Origin: Pseudomonadales bacterium
GTDB taxonomy: Bacteria; Pseudomonadota; Gammaproteobacteria; Pseudomonadales; Azotimanducaceae
Length of the DNA stretch: 64,000 nucleotides
Reading direction: 5' to 3'
Assembly: GCA_023300545.1 (NCBI GenBank)
Contig: JALZVT010000108.1
Location: 1 to 64,000, forward strand
Shown here: positions 1 through 64,000 of the stretch, piece after piece
Numbering within the stretch: the first letter of the stretch is position 1
Layout of the letters: every line of letters starts with the position of its first letter
The notes under the pieces: model-generated
Seen by the model: only the letters and a program-made list of their open reading frames with translations
The model's database searches: none
Told to the model about the DNA's origin: nothing
Translations under genes and position numbers: made by a program

Positions 1-1
1 C

Positions 2-226
2 ATCGAAAGCAAGAACACCAGCGCAACGATCGAGCACGAGGCGACAACGTCTAAAGTCAGCGACGATCAGCTGTTCCTCTGCCAGCAACGCGGCATCGAT
101 CCCGAGAAAGCCGTTGGAATGATTGTGAACGGCTTTTGCAAGGAAGTGTTCCGCGAGCTGCCCATGGAATTTGCCGTGGAAGCCGGCAAATTACTTGAAG
201 TAAGCCTTGAGGGATCCGTGGGATAA
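2..226 (+). CDS. sufB: SufB, Fe-S scaffold subunit (C-terminal end only)
   Basis: The window opens inside this gene; about 74 codons up to a TAA are present. The visible tail reads through a stretch ending EAGKLLEVSLEGSVG and contains the segment CQQRGIDPEKAVGMIVNGFC, typical of the SufB/SufD beta-helix C-terminus. SufB is the scaffold on which the SufBC2D complex builds [Fe-S] clusters in the cytosol. The identification rests on this tail plus the sufC-sufD-sufS genes that follow on the same strand. The start, and any iscR-type regulator upstream, lie outside the window. A 144-bp gap separates it from sufC, which is odd because the rest of the operon is packed tightly. Confidence 0.9.
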   Translation: MESKNTSATIEHEATTSKVSDDQLFLCQQRGIDPEKAVGMIVNGFCKEVFRELPMEFAVEAGKLLEVSLEGSVG

Positions 227-370
227 ACTGGATAACCTTGACGCAGTCAGAATTTATTTTGACTCCTGCCCTGCCCAGACAAAAATGCAGGGGTTCGAAT
301 CTGCCCAACAACCACAGGCGTTTCAAACCCCAGAATTAAACAAACTTGACGAAATATTGAAATCCAACAC

Positions 371-1114
371 ATGCTAGAAATTTCGAACCTAAGCGCAAGC
401 GTCGGCAGCAAGGCCATCATTGATGGTCTCACGCTGGGCGTGCCCGCGGGTGAAGTGCACGCCATCATGGGACCTAACGGTTCCGGTAAAAGTACACTCG
501 CCAATGTCCTGTCTGGCCGACCGGGTTACACCGTTACCGGCGGCAGCCTCAAACTGGGTGAAACAGATCTCAACGAACTCGAACCCGAAGAACGCGCCAT
601 TGCTGGTCTGTTTCTCGCGTTCCAATACCCCACTGAAATTCCAGGCGTCAGCAACATGGAATTTTTGAAGGCCGCGATTGACGCCCAACGCGCTGCTCGC
701 GACGAAGAGCCCCTCGATGCGAGCAGCTTTATTCGTCAAGCACGCGCAACCGCTAAGGAGCTCGACCTCGACCCCAACTTTCTAAAGCGCGGCGTCAATG
801 AGGGCTTCTCTGGTGGCGAAAAGAAACGCAACGAGATACTGCAATTGCTAATGCTGCAGCCAAAGCTTGCGATTCTCGATGAGACCGATAGCGGCCTCGA
901 TATCGATGCGTTGCAAGTGGTTGCCGAAGGCGTAAATCGCTTCCGCGCACCAGACCACGCAATATTGCTGGTTACCCACTATCAGCGCCTACTTGATTAC
1001 ATCAAACCCGATCGTGTGCATGTGCTCGCGGGCGGCAAGATTATCAAGAGTGGCGGACCGGAGCTTGCTCTCGAACTCGAAGAACGGGGTTATGGGTGGT
1101 TAACGGACAATTAA
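371..1114 (+). CDS. sufC: SufC, Fe-S assembly ATPase
   Basis: An ABC-type ATPase of 247 residues, the usual SufC length. It drives conformational change of the SufBC2D scaffold; unlike transporter ATPases it is soluble. The Walker A motif GPNGSGKS sits at residues 34-41, the ABC signature FSGGEKKR at 146-153, and Walker B LAILDE at 166-171, followed by the SufC-typical TDSGLD. The ATG at 371 has no strong ribosome-binding site. The last 19 bases overlap the start of sufD, so the two are probably translationally coupled. Identification is secure from motifs and context. Confidence 0.97.
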   Translation: MLEISNLSASVGSKAIIDGLTLGVPAGEVHAIMGPNGSGKSTLANVLSGRPGYTVTGGSLKLGETDLNELEPEERAIAGLFLAFQYPTEIPGVSNMEFLKAAIDAQRAARDEEPLDASSFIRQARATAKELDLDPNFLKRGVNEGFSGGEKKRNEILQLLMLQPKLAILDETDSGLDIDALQVVAEGVNRFRAPDHAILLVTHYQRLLDYIKPDRVHVLAGGKIIKSGGPELALELEERGYGWLTDN

Positions 1115-2187
1115 GCGCAGCCGAGCGCCACAGCGCACGGCTCACAGAATTTCAGGGCAGCACGCCCGGCACGGCCGCGCGCGAAGCGCTTGGCATGCTG
1201 TCGCACTTGCCCCAACCCGGCAGCGAGAGCTGGAAGTACAGCCCGGTAAATCGCCTGTATGAGGCACTGGAAAATGGCCCTTCAGGCAGCGCCAGCGATA
1301 CCGATATTGCCGCCCTGCTCGCCCAGGCGGACACCACCCGTTTCCCACTCATTGCAGCCGCGGCGCTTGAACTCGCAAGCGTAACCCGGGTGCAGCTCGG
1401 TAACGGCGACCGACTGGAACCGGAGTCGTTTGCAGCCCAAGAGCAAGGCTGCCACTGGTTGCATGTAGAAGTTGCTGAAGGCGCGACCGCGCAGCTAATA
1501 CAGCGTGGCGGCACAGCTAAGGGTTTAGCGGCGATTACCACCATCGAACTCAAAGCGGGTGCAACGCTTAATCACTCGGTTTCGGGTGCCTCGAACAGTG
1601 GCACCGCGTGGCACTTGCACAGCATCGACGCGGGCGAACACAGCCATTATCACCGCCACCAGTTAAGCCTCGGCGGACAACTCGAACGTAACGATGTTCA
1701 CGTTCGCTTGGTTGGCCGCGACGCCCAAGCAACACTCACCGGTACCCTGTTGTGTGGCGACAAAGACCGCAGTGACAACCAAATAGTGCTCGAACATCAG
1801 GCGCCAAACTGTCGCAGCACAGCGCGCTACCATGGCCTTGCAAACCAGCAGGGCAAACTCACCTTTGGAGGCCGTATTCATATACTGCCCGAAGGTGCAG
1901 GCACCGACGCCCGGCTGCACAACCCAAACCTGCTGCTTGCCGACACTGCCGAGATAAACACCAAGCCTGAACTGGAGATCTACAACGACGATGTTGCCTG
2001 CGCGCACGGGGCAACGGTTGGACAGTTGAATGACGATGCCGTGTTTTACCTGCGCTCACGGGGCATCCCTCTAACAGCCGCCAGAGCCTTACTGCTGCGC
2101 GGATTTGTCGGCGATGGCCTGGGCGGGCCAGACCAGGATTATATGACCACTCTCACTAACGCAAGGCTTACGCAGTGGACGCTCTAA
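1096..2187 (+). CDS. sufD: SufD, Fe-S assembly scaffold partner
   Basis: Protein of 363 residues with a GTG start inside the end of sufC. SufD pairs with SufB in the SufBC2D complex and helps iron entry. The C-terminal half contains the SufB/SufD-family hallmarks GRIHILPEGAGTDARLHNPN and the segment CAHGATVGQLNDDAVFYLRS, which carries the conserved Cys-His pair at the SufB-SufD interface. The N-terminal third is less conserved, as usual for SufD. No ATG lies in frame near 1092-1096, so GTG is the best start. The gene overlaps sufS by 13 bp, which suggests coupled translation. Confidence 0.95.
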   Translation: MVNGQLSAAERHSARLTEFQGSTPGTAAREALGMLSHLPQPGSESWKYSPVNRLYEALENGPSGSASDTDIAALLAQADTTRFPLIAAAALELASVTRVQLGNGDRLEPESFAAQEQGCHWLHVEVAEGATAQLIQRGGTAKGLAAITTIELKAGATLNHSVSGASNSGTAWHLHSIDAGEHSHYHRHQLSLGGQLERNDVHVRLVGRDAQATLTGTLLCGDKDRSDNQIVLEHQAPNCRSTARYHGLANQQGKLTFGGRIHILPEGAGTDARLHNPNLLLADTAEINTKPELEIYNDDVACAHGATVGQLNDDAVFYLRSRGIPLTAARALLLRGFVGDGLGGPDQDYMTTLTNARLTQWTL

Positions 2188-3413
2188 CTGACATCGCCGA
2201 TGAATCAAGTGTCGCTGCTCTGAGCAAGATCCGAGCAGACTTCCCGCTCATTGCTGGCAATGAGCAGGTTTATCTCGACAATGCGGCGACCACGCAAAAA
2301 CCTCAGGCTGTCATAGATGCCCTGTCAAACTACTATGCCCGCGACAATGCCAACGTGCATCGCGCAGCGCACAAGTTGGCCGGCCGAGCCACCGAAAGCT
2401 ATGAAAATTCCCGCGAATCACTCCGACGTTTTATTAATGCCGAGTCTCGTGAGCAAATAATTTTCACTGCAGGAACCACTGAGTCGATTAACCTCGTCGC
2501 GCAAAGTTGGGGCCAGACCAATCTGCAGAGCGGCGACGAAATCATCATCACGCTGCTCGAGCACCATTCCAATATTGTGCCTTGGCAATTACTCGCCCAA
2601 CGTACCGGCGCAACCTTGCTCGCATGCAACGTCACCCCCGAAGGCGAAATAGATCTGGCTGACTATCACGCCAAGCTGTCTACACGAACCAAGCTGGTCT
2701 CGGTAGGCCATGTTTCGAATGCGCTCGGCACCATAAATCCGGTTGCCGAGATGATTAGTGCGGCGCACGACAAAGGGGCAGTAGTGCTTGTCGACGGCGC
2801 ACAGTCGGTTGGCCATATGGCGGTTGACGTGCAGGCACTCGACGCCGACTTCTACGCCTTCTCTGGCCACAAAATGTTCGGCCCCACCGGCATTGGCGTG
2901 CTTTACGGCAAACTCGAACTACTCAACGCTATGCCACCGTGGCAAGGCGGCGGCGAGATGATCGAAACCGTGACCATCGAGCACACCACCTTTAATAGCC
3001 TGCCTTACAAATTTGAAGCCGGCACGCCCAACATTGCAGACGCTATCGGCCTAGGCGCTGCAGTGCAGTACATCGAATCAATCGACCGCAGCATGGTGCA
3101 GCAATACGAAGACAATCTATTGCGACTCGCCACCAGCGCTATTGCGCAGTTACCGGGGGTTCGCGTGATTGGCACAAGCGCACACAAATCGGGCGTACTG
3201 TCGTTTGTTGTGGACGGCGCCCACCCCGGCGACATTGGTACCCTGCTCGACCAGCAAGATGTGGCTGTACGGGTTGGTCATCACTGTGCAATGCCACTCA
3301 TGCAACATTTAGAGCTGCCCGGAACGGTTCGGGCGTCCTTTAGTCTCTACAACAACACCGACGATCTGGATCGATTTGTCGCAGCGCTAACCAAAGCGCT
3401 ATCCTTTCTTTGA
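2175..3413 (+). CDS. sufS: SufS, cysteine desulfurase (group II)
   Basis: A PLP enzyme of 412 residues that removes sulfur from L-cysteine and passes it to SufE for cluster assembly. The PLP lysine is K233 in SGHKMFGPTG, the cofactor-stacking region LEHHSN is at 129-134, and the catalytic cysteine is C371 in RVGHHCAMP. This short, rigid Cys loop is the mark of SufS (group II) rather than IscS. The GTG start at 2175 lies within the end of sufD. A SufE partner is encoded at the end of the same operon, as expected for a group II enzyme that needs an acceptor. Confidence 0.97.
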   Translation: MDALTDIADESSVAALSKIRADFPLIAGNEQVYLDNAATTQKPQAVIDALSNYYARDNANVHRAAHKLAGRATESYENSRESLRRFINAESREQIIFTAGTTESINLVAQSWGQTNLQSGDEIIITLLEHHSNIVPWQLLAQRTGATLLACNVTPEGEIDLADYHAKLSTRTKLVSVGHVSNALGTINPVAEMISAAHDKGAVVLVDGAQSVGHMAVDVQALDADFYAFSGHKMFGPTGIGVLYGKLELLNAMPPWQGGGEMIETVTIEHTTFNSLPYKFEAGTPNIADAIGLGAAVQYIESIDRSMVQQYEDNLLRLATSAIAQLPGVRVIGTSAHKSGVLSFVVDGAHPGDIGTLLDQQDVAVRVGHHCAMPLMQHLELPGTVRASFSLYNNTDDLDRFVAALTKALSFL

Positions 3414-3447
3414 TCGAGCCCTAGAGCCACATATAGAGCAATACACC

Positions 3448-3900
3448 GTGAACACTGACCAAGACAACGCCGTACCCGCTAAGACCGCTGAAAATCCGTC
3501 ACAGGATGGCTCTGCAGCGAGCGCTAGCGCGGTTGTTAGTTTTGATCCAGCCACCGACCCAGCGGCGATAGACGTCAGCCCCGCTGCCGCGACACATCTG
3601 CACAAATCGCTAGAAAAAAATGCCGCTCAAGCCGTCCGCTTAGGCGTTAGCGAAAGCGGTTGTAACGGCTACATGTACGAACTGAGTTTTGCTGAATCCG
3701 CAAATGCTGATGACCATCGTTACGAGTTTGCCGATCTGACAGTGGTTGTTGCGCCACAGGATTTGCCACTAGTACAGGGCACTCAGATCGATTACATCAC
3801 CGAAGGTCTAAACTCTACATTGAAGTTTGCCAACCCTAACGCAGATGCACACTGTGGTTGCGGTGAGAGCTTTTCGGTCTCTTCCCCAACCGACGCCTGA
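3448..3900 (+). CDS. sufA: SufA/HesB A-type Fe-S carrier protein
   Basis: An A-type carrier of 150 residues that takes clusters from SufBCD to apo-proteins. The three cluster-binding cysteines are C72 in SESGCNGYMYEL and C136/C138 in AHCGCGESF. The core is of normal size, but roughly 38 residues precede the first conserved segment and are rich in Ala, Ser and Asp, which looks like a disordered N-terminal extension. GTG start; it follows sufS by 34 bp. Because only the general A-type pattern is visible, it could also be named ErpA or IscA; its place in the suf operon favours SufA. Confidence 0.88.
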   Translation: MNTDQDNAVPAKTAENPSQDGSAASASAVVSFDPATDPAAIDVSPAAATHLHKSLEKNAAQAVRLGVSESGCNGYMYELSFAESANADDHRYEFADLTVVVAPQDLPLVQGTQIDYITEGLNSTLKFANPNADAHCGCGESFSVSSPTDA

Positions 3901-3910
3901 GCACGGCTCC

Positions 3911-4444
3911 ATGGAACGCAGACTCATACCCGTCCACCGTGCGGTCGCCGCTCGCCTGGTCCCCACCGGGGACCCGCTTGAAATCCCATCGGGTGTATTT
4001 GTCACTCTGACCCAATCGCTCGGCGGTACCTATACAGTCATTCATGAAGGCAATATGGCCCGCATTGATGGCGAAGACGCTGATGCGCTTGGCTTCGAAA
4101 AAGAAACCCTCGATTTCAGTCCGCCTGTCGCCGGCGACACTAGGATAGATCCCGCCAACGTGGCAACCGCTTTGGCCTCGGTATTCGACCCGGAAATTCC
4201 AGTCAGCATTGTCGACCTCGGCTTGGTTTACGACACCAACATCGATGCCCACAACGGCGTAAATGTAACTATGACACTGACCGCCCCAGGCTGCGGCATG
4301 GGTGAGGTCTTGGTACATGATGTTGAACGGCGGTTGCGTCAGGTGCCTAACGTCACTGCCGTGAACGTAGAACTCGTGTTCGATCCTGCTTGGAACCGCG
4401 ACATGATGAGCGAAGAAGCTCAACTCACATTAGGGCTATTCTAG
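3911..4444 (+). CDS. sufT: SufT, DUF59/MIP18 Fe-S maturation protein
   Basis: Protein of 177 residues of the long SufT type. The DUF59 domain occupies the C-terminal half, with DPEIPVSIVDLGLVY at 93-107 and the conserved Cys in TAPGCGMGE (C128). The N-terminal 75 residues are the extra module found in SufT proteins inside suf operons. Its molecular role is auxiliary, helping [4Fe-4S] maturation under high demand in other bacteria. The frame is open further upstream into sufA, but the ATG at 3911, 10 bp after the sufA stop, gives a protein of normal length and avoids a 74-bp overlap. Confidence 0.9.
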   Translation: MERRLIPVHRAVAARLVPTGDPLEIPSGVFVTLTQSLGGTYTVIHEGNMARIDGEDADALGFEKETLDFSPPVAGDTRIDPANVATALASVFDPEIPVSIVDLGLVYDTNIDAHNGVNVTMTLTAPGCGMGEVLVHDVERRLRQVPNVTAVNVELVFDPAWNRDMMSEEAQLTLGLF

Positions 4445-4873
4445 ATGTCTGCCAACATCACCCCTATTGAGCAGATCGAAGACGACCTCAGCTTTTTCGA
4501 CGATTGGGAAGACCGCTATCGTTACTTGATCGACCTGGGTAAGGCGCTACCGCCAATGCCAGAAACCGACAAAACTGACGCCAACATTGTGCACGGCTGT
4601 ACCAGCCAGGTTTGGCTAACCGTCCGCAGTAACCCTGGGCAAAATACAGTCGATCTGTTGATGGATAGCGACGCACTGATCGTTCGGGGTCTACTCGCGC
4701 TGGTGCTAGCCGCTTACGCCAACCGCTCACCAGTCGATATTGTAGAGTTTGATATCAATGCTCTGTTTGAGCGTCTCGACCTGCTTTCGCACTTGAGCAT
4801 GACCCGCGGCAACGGCCTGCGCGCGATGGTTCAACGAGTGCAAATTCTCGCCAGCGAGTTCACACCGCACTAG
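4445..4873 (+). CDS. sufE: SufE, sulfur acceptor for SufS
   Basis: A 142-residue SufE. It accepts persulfide sulfur from SufS C371 on its own conserved cysteine, C52 in VHGCTSQVWL, and delivers it to SufB. The family core runs from the N-terminal helix (FFDDWEDRYRYLIDLGKALP) to the end, with a normal length of about 140. The ATG follows the sufT TAG with no intergenic base, so it should be translated with sufT. It is the last gene of the operon; two adjacent palindromes follow immediately. Confidence 0.95.
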   Translation: MSANITPIEQIEDDLSFFDDWEDRYRYLIDLGKALPPMPETDKTDANIVHGCTSQVWLTVRSNPGQNTVDLLMDSDALIVRGLLALVLAAYANRSPVDIVEFDINALFERLDLLSHLSMTRGNGLRAMVQRVQILASEFTPH

Positions 4874-4897
4874 GCCATAGGCCTAGCCTCGCGAGGC
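4871..4897. repeat. Twin palindromes at the end of the suf operon
   Basis: Starting on the sufE stop codon, TAGGCC-ATA-GGCCTA forms a 6-bp stem at 4871-4885. It is directly followed by the 12-bp perfect palindrome GCCTCGCGAGGC at 4886-4897. There is no T-run, so an intrinsic terminator is not proven. The hairpins may still protect the 3' end or slow polymerase between the suf operon and the SOS-type promoter that begins at 4912. Confidence 0.4.
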
Positions 4898-4911
4898 CCT
4901 CACCACAGCAC

Positions 4912-4940
4912 TTGATACTGTATATATATACAGCTATCTT
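4912..4940 (+). promoter_or_regulatory. Sigma70 promoter with LexA (SOS) box in its spacer
   Basis: The -35 TTGATA (4912-4917) and -10 TATCTT (4935-4940) are separated by exactly 17 bp. The spacer begins with CTGTATATATATACAG (4918-4933), a perfect dyad that matches the enterobacterial LexA consensus CTGT-N8-ACAG, including the alternating AT centre, with TA before it. LexA bound here would sit between the two promoter elements. The predicted transcription start is about 4947, essentially on the ATG of the next gene, so the message may be leaderless. Confidence 0.85.
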
Positions 4941-4945
4941 GGCTT

Positions 4946-5416
4946 ATGGCTCACCTCCCAACAGATCAACTGCACAGCACCTTCCGGGTATTTCGGCTAT
5001 TGCCGAATGGCCGCGATCTGAGTGAAATTCCACAGCCAATATGGCAACAAATTGCCAATCATAATCGGCCACTACTACCCGCCAATGGGTCGGTAAAACT
5101 GTTACTGATAAGTGGCCGCGGCCATGGACAAAACAGCCACTGCGAAGCGATTGACGCGCTTCGACTACAAACCGACGACTTTGGCTTTTTAATGACATGG
5201 GACGCATCCCCATCGTCGCTAGAGCTTACCGCGCCACCGAGCGCTCAAACCCAAGGTAAATCTGGTGCTCAAGCCGCTGCCCAGCCCGGCGCTCTGATCG
5301 ATGCCCGCCCTCGGTTCCTACAGCGCTACATCGCGCATCGCCACAGTTGGCTACCCGGCCCCGCACTGCTCGCCGAAGCGCTCACTCTTGCAGGTTATCC
5401 CGTTAACAATCCTTAA
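4946..5416 (+). CDS. SOS-regulated small protein, possible SulA-like division inhibitor
   Basis: A 156-residue protein directly under the LexA-box promoter. There is no signal peptide or membrane segment. Residues about 50-91 (KLLLISGRGHGQ, then EAIDALRLQTDDFGFLMTW) resemble the SulA/ImuA-type stretch in which a short loop is followed by an ALR helix and a hydrophobic strand ending in Trp. That similarity is by eye and weak. The last 60 residues contain an Ala/Gln/Ser-rich linker and a basic patch (RFLQRYIAHRHSWLP) with no recognised family. SOS control is well supported by sequence; the division-inhibitor role is inference. No Shine-Dalgarno is visible, consistent with leaderless translation. 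It could also be an unrelated DNA-damage protein. Confidence 0.65.
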   Translation: MAHLPTDQLHSTFRVFRLLPNGRDLSEIPQPIWQQIANHNRPLLPANGSVKLLLISGRGHGQNSHCEAIDALRLQTDDFGFLMTWDASPSSLELTAPPSAQTQGKSGAQAAAQPGALIDARPRFLQRYIAHRHSWLPGPALLAEALTLAGYPVNNP

Positions 5417-5437
5417 GCAGTCTTGAACCGGGTGCCG

Positions 5438-6274
5438 TCAGGCGCGCTTGTTGCCCATCTTGCCAATGAGACGTTCGACAAAAAATTCCATATGACCTGA
5501 TGCCTTATTATGAATCGGCCACTGCGCAACCGTGCCGGCCAAGTCTTCCATCGCTGTTGCAACTGAACTACGTGGGTATGCCCGCATCACCGGTGACTGT
5601 TTACGCACTGCACGACGCAGATACTCGTCGAACGGTAACGAGCCAACGTGTTCAAGTTGAATATCAAGAAAGCGGTCGGTCACCGTGGTGAGTTTAGCAA
5701 ACGCCTCTTCGCCATCATTTTTAGAGCGAACCATATTCGTGACAATATTGATCTTGGTGATGCCGTAGCGCTCACTCAGCAACTTGATCAGTGCGTAAGA
5801 ATCGCCAATAGACGTCGGTTCGTTAACCACAACCAGCACCACTTCCTGAGCGGCGGCTAAAAAGCACATCACCTCATCCGAAATACCCGCTGCCGTATCG
5901 ATCACCAGCGTATCCATAGTGTCAGCCAGCTCAGAGAACGCATGAATCAGGCCGAAGTAGGTATCCATATCAAGCGCTGCAAGCTCAGGGTAGCCGGATG
6001 ATGCCGGTACAATGCTGACTCCATCAGCCGTTTCGACAACAACCTCGCTCAGGGTTGCCTCACCCGTTAGTACATCCAGCAGCGTTTTACGTGGCTTCAC
6101 GCCGAGCGTGACATCTGAGTTTGCAAGACCGAGTGCTGCGTCTAGCAAGGTGACTCTTCGCCCAAGGCGTCCAAGCCCTACTGCAAGATTCACGGCTACG
6201 TTGGTTTTACCAACGCCACCTTTGCCCCCACCAACGGCTATGACCTGAATGGGGCTGTTACTCGTATTTACCAC
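5438..6274 (-). CDS. flhG: FlhG/FleN, MinD-like ATPase
   Basis: A 278-residue P-loop ATPase of the MinD/ParA class. The deviant Walker A GGKGGVGKTNVAVNLA is at about residues 13-28, switch I is DAALGLANSDVTLG, and Walker B is TLVIDTAAGIS. In polar-flagellated gammaproteobacteria FlhG (FleN) limits flagellar number, in part by holding back FleQ. The neighbour upstream is a FleQ-like regulator, which supports this reading over chromosomal ParA. GTG start at 6274 with AGGAG six bases before it. The C-terminal helix (FFVERLIGKMG) may be the membrane-targeting amphipathic tail, though it is not clearly a MinD type. No flhF or flagellar structural genes are present here. Confidence 0.85.
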   Translation of the reverse strand: MVNTSNSPIQVIAVGGGKGGVGKTNVAVNLAVGLGRLGRRVTLLDAALGLANSDVTLGVKPRKTLLDVLTGEATLSEVVVETADGVSIVPASSGYPELAALDMDTYFGLIHAFSELADTMDTLVIDTAAGISDEVMCFLAAAQEVVLVVVNEPTSIGDSYALIKLLSERYGITKINIVTNMVRSKNDGEEAFAKLTTVTDRFLDIQLEHVGSLPFDEYLRRAVRKQSPVMRAYPRSSVATAMEDLAGTVAQWPIHNKASGHMEFFVERLIGKMGNKRA

Positions 6275-6419
6275 CGGCTTCTCCTGTCGGAATTGTTAGG
6301 CTGCGTGCGCCACTGCGTGCGCCACTGCGTGCGCCAACAACAACGCCCGTCATGTTGCTTAGTCTTTTCAGTGTAGAAGAGATCAGCGGGTCATCTAGCC
6401 GTACAGCCGCAATGCCCAC
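6258..6419 (-). CDS. Possible small ORF (53 aa) between the FleQ-like gene and flhG
   Basis: An uninterrupted frame with a GTG start at 6419 and TAA at 6258, overlapping the flhG start by 17 bp. The product reads VGIAAVRLDDPLISSTLKRL near its start and carries three copies of the GARS tetrapeptide, which come from a 12-bp tandem repeat. A GAGG lies about 12 bp before the GTG. No family is recognised. It may be a real coupled leader for flhG or only a chance frame through the repeat. Confidence 0.3.
   Translation of the reverse strand: MGIAAVRLDDPLISSTLKRLSNMTGVVVGARSGARSGARSLTIPTGEAGGKYE
6301..6336. repeat. 12-bp tandem repeat, three perfect copies
   Basis: CTGCGTGCGCCA occurs three times in direct succession with no mismatch. 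It lies in the 152-bp gap between flhG and the FleQ-like gene. Copy number could vary by slippage. In the small frame on the minus strand it encodes repeated Gly-Ala-Arg-Ser. Confidence 0.9.
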
Positions 6420-6426
6420 GTTGTGA

Positions 6427-7782
6427 TCACCCTCGTTGCAAGCCGTACTTACGCATTTTCTCGACCAATGTGGTGCGACGTATGTGCAAACGATCAGCAG
6501 CTCGAGCCACTACAAAACCAGTGTCCTCCAAAGCTTGGGTAATCAGGTTTTTCTCCAGGGTCGCGAGATAACCCTTCAAATCGAGACCGTTTACCGGCAA
6601 CAAAAGACGCTCTTCCGGGGAACCGTCATCAGAGCGAGTATCAATCGTCGCTGCAGATTCCCCACGAATACGAGCTGGCAAATCTTGCACGTCCAGAACA
6701 CCGTCGCCAATTCTGGGAACGATCTGGCGAACAAAATTCTCCAACTCCACAACATTGCCTGGCCACGCATAGCGATGCAGCACTTTCCAGACCTCCTCCG
6801 AAAGAGCACCGGTTTGAAAAACCGCATTCATCTCGGCCAACATTTCAGGCAATGCGGAAACGTATTCGCGCAACGGTGGCACAGTGATTACTAAACCCTG
6901 GAGGGCGTAAAACAAATCTTCTCGAAACTCGCCGATTTCAACCAGCTGTTCCAAATCTGCTGTGGTACTCGCCAGCAACCTCACATCGCAAGGCGCACCT
7001 CGAGTAGAACCCACGCGCTCTAGGCGTTTCGAACGCAAGAACGCCAACAAACTGGCCTGACTCTGAATACTTAGCGCTTCAATGTCTTCGAGCAGCAACA
7101 CGCCACTTTCCGCCATCTCAATTCGACCGATACGGCGACTTGTAGTACCGGGTAGCGCACCGCCTTCGCACCCGAACAGCTCAATAGCGAGCAAAGACTC
7201 CGGAAAGGTTGCGCAGCTAACCGGCACAAAGGGGCCGTCACCGTACTCAGAACAACGATAAATTGCCTCCGCTATTTTGCGCTTACCGCTACCGGTTTCC
7301 CCGGAGATAAGCACGCACCCTTCTTGATCAGCAATCGCCGCGATACCCACTCGCAGAGAATCAAGCAACGGATGATCACCCGGGAGCTGTGCAACGATCC
7401 CCGCGTGCAGAGGCTGTAAATCACGCGCTTGCGGCGACAGGCGCAGGGCGTGACGCGAACGAACAGATCGCAGGGCTGAGCTCAATTGCTCCAGAGACAA
7501 GGGGCTGCGAATCAGACCCACTGGGGTAATACCGTCAGTTCGCTCAACACCAATGAGCTCTGCGCGCATGTCGCCCACAAGGTCGAGCACTAAAACAGGG
7601 CAACTCGCGTCAATACCAGTGACATTCGCCGGCGGAACCAAGACCACGCCAGCGCCACTGACCCCGGAGAACTGTTCTTCGACACAGGCGTTGATACCTA
7701 AGAACTCAAGAACAGTGGCTAAATCTTGTTTTGCCTTGACGTTTTCAGGCGCAACATTTGTGCCCACTATATGAAGTTGCAT
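6427..7782 (-). CDS. FleQ-like AAA+ regulator with degenerate sigma54 loop
   Basis: A 451-residue regulator: N-terminal receiver-like FleQ domain (about 1-120), AAA+ domain (about 130-370) and Fis-type helix-turn-helix (about 405-447, AADRLHIRRTTLVEKMRKYG). Walker A GETGSGKR is intact at 161-168. The sigma54-contact loop reads GALPGT (208-213) instead of GAFTGA, Walker B is LLLEDI rather than LFLDEI, and the second conserved Arg after FREDL is changed (FYAL for YYRL). These changes argue that it no longer activates sigma54 polymerase directly and may act like VpsR or TyrR. The chosen ATG at 7782 gives the normal FleQ N-terminus; the frame is open to 7953, but that part looks non-coding and would run under the divergent PilZ gene start. 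Confidence 0.85.
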   Translation of the reverse strand: MQLHIVGTNVAPENVKAKQDLATVLEFLGINACVEEQFSGVSGAGVVLVPPANVTGIDASCPVLVLDLVGDMRAELIGVERTDGITPVGLIRSPLSLEQLSSALRSVRSRHALRLSPQARDLQPLHAGIVAQLPGDHPLLDSLRVGIAAIADQEGCVLISGETGSGKRKIAEAIYRCSEYGDGPFVPVSCATFPESLLAIELFGCEGGALPGTTSRRIGRIEMAESGVLLLEDIEALSIQSQASLLAFLRSKRLERVGSTRGAPCDVRLLASTTADLEQLVEIGEFREDLFYALQGLVITVPPLREYVSALPEMLAEMNAVFQTGALSEEVWKVLHRYAWPGNVVELENFVRQIVPRIGDGVLDVQDLPARIRGESAATIDTRSDDGSPEERLLLPVNGLDLKGYLATLEKNLITQALEDTGFVVARAADRLHIRRTTLVEKMRKYGLQRG

Positions 7783-7893
7783 AACTGGATAAATACCTTT
7801 GGAACGTGGCAGTGACCTCCGAAGTAAAGTAGCTATCAGCCAAGGGTCAACCGACCAGAGGCAAAGAAGCGCTGTAGAGCGCCCACGGAGGAC

Positions 7894-8733
7894 GTGCAAA
7901 GTTCCCCTCAGTTTGTGAACCCGTTCACGAACCAAAGACCAAGTCGGGCCCAAAGTCAGCCCAATACCACCCAGTTAACATCGGAAACCCGGACCTACGT
8001 CAATACTGCTCAGATGGGAACCCCACAAGAAAGCAGATACCTGTCCACCCGCGATGAAGTCGCTGAGGTGTTCCGGTTTTTTCGCGATCAGCAATCAGAG
8101 ATCAAACTCCGGTTCAACTCTGACAAATTCGGCGCGCAGTCTTTTACCGCGCGCGTGCTTGACGTGACTGACAGCCAGGTTTTGCTGCAAAACATTATTC
8201 CGCGGGACGGTGTACGGCACCTACTCAGTGGAGAGTCGTTCTCGATATCCGGCCGCGCTGACGGCCTGTTTGTTTACATCTCTGACAATACCGCCCTCCG
8301 AGAACCTGCCAATACGAAGGCACCGGTGCGCAACTGCGTTGCCATCGCGTTGCCAACAACGGTGCTCTATCAACAGCGTCGGCGATCACAGCGAGTTCGC
8401 CTGCCAGCCCAGAACACGGGCCGCCGCTCGCACATTCGTCTGGGTGATATTGCGCCGCTGTATGGCCGCATTCTAGATATCTCATCTTTCGGCGCCAAGA
8501 TTCAGATAGACCCCGCTAAAAAAGACTGCATTCGCAAAGACCAACGACTCGAAAACTGTCAGGTGCATGTGCCAAATCAGCTGTCGATCAACGTGTCTTA
8601 CATTGTGCGCCACGCGATTTTTAACGCCGAGCAGAACACGATGACCTGTGGTCTTGAGCTACTCAAAACCAGCACCGGTGAGCAAGCCCAACTCGACGCC
8701 TTTGTCAGCAAGATCAACAACCACTCGATCTAG
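7894..8733 (+). CDS. YcgR-like PilZ-domain protein (c-di-GMP effector)
   Basis: A 279-residue cytosolic protein. After about 45 disordered residues comes a YcgR-type N-terminal domain (about 55-165), then a PilZ domain. The c-di-GMP signature is present: the RxxxR region QQRRRSQRVRLPA near residue 170 and the DxSxxG motif LDISSFGAKI near residue 197. Proteins of this type bind c-di-GMP and slow the flagellar motor or redirect behaviour. GTG start with GGAG four bases upstream. Its divergent position opposite the FleQ-like gene fits motility or biofilm control. Its 3' end overlaps the next, convergent gene by 4 bp. Confidence 0.85.
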   Translation: MQSSPQFVNPFTNQRPSRAQSQPNTTQLTSETRTYVNTAQMGTPQESRYLSTRDEVAEVFRFFRDQQSEIKLRFNSDKFGAQSFTARVLDVTDSQVLLQNIIPRDGVRHLLSGESFSISGRADGLFVYISDNTALREPANTKAPVRNCVAIALPTTVLYQQRRRSQRVRLPAQNTGRRSHIRLGDIAPLYGRILDISSFGAKIQIDPAKKDCIRKDQRLENCQVHVPNQLSINVSYIVRHAIFNAEQNTMTCGLELLKTSTGEQAQLDAFVSKINNHSI

Positions 8734-9392
8734 CCGCCAGCAGTAAGCCGCCCTTGCCGGTTCTGCCAGCGTCGCCAATCAGCGACACCATCAACGTCCC
8801 ACTGCAACGGCAGCTCTGCCAGCGCCAAACCAGCCTGCACTGCCCGCTCTCGAGTGAATTGTGCAACCCGGTGCGTGCCCCAAGGAATATCAGCAAAGAG
8901 CGCGGGAAACGGTTCGCGCTGACCAATCAATACATAGCCGCCATCTTCTGCAGGACCAAGCACCAACGGCGCCGTCGCCAACAAGGCTGCAGAAGCTTGC
9001 AGGTATTCCACGGATAGATCGCCACAATCAGACCCAATGACAATGCTCGCGGTAGTGGGTCGAGTAGTGGGTCGAGCAGATGCCCGGCTAACTGACTCCG
9101 AGGCATAGAGCATTTTTGCGCCGATATCGCCGCTCGCCTGGGACAACAGAGGCACATCTAGCTCGGCCGCAAATCGCGCAAACCAGGGTGTCGATACATC
9201 ACCGGTCACATGTAGCTCAAACCTCATGCCGGTTGCACAGGCAACTGCCGCGTTGTGCCGCAGCAACTGCAAATGCGCTTGCAGCGCCTGAGGTTGACCA
9301 ATATGCCGCGCAAGCCTCGACTTCACCTGCCCAAGCACAGGCACACGCGCGAGCATAATCAACGTCGGTAAGGTGGGGGTTGTCGTTGTCAT
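8730..9392 (-). CDS. TIGR04282-type (DUF2064) glycosyltransferase
   Basis: A 220-residue protein with an opening (LIMLARVPVLGQVKSRLA) and the segment VIGSDCGDLSVEYLQ that mark the DUF2064 family, GT-A-fold proteins related to nucleotidyl/glycosyl transferases. The loop LGPAEDGGYVLIG is also diagnostic. Family members almost always pair with a TIGR04283 family-2 transferase, and exactly such a gene lies directly upstream here (7 bp gap). Substrate unknown. An upstream ATG at 9413 is possible; 9392 was chosen because the conserved N-terminal strand starts just after it. Confidence 0.85.
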   Translation of the reverse strand: MTTTTPTLPTLIMLARVPVLGQVKSRLARHIGQPQALQAHLQLLRHNAAVACATGMRFELHVTGDVSTPWFARFAAELDVPLLSQASGDIGAKMLYASESVSRASARPTTRPTTASIVIGSDCGDLSVEYLQASAALLATAPLVLGPAEDGGYVLIGQREPFPALFADIPWGTHRVAQFTRERAVQAGLALAELPLQWDVDGVADWRRWQNRQGRLTAGG

Positions 9393-9399
9393 AGCTTGC

Positions 9400-10173
9400 T
9401 CATTTAAGGGCATGGGGCGACAATTCAGCATCTCGAGATGCTGCCTCCGTCCTACTCGAAACACCGTAATAGAGCGCGTGCAAATCGGCCGGATCAGCGC
9501 CAAACGCATAGCGCAGGCGCAGGCGCCACATCAGGAAAATGGTTCGCCAAGTGCCGTTGCGGCGCCAACGGCGCGACGACGTCGTTAGAAAAGGCCGCGC
9601 GCCAGTCGCATCACGGCCCGCAATTGCAGGCTTGCTCAGCACTCGTAAGCGTTTGCTCAGCTCAACATCTTCCATTAACAGCTGGTTGGGCCAGCCCCCC
9701 GCCAACGCAAGTAACCGGCGTGCAACCCAGATGCCCTGATCGCCGGTACAGACCCGAGTAAGCCGAGATCGAGCATTCATCGACCAAGCGACACAACGCA
9801 ACAGGTAACTCGAATGATCAAACCCGATATCAAACCGCCCCCAGGCGCCCTTCTCGCTTGATCTTAGCGCCGCAAGCCCAAACTCCATCAACCAGGCAGC
9901 GGCGGGCAAAACGCCTCGTGAGTCAGCGTGCAGGAACCACAACAGAGAATGCGTCGCTGCGTCTGCGCCTTGTTGTAACTGCACCGAACGTCCAGGAGCG
10001 CCAATCAGCCATTGATCGGCTTGGCTACGCAAAGCGGACGCTGCAACGAGCCCGGGTTCGGCTTCTACCACCACCACCTCAAAGTCAGGTCCACGCAGAG
10101 CTTGTAACTGCGCAAGTAACGGCGCAATCACGAGGGCCTCATCGCGCAAAGGAATGACTATACTAATAGACAC
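9400..10173 (-). CDS. TIGR04283-type family 2 glycosyltransferase
   Basis: A 257-residue family-2 glycosyltransferase. It opens SISIVIPLRDEALVIAPLLAQ, carries FLHADSRGVLP (the DxD-like motif as HADS) and the acceptor-region TGDQGIWVARR with LLMEDVELSKRL, the usual order for this family. The C-terminus (RRNGTWRTIFLMWRLRLRYAFG) is basic and aromatic and may sit at the membrane. GTG start with AGGA seven bases upstream. It forms an operon with the DUF2064 gene. The acceptor is unknown; the pair is often linked to polyprenyl or lipid-type acceptors, but that is inference. Confidence 0.85.
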   Translation of the reverse strand: MSISIVIPLRDEALVIAPLLAQLQALRGPDFEVVVVEAEPGLVAASALRSQADQWLIGAPGRSVQLQQGADAATHSLLWFLHADSRGVLPAAAWLMEFGLAALRSSEKGAWGRFDIGFDHSSYLLRCVAWSMNARSRLTRVCTGDQGIWVARRLLALAGGWPNQLLMEDVELSKRLRVLSKPAIAGRDATGARPFLTTSSRRWRRNGTWRTIFLMWRLRLRYAFGADPADLHALYYGVSSRTEAASRDAELSPHALK

Positions 10174-10292
10174 ACGTCAATCCTTTCGATGAACTGGCAG
10201 GCACAGCTTGCCGCCACGCATCACTAACTTCATACTCGTCATCGCAATCCGGGTTCCCCAATTAGGGCAACTTAGTCTTAGGGCAAATAGTA

Positions 10293-10844
10293 ATGTCGAA
10301 CTCAGGCAACAAACTCGAAAACACCAGCAAGTCTTCACTGCTATCAGGCAGCGCTGCTGACACCTCTTCAACAGAGTTAGATGGTGAGGTCGATTCCGAT
10401 CTTTATCCAGACGATATTGAAGAATTTCTCACCTATCACCTCAATATACTTGCTCGCAAGCTGTCGCGTCGCCACTCTCGCTTTCTCAACGAGAATTTCG
10501 AGATGGCACTGGCAGAATGGTGGCTGCTAGCACAGATATCGCAAAACTCGCCGACCACCGTGCGCGACCTTGCTGCGCGTACGTTGATCGACAAGGCCCA
10601 GGTCAGCCGCGGCATCGAACAACTCAAGAGTCGTGAGTATGTACGACGCGAAACCGACCCGAAAGACAAACGCAGTGCACTGTTCTACATAACCGAAGCT
10701 GGCACTGCCGCTTATGAGCAGATCATGCCCGCACGGCGCACTAACCAAAGCGAACTGCTTAGGCAGCTCACGCGAGAAGAACGCGACATGTTTCGCGCCT
10801 CAATAGGCAAGCTGAACCTGTATCTGGACGAAAACGAACCCTAG
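10293..10844 (+). CDS. MarR-family transcriptional regulator
   Basis: A 183-residue regulator. About 45 N-terminal residues are acidic and probably disordered; the MarR winged helix follows, with the recognition helix in IDKAQVSRGIEQLKSREYV and the wing at RRETDPKDKRSALFYITEAG. MarR proteins bind DNA as dimers and are often released by small aromatic ligands. It is divergent from the glycosyltransferase pair (119 bp between starts), which is a possible target, though the longer N-terminus is unusual. Confidence 0.88.
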   Translation: MSNSGNKLENTSKSSLLSGSAADTSSTELDGEVDSDLYPDDIEEFLTYHLNILARKLSRRHSRFLNENFEMALAEWWLLAQISQNSPTTVRDLAARTLIDKAQVSRGIEQLKSREYVRRETDPKDKRSALFYITEAGTAAYEQIMPARRTNQSELLRQLTREERDMFRASIGKLNLYLDENEP

Positions 10845-10857
10845 CGTTCGCGCCTCG

Positions 10858-10890
10858 AGTAACTTTCGAGACTTAATCTCGAAAGTTACT
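10858..10890. terminator. 14-bp perfect hairpin between convergent genes
   Basis: AGTAACTTTCGAGA and its exact complement flank a 5-base loop (CTTAA). It lies 13 bp after the marR stop and 53 bp from the end of the opposing amidohydrolase gene. No T-tract follows on either strand, so it may be an mRNA-stabilising or Rho-assisting hairpin rather than a classical terminator. Confidence 0.55.
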
Positions 10891-10943
10891 GCAAAGCCTT
10901 GAAATATATAGGCATTTACACTTAAGTATTTCGCCTTAGTAGC

Positions 10944-13900
10944 CTACTCAGTAGCCTGCCAATAAAACGCTCGCGGTACAAAGCTGCCCGTACCTTCCTC
11001 AGCGAGAGTAGCGGCGTCATACAGCCGACCGTTCAACATCACCTTACTCACTCGATCGGTACGGAATATATCTTCCAGCGGATTCGCATCCAAAATCACC
11101 AGATCAGCCAGCTTGCCGACCTCGATGGAACCGAGTTCGCTCGCAAAACCTAAGGCCGTGGCAGGCGTTATCGTTGCAGTGCGCAACGCCTCCATCGGCG
11201 TCATACCACCCTGCGCAAAGCCCCAGATTTCCCAATGACTCGCCAAGCCTTCGCGTTGACCATGGGCACCAATACTCACTAAAACACCACGCCGGGCGAG
11301 TGCCGCAGCAGTCGCTGCGCTACGCACATGGTGATAGTCCGACAGCGGCGCCTTCTGGCGCCTAACCGATCGCGGACGCAAGACATTGGGCGGTACATAA
11401 CGCGACAACAGAGGGTGCTTCCAGACGTCTGTTTCCTGATACCAATAATGCTCAGCCGTAAGCCCCCCATAAGTCACAACCAGCGTTGGCGTATAGGCCA
11501 CCTCGGTTTGCGACCAGAATTGCAACACGTCTTCGTACAATGTCGATTGCGGCAAGTTGTGTTCGATCGTTGAGTTACCGTCAGCAACCATCGACAGGTC
11601 CATGTGAAAAAGACTGCCGCCTTCTGCAACCACCAGCATATTTTCGGCCTGACTGGCCGCCACCACCTGTTGCCGCTGATTTCGGCGCGGCTGATTGTAG
11701 TTTTTAATCGAACCAGCGCCCTGCGCTTTCAAGCGTTTGACATGGTCACGGGCATCATCAGCGCTATCGATTGCCGCAAAGCTCGAGGAACGCGCGCCGT
11801 ACACAATGTCGCCAGTAGAAAACAAACGCGGCGCCAAAATACGCCCTGTGCGCTGCATCTGGGAGGCTGCAAAAAATGAGGTCGCATCATTTGACGGGTC
11901 GTGCACTGTGGTCACACCCAAAGCAAGCGTCGCGTAGTTCACCCAGTTTTGTTCGGGAATAATCGTTCGCCCCTGGGTGCCATGCGCGTGGGCGTCGATG
12001 ATGCCCGGAATGATGGTTTTATCCGCCAGATCAACGCGCTGGATATCTGCTGGCAGGTTGGCGGGCATTGCACCAACAGACATGATTTTATTGCCCTCCA
12101 CCAGCACATTCGCGTTCTCAAGCACCTCATCCCCAACCATCGTGATGACGCGCGCGTTGGTCAGCAAGACACGTCCGGTGGGTGCATCAGCAGCCACCGA
12201 CACCGACACGCTGGTGGAGGCGATGTTGAGCGCCTGCGGCTGTTCCAAGTCCGCTGGTTCTTCTTTCTGTTCTTCTTTCCGTTCGTCCTCGTCTTTGGTC
12301 GACGCTGCAGAAGAGCCAAGCGGTGCCTGATCAAGCTCTGCGCCCTTCAACCAATACAACTCTGCGCCAAGGCTGTAGCTCAACCAATCGCCAGACCAAC
12401 TGGGGTAGTTACCGCCAATGGCTGACACCCTGTGGTTTGGTAGGTCTTTCTTATCGCGGCCAACCATAAGTATTTCTTTTGCATCGGGCGCACCCACTGC
12501 AAAACCGCTATAAGGCTGTGCGTAAATGTTGTAGTTCTCTCGATAAGCCAACCATTGCGCTGAAGGCGACAGTACAAACTCAGTAACAAATTCGGCACCT
12601 GCGTGGGTTCGTGGATTGCCACCCAGCAGATCTACGCTGCGTAACAATGTCTTGTCAGCTTCACGCACAGAAAAGTAAATGCGCTCTTCACGCGGCTGAC
12701 CCACAACCCCTGCAGCAGACAACACTGAATGTGGACGCCGGCCCTGCTTACTCAGCAACCGGGTCTCGCCCCCCTCGCCTAACCAGTAAATACCCGCATC
12801 GCCATAGCGTTGATCGCGCAAAGCATTGGCACCGGCATTGCGTACCAATACGGCCTGGCCGTCAGCCGCAAAAGTAGGCTCCACGTAGTGTCCCGGCTTG
12901 GCGCTGAGCGCTTTACTGCGACCACCACGGGTTGCCACGTCGCGAACACTGCCCAGCTCCTCGTCATCCCAGGTCGCAAACACGACGCGTCGCGAATCGG
13001 CAGAGAACGACGGATGAAATTCAAATCGACGTTCTTTATCGCTGGTTAATCGTTTGGGACGTCCATCAGGCAAGTCTTTTACATACAACCGACCCAACGC
13101 TTCAAAGACCGCTTTCTTACCGTCCGGCGCCACAACAGGGCTGCGCGCCATGGTCGTTTTCACCAGTTCCTTGAATACTTTCTGTTGCGGGCGCACAACC
13201 GGTACCACCCGACGGGTGTCGTTAATCGAAAATGCGATGTCTTGCACCTTGCCCGAAGCCACCGCGACTCGGCGGAGCTTGCCGCCGGCCCAATACACCA
13301 CACTCTGGTTGTCTGGGGTCCACGCCATGTTCGGATACACGCCATGCACCGCCCACACTTCCTGGACGTCCTGGTCGAGGTCAGCCACCACCACGCGCTC
13401 AGCGCCGGACATAAGATCTTTCACCCACAATCCGGTCTTGGCACGAACGCGACGAACAAAAGCCAGTTGCTTGCCATCGGGTGAAGGCGTTGGCCGCGCC
13501 GCACCACCCGCACCAGAAACCACCGCCTCGACAGCACCGGTTGCCAGGTCGAGCCGCAAAATTTCGAAAATTTGTCCGTTGGAATCTTGCGCGTACTCAA
13601 AGCTCGCGCCTGGAGTGGTGTCTTTGCTGAAATAAATGGACTGCCCGTCAGGGGCAAACACCGGCTCACCCAGCTCTTTCTGGTGCTTGTCGTTAGCGCG
13701 CGCTAGTAGCTGTTGGCCGGTGCCTCCCGCTGTGTGATAGAGCCAAAGCTCGCCGGTGCCCAGTGAACGACCTGTGGTGTAGTGCTTCCGCGCAACCAAA
13801 AACCGCCCATCAGGCGAGAAAGATGGATTGTTTAACAACCGAAACTTCTCTGCTGTGAGTGCACGCCGTTTGTTGCTTGCGCGGTCATGCAGCCAAATGT

Positions 13901-14252
13901 TGTCGGCCCCGGCGGAGTCGCTTATGTAGGCAAGAGTGGCCCCGTCTGGGGAATAACGCGGCTGCATTTCCCAGGCCATGCCTGAACTCACCGAACGTGC
14001 TTCACCGCCGCCCAGCGGCACTTCGTAAATGTCCCCAAGCAAATCAAAGGCCACCATTTCACCGTCAGGGCTGACATCGAGACTCATCCAAGTGCCTTCC
14101 GACACGGCAATGGTCACTTCCCGAGTGTCTGCCTTGGGCCGTTCTACCAGCCACTCTGTATTCTCGGCTCTAACCCCTAAGGCACATAGGCTAACCAGCA
14201 GGAGAAAGACAGCAATCGGTTTTAAAAAGTTGAGCATTTTCAAAGATTTCAT
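10944..14252 (-). CDS. Exported TolB-propeller/amidohydrolase fusion protein
   Basis: A 1102-residue exported protein. A signal peptide (FLKPIAVFLLLVSLCALGVRA) is followed by a long series of TolB/PD40 beta-propeller repeats (SPDG, SADS and similar blades, about residues 40-640), then an acidic Glu/Lys linker, then a metal-dependent amidohydrolase (about 690-1080) with IIPGIIDAHAHG at its first metal site and later His-containing strands (STIEHNLPQ, SIGAHGQ). Such fusions are found in gammaproteobacteria; the substrate is unknown, probably a periplasmic amide or peptide. A TTG at 14282 would also open the frame; ATG 14252 was chosen because it places a basic N-region directly before the hydrophobic core. 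Confidence 0.85.
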   Translation of the reverse strand: MKSLKMLNFLKPIAVFLLLVSLCALGVRAENTEWLVERPKADTREVTIAVSEGTWMSLDVSPDGEMVAFDLLGDIYEVPLGGGEARSVSSGMAWEMQPRYSPDGATLAYISDSAGADNIWLHDRASNKRRALTAEKFRLLNNPSFSPDGRFLVARKHYTTGRSLGTGELWLYHTAGGTGQQLLARANDKHQKELGEPVFAPDGQSIYFSKDTTPGASFEYAQDSNGQIFEILRLDLATGAVEAVVSGAGGAARPTPSPDGKQLAFVRRVRAKTGLWVKDLMSGAERVVVADLDQDVQEVWAVHGVYPNMAWTPDNQSVVYWAGGKLRRVAVASGKVQDIAFSINDTRRVVPVVRPQQKVFKELVKTTMARSPVVAPDGKKAVFEALGRLYVKDLPDGRPKRLTSDKERRFEFHPSFSADSRRVVFATWDDEELGSVRDVATRGGRSKALSAKPGHYVEPTFAADGQAVLVRNAGANALRDQRYGDAGIYWLGEGGETRLLSKQGRRPHSVLSAAGVVGQPREERIYFSVREADKTLLRSVDLLGGNPRTHAGAEFVTEFVLSPSAQWLAYRENYNIYAQPYSGFAVGAPDAKEILMVGRDKKDLPNHRVSAIGGNYPSWSGDWLSYSLGAELYWLKGAELDQAPLGSSAASTKDEDERKEEQKEEPADLEQPQALNIASTSVSVSVAADAPTGRVLLTNARVITMVGDEVLENANVLVEGNKIMSVGAMPANLPADIQRVDLADKTIIPGIIDAHAHGTQGRTIIPEQNWVNYATLALGVTTVHDPSNDATSFFAASQMQRTGRILAPRLFSTGDIVYGARSSSFAAIDSADDARDHVKRLKAQGAGSIKNYNQPRRNQRQQVVAASQAENMLVVAEGGSLFHMDLSMVADGNSTIEHNLPQSTLYEDVLQFWSQTEVAYTPTLVVTYGGLTAEHYWYQETDVWKHPLLSRYVPPNVLRPRSVRRQKAPLSDYHHVRSAATAAALARRGVLVSIGAHGQREGLASHWEIWGFAQGGMTPMEALRTATITPATALGFASELGSIEVGKLADLVILDANPLEDIFRTDRVSKVMLNGRLYDAATLAEEGTGSFVPRAFYWQATE

Positions 14253-14593
14253 AGATATTTGTATCACCGGACTAACGGTCAATTAGTAAGAACTGCGAGC
14301 TTTAGTACAGGCACCAGGGCAGCCTCAATGTTACCACCACGGTCAGATCCGCAACGTTGAGGCTCGCAAAACGCTGTTGTAACACAGGCTCGCCATGAAG
14401 CGTAAAAACCTAGGCCAAAACGTAAATTCTCCGGGAACCCTGACCGATTTTCGGTAACATGCGCAGCCCACGGCCAATCGTGTTAAGACCCCAGATTCGC
14501 TGCTCACGCAGACACTCCGAACCCACAACAGGGTCTGCACTGGCGTTACAACGCAATAGCGTCGTGGCGACCTAACTGAAGAAGGACAACACC

Positions 14594-16456
14594 ATGGATC
14601 TGGCAAAATTTCGCCTGAACAATCTACCCCAGTACACCCGTCGCAGCGCGGCCATTGCTGTCGCCTTTCTTGGCATCGGCGCCTTTTCCGGCTCTGACAA
14701 CACGCCGTCGGGAAGCACGGCCAGTGCCACACCCGCGCTCGCAGGTGATGAGGTCAAAACGGCTGTTGAGGCCCTCGCAACCACTACCACAGCAGCCGCC
14801 GCAGTCACTGCCGCCGCTAAGAGCCTGCCTGAAGACGCTGCAGAGCCGGCTGAAGCCCTCCTCGCAGAAGCTACTGCAGAAGCGGCTGAAGGGGTTGTTG
14901 CAGAAGAGGCCCTTGCCGAAGCGGTGATCGAAGAAGCGGTTATTGCAGAAGCGGAGATCGAAGAAGCGACAATGGAAGAAGCGGTGATCGAAGAAACCGT
15001 TGAAATTGAAGAAACCATTGCGGAAGCGCCAGCTGATGCTACCGGTCCGGCTAGCGAACTCATCAGCGACACAGTCAACGACACCGTCTCTGAAGTCGAA
15101 GTCGAAGTCATTGAAACCAGCACCATCGCAGACGCCGCCGTGAGCGAGGCCGCACCCGTCACTGATGCCATAGCGGCAGTGACGCCGGCCGCGGTAGCAA
15201 CTGAAAAAGAGGCAACCGAGGTTGTCGCCCAAGTGGCCAGCGCAGCAGACCTCGAAACGGTATCAAACCTTGAGACCGTCGCAATCCCAGATGCAGCCCC
15301 AGATGCGGTCCCAGACGCGGTCGCCGAAGTGCCCAATAACGTCGAAACGACTCCGACTACAGAGGGACTAGAAGTAGACACCAACGCGGTACAAGACGTG
15401 GCTGTCGCCACAGAAAAAGTGATCGACCCAGTCGTCGACCCAATCGTTGAGGTTGACGCCGCTGTAGAGACGATTGTCGACACCGAGGCCACTCAAGACA
15501 TCGCGGCAGTAGCGGTTGATACCAACATCGTGACGACTGCCACTGAGCCCGCCACTAATGTCGCAGCCGATACGGCCGTTGCAGCGACTGAGACTATTGC
15601 CGAAACCAGTGTTGCCACAGACCTAGTGGCCGCTGACGTAGTTGCCGCTGAAGTTGAAAGCACCGTCGTTGAAGGCGCCGCAACTGCCACCGCTGAAGAA
15701 GCTGTGGAAACGGTGGTCGAGGAAGAGGACGTATCGTCTGTACAAAAAATCTCCAATACCATAAAGGCCATGGTCGGAGCCGTCGCCGCAGCGGTCACTT
15801 TAGATAGCAGTGCCGATAATGAGAGTGACGCCGAAGCCAATCTTGATGCTGACAGCACTACCGAGATAGACGAATCAGCCAGCCCTGAAGCAACAGTCTC
15901 AGCAGTAACAGTCTCTGAACCCACAGTGGCTGATGTGGAAGTCGCTGATGTGGAAGTTGCTGAAGTGGAAGTGGCTGAAGCGACAGCCGCCATACCCGCG
16001 ACGGTCCAAATCCCTGACTCAAAGCCTAAGCTCGGCCTTGCCCCAGCGGCTGATGAAGTGACCCCCGAGGCGGTGGCCGAGCTAGTGGGCAACTACCCCG
16101 GCAAACTCATAATGGTTGTGTTTTGGTCGACAGCCAGCGAAGCCGACGCGCCGTCGTTTGACTGGCTCAACGAAATGCATCAGCGCTACGTCACTCAGGG
16201 TTTGCAGGTCATTGCTGTCAACCAGGACAGCACGGCACGCACTGGTGAGGCTTACGCCGTCAAGCAGGGCGCCAAGTTTGAGGTCACCCATGATCGCAGT
16301 GGCGCGTTGCGAAAAGCTCTGTGGGTAGGCAAATTGCCCGCCACCTACCTGCTGAACGACGCTGGCGAACTGCTGGGGTCACACGCGGGTTTCAACGATG
16401 AGATTCGCGGTAGCTACGAAGACGAGATTCGGCGCTTGCTGAAAACTCTGCCTTAA
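14594..16456 (+). CDS. Acidic Ala/Glu/Val repeat protein with Cys-less thioredoxin domain
   Basis: A 620-residue protein of unusual build. A basic N-terminus with YTRRSAAIAVAFLGIGAFSG looks like a signal or membrane anchor. Residues about 50-470 are low-complexity and rich in Ala, Glu, Val and Thr with tandem repeats. The last 145 residues form a TlpA/ResA-like thioredoxin fold: MVVFWSTASEAD (507-518), the cis-Pro loop KLPATYLLN with P582, and a final helix. The CxxC positions are Ser515 and Asp518, so disulfide chemistry is lost. It probably projects a thioredoxin-like binding domain across the periplasm on a long acidic stalk. No family was recognised for the stalk. Long frames on the opposite strand are composition artefacts. 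Confidence 0.8.
   Translation: MDLAKFRLNNLPQYTRRSAAIAVAFLGIGAFSGSDNTPSGSTASATPALAGDEVKTAVEALATTTTAAAAVTAAAKSLPEDAAEPAEALLAEATAEAAEGVVAEEALAEAVIEEAVIAEAEIEEATMEEAVIEETVEIEETIAEAPADATGPASELISDTVNDTVSEVEVEVIETSTIADAAVSEAAPVTDAIAAVTPAAVATEKEATEVVAQVASAADLETVSNLETVAIPDAAPDAVPDAVAEVPNNVETTPTTEGLEVDTNAVQDVAVATEKVIDPVVDPIVEVDAAVETIVDTEATQDIAAVAVDTNIVTTATEPATNVAADTAVAATETIAETSVATDLVAADVVAAEVESTVVEGAATATAEEAVETVVEEEDVSSVQKISNTIKAMVGAVAAAVTLDSSADNESDAEANLDADSTTEIDESASPEATVSAVTVSEPTVADVEVADVEVAEVEVAEATAAIPATVQIPDSKPKLGLAPAADEVTPEAVAELVGNYPGKLIMVVFWSTASEADAPSFDWLNEMHQRYVTQGLQVIAVNQDSTARTGEAYAVKQGAKFEVTHDRSGALRKALWVGKLPATYLLNDAGELLGSHAGFNDEIRGSYEDEIRRLLKTLP
14918..15007 (+). repeat. 30-bp-period repeat encoding Glu/Ala-rich decapeptides
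   Basis: An 18-bp core, GAAGCGGTGATCGAAGAA, recurs at 14918, 14948 (one change) and 14978, exactly 30 bp apart. It encodes ten-residue units beginning EAVIEE, EAEIEE and EAVIEE. The period is about three helical turns, consistent with an extended acidic helix in the stalk. Confidence 0.85.
15929..15973 (+). repeat. 15-bp tandem repeat, three copies, encoding ADVEV
   Basis: Units of the form GCTGATGTGGAAGTC repeat three times with one or two changes and encode ADVEV, ADVEV, AEVEV. It lies close to the junction of the acidic stalk with the thioredoxin-like domain and is a likely site of length change by slippage. Confidence 0.8.
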
Positions 16457-16481
16457 AGCGCCTCAAACAATCTAAAACCAC

Positions 16482-16503
16482 AGAGACTCCGTCCGGAGTC
16501 TCT
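16482..16503. terminator. Hairpin between convergent genes
   Basis: AGAGACTCC-GTCC-GGAGTCTCT is a perfect 9-bp stem with a 4-base loop. It lies 25 bp after the stop of the repeat protein and 20 bp from the end of the opposing G8-like gene. On the minus strand it is followed by GTGGTTTTAG, a poor T-run; on the plus strand there is none. A bidirectional terminator is likely but weak. Confidence 0.55.
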
Positions 16504-16523
16504 GCTCCTTGCACCCAATCAGA

Positions 16524-18386
16524 TCACTCGGCTAACCGTCGATCTTTTGCCAACCCAGGCCCTACCGTTGGCACGCCTTGGGCGTCCAGATAGCGAGGGT
16601 TCTTCGGCGCAAAGCCGCCTGCAACATAGGCGGTCAACGCAACCACCTGATAGCGCAGATCAAAGTCGCTATCGTCGTTCAGCTTTTGCATCTCGGCAAT
16701 CGCATGCTCAGCGGTTCCAGGACCTCCCAGCAGTCGATCCCAATCCGCCAGCGAGCGATCTGCATCGCGTAACTGTGGGTCGGCGAAGGTCGAATGCACA
16801 TCGGTGGTTGGCGAGGTTTGCATCGCATGCACGCCGCCCCCAAAGCCTTCTCTGGGTTGCAAATTGACATACAGGTTGTGATCTATGCCGACAAAGGCGT
16901 CAGCATTAACAACGCGCTTTGCAGCAGCACTACCAATGGCAAAGCCTTGCACTGGCTCAGGCGAATAAACCACGTTATGACTAAACTCTAGCCCTGTACC
17001 GCTTGGCGTAACCCCGTTTTCATCCAGGGCAATGGCGTTGAAGCGCACTGGCTGGCGCATAAAGTTATGGCGCAACCGGAAGTGCATGCCGGTGCCTTCG
17101 TTCACCGTTAAGAACACAGGATGAGTGGGTGAATCACTCGTATCACCAATGCTGCCAGAATGTTCAACCGTGAGCGTCACTGGTTTGCCACCATGCTCCG
17201 TAACCCAGGCCTGCGGACCGTTGGTAAGAATGGCATCCCCGGCATCAGACTGGTTCGGAAAATGAGATTCAAACCAGAAATTTCGCAGTGTCGCGTCCCC
17301 ACGCAATTGACGGGTGTCAAAGCCATGGGGATTATCGGCTTCGCTGTACATGTACACCGTGTCCGTGAGATCAGCAAGCAGTCCAACTCCGCCGCTATCG
17401 CGAACAACCTGAAAGAGCTGTTGTTGCACAACCGCGTTGCCGCCATTGTTGTTCGTTCGCACACTGCCCGCTTTGCCGTTCGCGCCTAACACCCAGTTTT
17501 CCAGCGTATAGCCCTGCACATAACGAACATAGACTTCTTTGTCGCTAACAAGATCGCGAATGCGCTTAACCGCTGTGGTTGCTGGCGCCCGCACCGGCAG
17601 ATCGCCATAACCATCAAAAAACAACGCCGGCAACGACTCTGCGGCGGGGTGTGATTGTTTGAACGACCAGGCACGGATGTCGACCTGGGTATGTTCACCG
17701 GCATCTAGCCCAAAAATACCGACCTGACCCGAATTCACAAACTCGATATGGTGCGCAGCCAGCCGCGATGACTGCGGATCGTTGGCCAGATACATTGACC
17801 ACGCCTTTCCTGACACTGCATCGTTTGCATCTGAAATACGGCCATAACGGCCCGCTATCACGCTGTCGCGATGCCCCTCGGAGGCAACAAACCAATCGCC
17901 CTTAGCCCCAGGCAGCAGTCCAATCTCGCCCCGAGAACCCGCCGCACCGTCAAATTCTAAGCGTTGCTTTGACCCCAGCAGCTGCAACTGCAGAGCTTGC
18001 TTGTCTGCGGCAGCAAACAACAGCCGTGCCGCCTTCGCGATGCGCACAGCAGCGCCCTCACCAGCCAAGTGCAGATGCCCGGCCAGCTCCAGCTGTGAGT
18101 TCTCGGCCAACACGAGAGCCCCGCTGCCATCCAGCACAATGGCTGGCTCTGTCCGACCAGCGCCAACGCGGACCGGCTCTTGTTGATCAAGCGTCACCGT
18201 GTGGCGCCCGATACTGGTTACTGTGTCGCCTGCGCCCGGTACCCCGCGCGGCTGCCATGTTTTGGGGTTATCCCAAGAGCCAGATTTTTTAGCCCGGTAC
18301 TCCAAGGCATTGGCAGCAGCTGCCCCCATCAGAGCAGCCCCCATTAATAGCGTGGACAAACAGATTCGGTTCAACTTAGGTCCCAA
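16524..18386 (-). CDS. Secreted G8-like/beta-helix protein, function unknown
   Basis: A 620-residue secreted protein. A signal peptide (TLLMGAALMGAAAANALEYR, cut after ANA) precedes a segment with the pattern of a G8 domain: GSWDNPKTWQPRGVPGAGDT and then VTLD. The remainder has repeated short beta-strand signatures and Asn-rich turns of the kind seen in right-handed beta-helix proteins of the CEMIP/PKHD1L1 type, which can be polysaccharide-active; no catalytic residues could be named. TTG is the start, supported by AAGGA eight bases upstream and by the intact signal peptide; the nearest in-frame ATG would remove its n-region. It stands alone between convergent and divergent neighbours. Confidence 0.75.
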   Translation of the reverse strand: MGPKLNRICLSTLLMGAALMGAAAANALEYRAKKSGSWDNPKTWQPRGVPGAGDTVTSIGRHTVTLDQQEPVRVGAGRTEPAIVLDGSGALVLAENSQLELAGHLHLAGEGAAVRIAKAARLLFAAADKQALQLQLLGSKQRLEFDGAAGSRGEIGLLPGAKGDWFVASEGHRDSVIAGRYGRISDANDAVSGKAWSMYLANDPQSSRLAAHHIEFVNSGQVGIFGLDAGEHTQVDIRAWSFKQSHPAAESLPALFFDGYGDLPVRAPATTAVKRIRDLVSDKEVYVRYVQGYTLENWVLGANGKAGSVRTNNNGGNAVVQQQLFQVVRDSGGVGLLADLTDTVYMYSEADNPHGFDTRQLRGDATLRNFWFESHFPNQSDAGDAILTNGPQAWVTEHGGKPVTLTVEHSGSIGDTSDSPTHPVFLTVNEGTGMHFRLRHNFMRQPVRFNAIALDENGVTPSGTGLEFSHNVVYSPEPVQGFAIGSAAAKRVVNADAFVGIDHNLYVNLQPREGFGGGVHAMQTSPTTDVHSTFADPQLRDADRSLADWDRLLGGPGTAEHAIAEMQKLNDDSDFDLRYQVVALTAYVAGGFAPKNPRYLDAQGVPTVGPGLAKDRRLAE

Positions 18387-18520
18387 GACAGTGTTCCTTA
18401 GCGGCTTCCCGCAGTCGTTACTACCACCAAATAGTAACTCAGTTGACGCCTGCGAACTCTGGGCTTATCTGCGTACAATGCCGGCCAGCCTTTCACTCAA
18501 AAACAGCGGTAGACCGGTCT

Positions 18521-19546
18521 ATGAGCGACTCATCAAGTGTTAAATCCTGGACGTTCAAGACCATCACCTGGTTACTGGCAATAGGTTGTTTTTACCTCGT
18601 TTATACAAAGATTGTAGAAGCAGGTGCTCGCAGCGAGCTTGGCCCGCTGGAGTATCTGGTCGACTTTTTCGCGGGGGTTGAGTGGTGGCTGTGGCTAGGG
18701 CTAATGATCCCCTACTCTATCTTCTTCTTTTTGGTTGATGCCCACGCCACCTGGCGGGTCATTCGCTGGTTTAACGTCCCCACGATCAAGTACACCGATA
18801 TCCTGCCCATCCGCGGCAGCTCTTACATCCTGTCTATGGTGAACGAGCAGGTGGGCAAAGGGGCGATGTCGCTGTACCTGCTGCGCCGACACAACGTGCC
18901 GGGCTGGGAAGCGCTGTCGAGTATGATTTTCATGGCGTTGACTGAAATCTATCAACTGCTGTTTTTCTCAGCCATCGGGGTGCTGCTATACAACCAGCTT
19001 GTGGTTGAGGCCTCCTCGCAGCTACCGCTAGATGTCATTTTGCCCGTCGTCTTTATCGTGGCTCTCGCCTACATTCCGATCCACCTGCTGTACTTCTCGC
19101 GCAAGCTGCTGCCGAGTTCAACCCTTCGCGACAAGCCCATCCTCAGCGCATTTAATCGCGCCCGGCCTAGTCAATATCTGCTGTTACTGCTGTTCAAAGC
19201 ACCCAACCTGATTATGGCCGTAGTGGTCTACACCCAAGCACTGGATTTGTTTGGTGTAGAGCAGGTGAACTTTGGCCAAATGCTCGCCTTCTTACCCGTT
19301 ATCTTCCTATCCGCGGCGCTGCCGCTGCCGTTCCATGCAGGTGCACTGTTGTTGTGGACTGTGTTGTTTCCCGAATACCCAGAAGTGGGTGCGTTCAGCC
19401 TGGTTATGCACACGTTTTTTGTATTGTTCAACGCGCTGCTTGGCGTGTTCTTCTTGCCTAAGGCAAATCGCGAACTTTTCGGTACGCAAGCAGACGATCC
19501 AACATCGACAACAGCGTCGTCACAACAAGCAGCCAACCAAAAATAG
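18521..19546 (+). CDS. Multi-pass membrane protein, LPG synthase/flippase-like (UPF0104-type)
   Basis: A 341-residue integral membrane protein with about seven to eight hydrophobic segments (for example WWLWLGLMIPYSIFFFLVD and VILPVVFIVALAYIPI). The layout, with short loops and the conserved-looking MVNEQVGKGAMSLYLLRR, resembles the AglD/LPG-synthase transmembrane family, whose members handle lipid-linked substrates. The assignment is by topology and so is tentative. The ATG at 18521 was chosen; the frame is open upstream, but that part is not membrane-like. Its 3' end overlaps the opposing phosphatidyltransferase gene by 89 bp, so the C-terminal tail (low-complexity Thr/Ser/Gln) is coded on both strands. 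Confidence 0.7.
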   Translation: MSDSSSVKSWTFKTITWLLAIGCFYLVYTKIVEAGARSELGPLEYLVDFFAGVEWWLWLGLMIPYSIFFFLVDAHATWRVIRWFNVPTIKYTDILPIRGSSYILSMVNEQVGKGAMSLYLLRRHNVPGWEALSSMIFMALTEIYQLLFFSAIGVLLYNQLVVEASSQLPLDVILPVVFIVALAYIPIHLLYFSRKLLPSSTLRDKPILSAFNRARPSQYLLLLLFKAPNLIMAVVVYTQALDLFGVEQVNFGQMLAFLPVIFLSAALPLPFHAGALLLWTVLFPEYPEVGAFSLVMHTFFVLFNALLGVFFLPKANRELFGTQADDPTSTTASSQQAANQK

Positions 19547-20072
19547 TGAGCAGCACCGCCAGTAGCTCAAGCCCGAGTCCAACTGCTGGAAAGACTACTG
19601 CGCCAATGACGGCAGTGCCGAGCAACACAAAATAGCCAATGCCGTTATAGCGCCCGAGCTGGCTCGCACGGAGCGCCCGTCCTGCCAATACTTTTGAATC
19701 GAGGGCGTACTGGGTGAACGACAACAACACCAGCACCGGCAAAATCCAGGGCACTTCAAGCGCTGGCGAAAATAACGCGAGTGCAAAAAGCCCGGCAGCC
19801 ACAAACAGCGCATCGACACTGTGGTCAAACAGGCCACCCAGCGCACTAACCTCGTTGCGTGCCCGGGCCACGGGCCCATCAGCGAGGTCAGTTACGACAG
19901 CCAACACAAAGATGGCCGCAGCACCGTTAAAGTCGGCGATGTGAATGCACCACACTACTGGGGCGATCAGCAGCAAGCGCAGCGCTGTGAGCGCATTGGC
20001 CCAACCAATAGTTGCCTTCACGTCCGCAGGAGGTCTCCGCAATAGGTACACTTGAAATGCGACAGCAAACAC
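19458..20072 (-). CDS. CDP-alcohol phosphatidyltransferase
   Basis: A 204-residue membrane enzyme with the full CDP-alcohol motif, D-x2-DG-x2-AR-x8-G-x3-D-x3-D: D62, D65-G66, A69-R70, G79, D83 and D87. It transfers a phospho-alcohol from a CDP-activated lipid, with two metal ions bound by the aspartates. The size and six hydrophobic segments fit the family. The acceptor alcohol cannot be told; PgsA and Pss subfamilies differ in residues not visible here. The GTG at 20072 was taken as start, without a strong ribosome-binding site. It is convergent with, and overlaps, the previous membrane-protein gene, which may also act on lipids. Confidence 0.85.
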   Translation of the reverse strand: MFAVAFQVYLLRRPPADVKATIGWANALTALRLLLIAPVVWCIHIADFNGAAAIFVLAVVTDLADGPVARARNEVSALGGLFDHSVDALFVAAGLFALALFSPALEVPWILPVLVLLSFTQYALDSKVLAGRALRASQLGRYNGIGYFVLLGTAVIGAVVFPAVGLGLELLAVLLTIFGWLLVVTTLLSMLDRLLAYRKVRDLP

Positions 20073-20102
20073 CGCCGCCGTGACTTGAACCCGGAGTGTA
20101 CT

Positions 20103-21086
20103 TTGACCGACTTACCCACAACAGCGCCGCAAACCAGTGCCGCGTCTTTATCGCCCTCTTCAGTGAATTCAGAAGCCATTCTGATATCCGGCGCCAACGG
20201 CCATCTGGGCGCGCGCTTAATCCCTGCAATTGCGGCCACGCGGCCGGTTGTCGCGCTCGTTCGCTCGAGCACGGCCGCGGCGACCTTACAGAGCAGCGTC
20301 GATGCGCTCCCCGCCGCCCAAGCGAGGAATGTGACCATCACTAAACTCGACTACACCGATGTTGCGGCGCTACAAGCGGCAGCCACTCACTGCAACGAAG
20401 TGATCCACCTCGCCGGCATTCTCAAAGAGTCACCTTGGAGCACCTATAAACAGGCCCACGAAGACACGACTGCCGCGCTGCTGGAGGCGCTCGAGGGTCG
20501 CACGATCAAACGTATTCACTACCTGAGTATTGTCGGTTCCGCGCCAGAGGCCAGCAACCCCTGCCTTGCCTCCAAAGGCCGCGCCGAGTCGATGCTTTTG
20601 GGGGCTCCACACCCCGCGTTGATATTGCAGGTGCCCATGGTGCTGGGTGAGGGCGATTACGCCGCAGCGGCCCTGAATGCCCAGGCCCGCAAAGCATTGA
20701 ATATTGTCTTTGCAGCCCAAGCGCGGGATCAGCCGCTTTACGCTGGCGATGTGGTCAATGCACTCATCGCAGGCTCGCAGCTGCCCGACGATTTCAACGC
20801 AACCCTGACACTCGCAGGCCCGGAGGCTGCCAACAAACGTGAGCTTATTCAGCGCGCGGCCGGTCTGCTGAATAATCGCACCAGGGTCATCGGTTTGCCC
20901 GGAGGCCTCGCGATCGCGCTGGCGAAGTTGCTGGAAACGTTCTCCAAAAACCCACCCGTCACTGTGCCAATGATGGAAATACTGCACCACGACGACAGTT
21001 ATGACCCAGAAGCCGCGTGCGCCGCCCTGGGCATTACACTGACGTCCCTCGACGACATGCTCGAAAACGTACTGCTTCGGGCCTGA
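20103..21086 (+). CDS. NAD(P)-binding, atypical SDR (NDUFA9/YbjT-like)
   Basis: A 327-residue protein with an N-terminal Rossmann motif, ISGANGHLGARLIPAI (GxxGxxG), then VIHLAGI and YLSIVGSAP in the positions used by atypical SDRs that bind NAD(P) tightly but may not catalyse. The C-terminal half contains a small helical substrate or partner domain ending in a coiled region. The TTG at 20103 has GGAG seven bases upstream and was chosen over the earlier TTG at 20052, which lies under the divergent gene start. Only 30 bp separate it from that gene. Confidence 0.75.
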   Translation: MTDLPTTAPQTSAASLSPSSVNSEAILISGANGHLGARLIPAIAATRPVVALVRSSTAAATLQSSVDALPAAQARNVTITKLDYTDVAALQAAATHCNEVIHLAGILKESPWSTYKQAHEDTTAALLEALEGRTIKRIHYLSIVGSAPEASNPCLASKGRAESMLLGAPHPALILQVPMVLGEGDYAAAALNAQARKALNIVFAAQARDQPLYAGDVVNALIAGSQLPDDFNATLTLAGPEAANKRELIQRAAGLLNNRTRVIGLPGGLAIALAKLLETFSKNPPVTVPMMEILHHDDSYDPEAACAALGITLTSLDDMLENVLLRA

Positions 21087-21266
21087 GCCTGGCAGGCACC
21101 CCAAAGATTGTCACGCGAAGGGCCGTAAAATAGCCAATCGGCACTGTGACTCGCCCCCGCAAGCGGTTACGATCAGTACTCACCGTTCGCGGTTGACCGC
21201 CCGGTTGGGCGCCCTCAGCCAGCAACGGATTTTACGCGAGCTTGACTAGAGGGAGGCAAGCCACTC

Positions 21267-22127
21267 ATGAGATACGAAGCACCCACCACCACTAAGGAGG
21301 CTGCAAACCTCCTCGCCAAAGCCAAGGGCAAAGCCTTTGTCTTGGCCGGCGGCACCGACCTTTTGGTCCGTATGAAAGCCGGTATGCTTGAGCCCGACCT
21401 CGTGGTTGATATTAAACGCATACCCGCCACCCGTAAGGTCACCAAAACGGCCAGCGGCTTTACTATTGGTGCCAGCGTATCTGGCGCTGAACTGGGCGAA
21501 AACAAAGCCGTCAAGAAGGCTTGGCCAGGTGTTGTCGAAGCCACCGAACTCATCGGTTCAGATCAGGTGCAAGGTCGTTGCACCATGGTTGGCAACCTGT
21601 GCAATGCCTCCCCCGCGGCAGACAGTGTTCCGGCAATGATCGCAGCCGGCGCAAAAGCCGCCATCGTTGGCCCCAAGGGCAAACGTTCGGTTGCTGTTGA
21701 AAAAATTGTGACCGGTCCCGGCAAAACCTCGCTGAAAAAAGGCGAGATGATCGAGTCAATTTCTCTACCTAAGGGCGGCGCCAAAATTGGTGATGCGTAC
21801 CTGCGGTTTATTCCACGCACAGAGATGGACATTGCGGTTTGCTCTGCAGCCGTTTGCCTCGAACTTGGCGCCAAGAACGTCATCAAAAAGGCGACTGTGG
21901 TGCTGGGCGCAGTTGCCCCCACGGCAGTCACCGTTCCTGCTGCCGCCAAAGCGATCATCGGCACCAAGCTGGATGACGATGCGCTGGACGCCCTCGCCGC
22001 TGCCTGTGAAGCCGCTTGCAACCCGATTGATGACAAGCGTGGCACCATTGAATTTAGAACCGAAGTCGCCGCCGTGCTTGCACGTCGTGCTGCAAAAATC
22101 GCATTCGAACGTGCTGGAGGCAAGTAA
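21267..22127 (+). CDS. Molybdenum hydroxylase, FAD-binding subunit (CoxM/CutM-type)
   Basis: A 286-residue subunit. The FAD-binding loops are AGGTDLLVRMK near residue 27 and TMVGNLCNASPAADSVPA near residue 106, the usual T-x-GG/G-N-x-C-x-A-S-P-A-x-D form. It carries electrons from the 2Fe-2S subunit to the final acceptor. A good GGAGG lies about 10 bp upstream of the ATG. It is the first gene of an M-S-L order (FAD, Fe-S, Mo). Lysine and alanine content is high, as in the Fe-S subunit. Confidence 0.93.
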   Translation: MRYEAPTTTKEAANLLAKAKGKAFVLAGGTDLLVRMKAGMLEPDLVVDIKRIPATRKVTKTASGFTIGASVSGAELGENKAVKKAWPGVVEATELIGSDQVQGRCTMVGNLCNASPAADSVPAMIAAGAKAAIVGPKGKRSVAVEKIVTGPGKTSLKKGEMIESISLPKGGAKIGDAYLRFIPRTEMDIAVCSAAVCLELGAKNVIKKATVVLGAVAPTAVTVPAAAKAIIGTKLDDDALDALAAACEAACNPIDDKRGTIEFRTEVAAVLARRAAKIAFERAGGK

Positions 22128-22660
22128 TGTCAGGCGTACACGTAACCACCACCGTAAACGGCGATGCCGTTGAATTTGTTTGCCCACCCAACGAGCCACT
22201 GCTTGATGTATTGCGCAACCGTCTGGGTTTAACCGGCGCAAAAGAAGGCTGCGGCACCGGAGATTGTGGCGCCTGTAGCGTCACGGTCGACGACCGACTG
22301 GTTTGCTCGTGCCTCGTACTGGGCGCTGAAGTAGAAGGTCGCTCGGTAAGCACCGTTGAGGGCATGGCTGATGGCGCGGACCTGCACCCACTGCAGAGCA
22401 AGTTCATCGAACACGCTGCCCTGCAATGTGGCATTTGCACCCCAGGGTTCCTGGTGGCCGCTAAAGCACTGCTTGATCGCAACGACGATCCCAGCGAAAC
22501 AGAAATTCGCTATGCACTGGCCGGCAACCTGTGTCGCTGCACCGGGTACGACAAAATCGTGCGCGCCGTAGATGACGCCGCCAAAGACATTCGCAAAGCG
22601 AAAGCAAAGGCAGCAACCAAAACCGCAAAGGCGAAAGCCAAAAAAGCGGCCGCGAAATAA
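22127..22660 (+). CDS. Molybdenum hydroxylase, 2Fe-2S subunit with Lys/Ala tail
   Basis: A 177-residue subunit with two [2Fe-2S] clusters. The plant-ferredoxin-type cluster uses C42, C47, C50 and C62 (EGCGTGDCGACSV); the second uses C101, C104, C136 and C138 (CGICTPG and LCRCTGY). About 20 residues at the end form a highly basic Lys/Ala tail that is not part of the normal subunit, which stops near residue 155. The start overlaps the previous stop as TAATG. Together with the flanking genes it forms a three-subunit xanthine-dehydrogenase-class enzyme. Confidence 0.95.
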   Translation: MSGVHVTTTVNGDAVEFVCPPNEPLLDVLRNRLGLTGAKEGCGTGDCGACSVTVDDRLVCSCLVLGAEVEGRSVSTVEGMADGADLHPLQSKFIEHAALQCGICTPGFLVAAKALLDRNDDPSETEIRYALAGNLCRCTGYDKIVRAVDDAAKDIRKAKAKAATKTAKAKAKKAAAK

Positions 22661-22683
22661 TTACACCGAAGTAGGAGAATACG

Positions 22684-24978
22684 ATGAGCGACAACAATCA
22701 GAACACCAACTTCACCAATCAAGAGTTTAAGGTCGTGGGCAGCCGCCCTGAACGTCCAGACGGCATTGACAAGGTCACCGGCCGCGCACTCTATGGCGCT
22801 GATACCTATGCGCCCGGACAGTTGGTTGGTGCGATACTGCGTTCACCTCACGCACACGCAAAGATCAAAAGCATAGATACCTCTAAAGCTGAAAAGCTGA
22901 AGGGCGTAAAAGCCGTGTTGACCAGCAAAGACCTGCCTGACCTGGTTGGCGGCGCTGGCCCGAACTACGACATTCTTGTGAACTGCATGGCACGCGATCG
23001 CGCACTCTATGACGGCCACGCCGTTGCAGCCGTTGCGGCAATCGATGAAAACACTGCCCGCAAGGCACTGAAGTTGATCAAGGTCGACTACAAGATTCTG
23101 CCTCACGTGACTGACGTTGACGAAGCACGCAAGCCGAACGCTCCGATAGTACAGCCCGGCACCCGCACCGCGAATGTCGAGCCAGCGCCAACCAAAGATT
23201 CCAACATCGCTGCGCGCAATCAATTTGGCCACGGCGACGTTGACGAAGGCTTCAAGCAGGCCGACGTCATCATCGAGAAAACCTACAAAACGGAACAAAC
23301 TCACCAGGGTTACATCGAGCCACACGCATGCCTGGCAAGCGTTGGACCTGATGGTTCTGGTGAACTCTGGGTAACCACCCAAGGTCACTACACGTTCCGA
23401 ACCGTTTGCTCGACCCTGCTTGGCCTCGATATCGCCAAGCTCAAGGTCACCTCGTCAGAGATTGGCGGTGGCTTCGGCGGCAAAACCCACGTTTGGATGG
23501 AACCGGTTGCACTGGGCTTGTCCCGCAAAGCCAACCGCCCCGTTAAGGTGGTGATGAGTCGTGAAGAAGTGTTCCGCGCTTCTGGTCCTACCGCGTCCAC
23601 CTCAATGGACATCAAAATTGGCGCCACACGCGATGGCCGCATCACTGCGGCTACCGCTGACCTGCGCTATCAAGGTGGCCCGTTTCCCGGCATGTGGGGC
23701 CTGCTCGGCGCCATGACCTCCTTTGCGTGCTACAACCTGCCAAACGTGAAAACGGTTGCCTGGGACATTCTTGTTAACCGGCCTAAGGTCGCCGCTTACC
23801 GAGCCCCTTCCGCGCCTATGGCGGCGTTTGGTGTCGAAAGCACCATGGATCTGGTGGCTGACGCTATCGGTATGAGCCCGGTCGACTTCCGCATGCTCAA
23901 CGCAGCACGAGAAGGCACCCGCGCCAGCTACGGCCCAACCTATGGCCCGATTGGCATTCTGCCAACGCTTGAAGCGGTAAAGAATCACCCGCACATGACT
24001 GCTCCACTCGGCCCTAACCAGGGTCGCGGAATGGCCTGTGGTTTCTGGTTCAACTTCGGCGGCCAAACAGCCACTGACCTGAACATCAGCACAGACGGCA
24101 CCGTGAACCTGACCATCGGTACCGTCGATGTGGGTGGCTCACGCGCCTCCATGTCGTTGATTGCTGCTGAAGAACTCGGTATTTCTTACGACGAGATCAA
24201 GTGCAACATCGGCGACACCAACTCACTGGGTCACAACGACACCACTGAGGGCAGCCGCGGAACCTTCTCTTCTGGCATGGCAACCATCTTCGCCGCCCGC
24301 CAGGCCATTGATGTGATGCGTGAACGCGCAGCGCAGAAGTGGGAAATTCCGGTCGAAGAAGTCGAGTGGAAAGACGGCGAAGCGCATGCAGTTGGTGTCC
24401 ACCACTCCAACCTCATACCGCTGTCTCTGAAAGAGATCGCCAAAGCGTCACCACGTACGGGTGGCCCGATTGCCGGTCACAACGAAACCGTTGCTGATAA
24501 CGCCGGCGTTTCGTTCGCCAGCCACATCTGTGATGTTGAGGTTGACCCAGAAACAGGTTCGACCCGCGTTATTCGCTACACCGTAGTGCAAGACGCAGGC
24601 AAAGCCATTCACCCTCAGTACGTCGAAGGTCAGTTCCAGGGCGCAGCAGCCCAGGGCATTGGTTGGGCACTGAACGAAGAGTACATCTACGGCGAAGACG
24701 GTCGCTTGCAGAATGCTGGCTTCCTCGACTACCGCATACCGGTGTGTTCTGACCTGCCGTTCATCGACACGAAGATTCTGGAGATTCCAAATCCAGATCA
24801 TCCATACGGTGTGCGCGGTGTTGGCGAAACCTCAATTGTTCCGCCTTTGGCTGCCATTGGCAGTGCTGTGTCGAACGCCGTTGGTGTCCGCATGGACCAT
24901 GTGCCCATGTCACCGCCGCGTATTCGCGCCGCGTTGAAAGCACAGGCTGCCAGCGAAAAGGCGGTCTCCGCGGGCTAA
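22684..24978 (+). CDS. Molybdenum hydroxylase, molybdopterin-binding large subunit
   Basis: A 764-residue large subunit of xanthine-dehydrogenase class. Marks seen: the N-terminal a/b hammerhead (ERPDGIDKVTGRALYGADTY), the cofactor loop EIGGGFGGKTHVWMEP, the substrate-pocket loop AYRAPSAPMAAFG, and the catalytic-Glu region GVGETSIVPPLAAIGSAV. The form I CO dehydrogenase active-site signature AYxCSFR is absent, so it is not a CO dehydrogenase; the loop fits aldehyde- or aromatic-acyl-type hydroxylases. The GAG-to-GGG spacing and the length are normal. RBS AGGAG precedes the ATG. The substrate is unknown. Confidence 0.93.
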   Translation: MSDNNQNTNFTNQEFKVVGSRPERPDGIDKVTGRALYGADTYAPGQLVGAILRSPHAHAKIKSIDTSKAEKLKGVKAVLTSKDLPDLVGGAGPNYDILVNCMARDRALYDGHAVAAVAAIDENTARKALKLIKVDYKILPHVTDVDEARKPNAPIVQPGTRTANVEPAPTKDSNIAARNQFGHGDVDEGFKQADVIIEKTYKTEQTHQGYIEPHACLASVGPDGSGELWVTTQGHYTFRTVCSTLLGLDIAKLKVTSSEIGGGFGGKTHVWMEPVALGLSRKANRPVKVVMSREEVFRASGPTASTSMDIKIGATRDGRITAATADLRYQGGPFPGMWGLLGAMTSFACYNLPNVKTVAWDILVNRPKVAAYRAPSAPMAAFGVESTMDLVADAIGMSPVDFRMLNAAREGTRASYGPTYGPIGILPTLEAVKNHPHMTAPLGPNQGRGMACGFWFNFGGQTATDLNISTDGTVNLTIGTVDVGGSRASMSLIAAEELGISYDEIKCNIGDTNSLGHNDTTEGSRGTFSSGMATIFAARQAIDVMRERAAQKWEIPVEEVEWKDGEAHAVGVHHSNLIPLSLKEIAKASPRTGGPIAGHNETVADNAGVSFASHICDVEVDPETGSTRVIRYTVVQDAGKAIHPQYVEGQFQGAAAQGIGWALNEEYIYGEDGRLQNAGFLDYRIPVCSDLPFIDTKILEIPNPDHPYGVRGVGETSIVPPLAAIGSAVSNAVGVRMDHVPMSPPRIRAALKAQAASEKAVSAG

Positions 24979-25048
24979 GCCCCGTTGGAACCCGGCACGG
25001 TGTGCGCAATAACTCTCAGCTTAAAGAGAGCCTGATTACTTAACTGTC

Positions 25049-25294
25049 ATGCCAGACATTCAGTTTTCAGGCGCCGTACGCCAGGCCGTAGGTGACGTGG
25101 CCTCGATACACATCGAGGCCACTACCATTCGTGAACTTCTGCGCAAACTCGTAGAGCGCCATCCGCGCGTGCAATCTCTAATCGACGAAGGCCTTGCCGT
25201 CTCGATCAATGGCCATATATACCGAGATGGCTGGACCACCCCTATCCCACCAGATGCTGAGGTCTTTCTAATGCCTCGTGTTCCGGGTGGCTGA
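25049..25294 (+). CDS. MoaD/ThiS-family sulfur carrier
   Basis: An 81-residue ubiquitin-fold protein ending in Gly-Gly (FLMPRVPGG), the residues that carry a C-terminal thiocarboxylate. It opens with a hydrophobic strand (IQFSGAVRQAVG) and contains GLAVSINGHIYRD. MoaD proteins supply sulfur for molybdopterin; ThiS for thiazole. Placed 70 bp after a molybdoenzyme, it may be dedicated to that cofactor, but no moaE or moeB is nearby, so an unrelated sulfur-carrier role is possible. Confidence 0.82.
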   Translation: MPDIQFSGAVRQAVGDVASIHIEATTIRELLRKLVERHPRVQSLIDEGLAVSINGHIYRDGWTTPIPPDAEVFLMPRVPGG

Positions 25295-25335
25295 CCTGCT
25301 AGGCTGGCAAAGACCCTAAACGCAGCACCACAGCA

Positions 25336-26442
25336 ATGCCTTCTGCCTACATCGATATCGCCAATCACCTCCGCACCCAGCGCAGTGAACGATTGGGCAA
25401 CACCGCACTCAATGCAGCCGACTTCAGCGCCATTGCTGACGCAGGCTATTTAACCCTGAGCGTGCCAGTTGAAATGAGCGGCCACTGGCAAAACCTGCAA
25501 AGCACCGGACCTGTACTCGCCGAATCGGTGCGAGCACTCGCGCGCGGCGACTCAAGCGTTGCTCTTGTTGCCGCTATGCACCCCTCCGTGCTCGCGTTTT
25601 GGCACGCCGGAACCGGGGCCAACCCGCTTGACGTCATTACTCATCAAGCCCAACGTCATTTTGCCACTGCGCTAGACGGTCACTGGTGGGGCACGTTAAT
25701 GAGCGAACCCGGCAGTGGCGGCGACCTCAGCAAAACCAGCACCCAAGCAGTGGCCGGTGCAAATGACACCATTGCATTGACGGGCGAAAAGCACTTTGGC
25801 AGTGGCTCTGGGCAAACTTCCTTTATGGTCACCACCGCCCGCGAAGACGACGCCGTGAATCTGTTTGTTATCGACATGCGCGACAAAGCCTGGGACGGCG
25901 AACAGGGCCTGACCATGATTCGCCCCTGGGACGGTCACGGCATGTGCGGCACTCAAAGCCACGCGTTTAAACTTGAGAACTGCGCCGCTGAACGGGCAGA
26001 TCCTGGCAAACCGTTTAGTATTGCCCGCCCGCAAATCAGCAACCTCAGCGCCGTGCTGTTCTGTGCGGTGATCGCAGGCGTACTCGACGAAGCTTTTGAC
26101 TACGCGCTCAAGCGCTTGAATGCAAAGCACGATGGCATGCGCGCACTGGAGCGCGTTGAGCTAGTACGCGCCAACAACGAACACTGGCAGGCCATCACCC
26201 TGTTTGAGGCCGTCCGCGACAAAATGGGCACACCTGACGGTGTCGCTCACGCCCGACAAGCAAAGTACGCAATCGCCCAACACGCAGAGAATGCGCTGGG
26301 CAGGCTTGCAAAGGTGATTGGCGGGTCTAGCTTCGGACGCTCATCCCCACTCGGCCAATGGTCTCAGGATGTCAAAGCACTGGGCTTCCTTCGACCGCCA
26401 TGGGCACTCCAGAACGATCAGCTGTTTGAAGCTATGTTCTAA
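25336..26442 (+). CDS. Acyl-CoA dehydrogenase family protein
   Basis: A 368-residue flavoprotein of the acyl-CoA dehydrogenase fold. The central region GTLMSEPGSGGDLSKTST is the flavin-binding signature; the C-terminal helical domain carries SSFGRSSPLGQWSQDVKALGF in the place of the usual FAD-contacting RDxR segment. Length is normal. The N-terminal region is slightly short. It follows the MoaD gene by 41 bp in the same direction, so it may be co-transcribed with the Mo hydroxylase. The substrate is unknown; the enzyme could be a DszC- or monooxygenase-type member rather than a true dehydrogenase. Confidence 0.85.
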   Translation: MPSAYIDIANHLRTQRSERLGNTALNAADFSAIADAGYLTLSVPVEMSGHWQNLQSTGPVLAESVRALARGDSSVALVAAMHPSVLAFWHAGTGANPLDVITHQAQRHFATALDGHWWGTLMSEPGSGGDLSKTSTQAVAGANDTIALTGEKHFGSGSGQTSFMVTTAREDDAVNLFVIDMRDKAWDGEQGLTMIRPWDGHGMCGTQSHAFKLENCAAERADPGKPFSIARPQISNLSAVLFCAVIAGVLDEAFDYALKRLNAKHDGMRALERVELVRANNEHWQAITLFEAVRDKMGTPDGVAHARQAKYAIAQHAENALGRLAKVIGGSSFGRSSPLGQWSQDVKALGFLRPPWALQNDQLFEAMF

Positions 26443-26461
26443 ACCTCAGTAGCAGCAACCA

Positions 26462-26872
26462 CTAGTCCGAAGACCGAAATTGGTTTCTGCGCTCGCGACG
26501 CTCGATCTGAACTTCCGCAAATATGTGCTTGGGGTCAACTCCCTTTGCCCCAGGAGCGAGCACGGCGTCTATTCGTTCTGGCACGACGCGATAGACCGCC
26601 CCGTCGGATGCTCGGCGCAAAAAACCAAAATCTACGAGCTCGCGCCTCAGCGTGACATAGTCTGCAACACCATCGTCAGAACCGATGACATCGAGCCACA
26701 CCAAGAGCTGGCTGTTTACTTCGGTTTCGTCATAAAAAGTGTCTGGGTCGAAACCAACCATAGAGAGCGCCATCAACACTTCTGCGTCACTTCGCTTCTT
26801 TGGCAGACGCCGCATAACGCCGCCATTAAACGCGCGTCGAAGTATCTTTATAACGTCATCTCGATCTTTCAT
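26462..26872 (-). CDS. DUF2087 domain-containing protein
   Basis: A 136-residue cytosolic protein whose central segment, LVDFGFLRRASDGAVYRV, matches the DUF2087 pattern found at the end of some winged-helix regulators. Upstream, the sequence is helical (DDVIKILRRAFNGGVMRRLPKKRSDAEVLM). The last 25 residues are very basic. No DNA-binding helix-turn-helix was seen, so it may be the stand-alone form. It follows the SDR gene by 4 bp and is probably the last gene of that short operon. Confidence 0.72.
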   Translation of the reverse strand: MKDRDDVIKILRRAFNGGVMRRLPKKRSDAEVLMALSMVGFDPDTFYDETEVNSQLLVWLDVIGSDDGVADYVTLRRELVDFGFLRRASDGAVYRVVPERIDAVLAPGAKGVDPKHIFAEVQIERRERRNQFRSSD

Positions 26873-26876
26873 CAGC

Positions 26877-27626
26877 TTAGATCAGGTTTAGCCCGCCGTC
26901 GGCTAACACCACCTCTCCAGTTAGGTAGTTACTTGCAACCAGCATCGACACGATCTGCGCGATGTCTTCAGGTTGTGCAGCCCTTTTCATCGGCGCGCGT
27001 TCTCGCCACAGTTTCTGGGCCGCAACCCAACTCGCGGTCATTTGTGTGTCAACCAGACCAGGCGCAACCGCATTCACTCGAATGTCCGGCGAAAGGCTCA
27101 CGGCTAACAGTTTAGTCATGTGGTTTAACGCGGCCTTACTAACGGAATAAGGAATAGAGGCGCCCTTAGGTCGAACGCCGGCATGAGAACTGATGTTCAC
27201 GACGCAACTGGAGCATTCTTTTGTCGACGACGATCGCAACGCCTGCTCCGCAGCAGTAATAAGTGTCCAAGGCGCAATCACATTCACAGCGTAAAGCGCA
27301 TGCCATGTTTCCGGCGACGCAGCACCAAGATCAGCGTGCGGAATGGTTGCGCTGATACCTGCGTTGTTAACCAACACATCCAAACGCCCATGATGGGACA
27401 ACACCTGTGCTATCAACCCACTTGCCTCACTTTGATCCGCGAGGTCAGCCTGGGTGTAAGACGCATTAGCGTGGCCCCCAGCCAGCTTGCGCCCGGCCGC
27501 CACTGACGACTTCGAATGGTAGGCAAGCGTAAATCCCTCACCCGCCAGATGCTCAGCGATCGCCTTACCAATCCCCTGAGTCGATCCGGTAACCAGAGCA
27601 ACCCTGCCTGCATTTTCACTGGACAT
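26877..27626 (-). CDS. Short-chain dehydrogenase/reductase
   Basis: A 249-residue classical SDR. NAD(P) site TGSTQGIGKAIAEHLA near residue 14, NNAG at about 92, catalytic Ser in NISSHAG, and Tyr-x-x-x-Lys in YSVSKAALNH. The Gly-rich loop is complete and the length is standard. FabG-like proteins of this type reduce 3-oxoacyl groups or small ketones; the substrate cannot be named. It is 8 bp downstream of the VOC gene and 4 bp upstream of the DUF2087 gene. Confidence 0.9.
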   Translation of the reverse strand: MSSENAGRVALVTGSTQGIGKAIAEHLAGEGFTLAYHSKSSVAAGRKLAGGHANASYTQADLADQSEASGLIAQVLSHHGRLDVLVNNAGISATIPHADLGAASPETWHALYAVNVIAPWTLITAAEQALRSSSTKECSSCVVNISSHAGVRPKGASIPYSVSKAALNHMTKLLAVSLSPDIRVNAVAPGLVDTQMTASWVAAQKLWRERAPMKRAAQPEDIAQIVSMLVASNYLTGEVVLADGGLNLI

Positions 27627-27634
27627 GATGCGTG

Positions 27635-28864
27635 CTACCCGGTCTGTGGGCCTGCAAACTGAACCTTGATGCCGTCAGGGTCAAAGAAGAACACAATGCC
27701 AATTTCAGAGCTGCCACCTATCGGTCCCAGCTGTTCAAAGCCCAGGTCGTTCATCGCCTTAACCGTCGCGGTTAAATCTTCCACATAGAAGTTAATTCGA
27801 TCGATGCCCAGATGATTAACGGGTGGCGAGTAAGCCGGCGCATCGTCATACGGCGTCTGCCAGCGCCGCAACTGCAACGTCGCCATGTTGGCGCCTTCGC
27901 CAAAGCTTAGGTCCTCACCATCAAACTCGATGGCGTCGGTAAATCCGTGGGCCGTAGCGAAGTCGCCCGCCCCGGCCTGAGTGCCCGACGCAGTCTCACG
28001 AAACCCCAGCAATCGATAAAACTCTCGCGATCGCTCCAAGTCGGTCACGTTCATGTTTGTGTTAACCAGCCGCACCAAGTTAGGCGCTGAGGTTGACTTC
28101 GCCCCGCCATCAGCCTGGATCAGCTTCAAGAACGCGCCGTCTTGATCTTTGAAAAACACAAACCGCTCGCCGTTGGGGGCTGTGCTCGGCGACGATACAA
28201 ACTCCACGCCCTTTGACTGGAGATAGCTGAAGTCGCCATCAAGGTCGGTGGTGGAATAGGTCGCGTAGGCCATGCCGATGTGGTTTAGGTTGGCATAGGG
28301 TGGCTCTTCCCGGTAAAAGTCACCGCGAAACTGCACCGTGTCGACAAATGGCGGCATGGGCGGGTTTTCGAGGCTATGTAGCGAGACATGAATCAGGTAG
28401 TTGTCGGGGAACCCCAAGGCCTGAGCAAAGGTTGTGCTTGTCTCCGGTCCCGCAGGATAGATCTCGCCGATGAAACCCAAGGTTTCGTACAGGGCCCGCT
28501 GACGCTCTATATCGGTGGTATTAAGGCCAAAATAACCTTGCCGCAGCAGCCCAAGGTCAGCCTGAGCCACCTGAGTGACGCGAAGGCCCAGAGAACCATC
28601 ACTGCCTTCGGGAATTTCAACCTGGATTGTATTCTCGAGTTTAAGGCTTACCGACACGACAGACTCACCAGTGCCACTCAGTTCTTGCGGCGCTACAACA
28701 CTCGCGCCATTAATCGTGATCAGCGCGTTATCAACGCCTTGGGCATTAAGCACTAGCTTTGCTGGGCCCACGATTGATCGAAAGGTTGCCGAGAAGCTGG
28801 TCGGCTGACCGGGTTGGCGTTGCAATGTTGCTGGCCCAAAGCGGGTCAGGTTAGCTTCGTTCAT
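27635..28864 (-). CDS. Double-VOC protein with N-terminal beta domain
   Basis: A 409-residue protein. Residues about 1-105 form a beta-rich domain with no recognised family. Two vicinal-oxygen-chelate modules follow, the first near 110-250 (FGLNTTDIERQRALYETLGF and VEFVSSPS) and the second near 265-405 (VRLVNTNMNVTDLERSREFY, FFFDPDGIKVQFAG). Metal-binding His and Glu positions could be only partly traced (NHIGMAY, NHLGIDR). VOC enzymes open rings, transfer GSH or isomerise; the exact reaction is unknown. AGAGAG and CAGGAT before the ATG give a fair ribosome site. First gene of the minus-strand run VOC-SDR-DUF2087, divergent from the DUF3604 gene. Confidence 0.82.
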   Translation of the reverse strand: MNEANLTRFGPATLQRQPGQPTSFSATFRSIVGPAKLVLNAQGVDNALITINGASVVAPQELSGTGESVVSVSLKLENTIQVEIPEGSDGSLGLRVTQVAQADLGLLRQGYFGLNTTDIERQRALYETLGFIGEIYPAGPETSTTFAQALGFPDNYLIHVSLHSLENPPMPPFVDTVQFRGDFYREEPPYANLNHIGMAYATYSTTDLDGDFSYLQSKGVEFVSSPSTAPNGERFVFFKDQDGAFLKLIQADGGAKSTSAPNLVRLVNTNMNVTDLERSREFYRLLGFRETASGTQAGAGDFATAHGFTDAIEFDGEDLSFGEGANMATLQLRRWQTPYDDAPAYSPPVNHLGIDRINFYVEDLTATVKAMNDLGFEQLGPIGGSSEIGIVFFFDPDGIKVQFAGPQTG

Positions 28865-28987
28865 ATCCTGCTCTCTCTCAAATTCCTACGGTGAAGAGTA
28901 AGTCGATTGGGTGGGTGGCGGCAATGGTCCGGTGACACCAAACTTGACGCCGCGCCCTCATCATCAAACACTGGCGAAACAGGCTAG

Positions 28988-30946
28988 ATGATTGGGAATA
29001 TATTGATGCGTTGGACCTATTGGGTGGGCTTGGTGGCGATCTGTGTCGCTGGCTGGGTGATCTACGGCATCGTGAACCGGTTAAACACCTCGCTTCAACC
29101 CGAGGGGCAAGAAGCGCTGGCCGAGCTTCGGGCCAGCATTGAAGCCCAGAACGAGGCCGCCTTCTCTCGCCCGGCAAAGAAAGCGCTTCAGCCACAGCAA
29201 GCCAACACCCTGAAAAACGTCTACTTTGGCGACCTGCACGTCCACACCGACCTATCCTTCGATTCCTATTTGTTTGGCAACCGTCTCGACTCAGACACCG
29301 CCTACCGAATCGCCAAAGGTGAAAGCGCTGAGATCGCAACCGGCGAACGCGTTGAGCTAACCCGCCCCCTCGACTTTGTCGGTCTGACCGATCACGCAGA
29401 AGGCTTTGGTCTGCACGAGGCCTGTGCACTCACCCAGAAAAGCTCAGCCGCCAGCGACTATTGCAGCGCCATGGAAAACCCGTCGCTGCGGTTCTTTCTT
29501 TCCCTGCGCGCGGCGGGCGAAAGCCGGCCCATGATCAAAGATCTTGCGATCTATCAAGACAATGCTGAGGTTGCACGCACCTTTGCGGACTCGACCTGGC
29601 AAAAAATCAAGCAGGCCGCAGAGCGTCATTACGAACCCGGCACCTTCACCACCTTTGCAGGCTATGAATACTCGCCCGTTCTGCCCGATCGAGGTAAACA
29701 CCACCGCAACATATTGTTCAGATCGATGGACACTCCCCAGCACGCCATCTCAGCTTACGACGCAGCGTCAGAAATAGATCTGTGGCAGCAGCTGGAGGCC
29801 ACCTGCACAGACAATTGCCAGTTCCTGACCATTCCACACAACCCCAACAAGACCTGGGGTCTGGCCTTTGCCAGCCATACGATTGATGGCGTTCCTTACA
29901 CGATTGATAACTGGCAACTGCGAGAACGCTCAGAACCCATTGTGGAAATGTTCCAAATCAAGGGCAGCTCTGAATGCTCCAGCGCATTTGGTGCCGGCGA
30001 TGAAGAATGCAGTTTTGAACAGTTCTTGCCGGTCTGCGCTGAAAGCCAAGAAACCGCCTGTATTTTCCCAACCTCTATGGTGCGCGACGGCCTGCAGAAG
30101 GGCCTAGCCCTTGAAGACGAGCTGGGCTTCAACCCCATGAAATTTGGTTTAATCGGCTCTACAGACACCCACAACTCTAACCCCGGTGACACCGAGGAAT
30201 GGGATGCCCGCGGCCCAGCCGGGTTCACCTCGTCGCCGGCGGCGCGCAGACTGGATGGCGTCGGCGGCCGTTCTGAGGGCTCTCTCCAGCGCAATCCTGG
30301 CGGTCTTGCTGCGATCTGGGCAGCAGAAAACACTCGGGAAGCACTGTTCGACGCGATGCGAGCCAAGGAAGTGTACGCAACCAGTGGCACCCGCATAACG
30401 CTGCGGGTTTTTGCTGGCTTTGACCTACCGCTCGATATCGCTGCAACCGGTGACATTGCCGCTGCGTATCAAACGGGCGTGCCTATGGGCGGCACCGTTG
30501 AGGGTAAAGACGGTGAAATGGCGCTGTTTGTCTGGGCCGCCAAAGACCCCGACAATGCGCCCTTAGCGAAGCTTCAGGTGATCAAAGGCTGGGTCGAAGA
30601 CGGCAAGCGTCAGGAGGCGGTCTATGACATCGCTTGTGGTGGATCACAGCTCAACCCGGTCACCCACCGCTGCGCCGCAAACGGCGCCAAGGTGGATACC
30701 ACCGACTGTAGCTGGCAGAGTTCTGAGGGCGCCGCACAAATAACCACACGCTGGATCGACCCCGACTATGCCCCCAACGAGGATGCCTTCTATTACGTTC
30801 GCGCGGTGCAAAACCCAACCTGTCGTTGGAGCACGTACGACAGTTTGCGGCTCGGCCGGGAACTGCCAACCGAAGTTCCTGCGACGGTAACAGAAATGGC
30901 CTGGGCGTCACCGGTGTGGGTTAAGCAGCAACTCACCCCCCAATAA
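28988..30946 (+). CDS. DUF3604 (PHP-like) membrane-anchored hydrolase
   Basis: A 652-residue protein. An N-terminal membrane segment (WVGLVAICVAGWVIYGIV) tethers a DUF3604 domain, a PHP-phosphoesterase relative: the metal motif YFGDLHVHTDLSFDSY, then GLTDHAEGF and LIGSTDTHNSNPGD at further metal-ligand positions. It contains several cysteines in pairs, likely disulfides outside the cytoplasm. The role of the family is not settled. An alternative start at 29006 lies just before the TM segment; both are possible, as the site before 28988 is weak. The gene is followed by a degraded region. Confidence 0.82.
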   Translation: MIGNILMRWTYWVGLVAICVAGWVIYGIVNRLNTSLQPEGQEALAELRASIEAQNEAAFSRPAKKALQPQQANTLKNVYFGDLHVHTDLSFDSYLFGNRLDSDTAYRIAKGESAEIATGERVELTRPLDFVGLTDHAEGFGLHEACALTQKSSAASDYCSAMENPSLRFFLSLRAAGESRPMIKDLAIYQDNAEVARTFADSTWQKIKQAAERHYEPGTFTTFAGYEYSPVLPDRGKHHRNILFRSMDTPQHAISAYDAASEIDLWQQLEATCTDNCQFLTIPHNPNKTWGLAFASHTIDGVPYTIDNWQLRERSEPIVEMFQIKGSSECSSAFGAGDEECSFEQFLPVCAESQETACIFPTSMVRDGLQKGLALEDELGFNPMKFGLIGSTDTHNSNPGDTEEWDARGPAGFTSSPAARRLDGVGGRSEGSLQRNPGGLAAIWAAENTREALFDAMRAKEVYATSGTRITLRVFAGFDLPLDIAATGDIAAAYQTGVPMGGTVEGKDGEMALFVWAAKDPDNAPLAKLQVIKGWVEDGKRQEAVYDIACGGSQLNPVTHRCAANGAKVDTTDCSWQSSEGAAQITTRWIDPDYAPNEDAFYYVRAVQNPTCRWSTYDSLRLGRELPTEVPATVTEMAWASPVWVKQQLTPQ

Positions 30947-30985
30947 ATGAACCGAGCGCGACAGTATGCGCCTCCAGCTCGCCCA

Positions 30986-31566
30986 TCACTTTAAGTTCCG
31001 GGTGGGGATCCAACTATCAGCGTAAGCCGCAATATCGGCAAACACGGCTGCAGTCGCGCGAGCACCCATGTGGATAGGCGGCCGAGGTTGTCGAACCGGT
31101 TTTGGCCAACTCCAACTGGGCTCCACGCTAACGTGCTTGCCGGTAGGGCAATTTTTTCTCGCATGATCTCAGGCGCCTGAGCTATGTCCACACCGTGTGG
31201 AGCGTACTCTTCGACTTTCCATCCATAGCCAATCCCAAACTCAAATCGGCCATCCGATGTCTAATCCAGTGTGGCAATGGATTTTGCCAGCGCGACTGCA
31301 TCATGAACGGGTAGAAGCGACACACCCGTACTCAAGCGGAGCGTTGTGGCGACAGCAGATGCCGCTGCCCGTACGATTAGCGGATCAGACGTACGCTTGT
31401 ACTATTCTAGAAGGTCTCCTCCAGGCCAGCTTGTTAGTCGACTTGTGGGCAAATGGGTTTTTTCTGGAATCCACAAGGACTCAAAACCACGGGATTCAAG
31501 CTCCGGAGCAAGCTTGGTTACTTTGAGGGTTTGGTCTGTGGCAAATATCATCGCTCCTACTTTCAT
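30986..31566 (-). pseudogene. LLM-class (F420/FMN) oxidoreductase pseudogene
   Basis: The minus strand starts MKVGAMIFATDQTLKVTKLA at 31566 and continues in one frame as a luciferase-like monooxygenase: SLWIPEKTHLPTSRLTSWPG, TLRLSTGVSLLPVHDAVALA, DGRFEFGIGYGWKVEEYAPH and DIAQAPEIMREKIAL. In-frame stops lie at 31402-31404 (TAG) and 31261-31263 (TAG). After about 31140 the reading shifts; the family text resumes in another frame as PSWSWPKPV, PPIHMGARATAAVFADIAAY and DSWIPTRNLK. Two stops and a frameshift make it non-functional. The intact paralogue at 50464 shows the same order of motifs. The upstream small frame ends TAATG on this start, so the original genes were coupled. Confidence 0.93.
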
Positions 31567-31760
31567 TACTTTTCGTCCACTAACAGGGTGGCGAAGAAGA
31601 TGCGAACACTCGGATTCTCCCGTACATTCTCAGGAGCAGCCTCGGGTCGACGGAGTAAGGCATGAACACCAAAACCACCAAATAGCAAAGCCACCACTAG
31701 AGACCCGAACAACACCGCTAGAGCGTTAAAAACACAAAAGGCTGTCGTGGCACCAAGCAC
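31566..31760 (-). CDS. Small hydrophobic ORF coupled to the LLM pseudogene
   Basis: A 64-codon frame with a GTG start. It has one strong hydrophobic stretch (FNALAVLFGSLVVALLFGGF) followed by a charged tail with ARG and GLU residues. Its TAA overlaps the ATG of the pseudogene. No family recognised. It may be a decayed membrane gene rather than a live one; the upstream frame is closed by TAA about 40 bases before the GTG. Confidence 0.3.
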   Translation of the reverse strand: MLGATTAFCVFNALAVLFGSLVVALLFGGFGVHALLRRPEAAPENVRENPSVRIFFATLLVDEK

Positions 31761-31869
31761 TATCGGCCAAGCACGATGACGTACAGCTCTTCGAGCAGAT
31801 TAATAGCCGGAGGCCCCGATCTGACTGCAAAAGAACAGCTCGCCAGAACACAACGGCATCTGAGAGTGC

Positions 31870-32241
31870 CTAGCCCCCCTGCTGAGCCGCTAGCTCGGCC
31901 AGATCAAAATAGTCCCGCCACTCAACAATCTCGTCGTTCTCAACTTTAAACACGCCCATGACGCGCACGGCCATTTTGCCGCCACCCTCCATAAAGAAAC
32001 GGTCTTCGCGTTCATTCAGAACCGTGTCACCGTTTTCGGCGGTGTTGAACACTTCCCATTCGAGCCCGGTCAGATTAGGCATGCCTTTGAGAAACACCCG
32101 CGCGGCCTCACGACCGTGCATGGGCTCCATAGGAATGTTGTGATACACCACGTTCTCAGCAAGCATGTCGCAGGCGCCGTCGATGTCCATGCGGTTGAAC
32201 GCGTCGATAAACGCGCTCACCCGGGTTTGTGCAGCAGCCAC
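31870..32241 (-). CDS. Limonene-1,2-epoxide hydrolase-like (SnoaL/NTF2 fold)
   Basis: A 123-residue protein of the SnoaL/NTF2 fold. The catalytic set of limonene-1,2-epoxide hydrolase is in place: Tyr and Asn in VYHNIPM, Arg and Asp in NEREDRFF, and Trp-Arg-Asp in VEWRDYFDL. Water would be added to an epoxide by the Asp-Arg-Asp system. The native substrate is unknown. Only 1 bp separates it from the preceding thiolase gene, so the two are one operon, suggesting a degradation pathway for a terpenoid or unsaturated acid. Confidence 0.85.
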   Translation of the reverse strand: MAAAQTRVSAFIDAFNRMDIDGACDMLAENVVYHNIPMEPMHGREAARVFLKGMPNLTGLEWEVFNTAENGDTVLNEREDRFFMEGGGKMAVRVMGVFKVENDEIVEWRDYFDLAELAAQQGG

Positions 32242-32242
32242 C

Positions 32243-33454
32243 TTAAACGCGCTGAATCAGAGTGCCGGTACCAAGACCGCCACCACAGCACATACTCACC
32301 ACACCATACTCGCCACCAGTACGTTGCAACTCGTGTACCGCTTTGGTGATTAGAAAACAGCCCGTTGCACCCAGCGGGTGGCCGAGCGCAATTGCGCCGC
32401 CATTAGGGTTCACTTTAGCCATATCAGCACCCACCGTTTTTGCCCAAGACAGCACAACAGAGGCAAAGGCTTCGTTCACTTCAAAGACGTCAACGTCATC
32501 CACCTTGATGCCGCCGTCAGCCAACACTTTCTCAGTCGCTGGAATGGGGCCTTCAAGCATCAGCACCGGATCGCAACCCACTAGCGCTGTTGAAACCACC
32601 CGGGCCAGAGGCTTGAGTCCAAGCTCCGCCGCCTTCTCGGCTGACATTAGCAGCACCGCTGCTGCGCCATCTGCAATCTGCGATGAGGTACCCGCCGTGT
32701 GCGCGCCGTCTTCGCGCGCAACGGGTTTGAGTTCGGCAAGCTTTGCCAAGCTGGTATTGCGGGGCACTTCGTCTTTGCTGAAGGTCTCCATCGCGCCGGT
32801 GCGTTTGCCGTCTTCGCCGAGTAGCGCAACATCTAATGGCAGAATCTGCGAGTCAAAACGACCGTCGGCAATCGCCGCCGCGGCCAGCTCCTGGGAGCGC
32901 AAACCAAAGCCGTCGGTGTCAGCGCGGGTGAGTTGATACTTCTCACACATGCGCTCTGCGCCTTCGAACTGACTGGTGAACTCAAAGTGTTCGAAGTAAC
33001 TGCGTGAAATGGGCTTGCCTAAATGCTTGGGCAAACCCACCGCGTCAGAACCAATGGGCAGCTTCGACATGCTCTCGACGCCACAAGCGAGCACCACGTC
33101 TGCGGTGCCAGCAAGAATGGCGTGGGAGCCCAGCGTTACGGCCTCCTGAGAGGAACCACATTGGGAATCGATCGTAATGCAGGGTGTTTCCTGAGCGCCG
33201 CCCTGGGACAGCCACGCGGTGCGGGTGACGTTCATACCCTGAGCACCCAGCTTGTTAATGCAACCGCCAATGATCTGATCAACCACGCCAGACTCCAACG
33301 AGTTGCGCGCCAACAGCTTGTTGAACACCTGGCCGAGTATATCGGTGGGATGCATGGTGCTAAGCCCGCCGTTCCTGCGGCCAACCGCACTGCGGGCAGC
33401 ATCAACAATTACAACATCAGGCAGGCTTTTTGAAGTTTGGGCAGTGTTGGCCAT
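32243..33454 (-). CDS. Acetyl-CoA acetyltransferase (thiolase)
   Basis: A 403-residue thiolase. The acyl-accepting cysteine is C99 in ITIDSQCGSSQEAV; the general base is in GHPLGATG and the second cysteine is in CCGGGLGTG. Thiolases cleave 3-ketoacyl-CoA or condense two acetyl-CoA. The sequence SKSLPDVVIVDAARSAVGRR is the normal N-terminus with a 10-residue extension. A GGAGAG ribosome site lies before the ATG. Forms an operon with the epoxide-hydrolase-like gene. Confidence 0.92.
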   Translation of the reverse strand: MANTAQTSKSLPDVVIVDAARSAVGRRNGGLSTMHPTDILGQVFNKLLARNSLESGVVDQIIGGCINKLGAQGMNVTRTAWLSQGGAQETPCITIDSQCGSSQEAVTLGSHAILAGTADVVLACGVESMSKLPIGSDAVGLPKHLGKPISRSYFEHFEFTSQFEGAERMCEKYQLTRADTDGFGLRSQELAAAAIADGRFDSQILPLDVALLGEDGKRTGAMETFSKDEVPRNTSLAKLAELKPVAREDGAHTAGTSSQIADGAAAVLLMSAEKAAELGLKPLARVVSTALVGCDPVLMLEGPIPATEKVLADGGIKVDDVDVFEVNEAFASVVLSWAKTVGADMAKVNPNGGAIALGHPLGATGCFLITKAVHELQRTGGEYGVVSMCCGGGLGTGTLIQRV

Positions 33455-33564
33455 GGTCGTCTCTCTCCTCAGTTAGACCCCAAGGGTGGCCGACTATGGC
33501 GAGGCAATCAATACCAAGCATGTTGTGTACGGCTCATGTATGGCATGAGCCGCGTTACAAGCGA

Positions 33565-33981
33565 TCAGCCGTCGGTGATGCGACGTCCCATGCCCGCCCG
33601 CTTATCTTCCACATGCGTACGTACTGGCATACCCACGTCTGATTCACGGCGAAGGTTGTCGCGACGCTCATCAAAGTGTTCGTAAACGCAGCGACAGCCT
33701 TGTGGGTTACTGCAGTTGCCCAGGGGTAACAGCGGCGCCTCTTCAGAGAGGAAGCGCTGGCCACCGAGTTCTTCCACCGAGTCGCAGCAGTTCTCGTCAC
33801 GCGCACGCACAGCAACGCCATGAAACAACTTGTTCACACTGCCGCTCAGGACACGACTGCCGGCTGCACGGCCTTTAATCCGTCCAATCCGCGCAAAGCT
33901 GCCTTTCTTATCAAGCGCTCTATACAGGCCCTTTTGGCCCTGTTTGCTTTTGTCTCGACCTTTGCCTAATCCAAACAGCAT
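33565..33981 (-). CDS. Conserved-looking Cys-rich basic protein, function unknown
   Basis: A 138-residue cytosolic protein, basic throughout. Six cysteines cluster in the centre: ENCCDS and GNCSNPQGCRCVYEHFDERR, a spacing that could bind zinc or another metal. The C-terminus (RRESDVGMPVRTHVEDKRAG) is charged. No family name could be given. No signal peptide. It is followed by the thiolase gene 110 bp downstream and preceded by a 284-bp gap that shows no gene. Confidence 0.6.
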   Translation of the reverse strand: MLFGLGKGRDKSKQGQKGLYRALDKKGSFARIGRIKGRAAGSRVLSGSVNKLFHGVAVRARDENCCDSVEELGGQRFLSEEAPLLPLGNCSNPQGCRCVYEHFDERRDNLRRESDVGMPVRTHVEDKRAGMGRRITDG

Positions 33982-34265
33982 GTCTTAATTCCTTTGCCAC
34001 GCCAGTGTGCCGTTAGCCGACCACCCGCTATTGCCATTCATTGAAGTCTGAACAACATAAAGTTCGACACTCGTCCTGAGTACGATTGGCTCAGTTTAAC
34101 AGGGTTGTTGGTAAAGCAGCCAGACTAGCAAAGGTAATTTTTTTCAAGTAAAAGCTTAGAATAGTCATCTATGTACATGTTTTATAGGTCTTTAATAGAA
34201 TCAGCAACAAAGGGCGAATTCAGCGGCCAATAACGCCGTCCAACCGCGGCTGAATCCCTCACGGC

Positions 34266-35021
34266 TTAAAGTGGGCCGATTTCACCCGAACCTGCGACCC
34301 GCTGGCTAACAGTTGGTTTGCCAAGGTACCGCACACTGCCGCTACCACTGACACGAGCTTCCAGTTTCCCTGATACCTGAATCTGCGCAGCCGCACTGCC
34401 ACTTATTCGAACCTTAGCGGTTTCACTGCTGAGATCGACCGCATCATAGTCGGCTGAACCTGAGATCCGCACGCTTTGATTCTCAGCCTGCCCGGCGAGT
34501 TTGACGTCTGCTGAGCCAGAGATGGTCACGTCCAAACTGCGCACCGACACTGAGTTAAACTCCAGGTCGCTGCTGCCTGAGAGGGTCAGTTCCAAATCTT
34601 GGGCAGCAAGGCTGTCAGCAGTCAGACCCCCTGAGCCACTAAGCTGCAACTGCGAAAAATTCTGCAACTCGACAATCAGGCTCACATCACCGGAACCCCA
34701 GGCGCTAAACCATTTACGGTCTTTCGGTCGCACCACCAGCTCATTGCCCTGCACAAACACGTCGTAGCGATCCAAATCATCATCGTCGCCGTAACCATAA
34801 ACCCCTTCCGTGTCGCCCTGAACCAGTTGCACGTCAGGGCTTCCTAAAATTGATATACGGTCAAAGTCACTCACCTGCCACACTCGATCAGCGGATCGTG
34901 CGGCGGCTTCCGCCTTTAGGGAGAACGCGAAACTAAAGCCCACTACGCAGAGCGTAAACAGCCCCACCATTAGCCACCAACGGCCATCGTTTGATCGATC
35001 CCTAATCATTCGCGTGCCCAT
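34266..35021 (-). CDS. DUF2807 (head GIN) exported protein
   Basis: A 251-residue protein. A signal or anchor (MVGLFTLCVVGFSFAFSL) precedes a beta-solenoid of the DUF2807/GIN type, with repeated SGSGGLTADSL, LSGSSDLEFNSV, ISGSADVKL and ISGSADYDAV units, all ending in Gly-Ser turns. The domain may be a right-handed helix. Function unknown. GGAGA eight bases before the ATG supports the start. It is divergent from the RND adaptor gene across 255 bp without a visible regulator. Confidence 0.85.
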   Translation of the reverse strand: MGTRMIRDRSNDGRWWLMVGLFTLCVVGFSFAFSLKAEAAARSADRVWQVSDFDRISILGSPDVQLVQGDTEGVYGYGDDDDLDRYDVFVQGNELVVRPKDRKWFSAWGSGDVSLIVELQNFSQLQLSGSGGLTADSLAAQDLELTLSGSSDLEFNSVSVRSLDVTISGSADVKLAGQAENQSVRISGSADYDAVDLSSETAKVRISGSAAAQIQVSGKLEARVSGSGSVRYLGKPTVSQRVAGSGEIGPL

Positions 35022-35276
35022 ACTGTGTTCTCCGTTTAGCTGATTAAATCGTTAACCGAATGAATCCAATTTTCGTGCCAGCATGCGCCTCCACACCAAA
35101 CCCTCACCTAACATACTGTTTTACTTCGTTTTTTCAATTTTCGACTCGATTCAAACCGGCTGAGGGCAACCCCCAAGTCAACGCTCACCCGGCAAGACTT
35201 ACAGACTGACACCAGAAGTTGGCGGATTCCGCCACATCATAAGTTGATACCCCAAGACCTCCTCTCAGGCTAAGCT

Positions 35277-36500
35277 ATGCAAATGCCTGATTTGAGAAAA
35301 TGGATCGTCCATTCAGACTGCCCTGTGCCCTGCGCGGGCACACACCGCACCGTATTGCTGCCCTGGCACCTAATCAGCCGTGCACTGCTAATGGCTACGC
35401 TGCTTGGCGGTTGCGACTTTGAAGCCGAAGCACTGCCAACGACCTCCAAGCCGGCCAGCATTGGCACGCTCGAGAGCACCCAATCCCTCCCCGACAATCA
35501 GCTAACCACTCGCATCAGAGTCAGCGCCAGTGCCGTTGAAGAGCGCGAGATTTCAGCAGGTGCAACCGCCACCGGTGTGATTCAGGCATTTCGCAAATCC
35601 GTCGTCTCGGCAGAGGTTGGCGGCCGGGTGACCGTCCGTCGAGTTGAACCCGGCCAGCGCATCTTGCAAGGCCAGGTTTTGCTCGAACTGAACGCCAAGC
35701 GCAGCCAAATCGCCTTTGATCGAGCAACCGCTGAAGCCCAGGCACGCAACGTTGATTACGCCCAGGCAGAACACGAACTACTGCGCGGACGCAGACTGAT
35801 CGAACGCAACGTGATCAGCCAAGACACCCTTGATGATCTGCGTTTTAACCTAGACCGGGCGCACTCAATTCTCGCTGCGGCTAACGCGCAACGCGACGAT
35901 GCAGCCCGTATTCTTGCTGACAGCCGAATAAGAGCGCCTTTCGCCGGCACAGCGGAAGTGGTTCACGTGCAAACCGGCGACTATCTCAACCCGGGCACAC
36001 CCGTTGTCACCCTGGCAGATTTCAGCAAAGTACGCGTTATCGCGGGCATTACCGCCAACGCAGCTGCGGGTCTAACCATCGGCGACACCACCCGAATCAA
36101 CATCGACTCGGCAGGCGCGCGCTCACAGGCCAGTGAAACGACCGGCAGTATTCAGGCCATCGGTCGTATCGCCGACAGTAACGGCACGTTCCCGCTCGAG
36201 CTTTGGATTGAAGGCGATGCGGCCAAGTCACTGCGCGAAGGCATGATCGCAAGTGTCACCCTGCCCCAAACCGGCATTGAGCCCATCGTTGCCGTTCCTC
36301 GCGGTGCAGTACTGCGCCGGGAAGGCAGCATGTTCGTTTATGTACTGGGGCAAGGCACAGCCATTTTACGGCCAGTACAGCTCGGCCGCAGCGACGCCAA
36401 CTACACACAGATTGTCAGTGGCCTAGAGGTGGGTGAGCAGGTCATTGTTGAGGGCCTCTTTGCGCTGCGAGACGGCGCACCCGTAGAACTGCTCGAATAA
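35277..36500 (+). CDS. RND efflux periplasmic adaptor, lipoprotein
   Basis: A 407-residue HlyD/AcrA-type adaptor. Hydrophobic residues end in the lipobox LLGGC near residue 46, suggesting a lipid-anchored periplasmic protein. Barrel-sandwich halves (VVSAEVGGRVTVRRVEPGQR and DSRIRAPFAGTAEVVHVQTG) flank a coiled-coil hairpin rich in Ala and Arg (AEAQARNVDYAQAEHELLR), then a beta-barrel and the membrane-proximal domain. The annotated N-terminus is long for a signal peptide, so the true start may be a TTG or later codon. It forms an operon with the pump 20 bp downstream. Confidence 0.9.
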   Translation: MQMPDLRKWIVHSDCPVPCAGTHRTVLLPWHLISRALLMATLLGGCDFEAEALPTTSKPASIGTLESTQSLPDNQLTTRIRVSASAVEEREISAGATATGVIQAFRKSVVSAEVGGRVTVRRVEPGQRILQGQVLLELNAKRSQIAFDRATAEAQARNVDYAQAEHELLRGRRLIERNVISQDTLDDLRFNLDRAHSILAAANAQRDDAARILADSRIRAPFAGTAEVVHVQTGDYLNPGTPVVTLADFSKVRVIAGITANAAAGLTIGDTTRINIDSAGARSQASETTGSIQAIGRIADSNGTFPLELWIEGDAAKSLREGMIASVTLPQTGIEPIVAVPRGAVLRREGSMFVYVLGQGTAILRPVQLGRSDANYTQIVSGLEVGEQVIVEGLFALRDGAPVELLE

Positions 36501-36520
36501 GTGCAGTTACTCTAAAACCC

Positions 36521-39500
36521 ATGAATAATTTTATTCGTTTCTTTGTCGAACGCCACCTGCTGGTTAACGTGCTTACCGTCTCGCTCATCGCCCTCGGCGT
36601 CTTTTTCATCAAGGATACGCCGCGCGACTACATCCCTTCCGTAAGCACCCCGATCATGCACATCACCGCACAACTGCCAGGAGCCAGTGCGCGTGACATC
36701 GAAACCAAACTGACCATACCGCTCGAAGAGGCTATAGAAGACGTCGACGGCATCGACTTCTTTACCAGTGTCGCCTCTGACAATACCTCGTTCACCGTAG
36801 TTGAGCTGTTCATGGATTTCAACGAGGAACAGATTGCAGAAGTCGCTCAAGATTTACGCGATGCGCTAGACGGTATTACCGATTTCCCAACGGAAATGGA
36901 CGACGACCCAACGCTTGAGCATTTCAAACCCGACAATCTGCCCATTGCAGAGGTTGCGCTAGCCGGGCCTCCCAGTCTGCTTATTCCCTACGCCAAACGA
37001 CTTGAACGCAAACTGGAGAACATCAGCGAAGTCTCCCAAGCTATTGTTATTGGCCTGCCAGATCCGGAAGTGCGCGTACTTGTCGACCCCAAGCGCGCCT
37101 TGGAACACAACGTCACTCTGCTCGATGTTGTACAGGCCATACAGCGGCGCAATGTCTCCGCCACTGGCGGCGTATTGGAAACCGCTAGCGACCGCAGGCA
37201 GGTTGTACTTTGGAGTCGCTTCAACGAACCTGAGAACGTGGCCAACACCGTGCTGCGCAGTGAACGCGATGGCTCAACACTGCGTATCAGCGACATTGCC
37301 CGCATTGAATCGACCCGCGAAGATCTAACTTTGATCGCCCACACCAATACTCAACCCGGGGTGTCTCTGGTGCTACGTAAGCGCAAAGGAGCAGACGCAA
37401 TAACCCTGGTCGACTCGGCCCGGCAAATGCTCATCGACAACCCACCTCCCGAGAGTGTGACCTGGGACATCGTCAACGACAGCTCTTTCTATACGCGAAA
37501 CCGACTCAGCGTCATTGCCACCAATGGCCTGCTCGGCATGATTTTGGTTGCCGTTGTTCTGTTCGTCTTTATGCGTGCCCAGGCCGCACTGTGGGTACTG
37601 GCTGGCATCCCCATCGTGTTCATGGGTGCACTCGCTGTATTTGGCAATACGGGCATGAGTCTGAACATCATGTCGCTTACTGGTTTTGTCATTGTGCTGG
37701 GCATGGTAGTCGACGATGCGGTCGTCGTGGCCGAGCGTATTGTGTCGAAACGCGATTCGGGACTATCGCCACATCAGGCCGCCATTACTGGCGCAAGCGA
37801 AATGGTGAGGCCGGTGTTCGCGGCAGCAATCACCACCATTCTGGCTTTTGTTCCCCTTTTGGCACTTGGCGGCATGCCTGGCAAAATTGTCTGGCAGATT
37901 CCAGCGGTGGTTGTCATCGTACTCACTTTCTCGCTCATCGAATCCTTTTGCATACTGCCCGCCCACATGTCGTTGGGACGAACAACAACCAGTTCGTCTG
38001 GGCATGGCGGCAAACGCGCCTTTATGCTGAGACTCGAAAAAGGCTACGCAAACTTGTTGCACCGCTTGCTGCGTTTCAGAGCGCTCGTCGTACTCTGCTT
38101 CTTCGCCGCTCTGATAGTCATCATGGGCATCATCGCGCCGCAGGTTAACTTCCTGCTGTTCCCCCAAGACGATGCCCGTACGCTGTTCCTGAAAATCTCG
38201 ACACCAACCGGCACACCCATAGAGCAAACTGAAGCCATAACGACCTCAATCGAACAACAGATCATCAAACTAACGGGCGATGAATTACGCGCAGTCACGG
38301 CACGCATTGGCCACCAAGATGCAGAAGCACCAACCCGACAGCGCGGCCAGTCAGAGAACGAAGCATTGGTTACCACCATTCTGAAAGAACTGGATCGCCG
38401 CTACACTAACGCGGAATGGATACAGGTACTGAAAGAACAGTTGATTGTGCCGGCAGACGTCAAACTGGTGTTTCAATCGGAGTACATCGGTCCGCCAACC
38501 GACCAGCCCGTCACGCTGCACCTGATGTCAAACGACGATGAGTTGCGGCGCGGCATTGCACTCGAGATCGCTGATTTCCTGCGCAGCCAGCCAGGGCTCA
38601 CCGAAGTGGATGTCGATGAACGTGCCGGCACACCACAGATCGACCTTAACCTGAACTACGAAAAACTCGCCAGGCTGCAACTTGATGCCACCCAGGTTTC
38701 GCAAACACTGGCAGCGGCCTTTCACGGCATCGAAGCCAGTGAACACCGAGGCATGCAAGACACCACCGAGATCCGGGTGCAATTTGATCCTGCTGCCCGA
38801 ATTGACCTGCAGGGCCTACTCGACACACCGGTACGCGCGCGTGACGGCGCTCTGGTCTCGCTGCGTGACGTGGTTAGCCCCATCGACATTCGTGCGGTTG
38901 GGCGGCTGTTTCATCGCAACGGCGATCGCACCGCCACCGTACGTGCCAGCTTCACTCCCGATAGTAATCACACCGCACTCAACTTCACAGCGTTTCTGGA
39001 ACAAGAGCTGTTTCCCCGCTATCGCGGCCTCGATTTAGAAATCGAGGTTGGTGGCGAAGCTGCTCGAACAGAACAGGTCGCAGGCGATCTTGGCCAGATA
39101 GCCATCATGGTGATGCTGGGCATCACCGTTGTAATCTGGCTGTTGCTGGGCTCTATAACCGAAGCGCTGTTTGTTATGGTAGTCATACCCTTTGCCATTG
39201 CCGGCGTCATTCTCACCTTCTATCTGCACGGTATGAATCTGTCCATGACAGCGATCATGGGGGCAATTGGTTTGGCGGGCGTTGTGGTGAATGCGTCCAT
39301 CGTTATGCTCGATTCCATACACCGTCAGGGTAAAAGCGCTGGGACAGAGAGCCATTCCCACGACAACGATACGGTTGTTGCCGCTGTGACCGATCGATTG
39401 CGCCCCATACTGGTGACCACACTGACCACGCTGGGTGGCGTTCTACCCACGGCTTACGGTATTGGCGGCTACGACGCGATCGTCAGTCCAATGTCATTAG

Positions 39501-39649
39501 CTCTTGGCTGGGGGCTTGCCTTCTCAACCTTGGTCACGCTGCTTTTGGTTCCCGTGCTCTATTCGCTCGCGAGAGACCTGCAAGCCGGATTCGATCGGGT
39601 GGGTGCAAAAATGACCGGCAGGCCAGCTAGTAATTCTGCTGCGCGGTAA
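36521..39649 (+). CDS. RND efflux pump, inner-membrane permease
   Basis: A 1042-residue RND pump with the usual 12 membrane segments and two large periplasmic loops. The proton-relay aspartate pair is in GMVVDDAVVVAERIV; TM1 is LLVNVLTVSLIALGVFFI. The length is normal for a homotrimeric pump. Substrate unknown; no outer-membrane channel gene is in the window. No repressor sits beside it. The 3' end overlaps the convergent phosphatase gene by 23 bp. Confidence 0.95.
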   Translation: MNNFIRFFVERHLLVNVLTVSLIALGVFFIKDTPRDYIPSVSTPIMHITAQLPGASARDIETKLTIPLEEAIEDVDGIDFFTSVASDNTSFTVVELFMDFNEEQIAEVAQDLRDALDGITDFPTEMDDDPTLEHFKPDNLPIAEVALAGPPSLLIPYAKRLERKLENISEVSQAIVIGLPDPEVRVLVDPKRALEHNVTLLDVVQAIQRRNVSATGGVLETASDRRQVVLWSRFNEPENVANTVLRSERDGSTLRISDIARIESTREDLTLIAHTNTQPGVSLVLRKRKGADAITLVDSARQMLIDNPPPESVTWDIVNDSSFYTRNRLSVIATNGLLGMILVAVVLFVFMRAQAALWVLAGIPIVFMGALAVFGNTGMSLNIMSLTGFVIVLGMVVDDAVVVAERIVSKRDSGLSPHQAAITGASEMVRPVFAAAITTILAFVPLLALGGMPGKIVWQIPAVVVIVLTFSLIESFCILPAHMSLGRTTTSSSGHGGKRAFMLRLEKGYANLLHRLLRFRALVVLCFFAALIVIMGIIAPQVNFLLFPQDDARTLFLKISTPTGTPIEQTEAITTSIEQQIIKLTGDELRAVTARIGHQDAEAPTRQRGQSENEALVTTILKELDRRYTNAEWIQVLKEQLIVPADVKLVFQSEYIGPPTDQPVTLHLMSNDDELRRGIALEIADFLRSQPGLTEVDVDERAGTPQIDLNLNYEKLARLQLDATQVSQTLAAAFHGIEASEHRGMQDTTEIRVQFDPAARIDLQGLLDTPVRARDGALVSLRDVVSPIDIRAVGRLFHRNGDRTATVRASFTPDSNHTALNFTAFLEQELFPRYRGLDLEIEVGGEAARTEQVAGDLGQIAIMVMLGITVVIWLLLGSITEALFVMVVIPFAIAGVILTFYLHGMNLSMTAIMGAIGLAGVVVNASIVMLDSIHRQGKSAGTESHSHDNDTVVAAVTDRLRPILVTTLTTLGGVLPTAYGIGGYDAIVSPMSLALGWGLAFSTLVTLLLVPVLYSLARDLQAGFDRVGAKMTGRPASNSAAR

Positions 39650-40760
39650 AGCGCACCTCTCCTGCTGCATCTAAAAGCTTCATGCTTACTGTGAGTTCAG
39701 CCTCACCCGCAACCCGCTCAATATCCAGCATACCAAACTGACTCTCACGCAAATTGTCATCGTTCACGCGGTAGTCGTTGGTTTCGCCCCAACCAAATCC
39801 AGAGCGTGCACTCAGCGGGCTGGAGGTCACCTCATACAAATCAAAGCCGGTGCCGCCAGGATAGTCTGCGGGTAACCGAGATATCTCTCCGAGGTGCCGG
39901 TCGCCGCTCAGCAACAGCAGGTTGGTGGCGCGGGCTTCGCGAATAACCTGAAACAGGCGCAGTCGTTCATGCGGAAAGTTACCCCACTTTTCAAAACAGT
40001 GCTGATCTGCAATCACCTGCTGACCAGACACCACAATGCGTAAATCTGCAGGCTTCACCAGCTGCTGCGCAAGCCATTGCCACTGGGCCTCACCCAGAAA
40101 GGTGTCGGTGGTGTTGAGTTCGTAGTTCTTTAAGGGGCACGACAAGCTACGCGAGGCACCTTGTAATGGCCCTCGAAAGGTACGGGTATCAAGCAAGATT
40201 ACCTGCACATCGAGACCGGCATGCGCAATGCGTCGCTCGGTATAAACACCCGCTCGCCCCCGTGCCGGATCATCAGCGGGGTACTCCCAAAAGTTCTGGA
40301 AGATTTCAGCGGCCTGATGCTTGAACTCAAAATCAGCGCCGCCGTCGTTGCGGCCAAAATCGTGATCATCCCAGGCAGCGAACATTGGCGTTGTGGCGCG
40401 CAACTGCGTAAAGCCCGCCCCTGCTGCTAACTTTGCGTATTCCGCGCGCATCTTTTCGGGCGTCGGCGCTGCTTTGAATTCTGGAGTATCTGCGTAAACG
40501 TTATCTCCTAACATCAACACAACATCAGCACCGACGCTCCCGAAGGCGTTCCAAATCGGGTGGTTGGGCGCATCGTCATCCGCACAGGAACCAAAGGCAA
40601 TTCTCAACCCGCCTTCTGGTCGTGGGTTCGCAGAAAACGATAACTCAGCGGGAGATTTAGAGGTTCCGCAGCCAACGACAACCGCCAAGGCACAGGTTAA
40701 AAATAGTCGGCCAGCTAGCCGTTTATTTCGAGCCACGTAGATTAAATTCCCTCTCGTCAT
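39627..40760 (-). CDS. PhoD-family alkaline phosphatase, lipoprotein
   Basis: A 377-residue PhoD-type metallophosphatase. Metal and active-site blocks are IAFGSCADDD, MLGDNVYADTP, AAWDDHDFGRNDGG and LLSGDRHLGEI. The N-terminus (RLFLTCALAVVVGCG) is a lipoprotein signal ending in Cys, so it is likely anchored on the outer face. The enzyme would release phosphate from organic phosphomono- or diesters. The ATG at 40760 was preferred to the 11-codon-longer frame, since it places basic residues just before the hydrophobic core. It follows the glycerate kinase gene by 17 bp. Confidence 0.87.
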   Translation of the reverse strand: MTRGNLIYVARNKRLAGRLFLTCALAVVVGCGTSKSPAELSFSANPRPEGGLRIAFGSCADDDAPNHPIWNAFGSVGADVVLMLGDNVYADTPEFKAAPTPEKMRAEYAKLAAGAGFTQLRATTPMFAAWDDHDFGRNDGGADFEFKHQAAEIFQNFWEYPADDPARGRAGVYTERRIAHAGLDVQVILLDTRTFRGPLQGASRSLSCPLKNYELNTTDTFLGEAQWQWLAQQLVKPADLRIVVSGQQVIADQHCFEKWGNFPHERLRLFQVIREARATNLLLLSGDRHLGEISRLPADYPGGTGFDLYEVTSSPLSARSGFGWGETNDYRVNDDNLRESQFGMLDIERVAGEAELTVSMKLLDAAGEVRFTAQQNY

Positions 40761-40777
40761 ATCCGTTTCCAGCTGAG

Positions 40778-41938
40778 CTATCTTTTTAAACACAGTGCCA
40801 AGTCCATTACGTTGGTGTCGGTTGGCCCTGTCACAAAGAGTTCATTATGGCTCCCGAGCAAGGTTCCAGCGTCCGCCCGCAGCAGAGCGTCATCAAGTTC
40901 AGCTCGGGTGTAGATCGATGAATCACGCAACCAGCCCCCAGCTGCCGACGTTGGACCATCAGTGCCGTCGGTTCCAGCTACCAGCACTTCGAAGGCCTGG
41001 GTTGTCGTCTGGGTTATCCCTGTTAGCTCGCGGGCGAGTGCCAGAGTCAGTGCCTGATTTCGGCCCCCTTTGCCGGGATGTTCTGGCAACGTGATCGTGG
41101 GCTCACCGCCCCACAAATACAGTCCGGCGGGGCCACGACGTAACGTCCTGGCGATTTGGTGCGCCACGTCATACAGATCACCATAGAGTCTTTCTTTGTT
41201 CTCTTGCACCACCAGCCCTTGGGAACGGGCGGCCTGCACAATTGCCTCTCTCGCAGTGGCATTCGCCGCCACGGTTGCAGAATAGGTTGGACAGGCTAGG
41301 TAGCGTGGATCACCCAAGCCAGAACCGATCACACTGTGCTCGTCTCCAGCCACATCTGAAATCGCCAGCACGGTCGCTTTTGCACCTGAAAACGCTTTCA
41401 ACAGTCGCCCCGACTTGATCAGCGAAAGTTTACTGCGCTCTGAGTTAACCGCCTGAATATCGGCGCCTGAGGCCACAAGGTCTTCTGTTTTTCGCTGCCA
41501 ATCAACCAGCGACACACCCGGCGGCAACCGTTCTGCCAACGCAGACGCCCCACCAGAGATCAACATCAGTAAGTGGCTATTGGACGACAGCGCCCGCACT
41601 CGCTCATACAGGCGTTGTCCGGCGAGTAACGATTGTACGTCTGGTATCGGGTGCCCAGCTTCAATAACTTCCAGCTGTTTATAGTCGGCGCCCAGTGTTC
41701 CAACGTGCCCACGTTTGGTAACAACCAATCCTGGTGTGCCAACGGGCAATAACCCAAGCGCTCCACGCGCCATAGACGCCGCTGCCTTACCCACCGCAAT
41801 CACTTCCACCGGCGCAACTGCTTGTCGGTTCTTGCCACCAGCCAAGATGGACGGGTTATTTTCAAGGGCGCGCTGGACCGCTGCCTGCCCACCTGCTGCG
41901 CGCACACCGGTCCACCACAGTTCAGATAAAATAGACAT
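40778..41938 (-). CDS. Glycerate 2-kinase (MOFRL/GckA-type)
   Basis: A 386-residue glycerate kinase of the DUF4147/MOFRL class. Features: VEVIAVGKAAASMARGALG near the N-terminus, LLMLISGGASALAERLPPGV as the phosphate-binding region, and the C-terminal MOFRL domain LWGGEPTITLPEHPGKGGRN with GTDGTDGPTSAAGG. It turns glycerate into 2-phosphoglycerate with ATP. The ATG overlaps the stop of the upstream dehydrogenase gene by one base, a coupling that fits a glycerate or hydroxypyruvate salvage pathway. Confidence 0.92.
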   Translation of the reverse strand: MSILSELWWTGVRAAGGQAAVQRALENNPSILAGGKNRQAVAPVEVIAVGKAAASMARGALGLLPVGTPGLVVTKRGHVGTLGADYKQLEVIEAGHPIPDVQSLLAGQRLYERVRALSSNSHLLMLISGGASALAERLPPGVSLVDWQRKTEDLVASGADIQAVNSERSKLSLIKSGRLLKAFSGAKATVLAISDVAGDEHSVIGSGLGDPRYLACPTYSATVAANATAREAIVQAARSQGLVVQENKERLYGDLYDVAHQIARTLRRGPAGLYLWGGEPTITLPEHPGKGGRNQALTLALARELTGITQTTTQAFEVLVAGTDGTDGPTSAAGGWLRDSSIYTRAELDDALLRADAGTLLGSHNELFVTGPTDTNVMDLALCLKR

Positions 41939-43449
41939 CAGAGATCTCGCGCCGGGCCCAACAACCCGAGCGTCGCCAACTGGGTTGTTATGCGGTTAGC
42001 TGCCTCTATGCCGTGCCGCACCAACTCGCTATCACCAGCAGGTGCATCAACGGCTCCAAGCCAGCGCGTTAAAACCTCAACCTGCTCACGGAGATCGGCA
42101 AGCACTACGCTATTGCCAGCCAGTGCGGCAATAGCGTCTGCACCCACAGAACCCACTCCGGGCAATGTGTGCGCACCTAAGTTTTCGTAGCCTGCCGGAG
42201 TTTCACCCTTAAGATTGGCAACACAGCGATAACAGATAGCAGCGATTAACTGATCAGCAGCCTGACGAGCACCCGCACAGCGCGATCGATGATCCGTATC
42301 GGCTGCCGCGTGTGGCAGCAACTGCAAACGATCAGCATGGCGATCAAGCAACGCAAGATAGGGCACCAGTGGTCCTGAACAGGATTGATCCTCGCCGCTC
42401 AGAAAAACGTCAGCGTCTATGGCCGCAAACGCCAGGTGCTTTGAACTCAGCGCGTCGTTCAGAGCGGCAACGTCCACAAGCTCGCCTCGATCGTAGTTGA
42501 TAAGCACCGCATCAGGCGCCAGCACCGAAAGTACTTGGGCGTTGACTATCCCCGCATTGGCAAAACCTTCCGCCGTCATTGGGCCGAGCCCCAAATGCGG
42601 CGTCAGCACGTCTGCGGCGTAAGCAGCGTCAATCACACTCGCGCAATACTCAAACCCTTCCGATTCGACCCAGCGCTGCTGTGAAGGTCGCGCATACACC
42701 GCCACTCGCATCCCGAACGCCCGCGCGAGCTTCGCCACTTCTCGGCCGATATTGCCAAAACCAAGCACACCAATGCGTTGCCCTTCGAGTTTTTCAGTGG
42801 GAAAGTCTCCCAGGTTCTTTCCAGTATCAAACGTTCGGGCCTGTACTCGCTCATAAAGCTCGTCAACGTCGAGGTTGGGACGAATACGCAGGAGCGCCTT
42901 AAACAGCATTTGTGCGGTCGCTCGAGAGTTGAAGCTTGGCGTATTCATGAGTGGTGCTGTGCTCGCCCCCTCTGCACGTGCCCCCTCTGCTCCGCCCCAG
43001 CTGTCGCTGCCCATGTTGCCCGTGCCTGCGCCTATGCGCACAGCGCCTTCACAAAATCGCGCCTGAGCGGGAATAACCGTGGCTGCAACCATCACAGCAT
43101 CAAACTGCCCCTGCGCGGTCACCGCCAACAGTTCATCTTCTCGTGAGAGGTTAGGCTGATAAAAAAAGTGCAAACCCGCCGGCAAGCTCTGTTCGAGCAA
43201 CGCGCTTAACTCGGCGGACGACGCTCGCCTGCAATCGTGGAAAGCTGCCCCTCGTAACGCCAGATGAGTGGCAAACTCACTGGCGTCTGGTGCGCCATCA
43301 ACACCGCTTGTCAGGCCCACCAAATCAGCGACCAAGACGCGGTACGCACGCTCGCTATCGTCTTTTCGATCGCGCTGCACGAGTGCAGGCCAATCGAGCC
43401 CACCCGGCAGTCGCAGGGCCGGGGCTGACTTGTGTGAGTTGACGGACAT
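41938..43449 (-). CDS. D-isomer 2-hydroxyacid dehydrogenase (PGDH/hydroxypyruvate reductase-like)
   Basis: A 503-residue dehydrogenase. The NAD loop is VLGFGNIGREVAKLARAFGM, a catalytic Arg appears in INYDRGELVD and a His in LLPHAAAD. Compared with a typical 320-residue enzyme it has extra sequence at both ends; the C-terminal 110 residues do not form an obvious ACT domain. Context with glycerate kinase suggests hydroxypyruvate or tartronate semialdehyde reduction, but a serA-like role is possible. The GTG/ATG start at 43449 follows a short gap from the divergent molybdoenzyme gene. Confidence 0.85.
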   Translation of the reverse strand: MSVNSHKSAPALRLPGGLDWPALVQRDRKDDSERAYRVLVADLVGLTSGVDGAPDASEFATHLALRGAAFHDCRRASSAELSALLEQSLPAGLHFFYQPNLSREDELLAVTAQGQFDAVMVAATVIPAQARFCEGAVRIGAGTGNMGSDSWGGAEGARAEGASTAPLMNTPSFNSRATAQMLFKALLRIRPNLDVDELYERVQARTFDTGKNLGDFPTEKLEGQRIGVLGFGNIGREVAKLARAFGMRVAVYARPSQQRWVESEGFEYCASVIDAAYAADVLTPHLGLGPMTAEGFANAGIVNAQVLSVLAPDAVLINYDRGELVDVAALNDALSSKHLAFAAIDADVFLSGEDQSCSGPLVPYLALLDRHADRLQLLPHAAADTDHRSRCAGARQAADQLIAAICYRCVANLKGETPAGYENLGAHTLPGVGSVGADAIAALAGNSVVLADLREQVEVLTRWLGAVDAPAGDSELVRHGIEAANRITTQLATLGLLGPARDL

Positions 43450-43559
43450 AGTCGTGAAGGTTCTTCGCTGGCTTGTTCAGGGCCTAGTCTAGCGTTGCGG
43501 AGCAGCCACAGATAGAGAGCGTGTAGAATAGCGCCGGAGTCACCAACAAGAGACAGACT

Positions 43560-45866
43560 ATGCGCCACCGCACCGCCACCCAGTGGGGCGTCTATGACGT
43601 CGAGGTTAACAACGGCAAAGTGAGTGCCGTCGACTCAATTGACCTCGATCCCACCCCGTCCGCGCTCGGCAACGGCTTGCTCGACGGCGTACAGCATCCC
43701 TTGCGCATAGCCCGACCAGCCATTCGCAAAGGTTGGCTGCATAACCCCGGCAACCGCAACACCGCAGCACGCGGCAGCGACAGTTTCGTCGAAGTCCCCT
43801 GGGACGAAGCCCTTGAGATCGCCGCCGCAGAACTCACGCGCGTGATCGCCGAACGCGGCAACAGCGGCATATTCGCGGGCTCCTACGGCTGGGCCAGTGC
43901 CGGCCGCTTTCACCATGCCCAGTCGCAACTGCACCGGTTTCTGAATCGCATCGGCGGCTGCGTGCGGGCCATGAATTCCTACAGCACCGCCGCGGCACAG
44001 GTCATTTTGCCCCACGTCATTTCTTATTGGCATGAGATGGAGCTGCACCAGACCACCCTGCGCGACATCGCGCAGCACAGCGAACTGGTGGTGAGCTTTG
44101 GCGGTATGCCACTGCGCAATGCCCAGGTCGCCTACGGCGGCATCACCGAGCACCAGACCGGGCCAATGCTGTCCAAAGCCGCCCGACGGGGTGTCGAGTT
44201 TGTATCCATCAGCCCCATCGCTACGGACATGGCTGACGATCTAAACGCCACCTGGCTACCTGCCCGACCCGGCACCGACGTTGCACTCATGCTTGGCCTG
44301 GCCCATGTACTGGTCGCAGAAAATCTGTTGAACCGAGCATTTTTAGCCAGCCACACCGTCGGCTACGAGCGCTTTGAAGACTATTTGCTCGGCAACAGTG
44401 ATGGCCAGGTAAAAGACCCACAATGGGCAGCTGAAATTTGTGGGCTCGGCGCAGACACCATCATCGCACTCGCACGAAAAATGGCCTCGAAGCGCACCTT
44501 TGTGAATGCCGCATGGGCGCTGCAGCGCGCCCACCACGGCGAGCAACCCTACTGGATGCTAGTGACTTTGGCCGCCATGCTCGGTCAAGTTGGACTGCAA
44601 GGCGGTGGCGTAGGCTTTGGCTACGCCGCTGAGGGCTTTGTTGGCAGTGATACGCGTCGCTTCAACTGGGCCACCATGAGCAAAGGCCGCAACCCAACCG
44701 GTCTTGCCATTCCCGTTGCACGCATCACCGACATGCTGGAGAACCCCGGCGGTCCCTTTGACTACAACGGCAAGCGCAACACCTACCCTGATATCGATCT
44801 CATCTACTGGGCTGGCGGCAACCCATTTCACCACCACCAAGATCTGAATCGTCTGCGAAAAGCCTGGCAAAAACCCAGCACTGTTATTGTTAACGAACCC
44901 TGGTGGACACCAATAGCGCGCCACGCCGATATCGTTTTTCCGGCCACTACCCCGCTGGAGCGCGAAGACATTTGCGCCTCAAGCCACGATCCCTACGCGC
45001 ACGTTATGCAACAGGCGATTGCACCAGAGGGTGACGCCCGCTCCGACTACACTATTTTTTCTGGCCTCGCCAAGACAATGGGCGTGCTCGACGAATTCTC
45101 CGAGGGCAAAACACCCAGAGAATGGCTACGCAACATGTGGGAGCGCAGCAGCGAGACGGCCAAGCGCGATGGTTTTGAGTTACCAAGCTTCGACAGTTTT
45201 TGGCAGGAAGGCACCCACAAACTGCCCGATATTCCACCCACTGACGATTGGCTCGCCGGCTTTCGAACCGATCCCAGCGCCCATCCCCTTGGCACTCCCT
45301 CAGGAAAAATCGAACTTTATTCGAGCACCATCGCAGGCTTTGGCTACGCCGATTGCCCCGGCCACGCCAGCTGGATCGAACCGTTCGAACGACTTGGTGG
45401 CGCCGGCGACAGCCCTGCCCATTTGCACCTGGTTTCCAACCAACCCAAGCATCGGCTACACAGCCAGTTTGACCACAGCAAACATGCCCAGAAAGAAAAG
45501 GTAGCCGGTCGAGAACGGCTGCGCATTCACCCCGAAACCGCCCGCGCGCGCGGTATCACCGAAGGCTGCACCGTGCGCGTCTTCAATGACCGTGGTGCCT
45601 GCCTCGCGGGCGTTGCGTTCAGCAACCAGCTGCACCCTGACGTTGTAGAGCTGCCAACCGGTGCCTGGTTTGACACCTGGATAGACGCGGATGGGCAACC
45701 CCTGGAACTCGCTGGCAACCCTAATGTGTTAACCAAGGATGTGGGCACCTCAAAGCTTGCACAGGGTCCGAGTGCGCACACCTGCCTGGTCGAAATCGCC
45801 CTCTATACGGGCGACGCCCCCCTCCCGAAGGTGTACGAACCGCCGTCGTTCACGGCAGCGCTATAA
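43560..45866 (+). CDS. Molybdopterin oxidoreductase, BisC/TorA-like, no Fe-S motif
   Basis: A 768-residue bis-MGD enzyme of the DMSO/TMAO/biotin sulfoxide reductase type. The segment SYGWASAGRFHHAQSQLHRF and the probable Mo-ligand Ser142 in NSYSTAAAQVILPHV are visible. The N-terminus has no [4Fe-4S] cysteines and no Tat signal, so it is probably cytoplasmic, as in BisC. The C-terminal MGD-binding domain contains HLVSNQPKHRLHSQFDHS. The reaction is likely reduction of an S- or N-oxide. It is an isolated plus-strand gene; the neighbours face away or toward it. Confidence 0.88.
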   Translation: MRHRTATQWGVYDVEVNNGKVSAVDSIDLDPTPSALGNGLLDGVQHPLRIARPAIRKGWLHNPGNRNTAARGSDSFVEVPWDEALEIAAAELTRVIAERGNSGIFAGSYGWASAGRFHHAQSQLHRFLNRIGGCVRAMNSYSTAAAQVILPHVISYWHEMELHQTTLRDIAQHSELVVSFGGMPLRNAQVAYGGITEHQTGPMLSKAARRGVEFVSISPIATDMADDLNATWLPARPGTDVALMLGLAHVLVAENLLNRAFLASHTVGYERFEDYLLGNSDGQVKDPQWAAEICGLGADTIIALARKMASKRTFVNAAWALQRAHHGEQPYWMLVTLAAMLGQVGLQGGGVGFGYAAEGFVGSDTRRFNWATMSKGRNPTGLAIPVARITDMLENPGGPFDYNGKRNTYPDIDLIYWAGGNPFHHHQDLNRLRKAWQKPSTVIVNEPWWTPIARHADIVFPATTPLEREDICASSHDPYAHVMQQAIAPEGDARSDYTIFSGLAKTMGVLDEFSEGKTPREWLRNMWERSSETAKRDGFELPSFDSFWQEGTHKLPDIPPTDDWLAGFRTDPSAHPLGTPSGKIELYSSTIAGFGYADCPGHASWIEPFERLGGAGDSPAHLHLVSNQPKHRLHSQFDHSKHAQKEKVAGRERLRIHPETARARGITEGCTVRVFNDRGACLAGVAFSNQLHPDVVELPTGAWFDTWIDADGQPLELAGNPNVLTKDVGTSKLAQGPSAHTCLVEIALYTGDAPLPKVYEPPSFTAAL

Positions 45867-45892
45867 ATGCCCAACACTTCTAACCAGCAACC

Positions 45893-46291
45893 CTAAACGG
45901 CAACGAGTGAACCATCGATGGTGATGGCGTCCGCTCGATCCTGATAAAGCCCTACGTAATCGACGAGGTAGTCGACTTCCACATAGGGCTCGGGGTAATA
46001 CCAAAGCACGTCGGCGACGCCTGCAACACTGTGATAACTGGCCGTGCCCTTGAAGGGGCAATAGGTACTGGTGTCAGTGTTGACCAGCAGCGCAGCAGGA
46101 ATATCCTGGCGTGGCAGATAGAGCGCCGGTTTGTGCTTCGATTCCTGCAACCAAATCGCACCGCGGGTACGACAAAGTTCGGTGTCGCCCACGCTCACCA
46201 CCACTTCCTGAGCAATGATCTCCCGGGTCACTGTGTAACCCGGGTACTTGTCAAAGCCAGGCGCTTTATTGTCTGCCGTTGCATTACCCAT
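45893..46291 (-). CDS. DUF427 protein (single domain)
   Basis: A 132-residue protein of the DUF427 family. The central KGTASYHSVAG and YWYYPEP-like segment (VLWYYPEPYVEV) are typical. Function unknown in general. GTAGGAGCC before the ATG gives a good ribosome site. It is the last gene in the five-gene minus-strand run and follows the aldehyde dehydrogenase by 10 bp. A longer DUF427 protein is encoded at 60331. Confidence 0.88.
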   Translation of the reverse strand: MGNATADNKAPGFDKYPGYTVTREIIAQEVVVSVGDTELCRTRGAIWLQESKHKPALYLPRQDIPAALLVNTDTSTYCPFKGTASYHSVAGVADVLWYYPEPYVEVDYLVDYVGLYQDRADAITIDGSLVAV

Positions 46292-46301
46292 CGCGTGGCT
46301 C

Positions 46302-47744
46302 CTACTTCATCTGCGCGGCAATCGACTTCAGTATCTTCTCGCCATAAGGCGGCCGCAGCCCCGCCATCTCGGCAATGTTCACCTTGGTTTGGCGATAAAC
46401 CGCCTTGGCGTGTGAGAACGTCTTGAAACCGTCGTGCCCGTGATAAGAGCCCATGCCCGACGGCCCTACGCCACCAAAGGGCAAGTCTTCCTGTGAGATA
46501 TGCATGATCACGTCATTTACGGTGACGCCACCAGACGTGGTGTGCGAGAGCACTTGCTGTTCTTCCTGACCATCCTGACCAAAGTAATACAAACCCAGCG
46601 GACGCGGGTTGGCGTTCACAAAATCAATAGTTTCTTTCACGTCGCCATAAGATTTCACGGGCAGAACGGGACCAAATATTTCTTCCTGCATCACCTTCAG
46701 GTTGTCGTCCGGATTCACCACCAGTGTCGGCGGAATTTTATGATGGGGCTGCTGGCGAAAATCTTCGTTAGACGGGTTCATCTCCACAACCCGTGCTCCG
46801 GCTTCGCGCGCTTCTTCCAGGTAACCGTTAATGCGCTCGTAGTGACGCTCATTGACCACCGAGGTGTAATCATCATTATGTAAAAGCGTAGGGAACATTT
46901 TTTCAACCGACGCTTGGGACGCTGTGATGAATTCTTCCATATTGTCTTCGGGCACCAGCACATAATCAGGTGCCAAACAGATTTGCCCCGCGTTCAACAT
47001 TTTGCCTGCCATAATCGCATCCGCCGTTTTCTGGACGTCGGCAGACCGCCCTACAATCACTGGCGATTTACCACCGAGCTCAAGGGTAACTGGCACAAGG
47101 TTCTCGGCCGCTGCGCGCATGACGTGCTTAGCAATCGACGTTGCACCGGTGAACAGCAAATGATCAAACGGCAGTCCGGAAAAATCAGCGCCGGTCTGGG
47201 GACCGCCCGCAACAACCGCAATTTCGGTTTCGTCAAAGCGAGTGGGGAAAATTTCTGCCATCACCTCAGAGGTTGCCGGCGTAAACTCGCTAGGCTTGAT
47301 CATCGAGCGGTTGCCCGCTGCCAAAATTCCGGCCAGCGGTGCAAACGTCAGGTTCACCGGAAAATTCCAGGGACTGATAACACCCACAACACCGAGCGGT
47401 TGATAGTCAATGCGCGCCTTGGCACCCAATAAATTCAACGGAAAAGGCCCCACCTTGCGTTTCTCTGGTTTCATCCATTGTTGCAGGTGTTTTTGTGCAT
47501 GCCGCAACGGCCCTACTGACGCTGCTATATCGGTAAACAACGATTGGGTGACACTGCGGTGCCCAAAGTCAGCACTCATCGCTTCGGCCAGTTTGTCTTT
47601 ATGCTCCATCAACAGCTGGATAGCGCGCTCAAGGCGATCGTGGCGCACCGTCGCTGACACTTCGCCTTCAGCAAGGTATGACTTACGCTGACGATCGAGC
47701 AATTCGAGCATTGTTGTCTTGGGCGTTTCGTGGAAATCAGTCAT
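46302..47744 (-). CDS. Coniferyl aldehyde dehydrogenase family protein
   Basis: A 480-residue aldehyde dehydrogenase of the short ALDH3/coniferyl class. The NAD-site SPWNFPVNLTFAPLAGILAA, the general base in TLELGGKSPVIV and the catalytic Cys in LNAGQICLAPDYVL are present. It oxidises aromatic or fatty aldehydes to acids with NAD. AAGGTG before the ATG. It sits in the run that includes a LanC-like gene, so it may act on the same aldehyde-containing product. Confidence 0.92.
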   Translation of the reverse strand: MTDFHETPKTTMLELLDRQRKSYLAEGEVSATVRHDRLERAIQLLMEHKDKLAEAMSADFGHRSVTQSLFTDIAASVGPLRHAQKHLQQWMKPEKRKVGPFPLNLLGAKARIDYQPLGVVGVISPWNFPVNLTFAPLAGILAAGNRSMIKPSEFTPATSEVMAEIFPTRFDETEIAVVAGGPQTGADFSGLPFDHLLFTGATSIAKHVMRAAAENLVPVTLELGGKSPVIVGRSADVQKTADAIMAGKMLNAGQICLAPDYVLVPEDNMEEFITASQASVEKMFPTLLHNDDYTSVVNERHYERINGYLEEAREAGARVVEMNPSNEDFRQQPHHKIPPTLVVNPDDNLKVMQEEIFGPVLPVKSYGDVKETIDFVNANPRPLGLYYFGQDGQEEQQVLSHTTSGGVTVNDVIMHISQEDLPFGGVGPSGMGSYHGHDGFKTFSHAKAVYRQTKVNIAEMAGLRPPYGEKILKSIAAQMK

Positions 47745-47793
47745 TTAGTCACCTTTGTCGTCGATGTTAATAGTGTTCAATTCACAAGCTTAA

Positions 47794-49137
47794 TCAGGCG
47801 GTAGCGAACGGCGTTTCTGGCAATGCAATTTTTGCGGGCGTAGCCTGCTCGTGGGTTGCGAGATGCAACAAAAAACTCCCTAAGCCTGCAGCGCCCTGCA
47901 TATAGCCGGTCTGGGTTTCCAGAAAGTCAGGCCGTGAGCGATGCTCCGCTTGAGCCCAGCCAATGCCATCGCGGATATTGGACGCGTTCGCAAGCGCGGT
48001 CACGGCAATGCGTTCAGCCAATTTAAGGTAGTCCGCTCGGCCCGTTGTGCTGTAAAGCGACAGCGCGTAATCACCAATACCGGCGTCACCACAACACTGC
48101 CCATAATTTTGCCATAGGCCACTGGTACGCACCTCAGGCACCCCTGTTCCCAGCAGCCCTTGCATGTTGTCGTGCAGCCAATCAAGCCACCGTGAATCAC
48201 CCGTAATCTGGTGCAACAGATACATCAGCCGCCCAGTACCCGCAGGTCCGTGGCACACGCCCAGATAGAACAGCGACGGGGGTTGTTCCTCTTCGTTGTG
48301 GCACACCAGATGCCCCTGATCTTGGGGGACTGAACGAGATTGGACATACCGCGCCGCGGCGATCGCGACGTCGATGTAGGTTGTGTTTCCCGCAAAGCCG
48401 CCCGCGGTCGAGTCCTCATTAACAGTGGCTAGATCTGCCAAAAAGTAAGCAACCCCGGCCCCGCCATGCGCAAAGTTTGGCGCCGTAAAGGGAAACGGCA
48501 TATCCGTCATCATTAACCAACGCGGTCCGTCTTCGGTCTGTTCGGCCACTTCAAGTAAACGATCTGCGGTTTGGCGGGCCCAGTGCAGCGCCTTAGCGTG
48601 CAAGCCTTCACGATGGGCATACAGCAATATAACCCCAGCCCCCGCGGCGCCCACGCTCAGATCGATAACCTCGCGATCGCCCGTTTTACCGGTGATATCA
48701 GAAAACGGCATCGGCTCGATCCAGCCAACTCCACCGCCAATGGGTTCCGACTGCGCCATCATTTTCTCAAGACACAGGGTGGCACCCGCTTTAAAGCGTA
48801 GATCGTCGGACGCTTTAAACAGCTCGTTCAATACGAACACAAAACCAGGCCAACCCGAGTAAAAACCAATGGTCAGTTGGTCTTTGCGCGCAACATAGGC
48901 AAGCAATTCTTCACCGGCGCTGGTTGCCTCGGCAAGATATCCGTTATCACCTGTCGCGCGATGCAACTCAATATAGAACAGAGCAACCCCTGCGCTCCCA
49001 TGATAGAAGGTGCGCGGTGTTTTCGAATCAGCCGCATCGGTGCGCCGCCACAGCGCGCCATTCTCGCCGTTCACTTTGCACGACGCGATAAAGCGCTCTA
49101 CCTGCAACGCTGCAGCCATTGGGTCCAATGCCGTCAT
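47794..49137 (-). CDS. LanC-like cyclase, CCG zinc motif, no lanthipeptide partner
   Basis: A 447-residue alpha/alpha-toroid of the LanC family. Seven G-x-x-G turns occur in order, at residues 45-50 (YHGSAG), 93-98, 161-166, 223-228 (AHGGAG), 295-300 (CHGPAG), 348-353 (CCGDAG) and 413-418, matching seven toroid repeats. Zinc ligands would be C295, C348 and C349. Thus the second motif is CCG, not CHG, as in the ProcM-type cyclases, and a catalytic-type His is in FAHGGAG. Classical LanC adds Cys thiols to dehydroamino acids. No LanB, LanM or precursor peptide lies nearby, so a substrate cannot be given. Gaps of 43 and 49 bp join it to the MFS and aldehyde dehydrogenase genes. Confidence 0.88.
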   Translation of the reverse strand: MTALDPMAAALQVERFIASCKVNGENGALWRRTDAADSKTPRTFYHGSAGVALFYIELHRATGDNGYLAEATSAGEELLAYVARKDQLTIGFYSGWPGFVFVLNELFKASDDLRFKAGATLCLEKMMAQSEPIGGGVGWIEPMPFSDITGKTGDREVIDLSVGAAGAGVILLYAHREGLHAKALHWARQTADRLLEVAEQTEDGPRWLMMTDMPFPFTAPNFAHGGAGVAYFLADLATVNEDSTAGGFAGNTTYIDVAIAAARYVQSRSVPQDQGHLVCHNEEEQPPSLFYLGVCHGPAGTGRLMYLLHQITGDSRWLDWLHDNMQGLLGTGVPEVRTSGLWQNYGQCCGDAGIGDYALSLYSTTGRADYLKLAERIAVTALANASNIRDGIGWAQAEHRSRPDFLETQTGYMQGAAGLGSFLLHLATHEQATPAKIALPETPFATA

Positions 49138-49180
49138 ACCACCTCTCCTGATTCGCGTCTGTTGATAGACTCACTCTACC

Positions 49181-50362
49181 CTAACGAATGGGTTGACTGC
49201 TGAGCAACCTAGGCCAGCGCCACAGCACCACGGCCATGGCGATCAGCCCCTCGGTCGCAACCAGCGTGCAGGCCGGAACAACGCCCAGCCCGTTGGCCAG
49301 AAGCCCGATGTGTAAAAATCCAATGGGCGCCGTACCAATGGCCACCGATAGCAGCCCCATCATCTGGCGCTCATAGCCCTCGGGCGCGTTCATCAATACC
49401 AGGGCACTCTGCATCGCTCCGAAGGCCGCACTGGCGGCACCCGCTAACAACAGCAGCACGCCAACCAGCCACACCATCTCGCTCTGCACAAACGCGAGTG
49501 CAAAGCCGCAATATCCAAGCACGCCAAAAACGTAGATGTAGCGCGAGTGTTCTGACCGGGCGAAAAACGACAGCAGTATGGCGCCGAGCAATGCACCTGC
49601 ACCTTCCACACTGACCAGAAAACCAACGCCGGCCGCATCCAGTGCCAGCACCTCCCGAGCGTAGACCGGCACCATCGAGAAAAACGGGAACGCCCACAGG
49701 TTGAATACCACGGTCACGACAAATATACCGGGCAGCGTGCGGCTGGTTTTTAGCGCCTGAAAGCCTGCGCGCAAACTGTCCAGCACAGTCTCAGCACCGG
49801 CTACGCTTTGCTCTGACAGCGCTGAGCCTTGAGCGCTCTGCAGGACGTCTACTGCAAACTCACGACGCAGGATCAGCAATAGCCCGCCCGTGGCGTAGAG
49901 CGAGGCCGCCAGCAAAAAAGCACCCGGCAAACCAATACGCTGATAAAGGTAACCGCCCAGTAAAGGACCGATGGTGCGCATGATGGCCCCAACCAGTATG
50001 TCCAAGCTCATCGCCCTGCTCACTCGGTCAGGGCCAGCGATATCGCCCATCAAGGTGCGCCGGACCGGAAAATCGGTGGACCAGGCAACGCCAGACAAGA
50101 ACGACCCAAGACCCACATGCCAAACCTGCAGCAGACCGTTATGTGCAAGCCACGCTTGCGCGACCGCACAGCCAAAAATAAGCGTCGACGACCAGCGCAA
50201 GATCGACAGCCGTCGAAACCGCTGGGCAATGACCCCACCAAAGGCCCCAAACAGCGCCATCGGCAGCAGTCGCAACATCAGCATCGAGGCGACCAGCAGA
50301 GGTGAACCGGTCATGTCGAGCACAAAGATGGCAATCACCAGCGCTTCGAGCCAGCGCCCCAT
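49181..50362 (-). CDS. MFS exporter (EntS-like), N-terminus probably longer
   Basis: A 393-residue transporter with about 11 hydrophobic segments in the annotated frame. The first 15 residues start in mid-membrane (MGRWLEALVIAIFVLD). The same frame upstream continues with VPLLRDSGFLTLWSLGGFNG, which is a normal opening of this MFS group, up to a TAA inside the previous gene. No ATG, GTG or TTG lies there; a CTG at 50416 with AAGAG five bases before it is the best candidate. If that start is used the protein has 411 residues. It is the second gene of the LLM-MFS-LanC run and may export the run's product. Confidence 0.82.
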   Translation of the reverse strand: MGRWLEALVIAIFVLDMTGSPLLVASMLMLRLLPMALFGAFGGVIAQRFRRLSILRWSSTLIFGCAVAQAWLAHNGLLQVWHVGLGSFLSGVAWSTDFPVRRTLMGDIAGPDRVSRAMSLDILVGAIMRTIGPLLGGYLYQRIGLPGAFLLAASLYATGGLLLILRREFAVDVLQSAQGSALSEQSVAGAETVLDSLRAGFQALKTSRTLPGIFVVTVVFNLWAFPFFSMVPVYAREVLALDAAGVGFLVSVEGAGALLGAILLSFFARSEHSRYIYVFGVLGYCGFALAFVQSEMVWLVGVLLLLAGAASAAFGAMQSALVLMNAPEGYERQMMGLLSVAIGTAPIGFLHIGLLANGLGVVPACTLVATEGLIAMAVVLWRWPRLLSSQPIR

Positions 50363-50463
50363 GCCGTTGAACCCGCCAAGACTCCACAGCGTCAGGAACC
50401 CGCTGTCGCGTAACAGCGGGACTCTTGTTGGGGGTATGTCTGCGGGCGCGTGTAGCGGCGGTT

Positions 50464-51318
50464 CTATTGCCGCTGCGCCTCGGCCAGAGCGGCGTACTTA
50501 TCAAGCAGTGGCAATACCCTGTCACGGCCTTCCGAGGGCACACTGAAAATCAGTTCTGTGAAGCCCTGAGCCACTCGCCCGGCCAGTTGCTCAGCGTCGT
50601 CTGGCGCACCAAACAGCGCCAACGTGATGTCTTCGGCTTTGCGGCCTCGCTTCTCACAGGCGGCCTCAAGCTGTTCCATGGCGGTTGAGCCCATACCGCC
50701 AATGGGCATCCAGCCGTCAGCGTACTCTGCTACCCGATCAAACACCCACTTCGAATTTGCGCCAATCCAAATTGGCGGCCCACCGGCCTGAATCGGTTTT
50801 GGGTACGACCAAATCTTATCGAAGTTGACAAATTCACCGTGAAATTCGGCTTCCTCTTCGGTCCAGATCGCCTTCATAGCCAGCACTTTCTCGCGCATTT
50901 CTGCCCAGCGCCGCGGGTAGTTCGCGCCGTGGTTTTCCATTTCTTCGCGGTTCCAACCAGCCCCAATGCCCATGACAAACCGGCCGTTAGAAATCATATC
51001 GAGTGACGCTGCTTCTTTGGCAAGCGTAATCGGGTCGCGCTCAATCACGAGGCAAATACCGGTACCCAACGTAATGCGCTCAGTCACCGCCGCACAGGCG
51101 CCTAGCGCCACGTAGGGATCATGGGTATGCCAGTACTGTTTGGGCAGATCAATGCCGCCAGGGAAAGGCGTCGCTCGAGACGCTGGGATATGGGTGTGCT
51201 CTGGAAAGAACAGGCTGTCTAGCCCACGCTCTTCCACCGCCTTTGCCAATTCTACTGGCTGAATCGCATAGTCAGTCGGAAACATCTGGACGCCAAATCT
51301 GGCCGGTTTGCTGCTCAT
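50464..51318 (-). CDS. LLM-class F420/FMN-dependent oxidoreductase
   Basis: A 284-residue luciferase-like monooxygenase fold. Marks are FGVQMFPTDYAIQPVELAKA, LDSLFFPEHTHIPASRATPF, ITLGTGICLVIERDPITLAK, VMGIGAGWNREEMENHG and WIGANSKWVFDRVAEYADGW. The TIGR03619-type members use coenzyme F420 or FMN; which is used cannot be told from sequence alone. GGGAGAGAG lies just before the ATG. It is the first gene of the minus-strand LLM-MFS-LanC-aldehyde dehydrogenase-DUF427 run and a paralogue of the pseudogene at 31 kb. Confidence 0.92.
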   Translation of the reverse strand: MSSKPARFGVQMFPTDYAIQPVELAKAVEERGLDSLFFPEHTHIPASRATPFPGGIDLPKQYWHTHDPYVALGACAAVTERITLGTGICLVIERDPITLAKEAASLDMISNGRFVMGIGAGWNREEMENHGANYPRRWAEMREKVLAMKAIWTEEEAEFHGEFVNFDKIWSYPKPIQAGGPPIWIGANSKWVFDRVAEYADGWMPIGGMGSTAMEQLEAACEKRGRKAEDITLALFGAPDDAEQLAGRVAQGFTELIFSVPSEGRDRVLPLLDKYAALAEAQRQ

Positions 51319-51495
51319 ATTCTCTCTCCCAAAAAAACGCTAAATGCCCGTAAAAGGAGGCATCCATTGGCTGCTCAGCACCCACTGTAACTGCCGCGAC
51401 ACCCATCCCACAAACCGCTACCCTTGGCGGCGAATGAAACCAGCCTAAAGTAGCGCGCGAGGCCCCTAGAAGGCCTCCGCCAACCAGGGGAAACC

Positions 51496-53247
51496 ATGAA
51501 CGACATCACCCAGACCATGCCCGTACCCAAGCGGGGTGGCGAACGGACCTTGCTTGGCCATCCACGTGGCCTGCTCATACTGTTTTTGACGGAGATGTGG
51601 GAGCGCTTTTCTTTCTACGGCATGCGCGGCCTGCTGATCATCTATCTCACCCAGCACTTTCTGTTTTCTGATGACCGCTCTGCGGTTATCTATGGAGCCT
51701 ACGGGGCCCTCGTTTACGTCATGACCATTATTGGTGGCACCCTGGCCGATCGATACCTGGGCTCACGCAAGGCGGTCACCTTTGGCGCCTGTCTGTTGGT
51801 GCTTGGGCACTTTGGCATGGCCTTCGAAGGCAGCGGTTCAAAAGAACTCATCACTATTGGCAGCGTCGAGTATCAGCTCACGCTAAACGGTCGCGGCGGC
51901 GACGCACAGCCAATTATTGTGGCGGCTGACGGCACCAGTTCGCTCATCACCTATTCAACCGACGGTGACAGCAAGCGCTTATTGATTGCCGACTCGGTAA
52001 CAATGGGCCTGCCTGCTGAGGTCGATCTCAATAGCGCCAGTCGACGCATTGTTACCGAAGAGCTGTACACAAACATTCTCTACCTGTCGCTCGCGCTGAT
52101 CATTGCCGGTGTAGGTTTCCTCAAAGCCAACATATCAACCATTGTTGGCTCGCTGTACGGCGAAGGTGATCCGCGCCGGGATTCGGGTTTCACCATCTTC
52201 TATATGGGCATCAACCTCGGATCGTTCCTGGCCTCCATTTTTTGTGGCTACCTGGGCATCGTCTACGGTTGGAAGTACGGCTTTGGTCTGGCCGGCATTG
52301 GCATGATGCTCGGGCTTATCGTTTTTCTGCGCTACAACAGCTGGCTGGAAGGCAAGGCTGAGCCACCGAACCCCGAGCGTTTAAAAGACAAAGTGCTGGG
52401 CTTTATCAATGTGGAGATAGCCTGCTATCTGACAGGGGTTTTGATCATCGCCGTTGCGATGTTCTTTGTGATGAACCCGGACGGCTTTGGCTCGGTGCTT
52501 GGTCCGCTGGGTCTCCTAATGCTGAGCTGGTTGTTGTTTTACGCCTTTACTAAGTGCGAGGGCTCAGAGCGTGATCGCATGCTTGCCGCCATCTATTTTG
52601 TACTCGCGCAGATCCCTTTCTGGGCCCTGTTTGAACAGGCTGGGTCATCGCTTAACCTGTTCACCGACAGACTGGTAGAGCGCAGCCTGTTTGGTTGGAG
52701 TGTGCCTGCGCCGGTGTTCCAGTCATTGAATGCTGGATTCATCTTTTTGTTTGCTCCCCTCATCGCCTGGCTGTGGATTGCTCTGGCAAAGCGCAAACTG
52801 AACCCCTCTACCCCGGTTAAGTTCGCCTTTGGCGTGCTGCTGGCAGGACTTGGTTTCCTCGCTTTGGTCGCAGGCATGCAAGGTAGCGGTACCGATGGCT
52901 TAACGCCGGTGATCTTCGTTTTTCTGATTTACTGGATTCACACCATGGGCGAGTTGCTGGTTTCACCCGTTGGTCTGTCAGCTGTGACTAAGTTAGCCCC
53001 GGCACGCGTGGTCGGCATGACCATGGGTGCCTGGTTTCTCTACAGCGGACTGTCTAACTTTTTAGCAGGTGTCATCGCCCGTAGTACGGGCGCCGAAACC
53101 ATTGGTGGCCAACTCACTAATGTGGCTGCAGCCAAGGCCGGTTACATTGAGGTGTACACCAACGTGGGCTATGTCGCGATCGGGATATCAGTAGTGATGC
53201 TGTTGATTTCGCCGTTTATCAAGAAATTGATGCACGGAGCGGACTAG
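51496..53247 (+). CDS. POT-family peptide/H+ symporter with large insert
   Basis: A 583-residue proton-coupled oligopeptide transporter. The proton/peptide motif EMWERFSFYGMRG (ExxERFxYYG) is in TM1, and the TM4-TM5 region carries FLKANISTIVGSLYG and FTIFYMGINLGSFL. Between TM3 (LVLGHFGMAFEG) and TM4 (ILYLSLALIIAGVG) lies an insert of about 83 polar residues, absent from ordinary DtpA/DtpB proteins and on the outer side. The ATG follows AGGGGAAACC. Divergent from the LLM gene across 177 bp. Confidence 0.92.
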   Translation: MNDITQTMPVPKRGGERTLLGHPRGLLILFLTEMWERFSFYGMRGLLIIYLTQHFLFSDDRSAVIYGAYGALVYVMTIIGGTLADRYLGSRKAVTFGACLLVLGHFGMAFEGSGSKELITIGSVEYQLTLNGRGGDAQPIIVAADGTSSLITYSTDGDSKRLLIADSVTMGLPAEVDLNSASRRIVTEELYTNILYLSLALIIAGVGFLKANISTIVGSLYGEGDPRRDSGFTIFYMGINLGSFLASIFCGYLGIVYGWKYGFGLAGIGMMLGLIVFLRYNSWLEGKAEPPNPERLKDKVLGFINVEIACYLTGVLIIAVAMFFVMNPDGFGSVLGPLGLLMLSWLLFYAFTKCEGSERDRMLAAIYFVLAQIPFWALFEQAGSSLNLFTDRLVERSLFGWSVPAPVFQSLNAGFIFLFAPLIAWLWIALAKRKLNPSTPVKFAFGVLLAGLGFLALVAGMQGSGTDGLTPVIFVFLIYWIHTMGELLVSPVGLSAVTKLAPARVVGMTMGAWFLYSGLSNFLAGVIARSTGAETIGGQLTNVAAAKAGYIEVYTNVGYVAIGISVVMLLISPFIKKLMHGAD

Positions 53248-53262
53248 AGTTTGCAGCGGCCG

Positions 53263-54078
53263 TCACTCCCCAACATTCAGCTCAATCATCGCTGACTCCG
53301 GCCGCGCCAAACCACGCTGAGATCCGTTAATCGCATCTACCATCAACTGCACATGGGGTGCATCGCCAAAGGTCGCGTGCAACTCTGTCACTGCAGCCTC
53401 CAAACGCAACTCGCGCAGAAACAGAATTCGGAAGGTTTTGCGGACGTCTGCAATCGCCTCTGATGAATACCCCGCCCGCTCCATGCCGACCTTATTCACA
53501 ATACGCATGTGGGCCGGAAAGCCTTCCGCGATCGTAAACGGCAATACGTCTTGAATAACCCGGCTCATACCCGCCACCATCGCAGCACGGCCCACGTGGC
53601 AAAACTGATGTACCGCTGACAGCCCACCAAGGTTGGCGTAGTCATCCACCACAACATGGCCACCCAGAGTGGCGCTGTGGCTCAATACCACGTGGTTGCC
53701 GACCTTACAGTTGTGCGCAACATGGGAATGCGCGAGCAACGCGCAATCACTGCCAACCGTTGTTTGCGAGCCTTCCTGTGTACCAGCGTGAATGCTCACA
53801 AACTCTCGAACGATCGTGCGATCACCAATGGTGGTATGACTCACCTCGCCTTCAACGTGCTTTAGGTCCTGCGCGGGAACACCCAGTGTGACATAGGGAA
53901 AGACGTCACAGCCGGCGCCAATATGCGTGTGCGCATCCACATAAGCATGGGCGCGCAACACAGTGCCATCGCCAATCTCAACGTCGTCAGCGATTGTGCA
54001 ATACGGGCCAATGTGGCAGTTCTCACCCAGCTGGGCGCCTTTATGAACAACCGCCAGCTTGTCGATTTCTACAGCCAT
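53263..54078 (-). CDS. lpxA: LpxA, UDP-GlcNAc O-acyltransferase (solitary copy)
   Basis: A 271-residue left-handed beta-helix acyltransferase with repeated hexapeptides (IGPYCTIADDVEIGDG, IGAGCDVFPYVTLG). The catalytic base is His122 in AHSHVAHNCKVG, equivalent to E. coli His125. The C-terminal helical tail ends ARPESAMIELNVGE. It performs the first step of lipid A synthesis. Here it stands away from the usual lpxD-fabZ-lpxA-lpxB cluster, and the region around it has unrelated genes. It may be the only copy or a second copy for a different acyl acceptor. Confidence 0.92.
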   Translation of the reverse strand: MAVEIDKLAVVHKGAQLGENCHIGPYCTIADDVEIGDGTVLRAHAYVDAHTHIGAGCDVFPYVTLGVPAQDLKHVEGEVSHTTIGDRTIVREFVSIHAGTQEGSQTTVGSDCALLAHSHVAHNCKVGNHVVLSHSATLGGHVVVDDYANLGGLSAVHQFCHVGRAAMVAGMSRVIQDVLPFTIAEGFPAHMRIVNKVGMERAGYSSEAIADVRKTFRILFLRELRLEAAVTELHATFGDAPHVQLMVDAINGSQRGLARPESAMIELNVGE

Positions 54079-54172
54079 TTAAAAACCTTCTGTCGCTTAG
54101 TATTGTGTGAAGTGTGCCTTACTGGACTGAACAGCAACTTAATAAGTGCCGTTCGCCGTCACGGGCAATGCG

Positions 54173-55300
54173 TTAGTTTGAAGCGCCATCAAGAAACTCT
54201 TTGAAGCCACCCGGCACATAAGGACCGATGCAAACCTGCTCCAACACGCCAATGCCCTCGCGCTCGCCATCGCTTGCTCGCACAACCTGCTGAACATGCA
54301 GGTTCTCGGGGGCTAGAGCGTCGAGCTGGCGAGGATCAAAGGATTCGTGACCTATCGCGAGTTCACCTTGCCAAGCCCCTTGTCGCCAGTCGGGGTGCAT
54401 ATAACCAAGCCCCTTCATCTGAAATTTCAGAATGGGGGTTAGTGTAATCGTGCGATTGGTGCCGTCAACGCGTTCTAAATCAATTTCGGCGCCAGACGCC
54501 AGCCGAGTACCGGGCTCGTAACTGACGCGATGCCTGGCTGTCGCCATGCGCTCATCTTCGGCCTCGACGGCCGTCGGAATATCATCGGGCCCAGCAAACA
54601 GCGGTGCCTCAATGCCCTCTCGCACCAGTGGCTCACCTTTCTGGCCATCAAAGAAAATGGCGTGGGACACATGGTCGTCCCAGAACAGGGGGGCCCAAAG
54701 GAAAAAGAAGCTGCCCGGCGCTACCGGCGCCCCGCCACTTTCGGGTTCGCCAACACCACGCACACCCCATGATCGGTCTTTGGTGCCGCGGCAGTCTCGG
54801 CCGTTAACCTCAATGACACCCTCAGGCGTACCAACCGTGCCATCCCAGTAACCAAACTGATCAAACCGAGTGGCATCCATAACCCGGCGCGGGCCTCGCC
54901 ACAATGTTTGATGGGCTTCCTCGATGGGTGCCGTGCGTGAACTGAAAACAATATCGCAGCTTAGCCCAGACTCGTTATCGTCGAGCACAACACGCACTTT
55001 GCGCATGGGCTCAATGATCTCAATTCGAAACGGTCCACAGCTCATATCGGTACGTTCGTCAGGCGCCCGACGCGACCCATAAAAGCAGTGTTGCAAGCCA
55101 TCCGCACGCACCACACTAAACGCACAATCCAGCACCCCGCGCAGCGGATAGATGGCCATGCCGATACCAAAATACCAGGAACCGTCTTCGGCGTAGCCGT
55201 TAAACCATGTCCGGTCATAGACATTGCGATCACCGCTTACCGGATGGGCAAGCGGCTCAGCCGTCTGATGAATCGGATAATCGTCCAGATTATTCAGCAT
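54173..55300 (-). CDS. CrtC/AttH-like lipocalin-fold protein
   Basis: A 375-residue protein with two beta-rich lobes and motifs of the CrtC/AttH (hydroxyneurosporene synthase-like) and DUF7064 type: GSWYFGIGMAIYPLRGVLD, RVMDATRFDQFGYWDGTVG, and KDRSWGVRG in the middle. No signal peptide. Proteins of this group bind hydrophobic ligands; hydratase activity is known only for a few. It is 12 bp after the amidohydrolase, so the pair is probably an operon, suggesting a hydrophobic cyclic substrate. Confidence 0.75.
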   Translation of the reverse strand: MLNNLDDYPIHQTAEPLAHPVSGDRNVYDRTWFNGYAEDGSWYFGIGMAIYPLRGVLDCAFSVVRADGLQHCFYGSRRAPDERTDMSCGPFRIEIIEPMRKVRVVLDDNESGLSCDIVFSSRTAPIEEAHQTLWRGPRRVMDATRFDQFGYWDGTVGTPEGVIEVNGRDCRGTKDRSWGVRGVGEPESGGAPVAPGSFFFLWAPLFWDDHVSHAIFFDGQKGEPLVREGIEAPLFAGPDDIPTAVEAEDERMATARHRVSYEPGTRLASGAEIDLERVDGTNRTITLTPILKFQMKGLGYMHPDWRQGAWQGELAIGHESFDPRQLDALAPENLHVQQVVRASDGEREGIGVLEQVCIGPYVPGGFKEFLDGASN

Positions 55301-55312
55301 CTATGTAGGAAC

Positions 55313-56488
55313 CTAAACGCGTGCCTCAGGGAACAACCGCAGGAAGTTCTCACTGTAAAACGCTGTCTTTTCCTGCTCACCAAAGCCTTCCAGCACACCT
55401 TCAAACTTGGCAATAGGATCACGCCCGCCTTCGACATGCGGATAATCACTAGAGAACAGATAGAGATCTGGGTTTGAATCTTTGATCAGTCGACCCACAT
55501 CTTCGTGCGGAAATGGTGTAAAGCCCATCTGTTCAGAAAGCTGCTCTGAGGGTTTGCGATCAAACCGCACAGACTCATCAACGCGGCTATAGATACGCGA
55601 AATAGAATCAAGCCGACGTAACATTTCAGGCACCCAACCGGCACCCAATTCAACAGCGGCACCTTTCAGTTTTGGATGCCGAGCAAACACGCCGTCAAAA
55701 ACCATCATCGAAACAAAGGTCTCTGGTGGCTGATGCATAAGGGCTGCATCTTTAGTACGAACATTTTCGCCACCACCCATCCAGTCTTTTACTGGCGCGC
55801 GGCCATTGTTGCTCCAAGACTTCAGTGACTGCAGCGGCGAACCACCAACATGCATAACGAAAGGCGTATTCGATTCTGCCAACATCGCCCAGAAAGGTTC
55901 GAGGTCAACGTGCCCAGGCGAATGCCCAATTGGCGCTCGGTGCGGCACCCAGATGGCTTCCATGTTGTTTTCGAGCGCCCATTCAAGTTCAGCAATAGCG
56001 AGCTCGGGCGTATCAAGTGGGACCACACCAACACCCATAAGTCGGCTGTCTACAGAACAAAAATCTGCCATGTGCCGGTTGTGCGCGCGCGCGGCGCCGT
56101 AACGCAGCTTGGGATCGGTTTTAGAACTGGGGTGAAAGGGTTGCACCACACTGTGGGTTGCGAACACCAGCTGCTTTTTGAAACCCAGCATATCGAGCGC
56201 AGTAATTCGATCTGCGGAGTTGAACGCTCCCAGAGCCTGAATCTCTTTTGACTTGGCAATCAAATCATCGCCCAGCGCAATCTGCTCCGCGACGTGCGCA
56301 TCAGAGTGCTTGCCGCCATTGTCCATAATCACCGCAACTTCGTCATCGGTGACTAGAGACGCGCTGTAACTCACGGAATAGATGTCATCACGAATCGCCG
56401 GGTCGGCGTAGTCCTTAAGGAAATTAGGCAACTCCATGATGTGGCTGTCAGCGTCGTAGAACGCTCGTGAATCTGGTGCGTATGGCAT
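55313..56488 (-). CDS. Amidohydrolase family protein (ACMSD-like)
   Basis: A 391-residue metal-dependent hydrolase with the amidohydrolase-2 look: FYDADSHIMELPNFL at the first metal site (DxH), FVMHVGGSP with a metal His, and a late SDYPHVEGG carrying the catalytic Asp and His. The family includes decarboxylases and hydrolases of cyclic acids. Start: an ATG with AAGGAG seven bases upstream (TTTAGAG spacer), which is decisive. The frame is open far upstream, but that part is not similar to the family. Upstream in the same operon as the CrtC-like gene. Confidence 0.9.
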   Translation of the reverse strand: MPYAPDSRAFYDADSHIMELPNFLKDYADPAIRDDIYSVSYSASLVTDDEVAVIMDNGGKHSDAHVAEQIALGDDLIAKSKEIQALGAFNSADRITALDMLGFKKQLVFATHSVVQPFHPSSKTDPKLRYGAARAHNRHMADFCSVDSRLMGVGVVPLDTPELAIAELEWALENNMEAIWVPHRAPIGHSPGHVDLEPFWAMLAESNTPFVMHVGGSPLQSLKSWSNNGRAPVKDWMGGGENVRTKDAALMHQPPETFVSMMVFDGVFARHPKLKGAAVELGAGWVPEMLRRLDSISRIYSRVDESVRFDRKPSEQLSEQMGFTPFPHEDVGRLIKDSNPDLYLFSSDYPHVEGGRDPIAKFEGVLEGFGEQEKTAFYSENFLRLFPEARV

Positions 56489-56702
56489 CTCTAAACTCCT
56501 TATGTGATGCCCTGAGGGTACCACCAATACGTCCATTTTTGCGCTCAGGCCGCCTCGACGAGCCGCTTTGGTGCGCCGCCATGCACTAGAGAGATCAACA
56601 CGCACCACAAATGCCCAGACTGATCGTCCGAAGCCCCACAGGCCCCGTGGGTTGCGCGCATCAATGTTGGTCAGACCGCAGCAGACCGGGCGATACAGGC
56701 GT

Positions 56703-56718
56703 TGGCATGGCCGTTGCA
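56703..56718 (+). promoter_or_regulatory. Sigma54 (RpoN) promoter of glnK-amtB
   Basis: TGGCATGGCCGTTGCA has the -24 GG (56704-56705) and -12 GC (56716-56717) exactly 10 bp apart and fits the consensus TGGCAYG-N4-TTGCA. The start would be near 56729, 54 bp before glnK. Possible NtrC half-sites lie around 56569-56616 (GGTGC and GCACC motifs) but are not convincing. Confidence 0.85.
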
Positions 56719-56779
56719 AAGCCCTAGCAGACATCACAGGCCGGTGAGTACCGGGCAGGACACAGAGGGAAGGAGGTAA

Positions 56780-57121
<342 letters not shown>

Positions 57122-57189
57122 AGCGACGTTGCATACGCAGACCTCACCAACCAATAACCCACTTTATCGACTCACTAACGGAGAAACTC

Positions 57190-58446
57190 GTGGACGCTGA
57201 TTTGCTACAAACCAACTACGCGTTGGACACCTTTTACTTTTTGATCATGGGTGCGCTCGTGATGTTCATGGCGCCCGGCTTTGCGATGCTCGAAGCGGGG
57301 CTCGTTCGCTCAAAGAACACTACCGAAATTCTGACCAAAAACGTCGCCCTGTTTGCGATCGCCTGCATCATGTACCTGTTTGTGGGCTACCACTTCATGT
57401 ACACCGGTGCGGTTGAGGGTGGCTTTTTGCCCAGCTTTGGCTTTGGTTTGGGCGGCGCTGACAACACCGTTGCCGCCGTCACCTCTGGCGCTGAAGACGC
57501 CCCCTACTATTCCTCACGCTCCGATCACTTCTTTCAGGTTGTGTTTGTCGCTACCGCAATGTCGATCGTTTCCGGTGCTGTGGCCGAACGTATGAAGCTC
57601 TGGGCCTTTCTTGCCTTCGCCGTTGTTATGACCGGCGTTATTTACCCTATCCAGGGCATGTGGAGCTGGGGCGGCGGCTGGTTGGCTGAAGCGGGCTATA
57701 GCGATTTTGCAGGCTCCGGCATCGTCCATATGTGTGGCGCTGCAGCTGCATTGGCCGCTGTTATCGTGCTGGGTCCACGGTCCGGTAAATACGGCCCCAA
57801 GGGTGAAGTTAATCCAATCCCTGGTGCCAACATGCCACTCGCGGCACTGGGCATGTTTATCCTTTGGTTTGGCTGGTTCGGCTTTAACGGCGGCTCTGAG
57901 TTGAAGCTGTCGAATGTCGAAGAAGCCAACGCGGTAGCCCAGGTGTTTATTAATACCAACATCGGCGCGGCAGGTGGACTGATTGCAGCGCTGCTGCTGT
58001 CACAAATACTGTTCGGCAAAGCGGATCTGACCATGGCGTTGAACGGCGCTCTGGCTGGCCTTGTCTCAATCACGGCAGACCCCCTCAGCCCCGACGCCTC
58101 AGTGGCGCTGCTTATCGGCGTTATCGGTGGCCTTCTGGTGGTCGGCTCGATTCTATTGCTCGACAAATTGCGTCTTGATGACCCGGTGGGTGCGATCTCG
58201 GTGCACGGCACCTGTGGCATTTGGGGAGTTCTTGCCGTGCTGATCAGCAACAGTGATGCGACCCTCATCGGTCAGCTAACTGGCCTTGGCGCTATCTTCG
58301 CCTGGACCTTTGGTCTCAGCCTGATTGTCTGGATTGTGCTGAAAGCCGTCATGGGCATCCGCATCTCCCAAGAGCAGGAGTTTAGTGGAGCTGACATCAG
58401 CGAATGTGGCATCGAAGCTTACCCGGAGTTTAAAAACGCCGGCTAG
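57190..58446 (+). CDS. amtB: AmtB, ammonium transporter
   Basis: A 418-residue ammonium channel with 11-12 membrane segments. The twin-His pore residues lie in GSGIVHMCGAAAALAAVIV and DPVGAISVHGTCGIWG. MFMAPGFAMLEAGLVRSKN is the usual N-terminal Amt signature. It moves ammonium inward and is blocked by GlnK. GTG start with GGAG eight bases upstream. It ends with a strong terminator at 58466. Confidence 0.97.
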   Translation: MDADLLQTNYALDTFYFLIMGALVMFMAPGFAMLEAGLVRSKNTTEILTKNVALFAIACIMYLFVGYHFMYTGAVEGGFLPSFGFGLGGADNTVAAVTSGAEDAPYYSSRSDHFFQVVFVATAMSIVSGAVAERMKLWAFLAFAVVMTGVIYPIQGMWSWGGGWLAEAGYSDFAGSGIVHMCGAAAALAAVIVLGPRSGKYGPKGEVNPIPGANMPLAALGMFILWFGWFGFNGGSELKLSNVEEANAVAQVFINTNIGAAGGLIAALLLSQILFGKADLTMALNGALAGLVSITADPLSPDASVALLIGVIGGLLVVGSILLLDKLRLDDPVGAISVHGTCGIWGVLAVLISNSDATLIGQLTGLGAIFAWTFGLSLIVWIVLKAVMGIRISQEQEFSGADISECGIEAYPEFKNAG

Positions 58447-58465
58447 TCCACGAGCAAGCCAACCC

Positions 58466-58498
58466 AAAGCCCCCGACCTGGTTCGGGGGCTTTTTTTT
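58466..58498 (+). terminator. Strong intrinsic terminator of glnK-amtB
   Basis: AAAGCCCCCGA and TCGGGGGCTTT form an 11-bp GC-rich stem around a 6-base loop (CCTGGT), then eight T residues. It begins 20 bp after the amtB stop. Confidence 0.95.
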
Positions 58499-58561
58499 GT
58501 CGCTGGTAAATGTCGCTTGTCAGGTTAGTATTCTCGGAGAACCCGCAATCTTGGAACCGAT

Positions 58562-60289
58562 ATGGCTATCCAGACGTTTACCCCAGCGACCCGTCGTCAC
58601 GGCATAGCCAACGGGCTGTCCACTTTGGCGGCTGTGGTCTGTTTGAGTCTGTTACTCGGGGCGTGCAGCGAAACCGCCCGCGTCGATGACCCGGCCGCAA
58701 TAGCGGCTTCTGAAAACAACTGGCAACAGCCGTTATTCAACGGTCTTGGCGATGTGGCGCTGCCCATCACCACCAGCTCAACCGTTGCCCGTAACTACTT
58801 CAATCAGGGCCTCGCCCTGGCCTATGCGTTCAACCATGCAGCCGCAGACTTCGCGTTCACCGAAGCCACCGTGCACGACCCCGAGTGTGCGATGTGTTTT
58901 TGGGGCAGCTCTCTGGTACTCGGCCCCAACGTCAACGCCGACATGACTCCCGATAACGCGCCACGGGCGTTTGTGCTTGCAAAGCGTGCAGAAACGCTGG
59001 CGAGCAATGCCACCGGCTGGGAAAAGGCACTCATCAATGCGCTCGTACAGCGCTATGAACCCGAAGAGCCAGAAGATCGAACCGAACTCAACGAGCGCTA
59101 CGCAAGTGCCATGCGTGAGGTTGCCGCCGCCTACCCCGGCAACACCGATATAGTCGCATTGAGTGCAGAGGCCATGATGGACATGCACCCCTGGGATTTC
59201 TGGGATGCCAATGGCGAGGCACGACCTTGGACAACTGAAATCACAGACACGCTGGAATGGGCTCTGCAAGACAACCCCAAACATATCGGTGCTATTCATC
59301 TGTACATCCACGCTATGGAACAGTCGAACCAACCGGAGCGCGCCGAACCCTACGCGGATCAACTCGCCGCTCTAGCACCCGCTGCTGGACACCTTGTACA
59401 CATGCCTGCGCACATCTACATGCGCGTTGGTCGCTACCACGACGCCACCCTCAACAACATGCAAGCAACAGTCGCTGATAATAATTTCATCCAAGCCTGT
59501 CGATCCAACAGCCCGATTTACCTGGCCGGCTACATTCCGCACAACTGGCACTTTGGCTGGGTCACCGCAGCCATAGAAGGCTGGCAATCAAAGGCCTATG
59601 AACTCGCCGCAGGCACCGCCAATCAACTCACTGCCGAGCTGTTGCGCGCCCCAGGCATGGCCGTTGCACAGCACTATTATTCACAACCGTTGTTTGCAAA
59701 AGTTCGCTTCTCAGACTGGCCGGCCATATTGGTAACGCCAGAACCTGCTGCTGACCTGCCATACGCGCGAGCGATCTGGCACTACGCTCGCGGCACCGCC
59801 TACGTGGGGCTAAATCAGCTGCAACAAGCGAGCAATGAATTCACTGCACTGCAAACCCTAAGCGAAAGCCCCGAAATCGCGGAACTGACATTCTTCAATC
59901 GGGAAGGCGCACCGGCGCTGACGGCCATCGCGACAAAGGTACTGGCGGCTGAGCTGGCGATTGCCAATGGTGATACCGAGAGTGCGCTCCTTGGGCTCAA
60001 GCAGGCTGTGGTTCTGGAAGATGCGCTGCCCTACTCCGAACCACCGGAATGGTTCTTTCCAGCTCGTCACTCATTGGGCGTATTACAACTGCAGATGGGC
60101 GACGCCCAGGCCGCCGAGGCGACCTACCTTGAAGATCTGAAAATCATGCCGGAAAACGGCTGGGCTCTAAAAGGTTTGACCAATGCATTGCGTGCTCAAG
60201 GTAAAACCGCGGCCGCCAACGCTGTGGATTTGCGCTTTCAAAATGCCTGGAAGCACGCTGAAATCAGCATTAGCTCCTCACGCAGCTAG
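58562..60289 (+). CDS. TPR-type lipoprotein
   Basis: A 575-residue protein. A lipoprotein signal ends LSLLLGACSE. The rest is a row of helical repeats of TPR type; the segment FNQGLALAYAFNHAAADFAF, then ATVHDPECAMCFWGSSLVLG (with two Cys, CxxC), is typical of the uncharacterised periplasmic family found near respiratory genes. Later blocks, NALRAQGKTAAANAVDLRF and VLQLQMGDAQAAEATYLE, are classic TPR helices. It is expected in the outer or inner membrane facing the periplasm. No partner visible. Confidence 0.82.
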   Translation: MAIQTFTPATRRHGIANGLSTLAAVVCLSLLLGACSETARVDDPAAIAASENNWQQPLFNGLGDVALPITTSSTVARNYFNQGLALAYAFNHAAADFAFTEATVHDPECAMCFWGSSLVLGPNVNADMTPDNAPRAFVLAKRAETLASNATGWEKALINALVQRYEPEEPEDRTELNERYASAMREVAAAYPGNTDIVALSAEAMMDMHPWDFWDANGEARPWTTEITDTLEWALQDNPKHIGAIHLYIHAMEQSNQPERAEPYADQLAALAPAAGHLVHMPAHIYMRVGRYHDATLNNMQATVADNNFIQACRSNSPIYLAGYIPHNWHFGWVTAAIEGWQSKAYELAAGTANQLTAELLRAPGMAVAQHYYSQPLFAKVRFSDWPAILVTPEPAADLPYARAIWHYARGTAYVGLNQLQQASNEFTALQTLSESPEIAELTFFNREGAPALTAIATKVLAAELAIANGDTESALLGLKQAVVLEDALPYSEPPEWFFPARHSLGVLQLQMGDAQAAEATYLEDLKIMPENGWALKGLTNALRAQGKTAAANAVDLRFQNAWKHAEISISSSRS

Positions 60290-60300
60290 CTCGCTTTACG

Positions 60301-60322
60301 GGGTCGGAATTTATTCCGACCC
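60301..60322. terminator. Hairpin between convergent genes
   Basis: GGGTCGGAA-TTTA-TTCCGACCC is a perfect 9-bp stem, 11 bp past the TPR gene stop and before the end of the opposing DUF427 gene. There is no T-run, as at two other convergent ends in this window. Confidence 0.55.
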
Positions 60323-60330
60323 TCGCCTCA

Positions 60331-60909
60331 CTACCACCCCGAAGATCCGGGCGCGCCCTTAATAGGGCCCGTCATTTTCGAGCCAACCCACCCCCCATAA
60401 AAGCCACCGGGTTGCGCGCGCATCTGCTCGCCGTCAACAAAGCAGTCCACCCGCTGGGGATAGAACGCGCACCACAAATGCAGATTCTCGAATTCAGGGA
60501 ATACGCGAACGTATCGCCAACCGGCTTCCGTTACCGGTCCAACGGCCCGCCCGCCGATATTAAAACCCTGAGCAAGCCCTTTCCATTCACACATAGATTG
60601 TGTGCCGGACGGAATAAGCAATTCTTCTCGAACGTCTTCCGGGGGGATGTACCAGGTTGGTGCACTCGCTGTTTCGAGCACTCGAACTGCACGCGTTGAG
60701 CGTGCAATGAGTTCACTGCCAACGCGCACCTCGACAATCTGTGCACGCGCGTCCTGGCGAGGTGGTCGGGGGTAATCCCAAACCGATTCTTCGCCATCAC
60801 CAATCGGCTGAGCAAAGTCTGGCCGCTGGGCGCCGGTGTGACGCCAGCCTCTGCGCCCCGCCAACACCGCCGCATCGGGCGCAATGATAAAGTTTTTTTC
60901 AACAGTCAC
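60331..60909 (-). CDS. DUF427 protein (long form)
   Basis: A 192-residue member of the DUF427 family. The first 60 residues precede the conserved core (IVEVRVGSELIARSTRAVRV, TWYIPPEDVREELL, TQSMCEWKGLAQGFNIGG). Larger than the 132-residue paralogue at 45893. GTG start. No function known. The gene end faces the TPR gene, with a hairpin between. Confidence 0.88.
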   Translation of the reverse strand: MTVEKNFIIAPDAAVLAGRRGWRHTGAQRPDFAQPIGDGEESVWDYPRPPRQDARAQIVEVRVGSELIARSTRAVRVLETASAPTWYIPPEDVREELLIPSGTQSMCEWKGLAQGFNIGGRAVGPVTEAGWRYVRVFPEFENLHLWCAFYPQRVDCFVDGEQMRAQPGGFYGGWVGSKMTGPIKGAPGSSGW

Positions 60910-60930
60910 ATTAACGCCTAGCAGGAAGAC

Positions 60931-61692
60931 TTACTTACTTAAGCCAATCTCATACGTGTAGCCAATCACGAACTTAATTTCATCGTTGTCCAGAGGATCT
61001 GGCAAGTTATTACCAGCCGCATCCTGGGCGTTATCAAGATCGGTGGTCGATACCATCAAACTAAAGCCCGCTTTGGCAATCGACACGTTGAAGTCGAAGT
61101 AGTCGCCCGCAACGCCGTTGAATGCCTCATTGAAATCGCCATCGTGGTAGCCAACGTGAACGCCAAGCTCAACACCATCACCAATCTCAATACCATAGTC
61201 TGCGTAGAGGTAAATGGCTTCACCAAAACCAAAATCCTGCCCAGGAGCCTCGTCCGCTTCCGTGTTGGCCAAAAGATTTAGGCCAAAGGTAAATCCCTGG
61301 TAACCAACCGACCCATAAATCTCACCAAAATCGAACTCGGCTTCGTCGTCGTAGTTGTAGTACAGGTAACCAACGTCGTAGCTGAAATCTCCAGCTTCGC
61401 CCGCAAAGCCGGCGTAAAGGTCATGCTCGTAGGAGAACACATCGTCTGGTGCGTAACTCACGTTCGAGATCCAAGTGCCAGCGTAGAAGCCACTATCGTC
61501 CGCAAAGTCGATCCCGCCAGAAATTGCAGCCTCGTTTTGAGTTTGGGTTAAACCGCGCCAGATGTAGTTGTTATGTGCGCTGACGTTGGCGCTCCACTCG
61601 CTGGCATGAACCACGGGGGCTGCTGCAATGGCCAGAGTAGCGAGGCCGGTGGCAAGGCCTGCTGCAAGAAAAGAAGGTTTGAAGGCTGTCAT
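60931..61692 (-). CDS. TorF-family putative porin
   Basis: A 253-residue outer-membrane beta-barrel of the TIGR02001 type. A cleavable signal (LATGLATLAIAAAPVVHA, cut at VHA-SE) precedes strands with alternating hydrophobic residues and acidic loops: NYIWRGLTQTQNEAAISGGI is the diagnostic opening, and the last strand ends KFVIGYTYEIGL with an aromatic near the end. Such porins often sit near nitrogen-regulated genes, here glnK-amtB 3 kb away. Confidence 0.87.
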   Translation of the reverse strand: MTAFKPSFLAAGLATGLATLAIAAAPVVHASEWSANVSAHNNYIWRGLTQTQNEAAISGGIDFADDSGFYAGTWISNVSYAPDDVFSYEHDLYAGFAGEAGDFSYDVGYLYYNYDDEAEFDFGEIYGSVGYQGFTFGLNLLANTEADEAPGQDFGFGEAIYLYADYGIEIGDGVELGVHVGYHDGDFNEAFNGVAGDYFDFNVSIAKAGFSLMVSTTDLDNAQDAAGNNLPDPLDNDEIKFVIGYTYEIGLSK

Positions 61693-61718
61693 AGGTGTCC
61701 CCGTTTTTTTGATGTTTC

Positions 61719-61946
61719 TTAAGCATAGTCAAGTTCTGGGGCCGCGAAGCGCCCGACCAGATCCCGTTCCTGCAACCTGTAAAGCAATAGTCGGGCCAGA
61801 TTCTCCAAATGCCCCTCGATGAGGGCGAAAGAGCCCTCTCGTCGAAGATTCAAGAGCGCCAAACACATCGCCATGCCCAGTTGCAGGGCGAGCGAGCGGA
61901 CCTTGCCCGTGTAACGCTCTAATTCGGTGCGCCGATCATCAGACAC
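61719..61946 (-). CDS. Small hypothetical protein (75 aa)
   Basis: A GTG-started frame (SDDRRTELERYTGKVRSLAL and so on) with a helical, leucine-rich body (GMAMCLALLNLRREGSFALI). It lies between the porin and the spinster MFS and has coding-like composition, but no family was recognised. It could be a real small gene or a shadow; the strand has no long overlap with another gene. Confidence 0.35.
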   Translation of the reverse strand: MSDDRRTELERYTGKVRSLALQLGMAMCLALLNLRREGSFALIEGHLENLARLLLYRLQERDLVGRFAAPELDYA

Positions 61947-62087
61947 TAGGACCAAGGCGCACCAAATAGATCACGCCGCTGCAGGAGATGGCATAGACTA
62001 GCCGGCCGCTTTCTGACCAGGCTGCTGATCATCGATAATCCTTACGCTCGTCCAACCGCCCGGTATTACGCGCTGGGGCTTCTCACG

Positions 62088-63305
62088 GTGGTCTACACCT
62101 TCAACTTCATTGACCGCCAGCTGCTGTCCATTCTGCAGGAGTCTATTAAGCTCGACCTCGGACTGAGCGATGGTCAACTCGGCCTGCTCACGGGTTTTGC
62201 CTTTGCGGTGTTTTATGTCACAGCGGGCATTCCCATCGCCCGCTTCGCTGACAAGTCGAACCGACGCAACATTATCTCAGTGGCCATCGGCCTGTGGAGC
62301 GTAATGACCGCGGTCAGCGGCTTTGCCCAGAATTACTGGCAGTTGCTGCTCGCCCGGGTTGGTGTTGGGGTTGGCGAAGCGGGCGGCAGTCCACCATCAC
62401 ATTCCATCGTGTCCGATATTTTTCCCGTGGAACAGCGCGCCAGCGCTCTGGGTATCTACTCCACCGGCGTCAATATCGGCATCCTGTTTGGATTTTTGCT
62501 GGGCGGCTGGCTCAACGAGTTTTTTGGCTGGCGTGTTGCCTTCATGGTCGTGGGTATTCCGGGCCTCATAATCTCCCTTCTCGTCCGTTTCACAATTGCC
62601 GAGCCCATTCGAGGGGGGGCTGAAAACCGCACAGACACCCAATCGGTTGTGCCCTTCAAAAGCGTACTGGCCCTCCTGTTCAGCCGCGCGTCTTTCCGCC
62701 ACATGGCCCTTGGTGCTGCCCTGAATGCCTTTGCCGGCTATAGCTCAAGCAGCTGGACCGCTTCGTTCATGATTCGTAGTCACGGCATGAGTACCGGCGA
62801 GCTGGGCACCTATCTCGCAGTTATCCTTGGCCTTTGTGGGGCTATTGGCGTCGTGCTGGGTGGCGTGCTGGCTGACAAACTGGGCAAGAATGACCGCCGC
62901 TGGCACATGTGGCTGCCGGCAATCACCGGCATTATTTGCCTACCGTTTATGATCGCCACTTATCTGGCGGATGGTCCTTACATGGCGTTAGGTCTGTCGG
63001 TCGTTCCCGGCATTCTGTTCAACGTGTACCTGGGCAATACCTTAGCCATGACCCACGGCCTGGTCGGCCTACGTATGCGCGCAGTGGCCTCTGCCATTCT
63101 GTTCTTTGTGCTCAACCTGATCGGTCTTGGGCTTGGTCCCACCTTTGTCGGCTTCTTAAGCGACGCCCTGGAACCCACTCTGGGACAGGAGTCGTTGCGC
63201 TACGCCATGCTCTATGTTCTGCCGATTGCCATGACCTGGTCGATAATCCACTTTTGGCTGGCGGCACAGACCTTGCGCGAGGATTTGGCAGCCGCACCCG
63301 ATTAG
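62088..63305 (+). CDS. Spinster-type MFS transporter, N-terminus probably longer
   Basis: A 405-residue transporter in the frame from GTG 62088. Marks: FNFIDRQLLSILQESIKLDL, RFADKSNRRNIISVAIGLWS, RVGVGVGEAGGSPPSHSIVSD and the interior NDRRWHMWLP loop. The family normally opens several residues earlier: the same frame upstream reads IDNPYARPTARYYALGLLTV, fitting the spinster TM1, but it contains no ATG, GTG or TTG back to a TAG at 61947. CTG codons at 62013, 62022 and 62025 are candidates. AGGAG lies at 61983-61987, too far from them. Function: sugar-lipid or amphipath export in relatives, substrate unknown here. Confidence 0.82.
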   Translation: MVYTFNFIDRQLLSILQESIKLDLGLSDGQLGLLTGFAFAVFYVTAGIPIARFADKSNRRNIISVAIGLWSVMTAVSGFAQNYWQLLLARVGVGVGEAGGSPPSHSIVSDIFPVEQRASALGIYSTGVNIGILFGFLLGGWLNEFFGWRVAFMVVGIPGLIISLLVRFTIAEPIRGGAENRTDTQSVVPFKSVLALLFSRASFRHMALGAALNAFAGYSSSSWTASFMIRSHGMSTGELGTYLAVILGLCGAIGVVLGGVLADKLGKNDRRWHMWLPAITGIICLPFMIATYLADGPYMALGLSVVPGILFNVYLGNTLAMTHGLVGLRMRAVASAILFFVLNLIGLGLGPTFVGFLSDALEPTLGQESLRYAMLYVLPIAMTWSIIHFWLAAQTLREDLAAAPD

Positions 63306-63402
63306 CGGTGCCGCAGTAGGCTAGAAAACACGACAAGCCCGGCTGAGGAACGCCGCCGGGTTTGCTAGAGTGGCTGTAGCGTCGACTGGGGAGTACAAGC
63401 AC

Positions 63403-64000
63403 GTGCAGACCGATCCACAACACCACAACCTATTTCGTCAGCAAACACGCGACTGGCTGGCAGCTAACTGCCCCGCCGAAATGTGCACTCCCATGCCCGA
63501 GGATGAAGCGGTGCACGGTGGCCGTAAACAGCGCTCACCCAACCCAATCGCTTACGACTGGTTAAGCCTGATGGCTGAACGCGGCTGGACCGCACCAATG
63601 TGGCCCCGACAATACGGCGGCGGCGGCCTGTCTACCGCTGATTTTCAAATTCTGCTCGAAGAGATGCAGCGGCTAAACGCACGCCCTCCACTCATGGGTA
63701 TGGGCATTAGCATGATTGGCCCCACGCTGCTCGAGTACGGCACCGAGGAGCAACTGCAACAGCATCTACCTTCAATCATTTCTGGCAGTACCCGCTGGTG
63801 CCAGGGTTACAGCGAACCCGGGGCCGGTTCCGACCTCGCAAGCCTTGCCACCAAGGCGGAAGATCGCGGGGATCACTACCTCGTAAACGGTTCCAAAATC
63901 TGGACCTCGGGCGCCAACTTCGCCGACTGGATGTTCTGCCTGGTACGCACTGACCCAGCCGTGCAAAAGCAGAAAGGCATCAGCTTTCTACTCATAGATA
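63403..64000 (+). CDS. Acyl-CoA dehydrogenase (N-terminal part, runs off the window)
   Basis: The first 199 residues of an acyl-CoA dehydrogenase family protein are visible. N-terminal helices (FRQQTRDWLAANCPAEM) are followed by WTAPMWPRQYGGGGLSTADF and the central flavin segment WCQGYSEPGAGSDLASLATK and GSKIWTSGANFADWMFCLVRT. GTG start with GGGGAG about nine bases upstream. The catalytic Glu lies beyond the window. Preceded by a gap of 97 bp after the MFS gene; different from the shorter acyl-CoA dehydrogenase at 25336. Confidence 0.9.
   Translation, partial: MQTDPQHHNLFRQQTRDWLAANCPAEMCTPMPEDEAVHGGRKQRSPNPIAYDWLSLMAERGWTAPMWPRQYGGGGLSTADFQILLEEMQRLNARPPLMGMGISMIGPTLLEYGTEEQLQQHLPSIISGSTRWCQGYSEPGAGSDLASLATKAEDRGDHYLVNGSKIWTSGANFADWMFCLVRTDPAVQKQKGISFLLID

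Follow-up and report, generated by a model that had tools for sequence, protein, structure and literature searches.

The open reading frame of 156 codons at positions 4946 to 5416 (forward strand) is, with high probability, a LexA-regulated gene encoding a new, lineage-restricted protein family. Positions refer to the window, that is, the whole stretch of 64,000 nucleotides that was analyzed. The assignment is based on a LexA box embedded in the promoter directly upstream, on the retention of this arrangement before diverged homologues, and on purifying selection acting on the gene. SOS regulons vary strongly between lineages, and many of their members are uncharacterised.

LexA box and promoter

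The −35 hexamer TTGATA (4912 to 4917, forward strand) and the −10 hexamer TATCTT (4935 to 4940, forward strand) were read directly and were also recovered by an independent consensus promoter scan, which reported TTGATA-17-TATCTT at 4912 to 4940 with 9/12 matches. The spacer is filled by CTGTATATATATACAG (4918 to 4933, forward strand), a 16/16 palindrome that is followed by base C at 4934, and the stretch at 4912 to 4948 reads ...cac TTGATA CTGTATATATATACAG C TATCTT GGCTT ATG... CTGTN8ACAG is the gammaproteobacterial LexA box, and it overlaps the promoter at 4912 to 4940. The bare pattern is just mildly enriched in the window (3 sites versus 0.85 expected), which by itself is weak evidence; the other two sites, at 7672 and 16215, have GC-rich cores, and genome-wide the reversed control pattern gave 42 sites against 67 for the true one. 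For the full 16-mer, the expectation is about 5e-6 times per 64 kb and about 3.5e-4 times per genome of 4.78 Mb, so the complete box is not a chance occurrence. Direct reading, promoter scan, and 16-mer statistics thus bear out the original prediction of a −35/−10 pair with a LexA box as its spacer.

The same genome encodes a LexA with HTH and S24 domains. Its imuA gene is preceded by ACTTGATA CTGTGCATTCATACAG CTAATGT, a layout like that at 4912 to 4940, which identifies this arrangement as the lineage's type of SOS promoter. The imuAB-dnaE2 SOS mutagenesis operon of the host therefore shares TTGATA, LexA box, and a downstream hexamer (TAATGT) with the window gene, but ImuA differs as a protein, being about 300 aa long and matching a SulA/RecA-like profile, which the window protein does not. 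The perfect 16-mer CTGTATATATATACAG occurs twice in the genome, in the window and at C31:242. This second copy (C31:242-257; L040/L089 242-257) lies upstream of an ORF at a contig end (MTAIPLAQPAHYPIPGDVSSYTLHALLDEVRLL...) with a GGAGGG-type leader, and this ORF is likely a further SOS gene. Two other LexA-type boxes were observed: CTGTATAAATATACAG at C1:18569 (L027 1501-1516), between a pdxA-like gene and a divergent ORF with a zinc-ribbon-like CxxC...CxxC, and CTGTATATAAACACAG at C19:34890 (L037 1501-1516), before a radical SAM protein of 388 aa (Pfam E=6e-15).

The box was also looked for in front of the homologues, where it is clear in 6 of 8 genera, weak in one, and decayed in one. Box and −35 are retained before homologues of 22-37% identity to the window protein despite divergence of the surrounding DNA, and in most genera the −35 occupies the same place as TTGATA or as TTGAAA/TTGTAA. 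The homologue promoters read cTTGATA CTGTATATTTATCCAG tTACTCT, TTGTAA CTGTATATACATACAG tTACAAT, cTTGATA CTGGATGTATATCCAG cTATGGT, cTTGATA CTGTATGTATATACAG tTATTGT, cTTGAAA CTGTATGTTTGTACAG cTACAGT, and cTTGATA CTGTATACAAATACAG, while the genus with the weak site has just CTGTATATACATCCAT; aligned −10 hexamers are TACTCT, TACAAT, TATGGT, TATTGT, TACAGT, and TATCCT. When 500 nt downstream of sufE were scanned in 34 relatives, boxes matching at 13/16 or better appeared exclusively in those with the gene immediately behind sufE. Together with the encoded LexA and the similar imuA layout, the homologue boxes support the predicted LexA control of this sigma70 promoter. SOS control is not universal within the family, since CTGGACATGCGTACAT stands in place of the box in one genus. 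There (three genomes; L003, L050, L052), TTGATA and TATCCT are kept on either side of the decayed box, suggesting an escape from SOS control.

We infer repression by LexA and induction by damage from established LexA biology combined with the conserved site. The locus would then be a stand-alone SOS gene: a LexA dimer bound to the box within the promoter spacer would block RNA polymerase, DNA damage would lead to RecA-stimulated self-cleavage of LexA, and the released promoter would start transcription at or next to the ATG of the ORF at 4946. The product would be a small soluble cytoplasmic protein. Gene and promoter are carried together as a cassette after sufE.

The open reading frame and its family

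The predicted 156-residue product agrees with the ORF as read, which starts with ATG at 4946 and ends with a stop codon at 5414 to 5416. The ATG begins 5 nt past the −10 hexamer, too close for a Shine-Dalgarno sequence to fit, and transcription is predicted to start at or just inside the start codon. The start codon is thus placed for leaderless translation, as had been proposed, and a leaderless or near-leaderless mRNA is plausible for the window gene. Among the homologue upstream regions, four genera have their best start codon 5-9 nt past the −10; for another three, the distance is 33-37 nt from the box (about 26-30 nt from the −10), with a Shine-Dalgarno-like GGAG in at least one of these three. 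Given this variable distance, leaderlessness is no trait of the family as a whole.

A search of close relatives recovered distant homologues, and a search with a six-member profile yielded 14 credible genomes from eight genera, all belonging to the same family as the host. Two of the 16 genomes matched by the profile were discarded as spurious, one hit being a repeat protein of 575 aa (G005) and the other a fragment of 25 residues (G208). The alignment of the family shows (nearly) invariant residues W33, F36, P42, L53, D77, G80, D119, R121, W135, and A145, and the family proteins have no membrane segment. Purifying selection acts on the gene: in a genus with closely related genomes, diverged pairs gave a dN/dS of 0.10-0.11, and very close pairs, with their small counts, one of 0.10-0.29. 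The six named homologue loci all stem from MAGs of uncultivated Gammaproteobacteria/Pseudomonadales. Searches of 390 genomes from the order and 369 from the class (best 10 candidates per genome) found no members outside the host's own bacterial family, so the protein family appears, within the range searched, to be restricted to certain genera of one Pseudomonadales family.

The product has no match in Pfam or NCBIfam and no credible match in the PDB or PHROGs. There was no Rfam match either. Several low-scoring hits were treated as chance, namely Pfam GlnE (0.13), PADLOC GajA (0.03), and PHROG 9790 (best 0.01, in two members). A PDB hit to RhoGEF 11 at 0.0087, obtained with a six-row profile, was likewise attributed to chance and vanished with twelve rows.

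Relation to SulA and possible role

As a tentative guess, and the one we favor for function, the product may be an SOS effector that binds a protein partner and arrests cell division, performing the job of SulA without homology to it. In a more specific and somewhat doubtful version, the proteins would form a new SOS checkpoint family, unrelated to SulA, that blocks division (or a different step of the cell cycle) in Pseudomonadales whose lineage lost sulA, and they would be made from a leaderless LexA-controlled mRNA. There is precedent for lineage-specific, mutually unrelated small SOS proteins filling one role in YneA, SosA, and SidA (PMC13396833, PMC6851548, PMC4211646). These are small membrane-anchored proteins, in contrast to the window family with its lack of a membrane segment. 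Here, a conserved LexA promoter connects DNA damage with a family that is missing from Pfam, NCBIfam, PHROGs, and the PDB, and its occurrence in a lineage without detectable SulA offers a concrete, inexpensive way to test how these bacteria hold back division when their DNA is damaged.

With regards to SulA itself, no sulA was found in the host genome, where the sole PF03846 match is ImuA. This match was considered as a SulA next to lexA and rejected, since it is an ORF of 306 aa followed by an ImuB-like ORF. The PF03846 matches checked in other members of the host family were ImuA-type too, one of them a fragment of 166 aa at a contig end. As the Pfam SulA model matches ImuA above its cut-off, SulA calls by PF03846 alone are unreliable in this lineage. 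The host lexA (contig C74) is followed by an ORF of 133 aa that belongs to no family and then by topA, without an adjacent sulA. The same lexA-topA neighborhood without SulA is found in many genera of the host family; other families of the order retain an intact lexA-sulA pair. The missing SulA is compatible with the window gene doing its job, but many genera of the host family have neither a lexA-adjacent SulA nor the family gene, which weakens this argument and indicates that the gene is no obligatory SulA replacement. Published comparisons of LexA motifs with imuA/sulA were not found in the literature searched.

The original prediction went further and saw a likeness to SulA in the sequence. 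In a rival reading, the product would be a true but highly diverged SulA relocated from lexA to the end of the suf operon. Like SulA (PF03846; PA3008 of Pseudomonas aeruginosa, 1oft/1ofu), the product is a small, predicted cytoplasmic protein of similar size under a LexA box, and the gene is present where the lexA-adjacent sulA is missing. However, it lies after sufE and does not adjoin lexA, and every comparison for similarity failed: PF03846 gave no match to the window protein at any reported level, a PDB profile search with the family profile returned nothing related to SulA, and hhalign of the 12-member profile against three true SulAs gave a probability of 0.2% over 12 columns. The same tools recognized the SulA of a relative from another family of the order, which matched PF03846 at 5e-12 and found PA3008 SulA (1oft/1ofu) at 2.5e-12. 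The stretch said to recall SulA by an ALR helix and a strand ending in Trp (EAIDALRLQTDDFGFLMTW / DALRLQTDDFGFLMTW) aligns with EPLxLxVDxxGYLxR of the homologues, so neither ALR nor Trp is conserved, and DALRLQTDDFGFLMTW is modeled as strand, not helix. AlphaFold2 models (pLDDT 58 and 69) contain two hairpins with a helix between them, followed by C-terminal helices, an order of strands and helices that, at this low confidence, differs from SulA and does not suggest its RecA-like fold. Fold searches with these models of low to moderate confidence gave no clear PDB match and no SulA among the matches listed (Foldseek reached an E of 0.11 at best; the top VIA match, to exosome subunits, had a Z of 6.1 across 74 residues with an rmsd of 4.1, a range that the tool calls uninformative). 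A relocated SulA is extremely improbable.

The suf neighborhood

The gene directly follows the suf operon, confirming the predicted position. Upstream lie, in this order, sufB (C-terminus only), sufC, sufD, sufS, a sufA-type gene, sufT, and sufE (4445 to 4873, forward strand; Pfam SufE E=4.8e-43), and by synteny sufE is the upstream neighbor of the gene in most carriers. The carriers have the order sufT-sufE-gene, and the arsenosugar glycosyltransferase genes TIGR04282 and TIGR04283 often follow in convergent orientation; in the window they come after intervening ParA/MinD-like, sigma54-regulator, and PilZ genes. In several sister genera without the gene (L093, L097, L101), a gap of about 20 nt separates sufE from TIGR04282; promoter and gene thus act as a single cassette, either present or absent. 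Sister genera with and without the gene provide a natural presence/absence contrast.

This position had suggested a link between Fe-S repair and DNA-damage control, and an SOS-induced DNA repair or Fe-S accessory protein functionally linked to the suf operon would account for a gene found after sufE, directly or one gene away, in 7 of 8 genera. With no terminator-like site between sufE and the gene, read-through from suf would be possible. However, the SOS promoter is located downstream of sufE and directed away from the suf genes, which it does not drive, other genes separate sufE from the family gene in two genera, and genera with a suf operon often lack the gene. The cysteines are not conserved, so there is no Fe-S or thiol motif, and the literature searched contained no LexA-sufE link. 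The connection to Fe-S biology is positional only, and we regard such an accessory role as rather unlikely. Patchy presence at one site, with an empty site in several genera, could also point to an origin from a mobile element or phage, either as a remnant or as cargo: a prophage-type gene under LexA control that came to rest behind sufE, all the more as phages often borrow LexA control. Against this, the viral contigs searched contained no relative of the family, the PHROG search gave no credible match, no mobile genes adjoin, and the one position has been conserved long-term; such an origin is improbable. The preferred reading remains that of a LexA-regulated gene of a new family. The TIGR04282/TIGR04283 pair (8730 to 10173 in the window; also in L093, L097, and L101) was observed as a frequent downstream neighbor of the suf operon in the host family.
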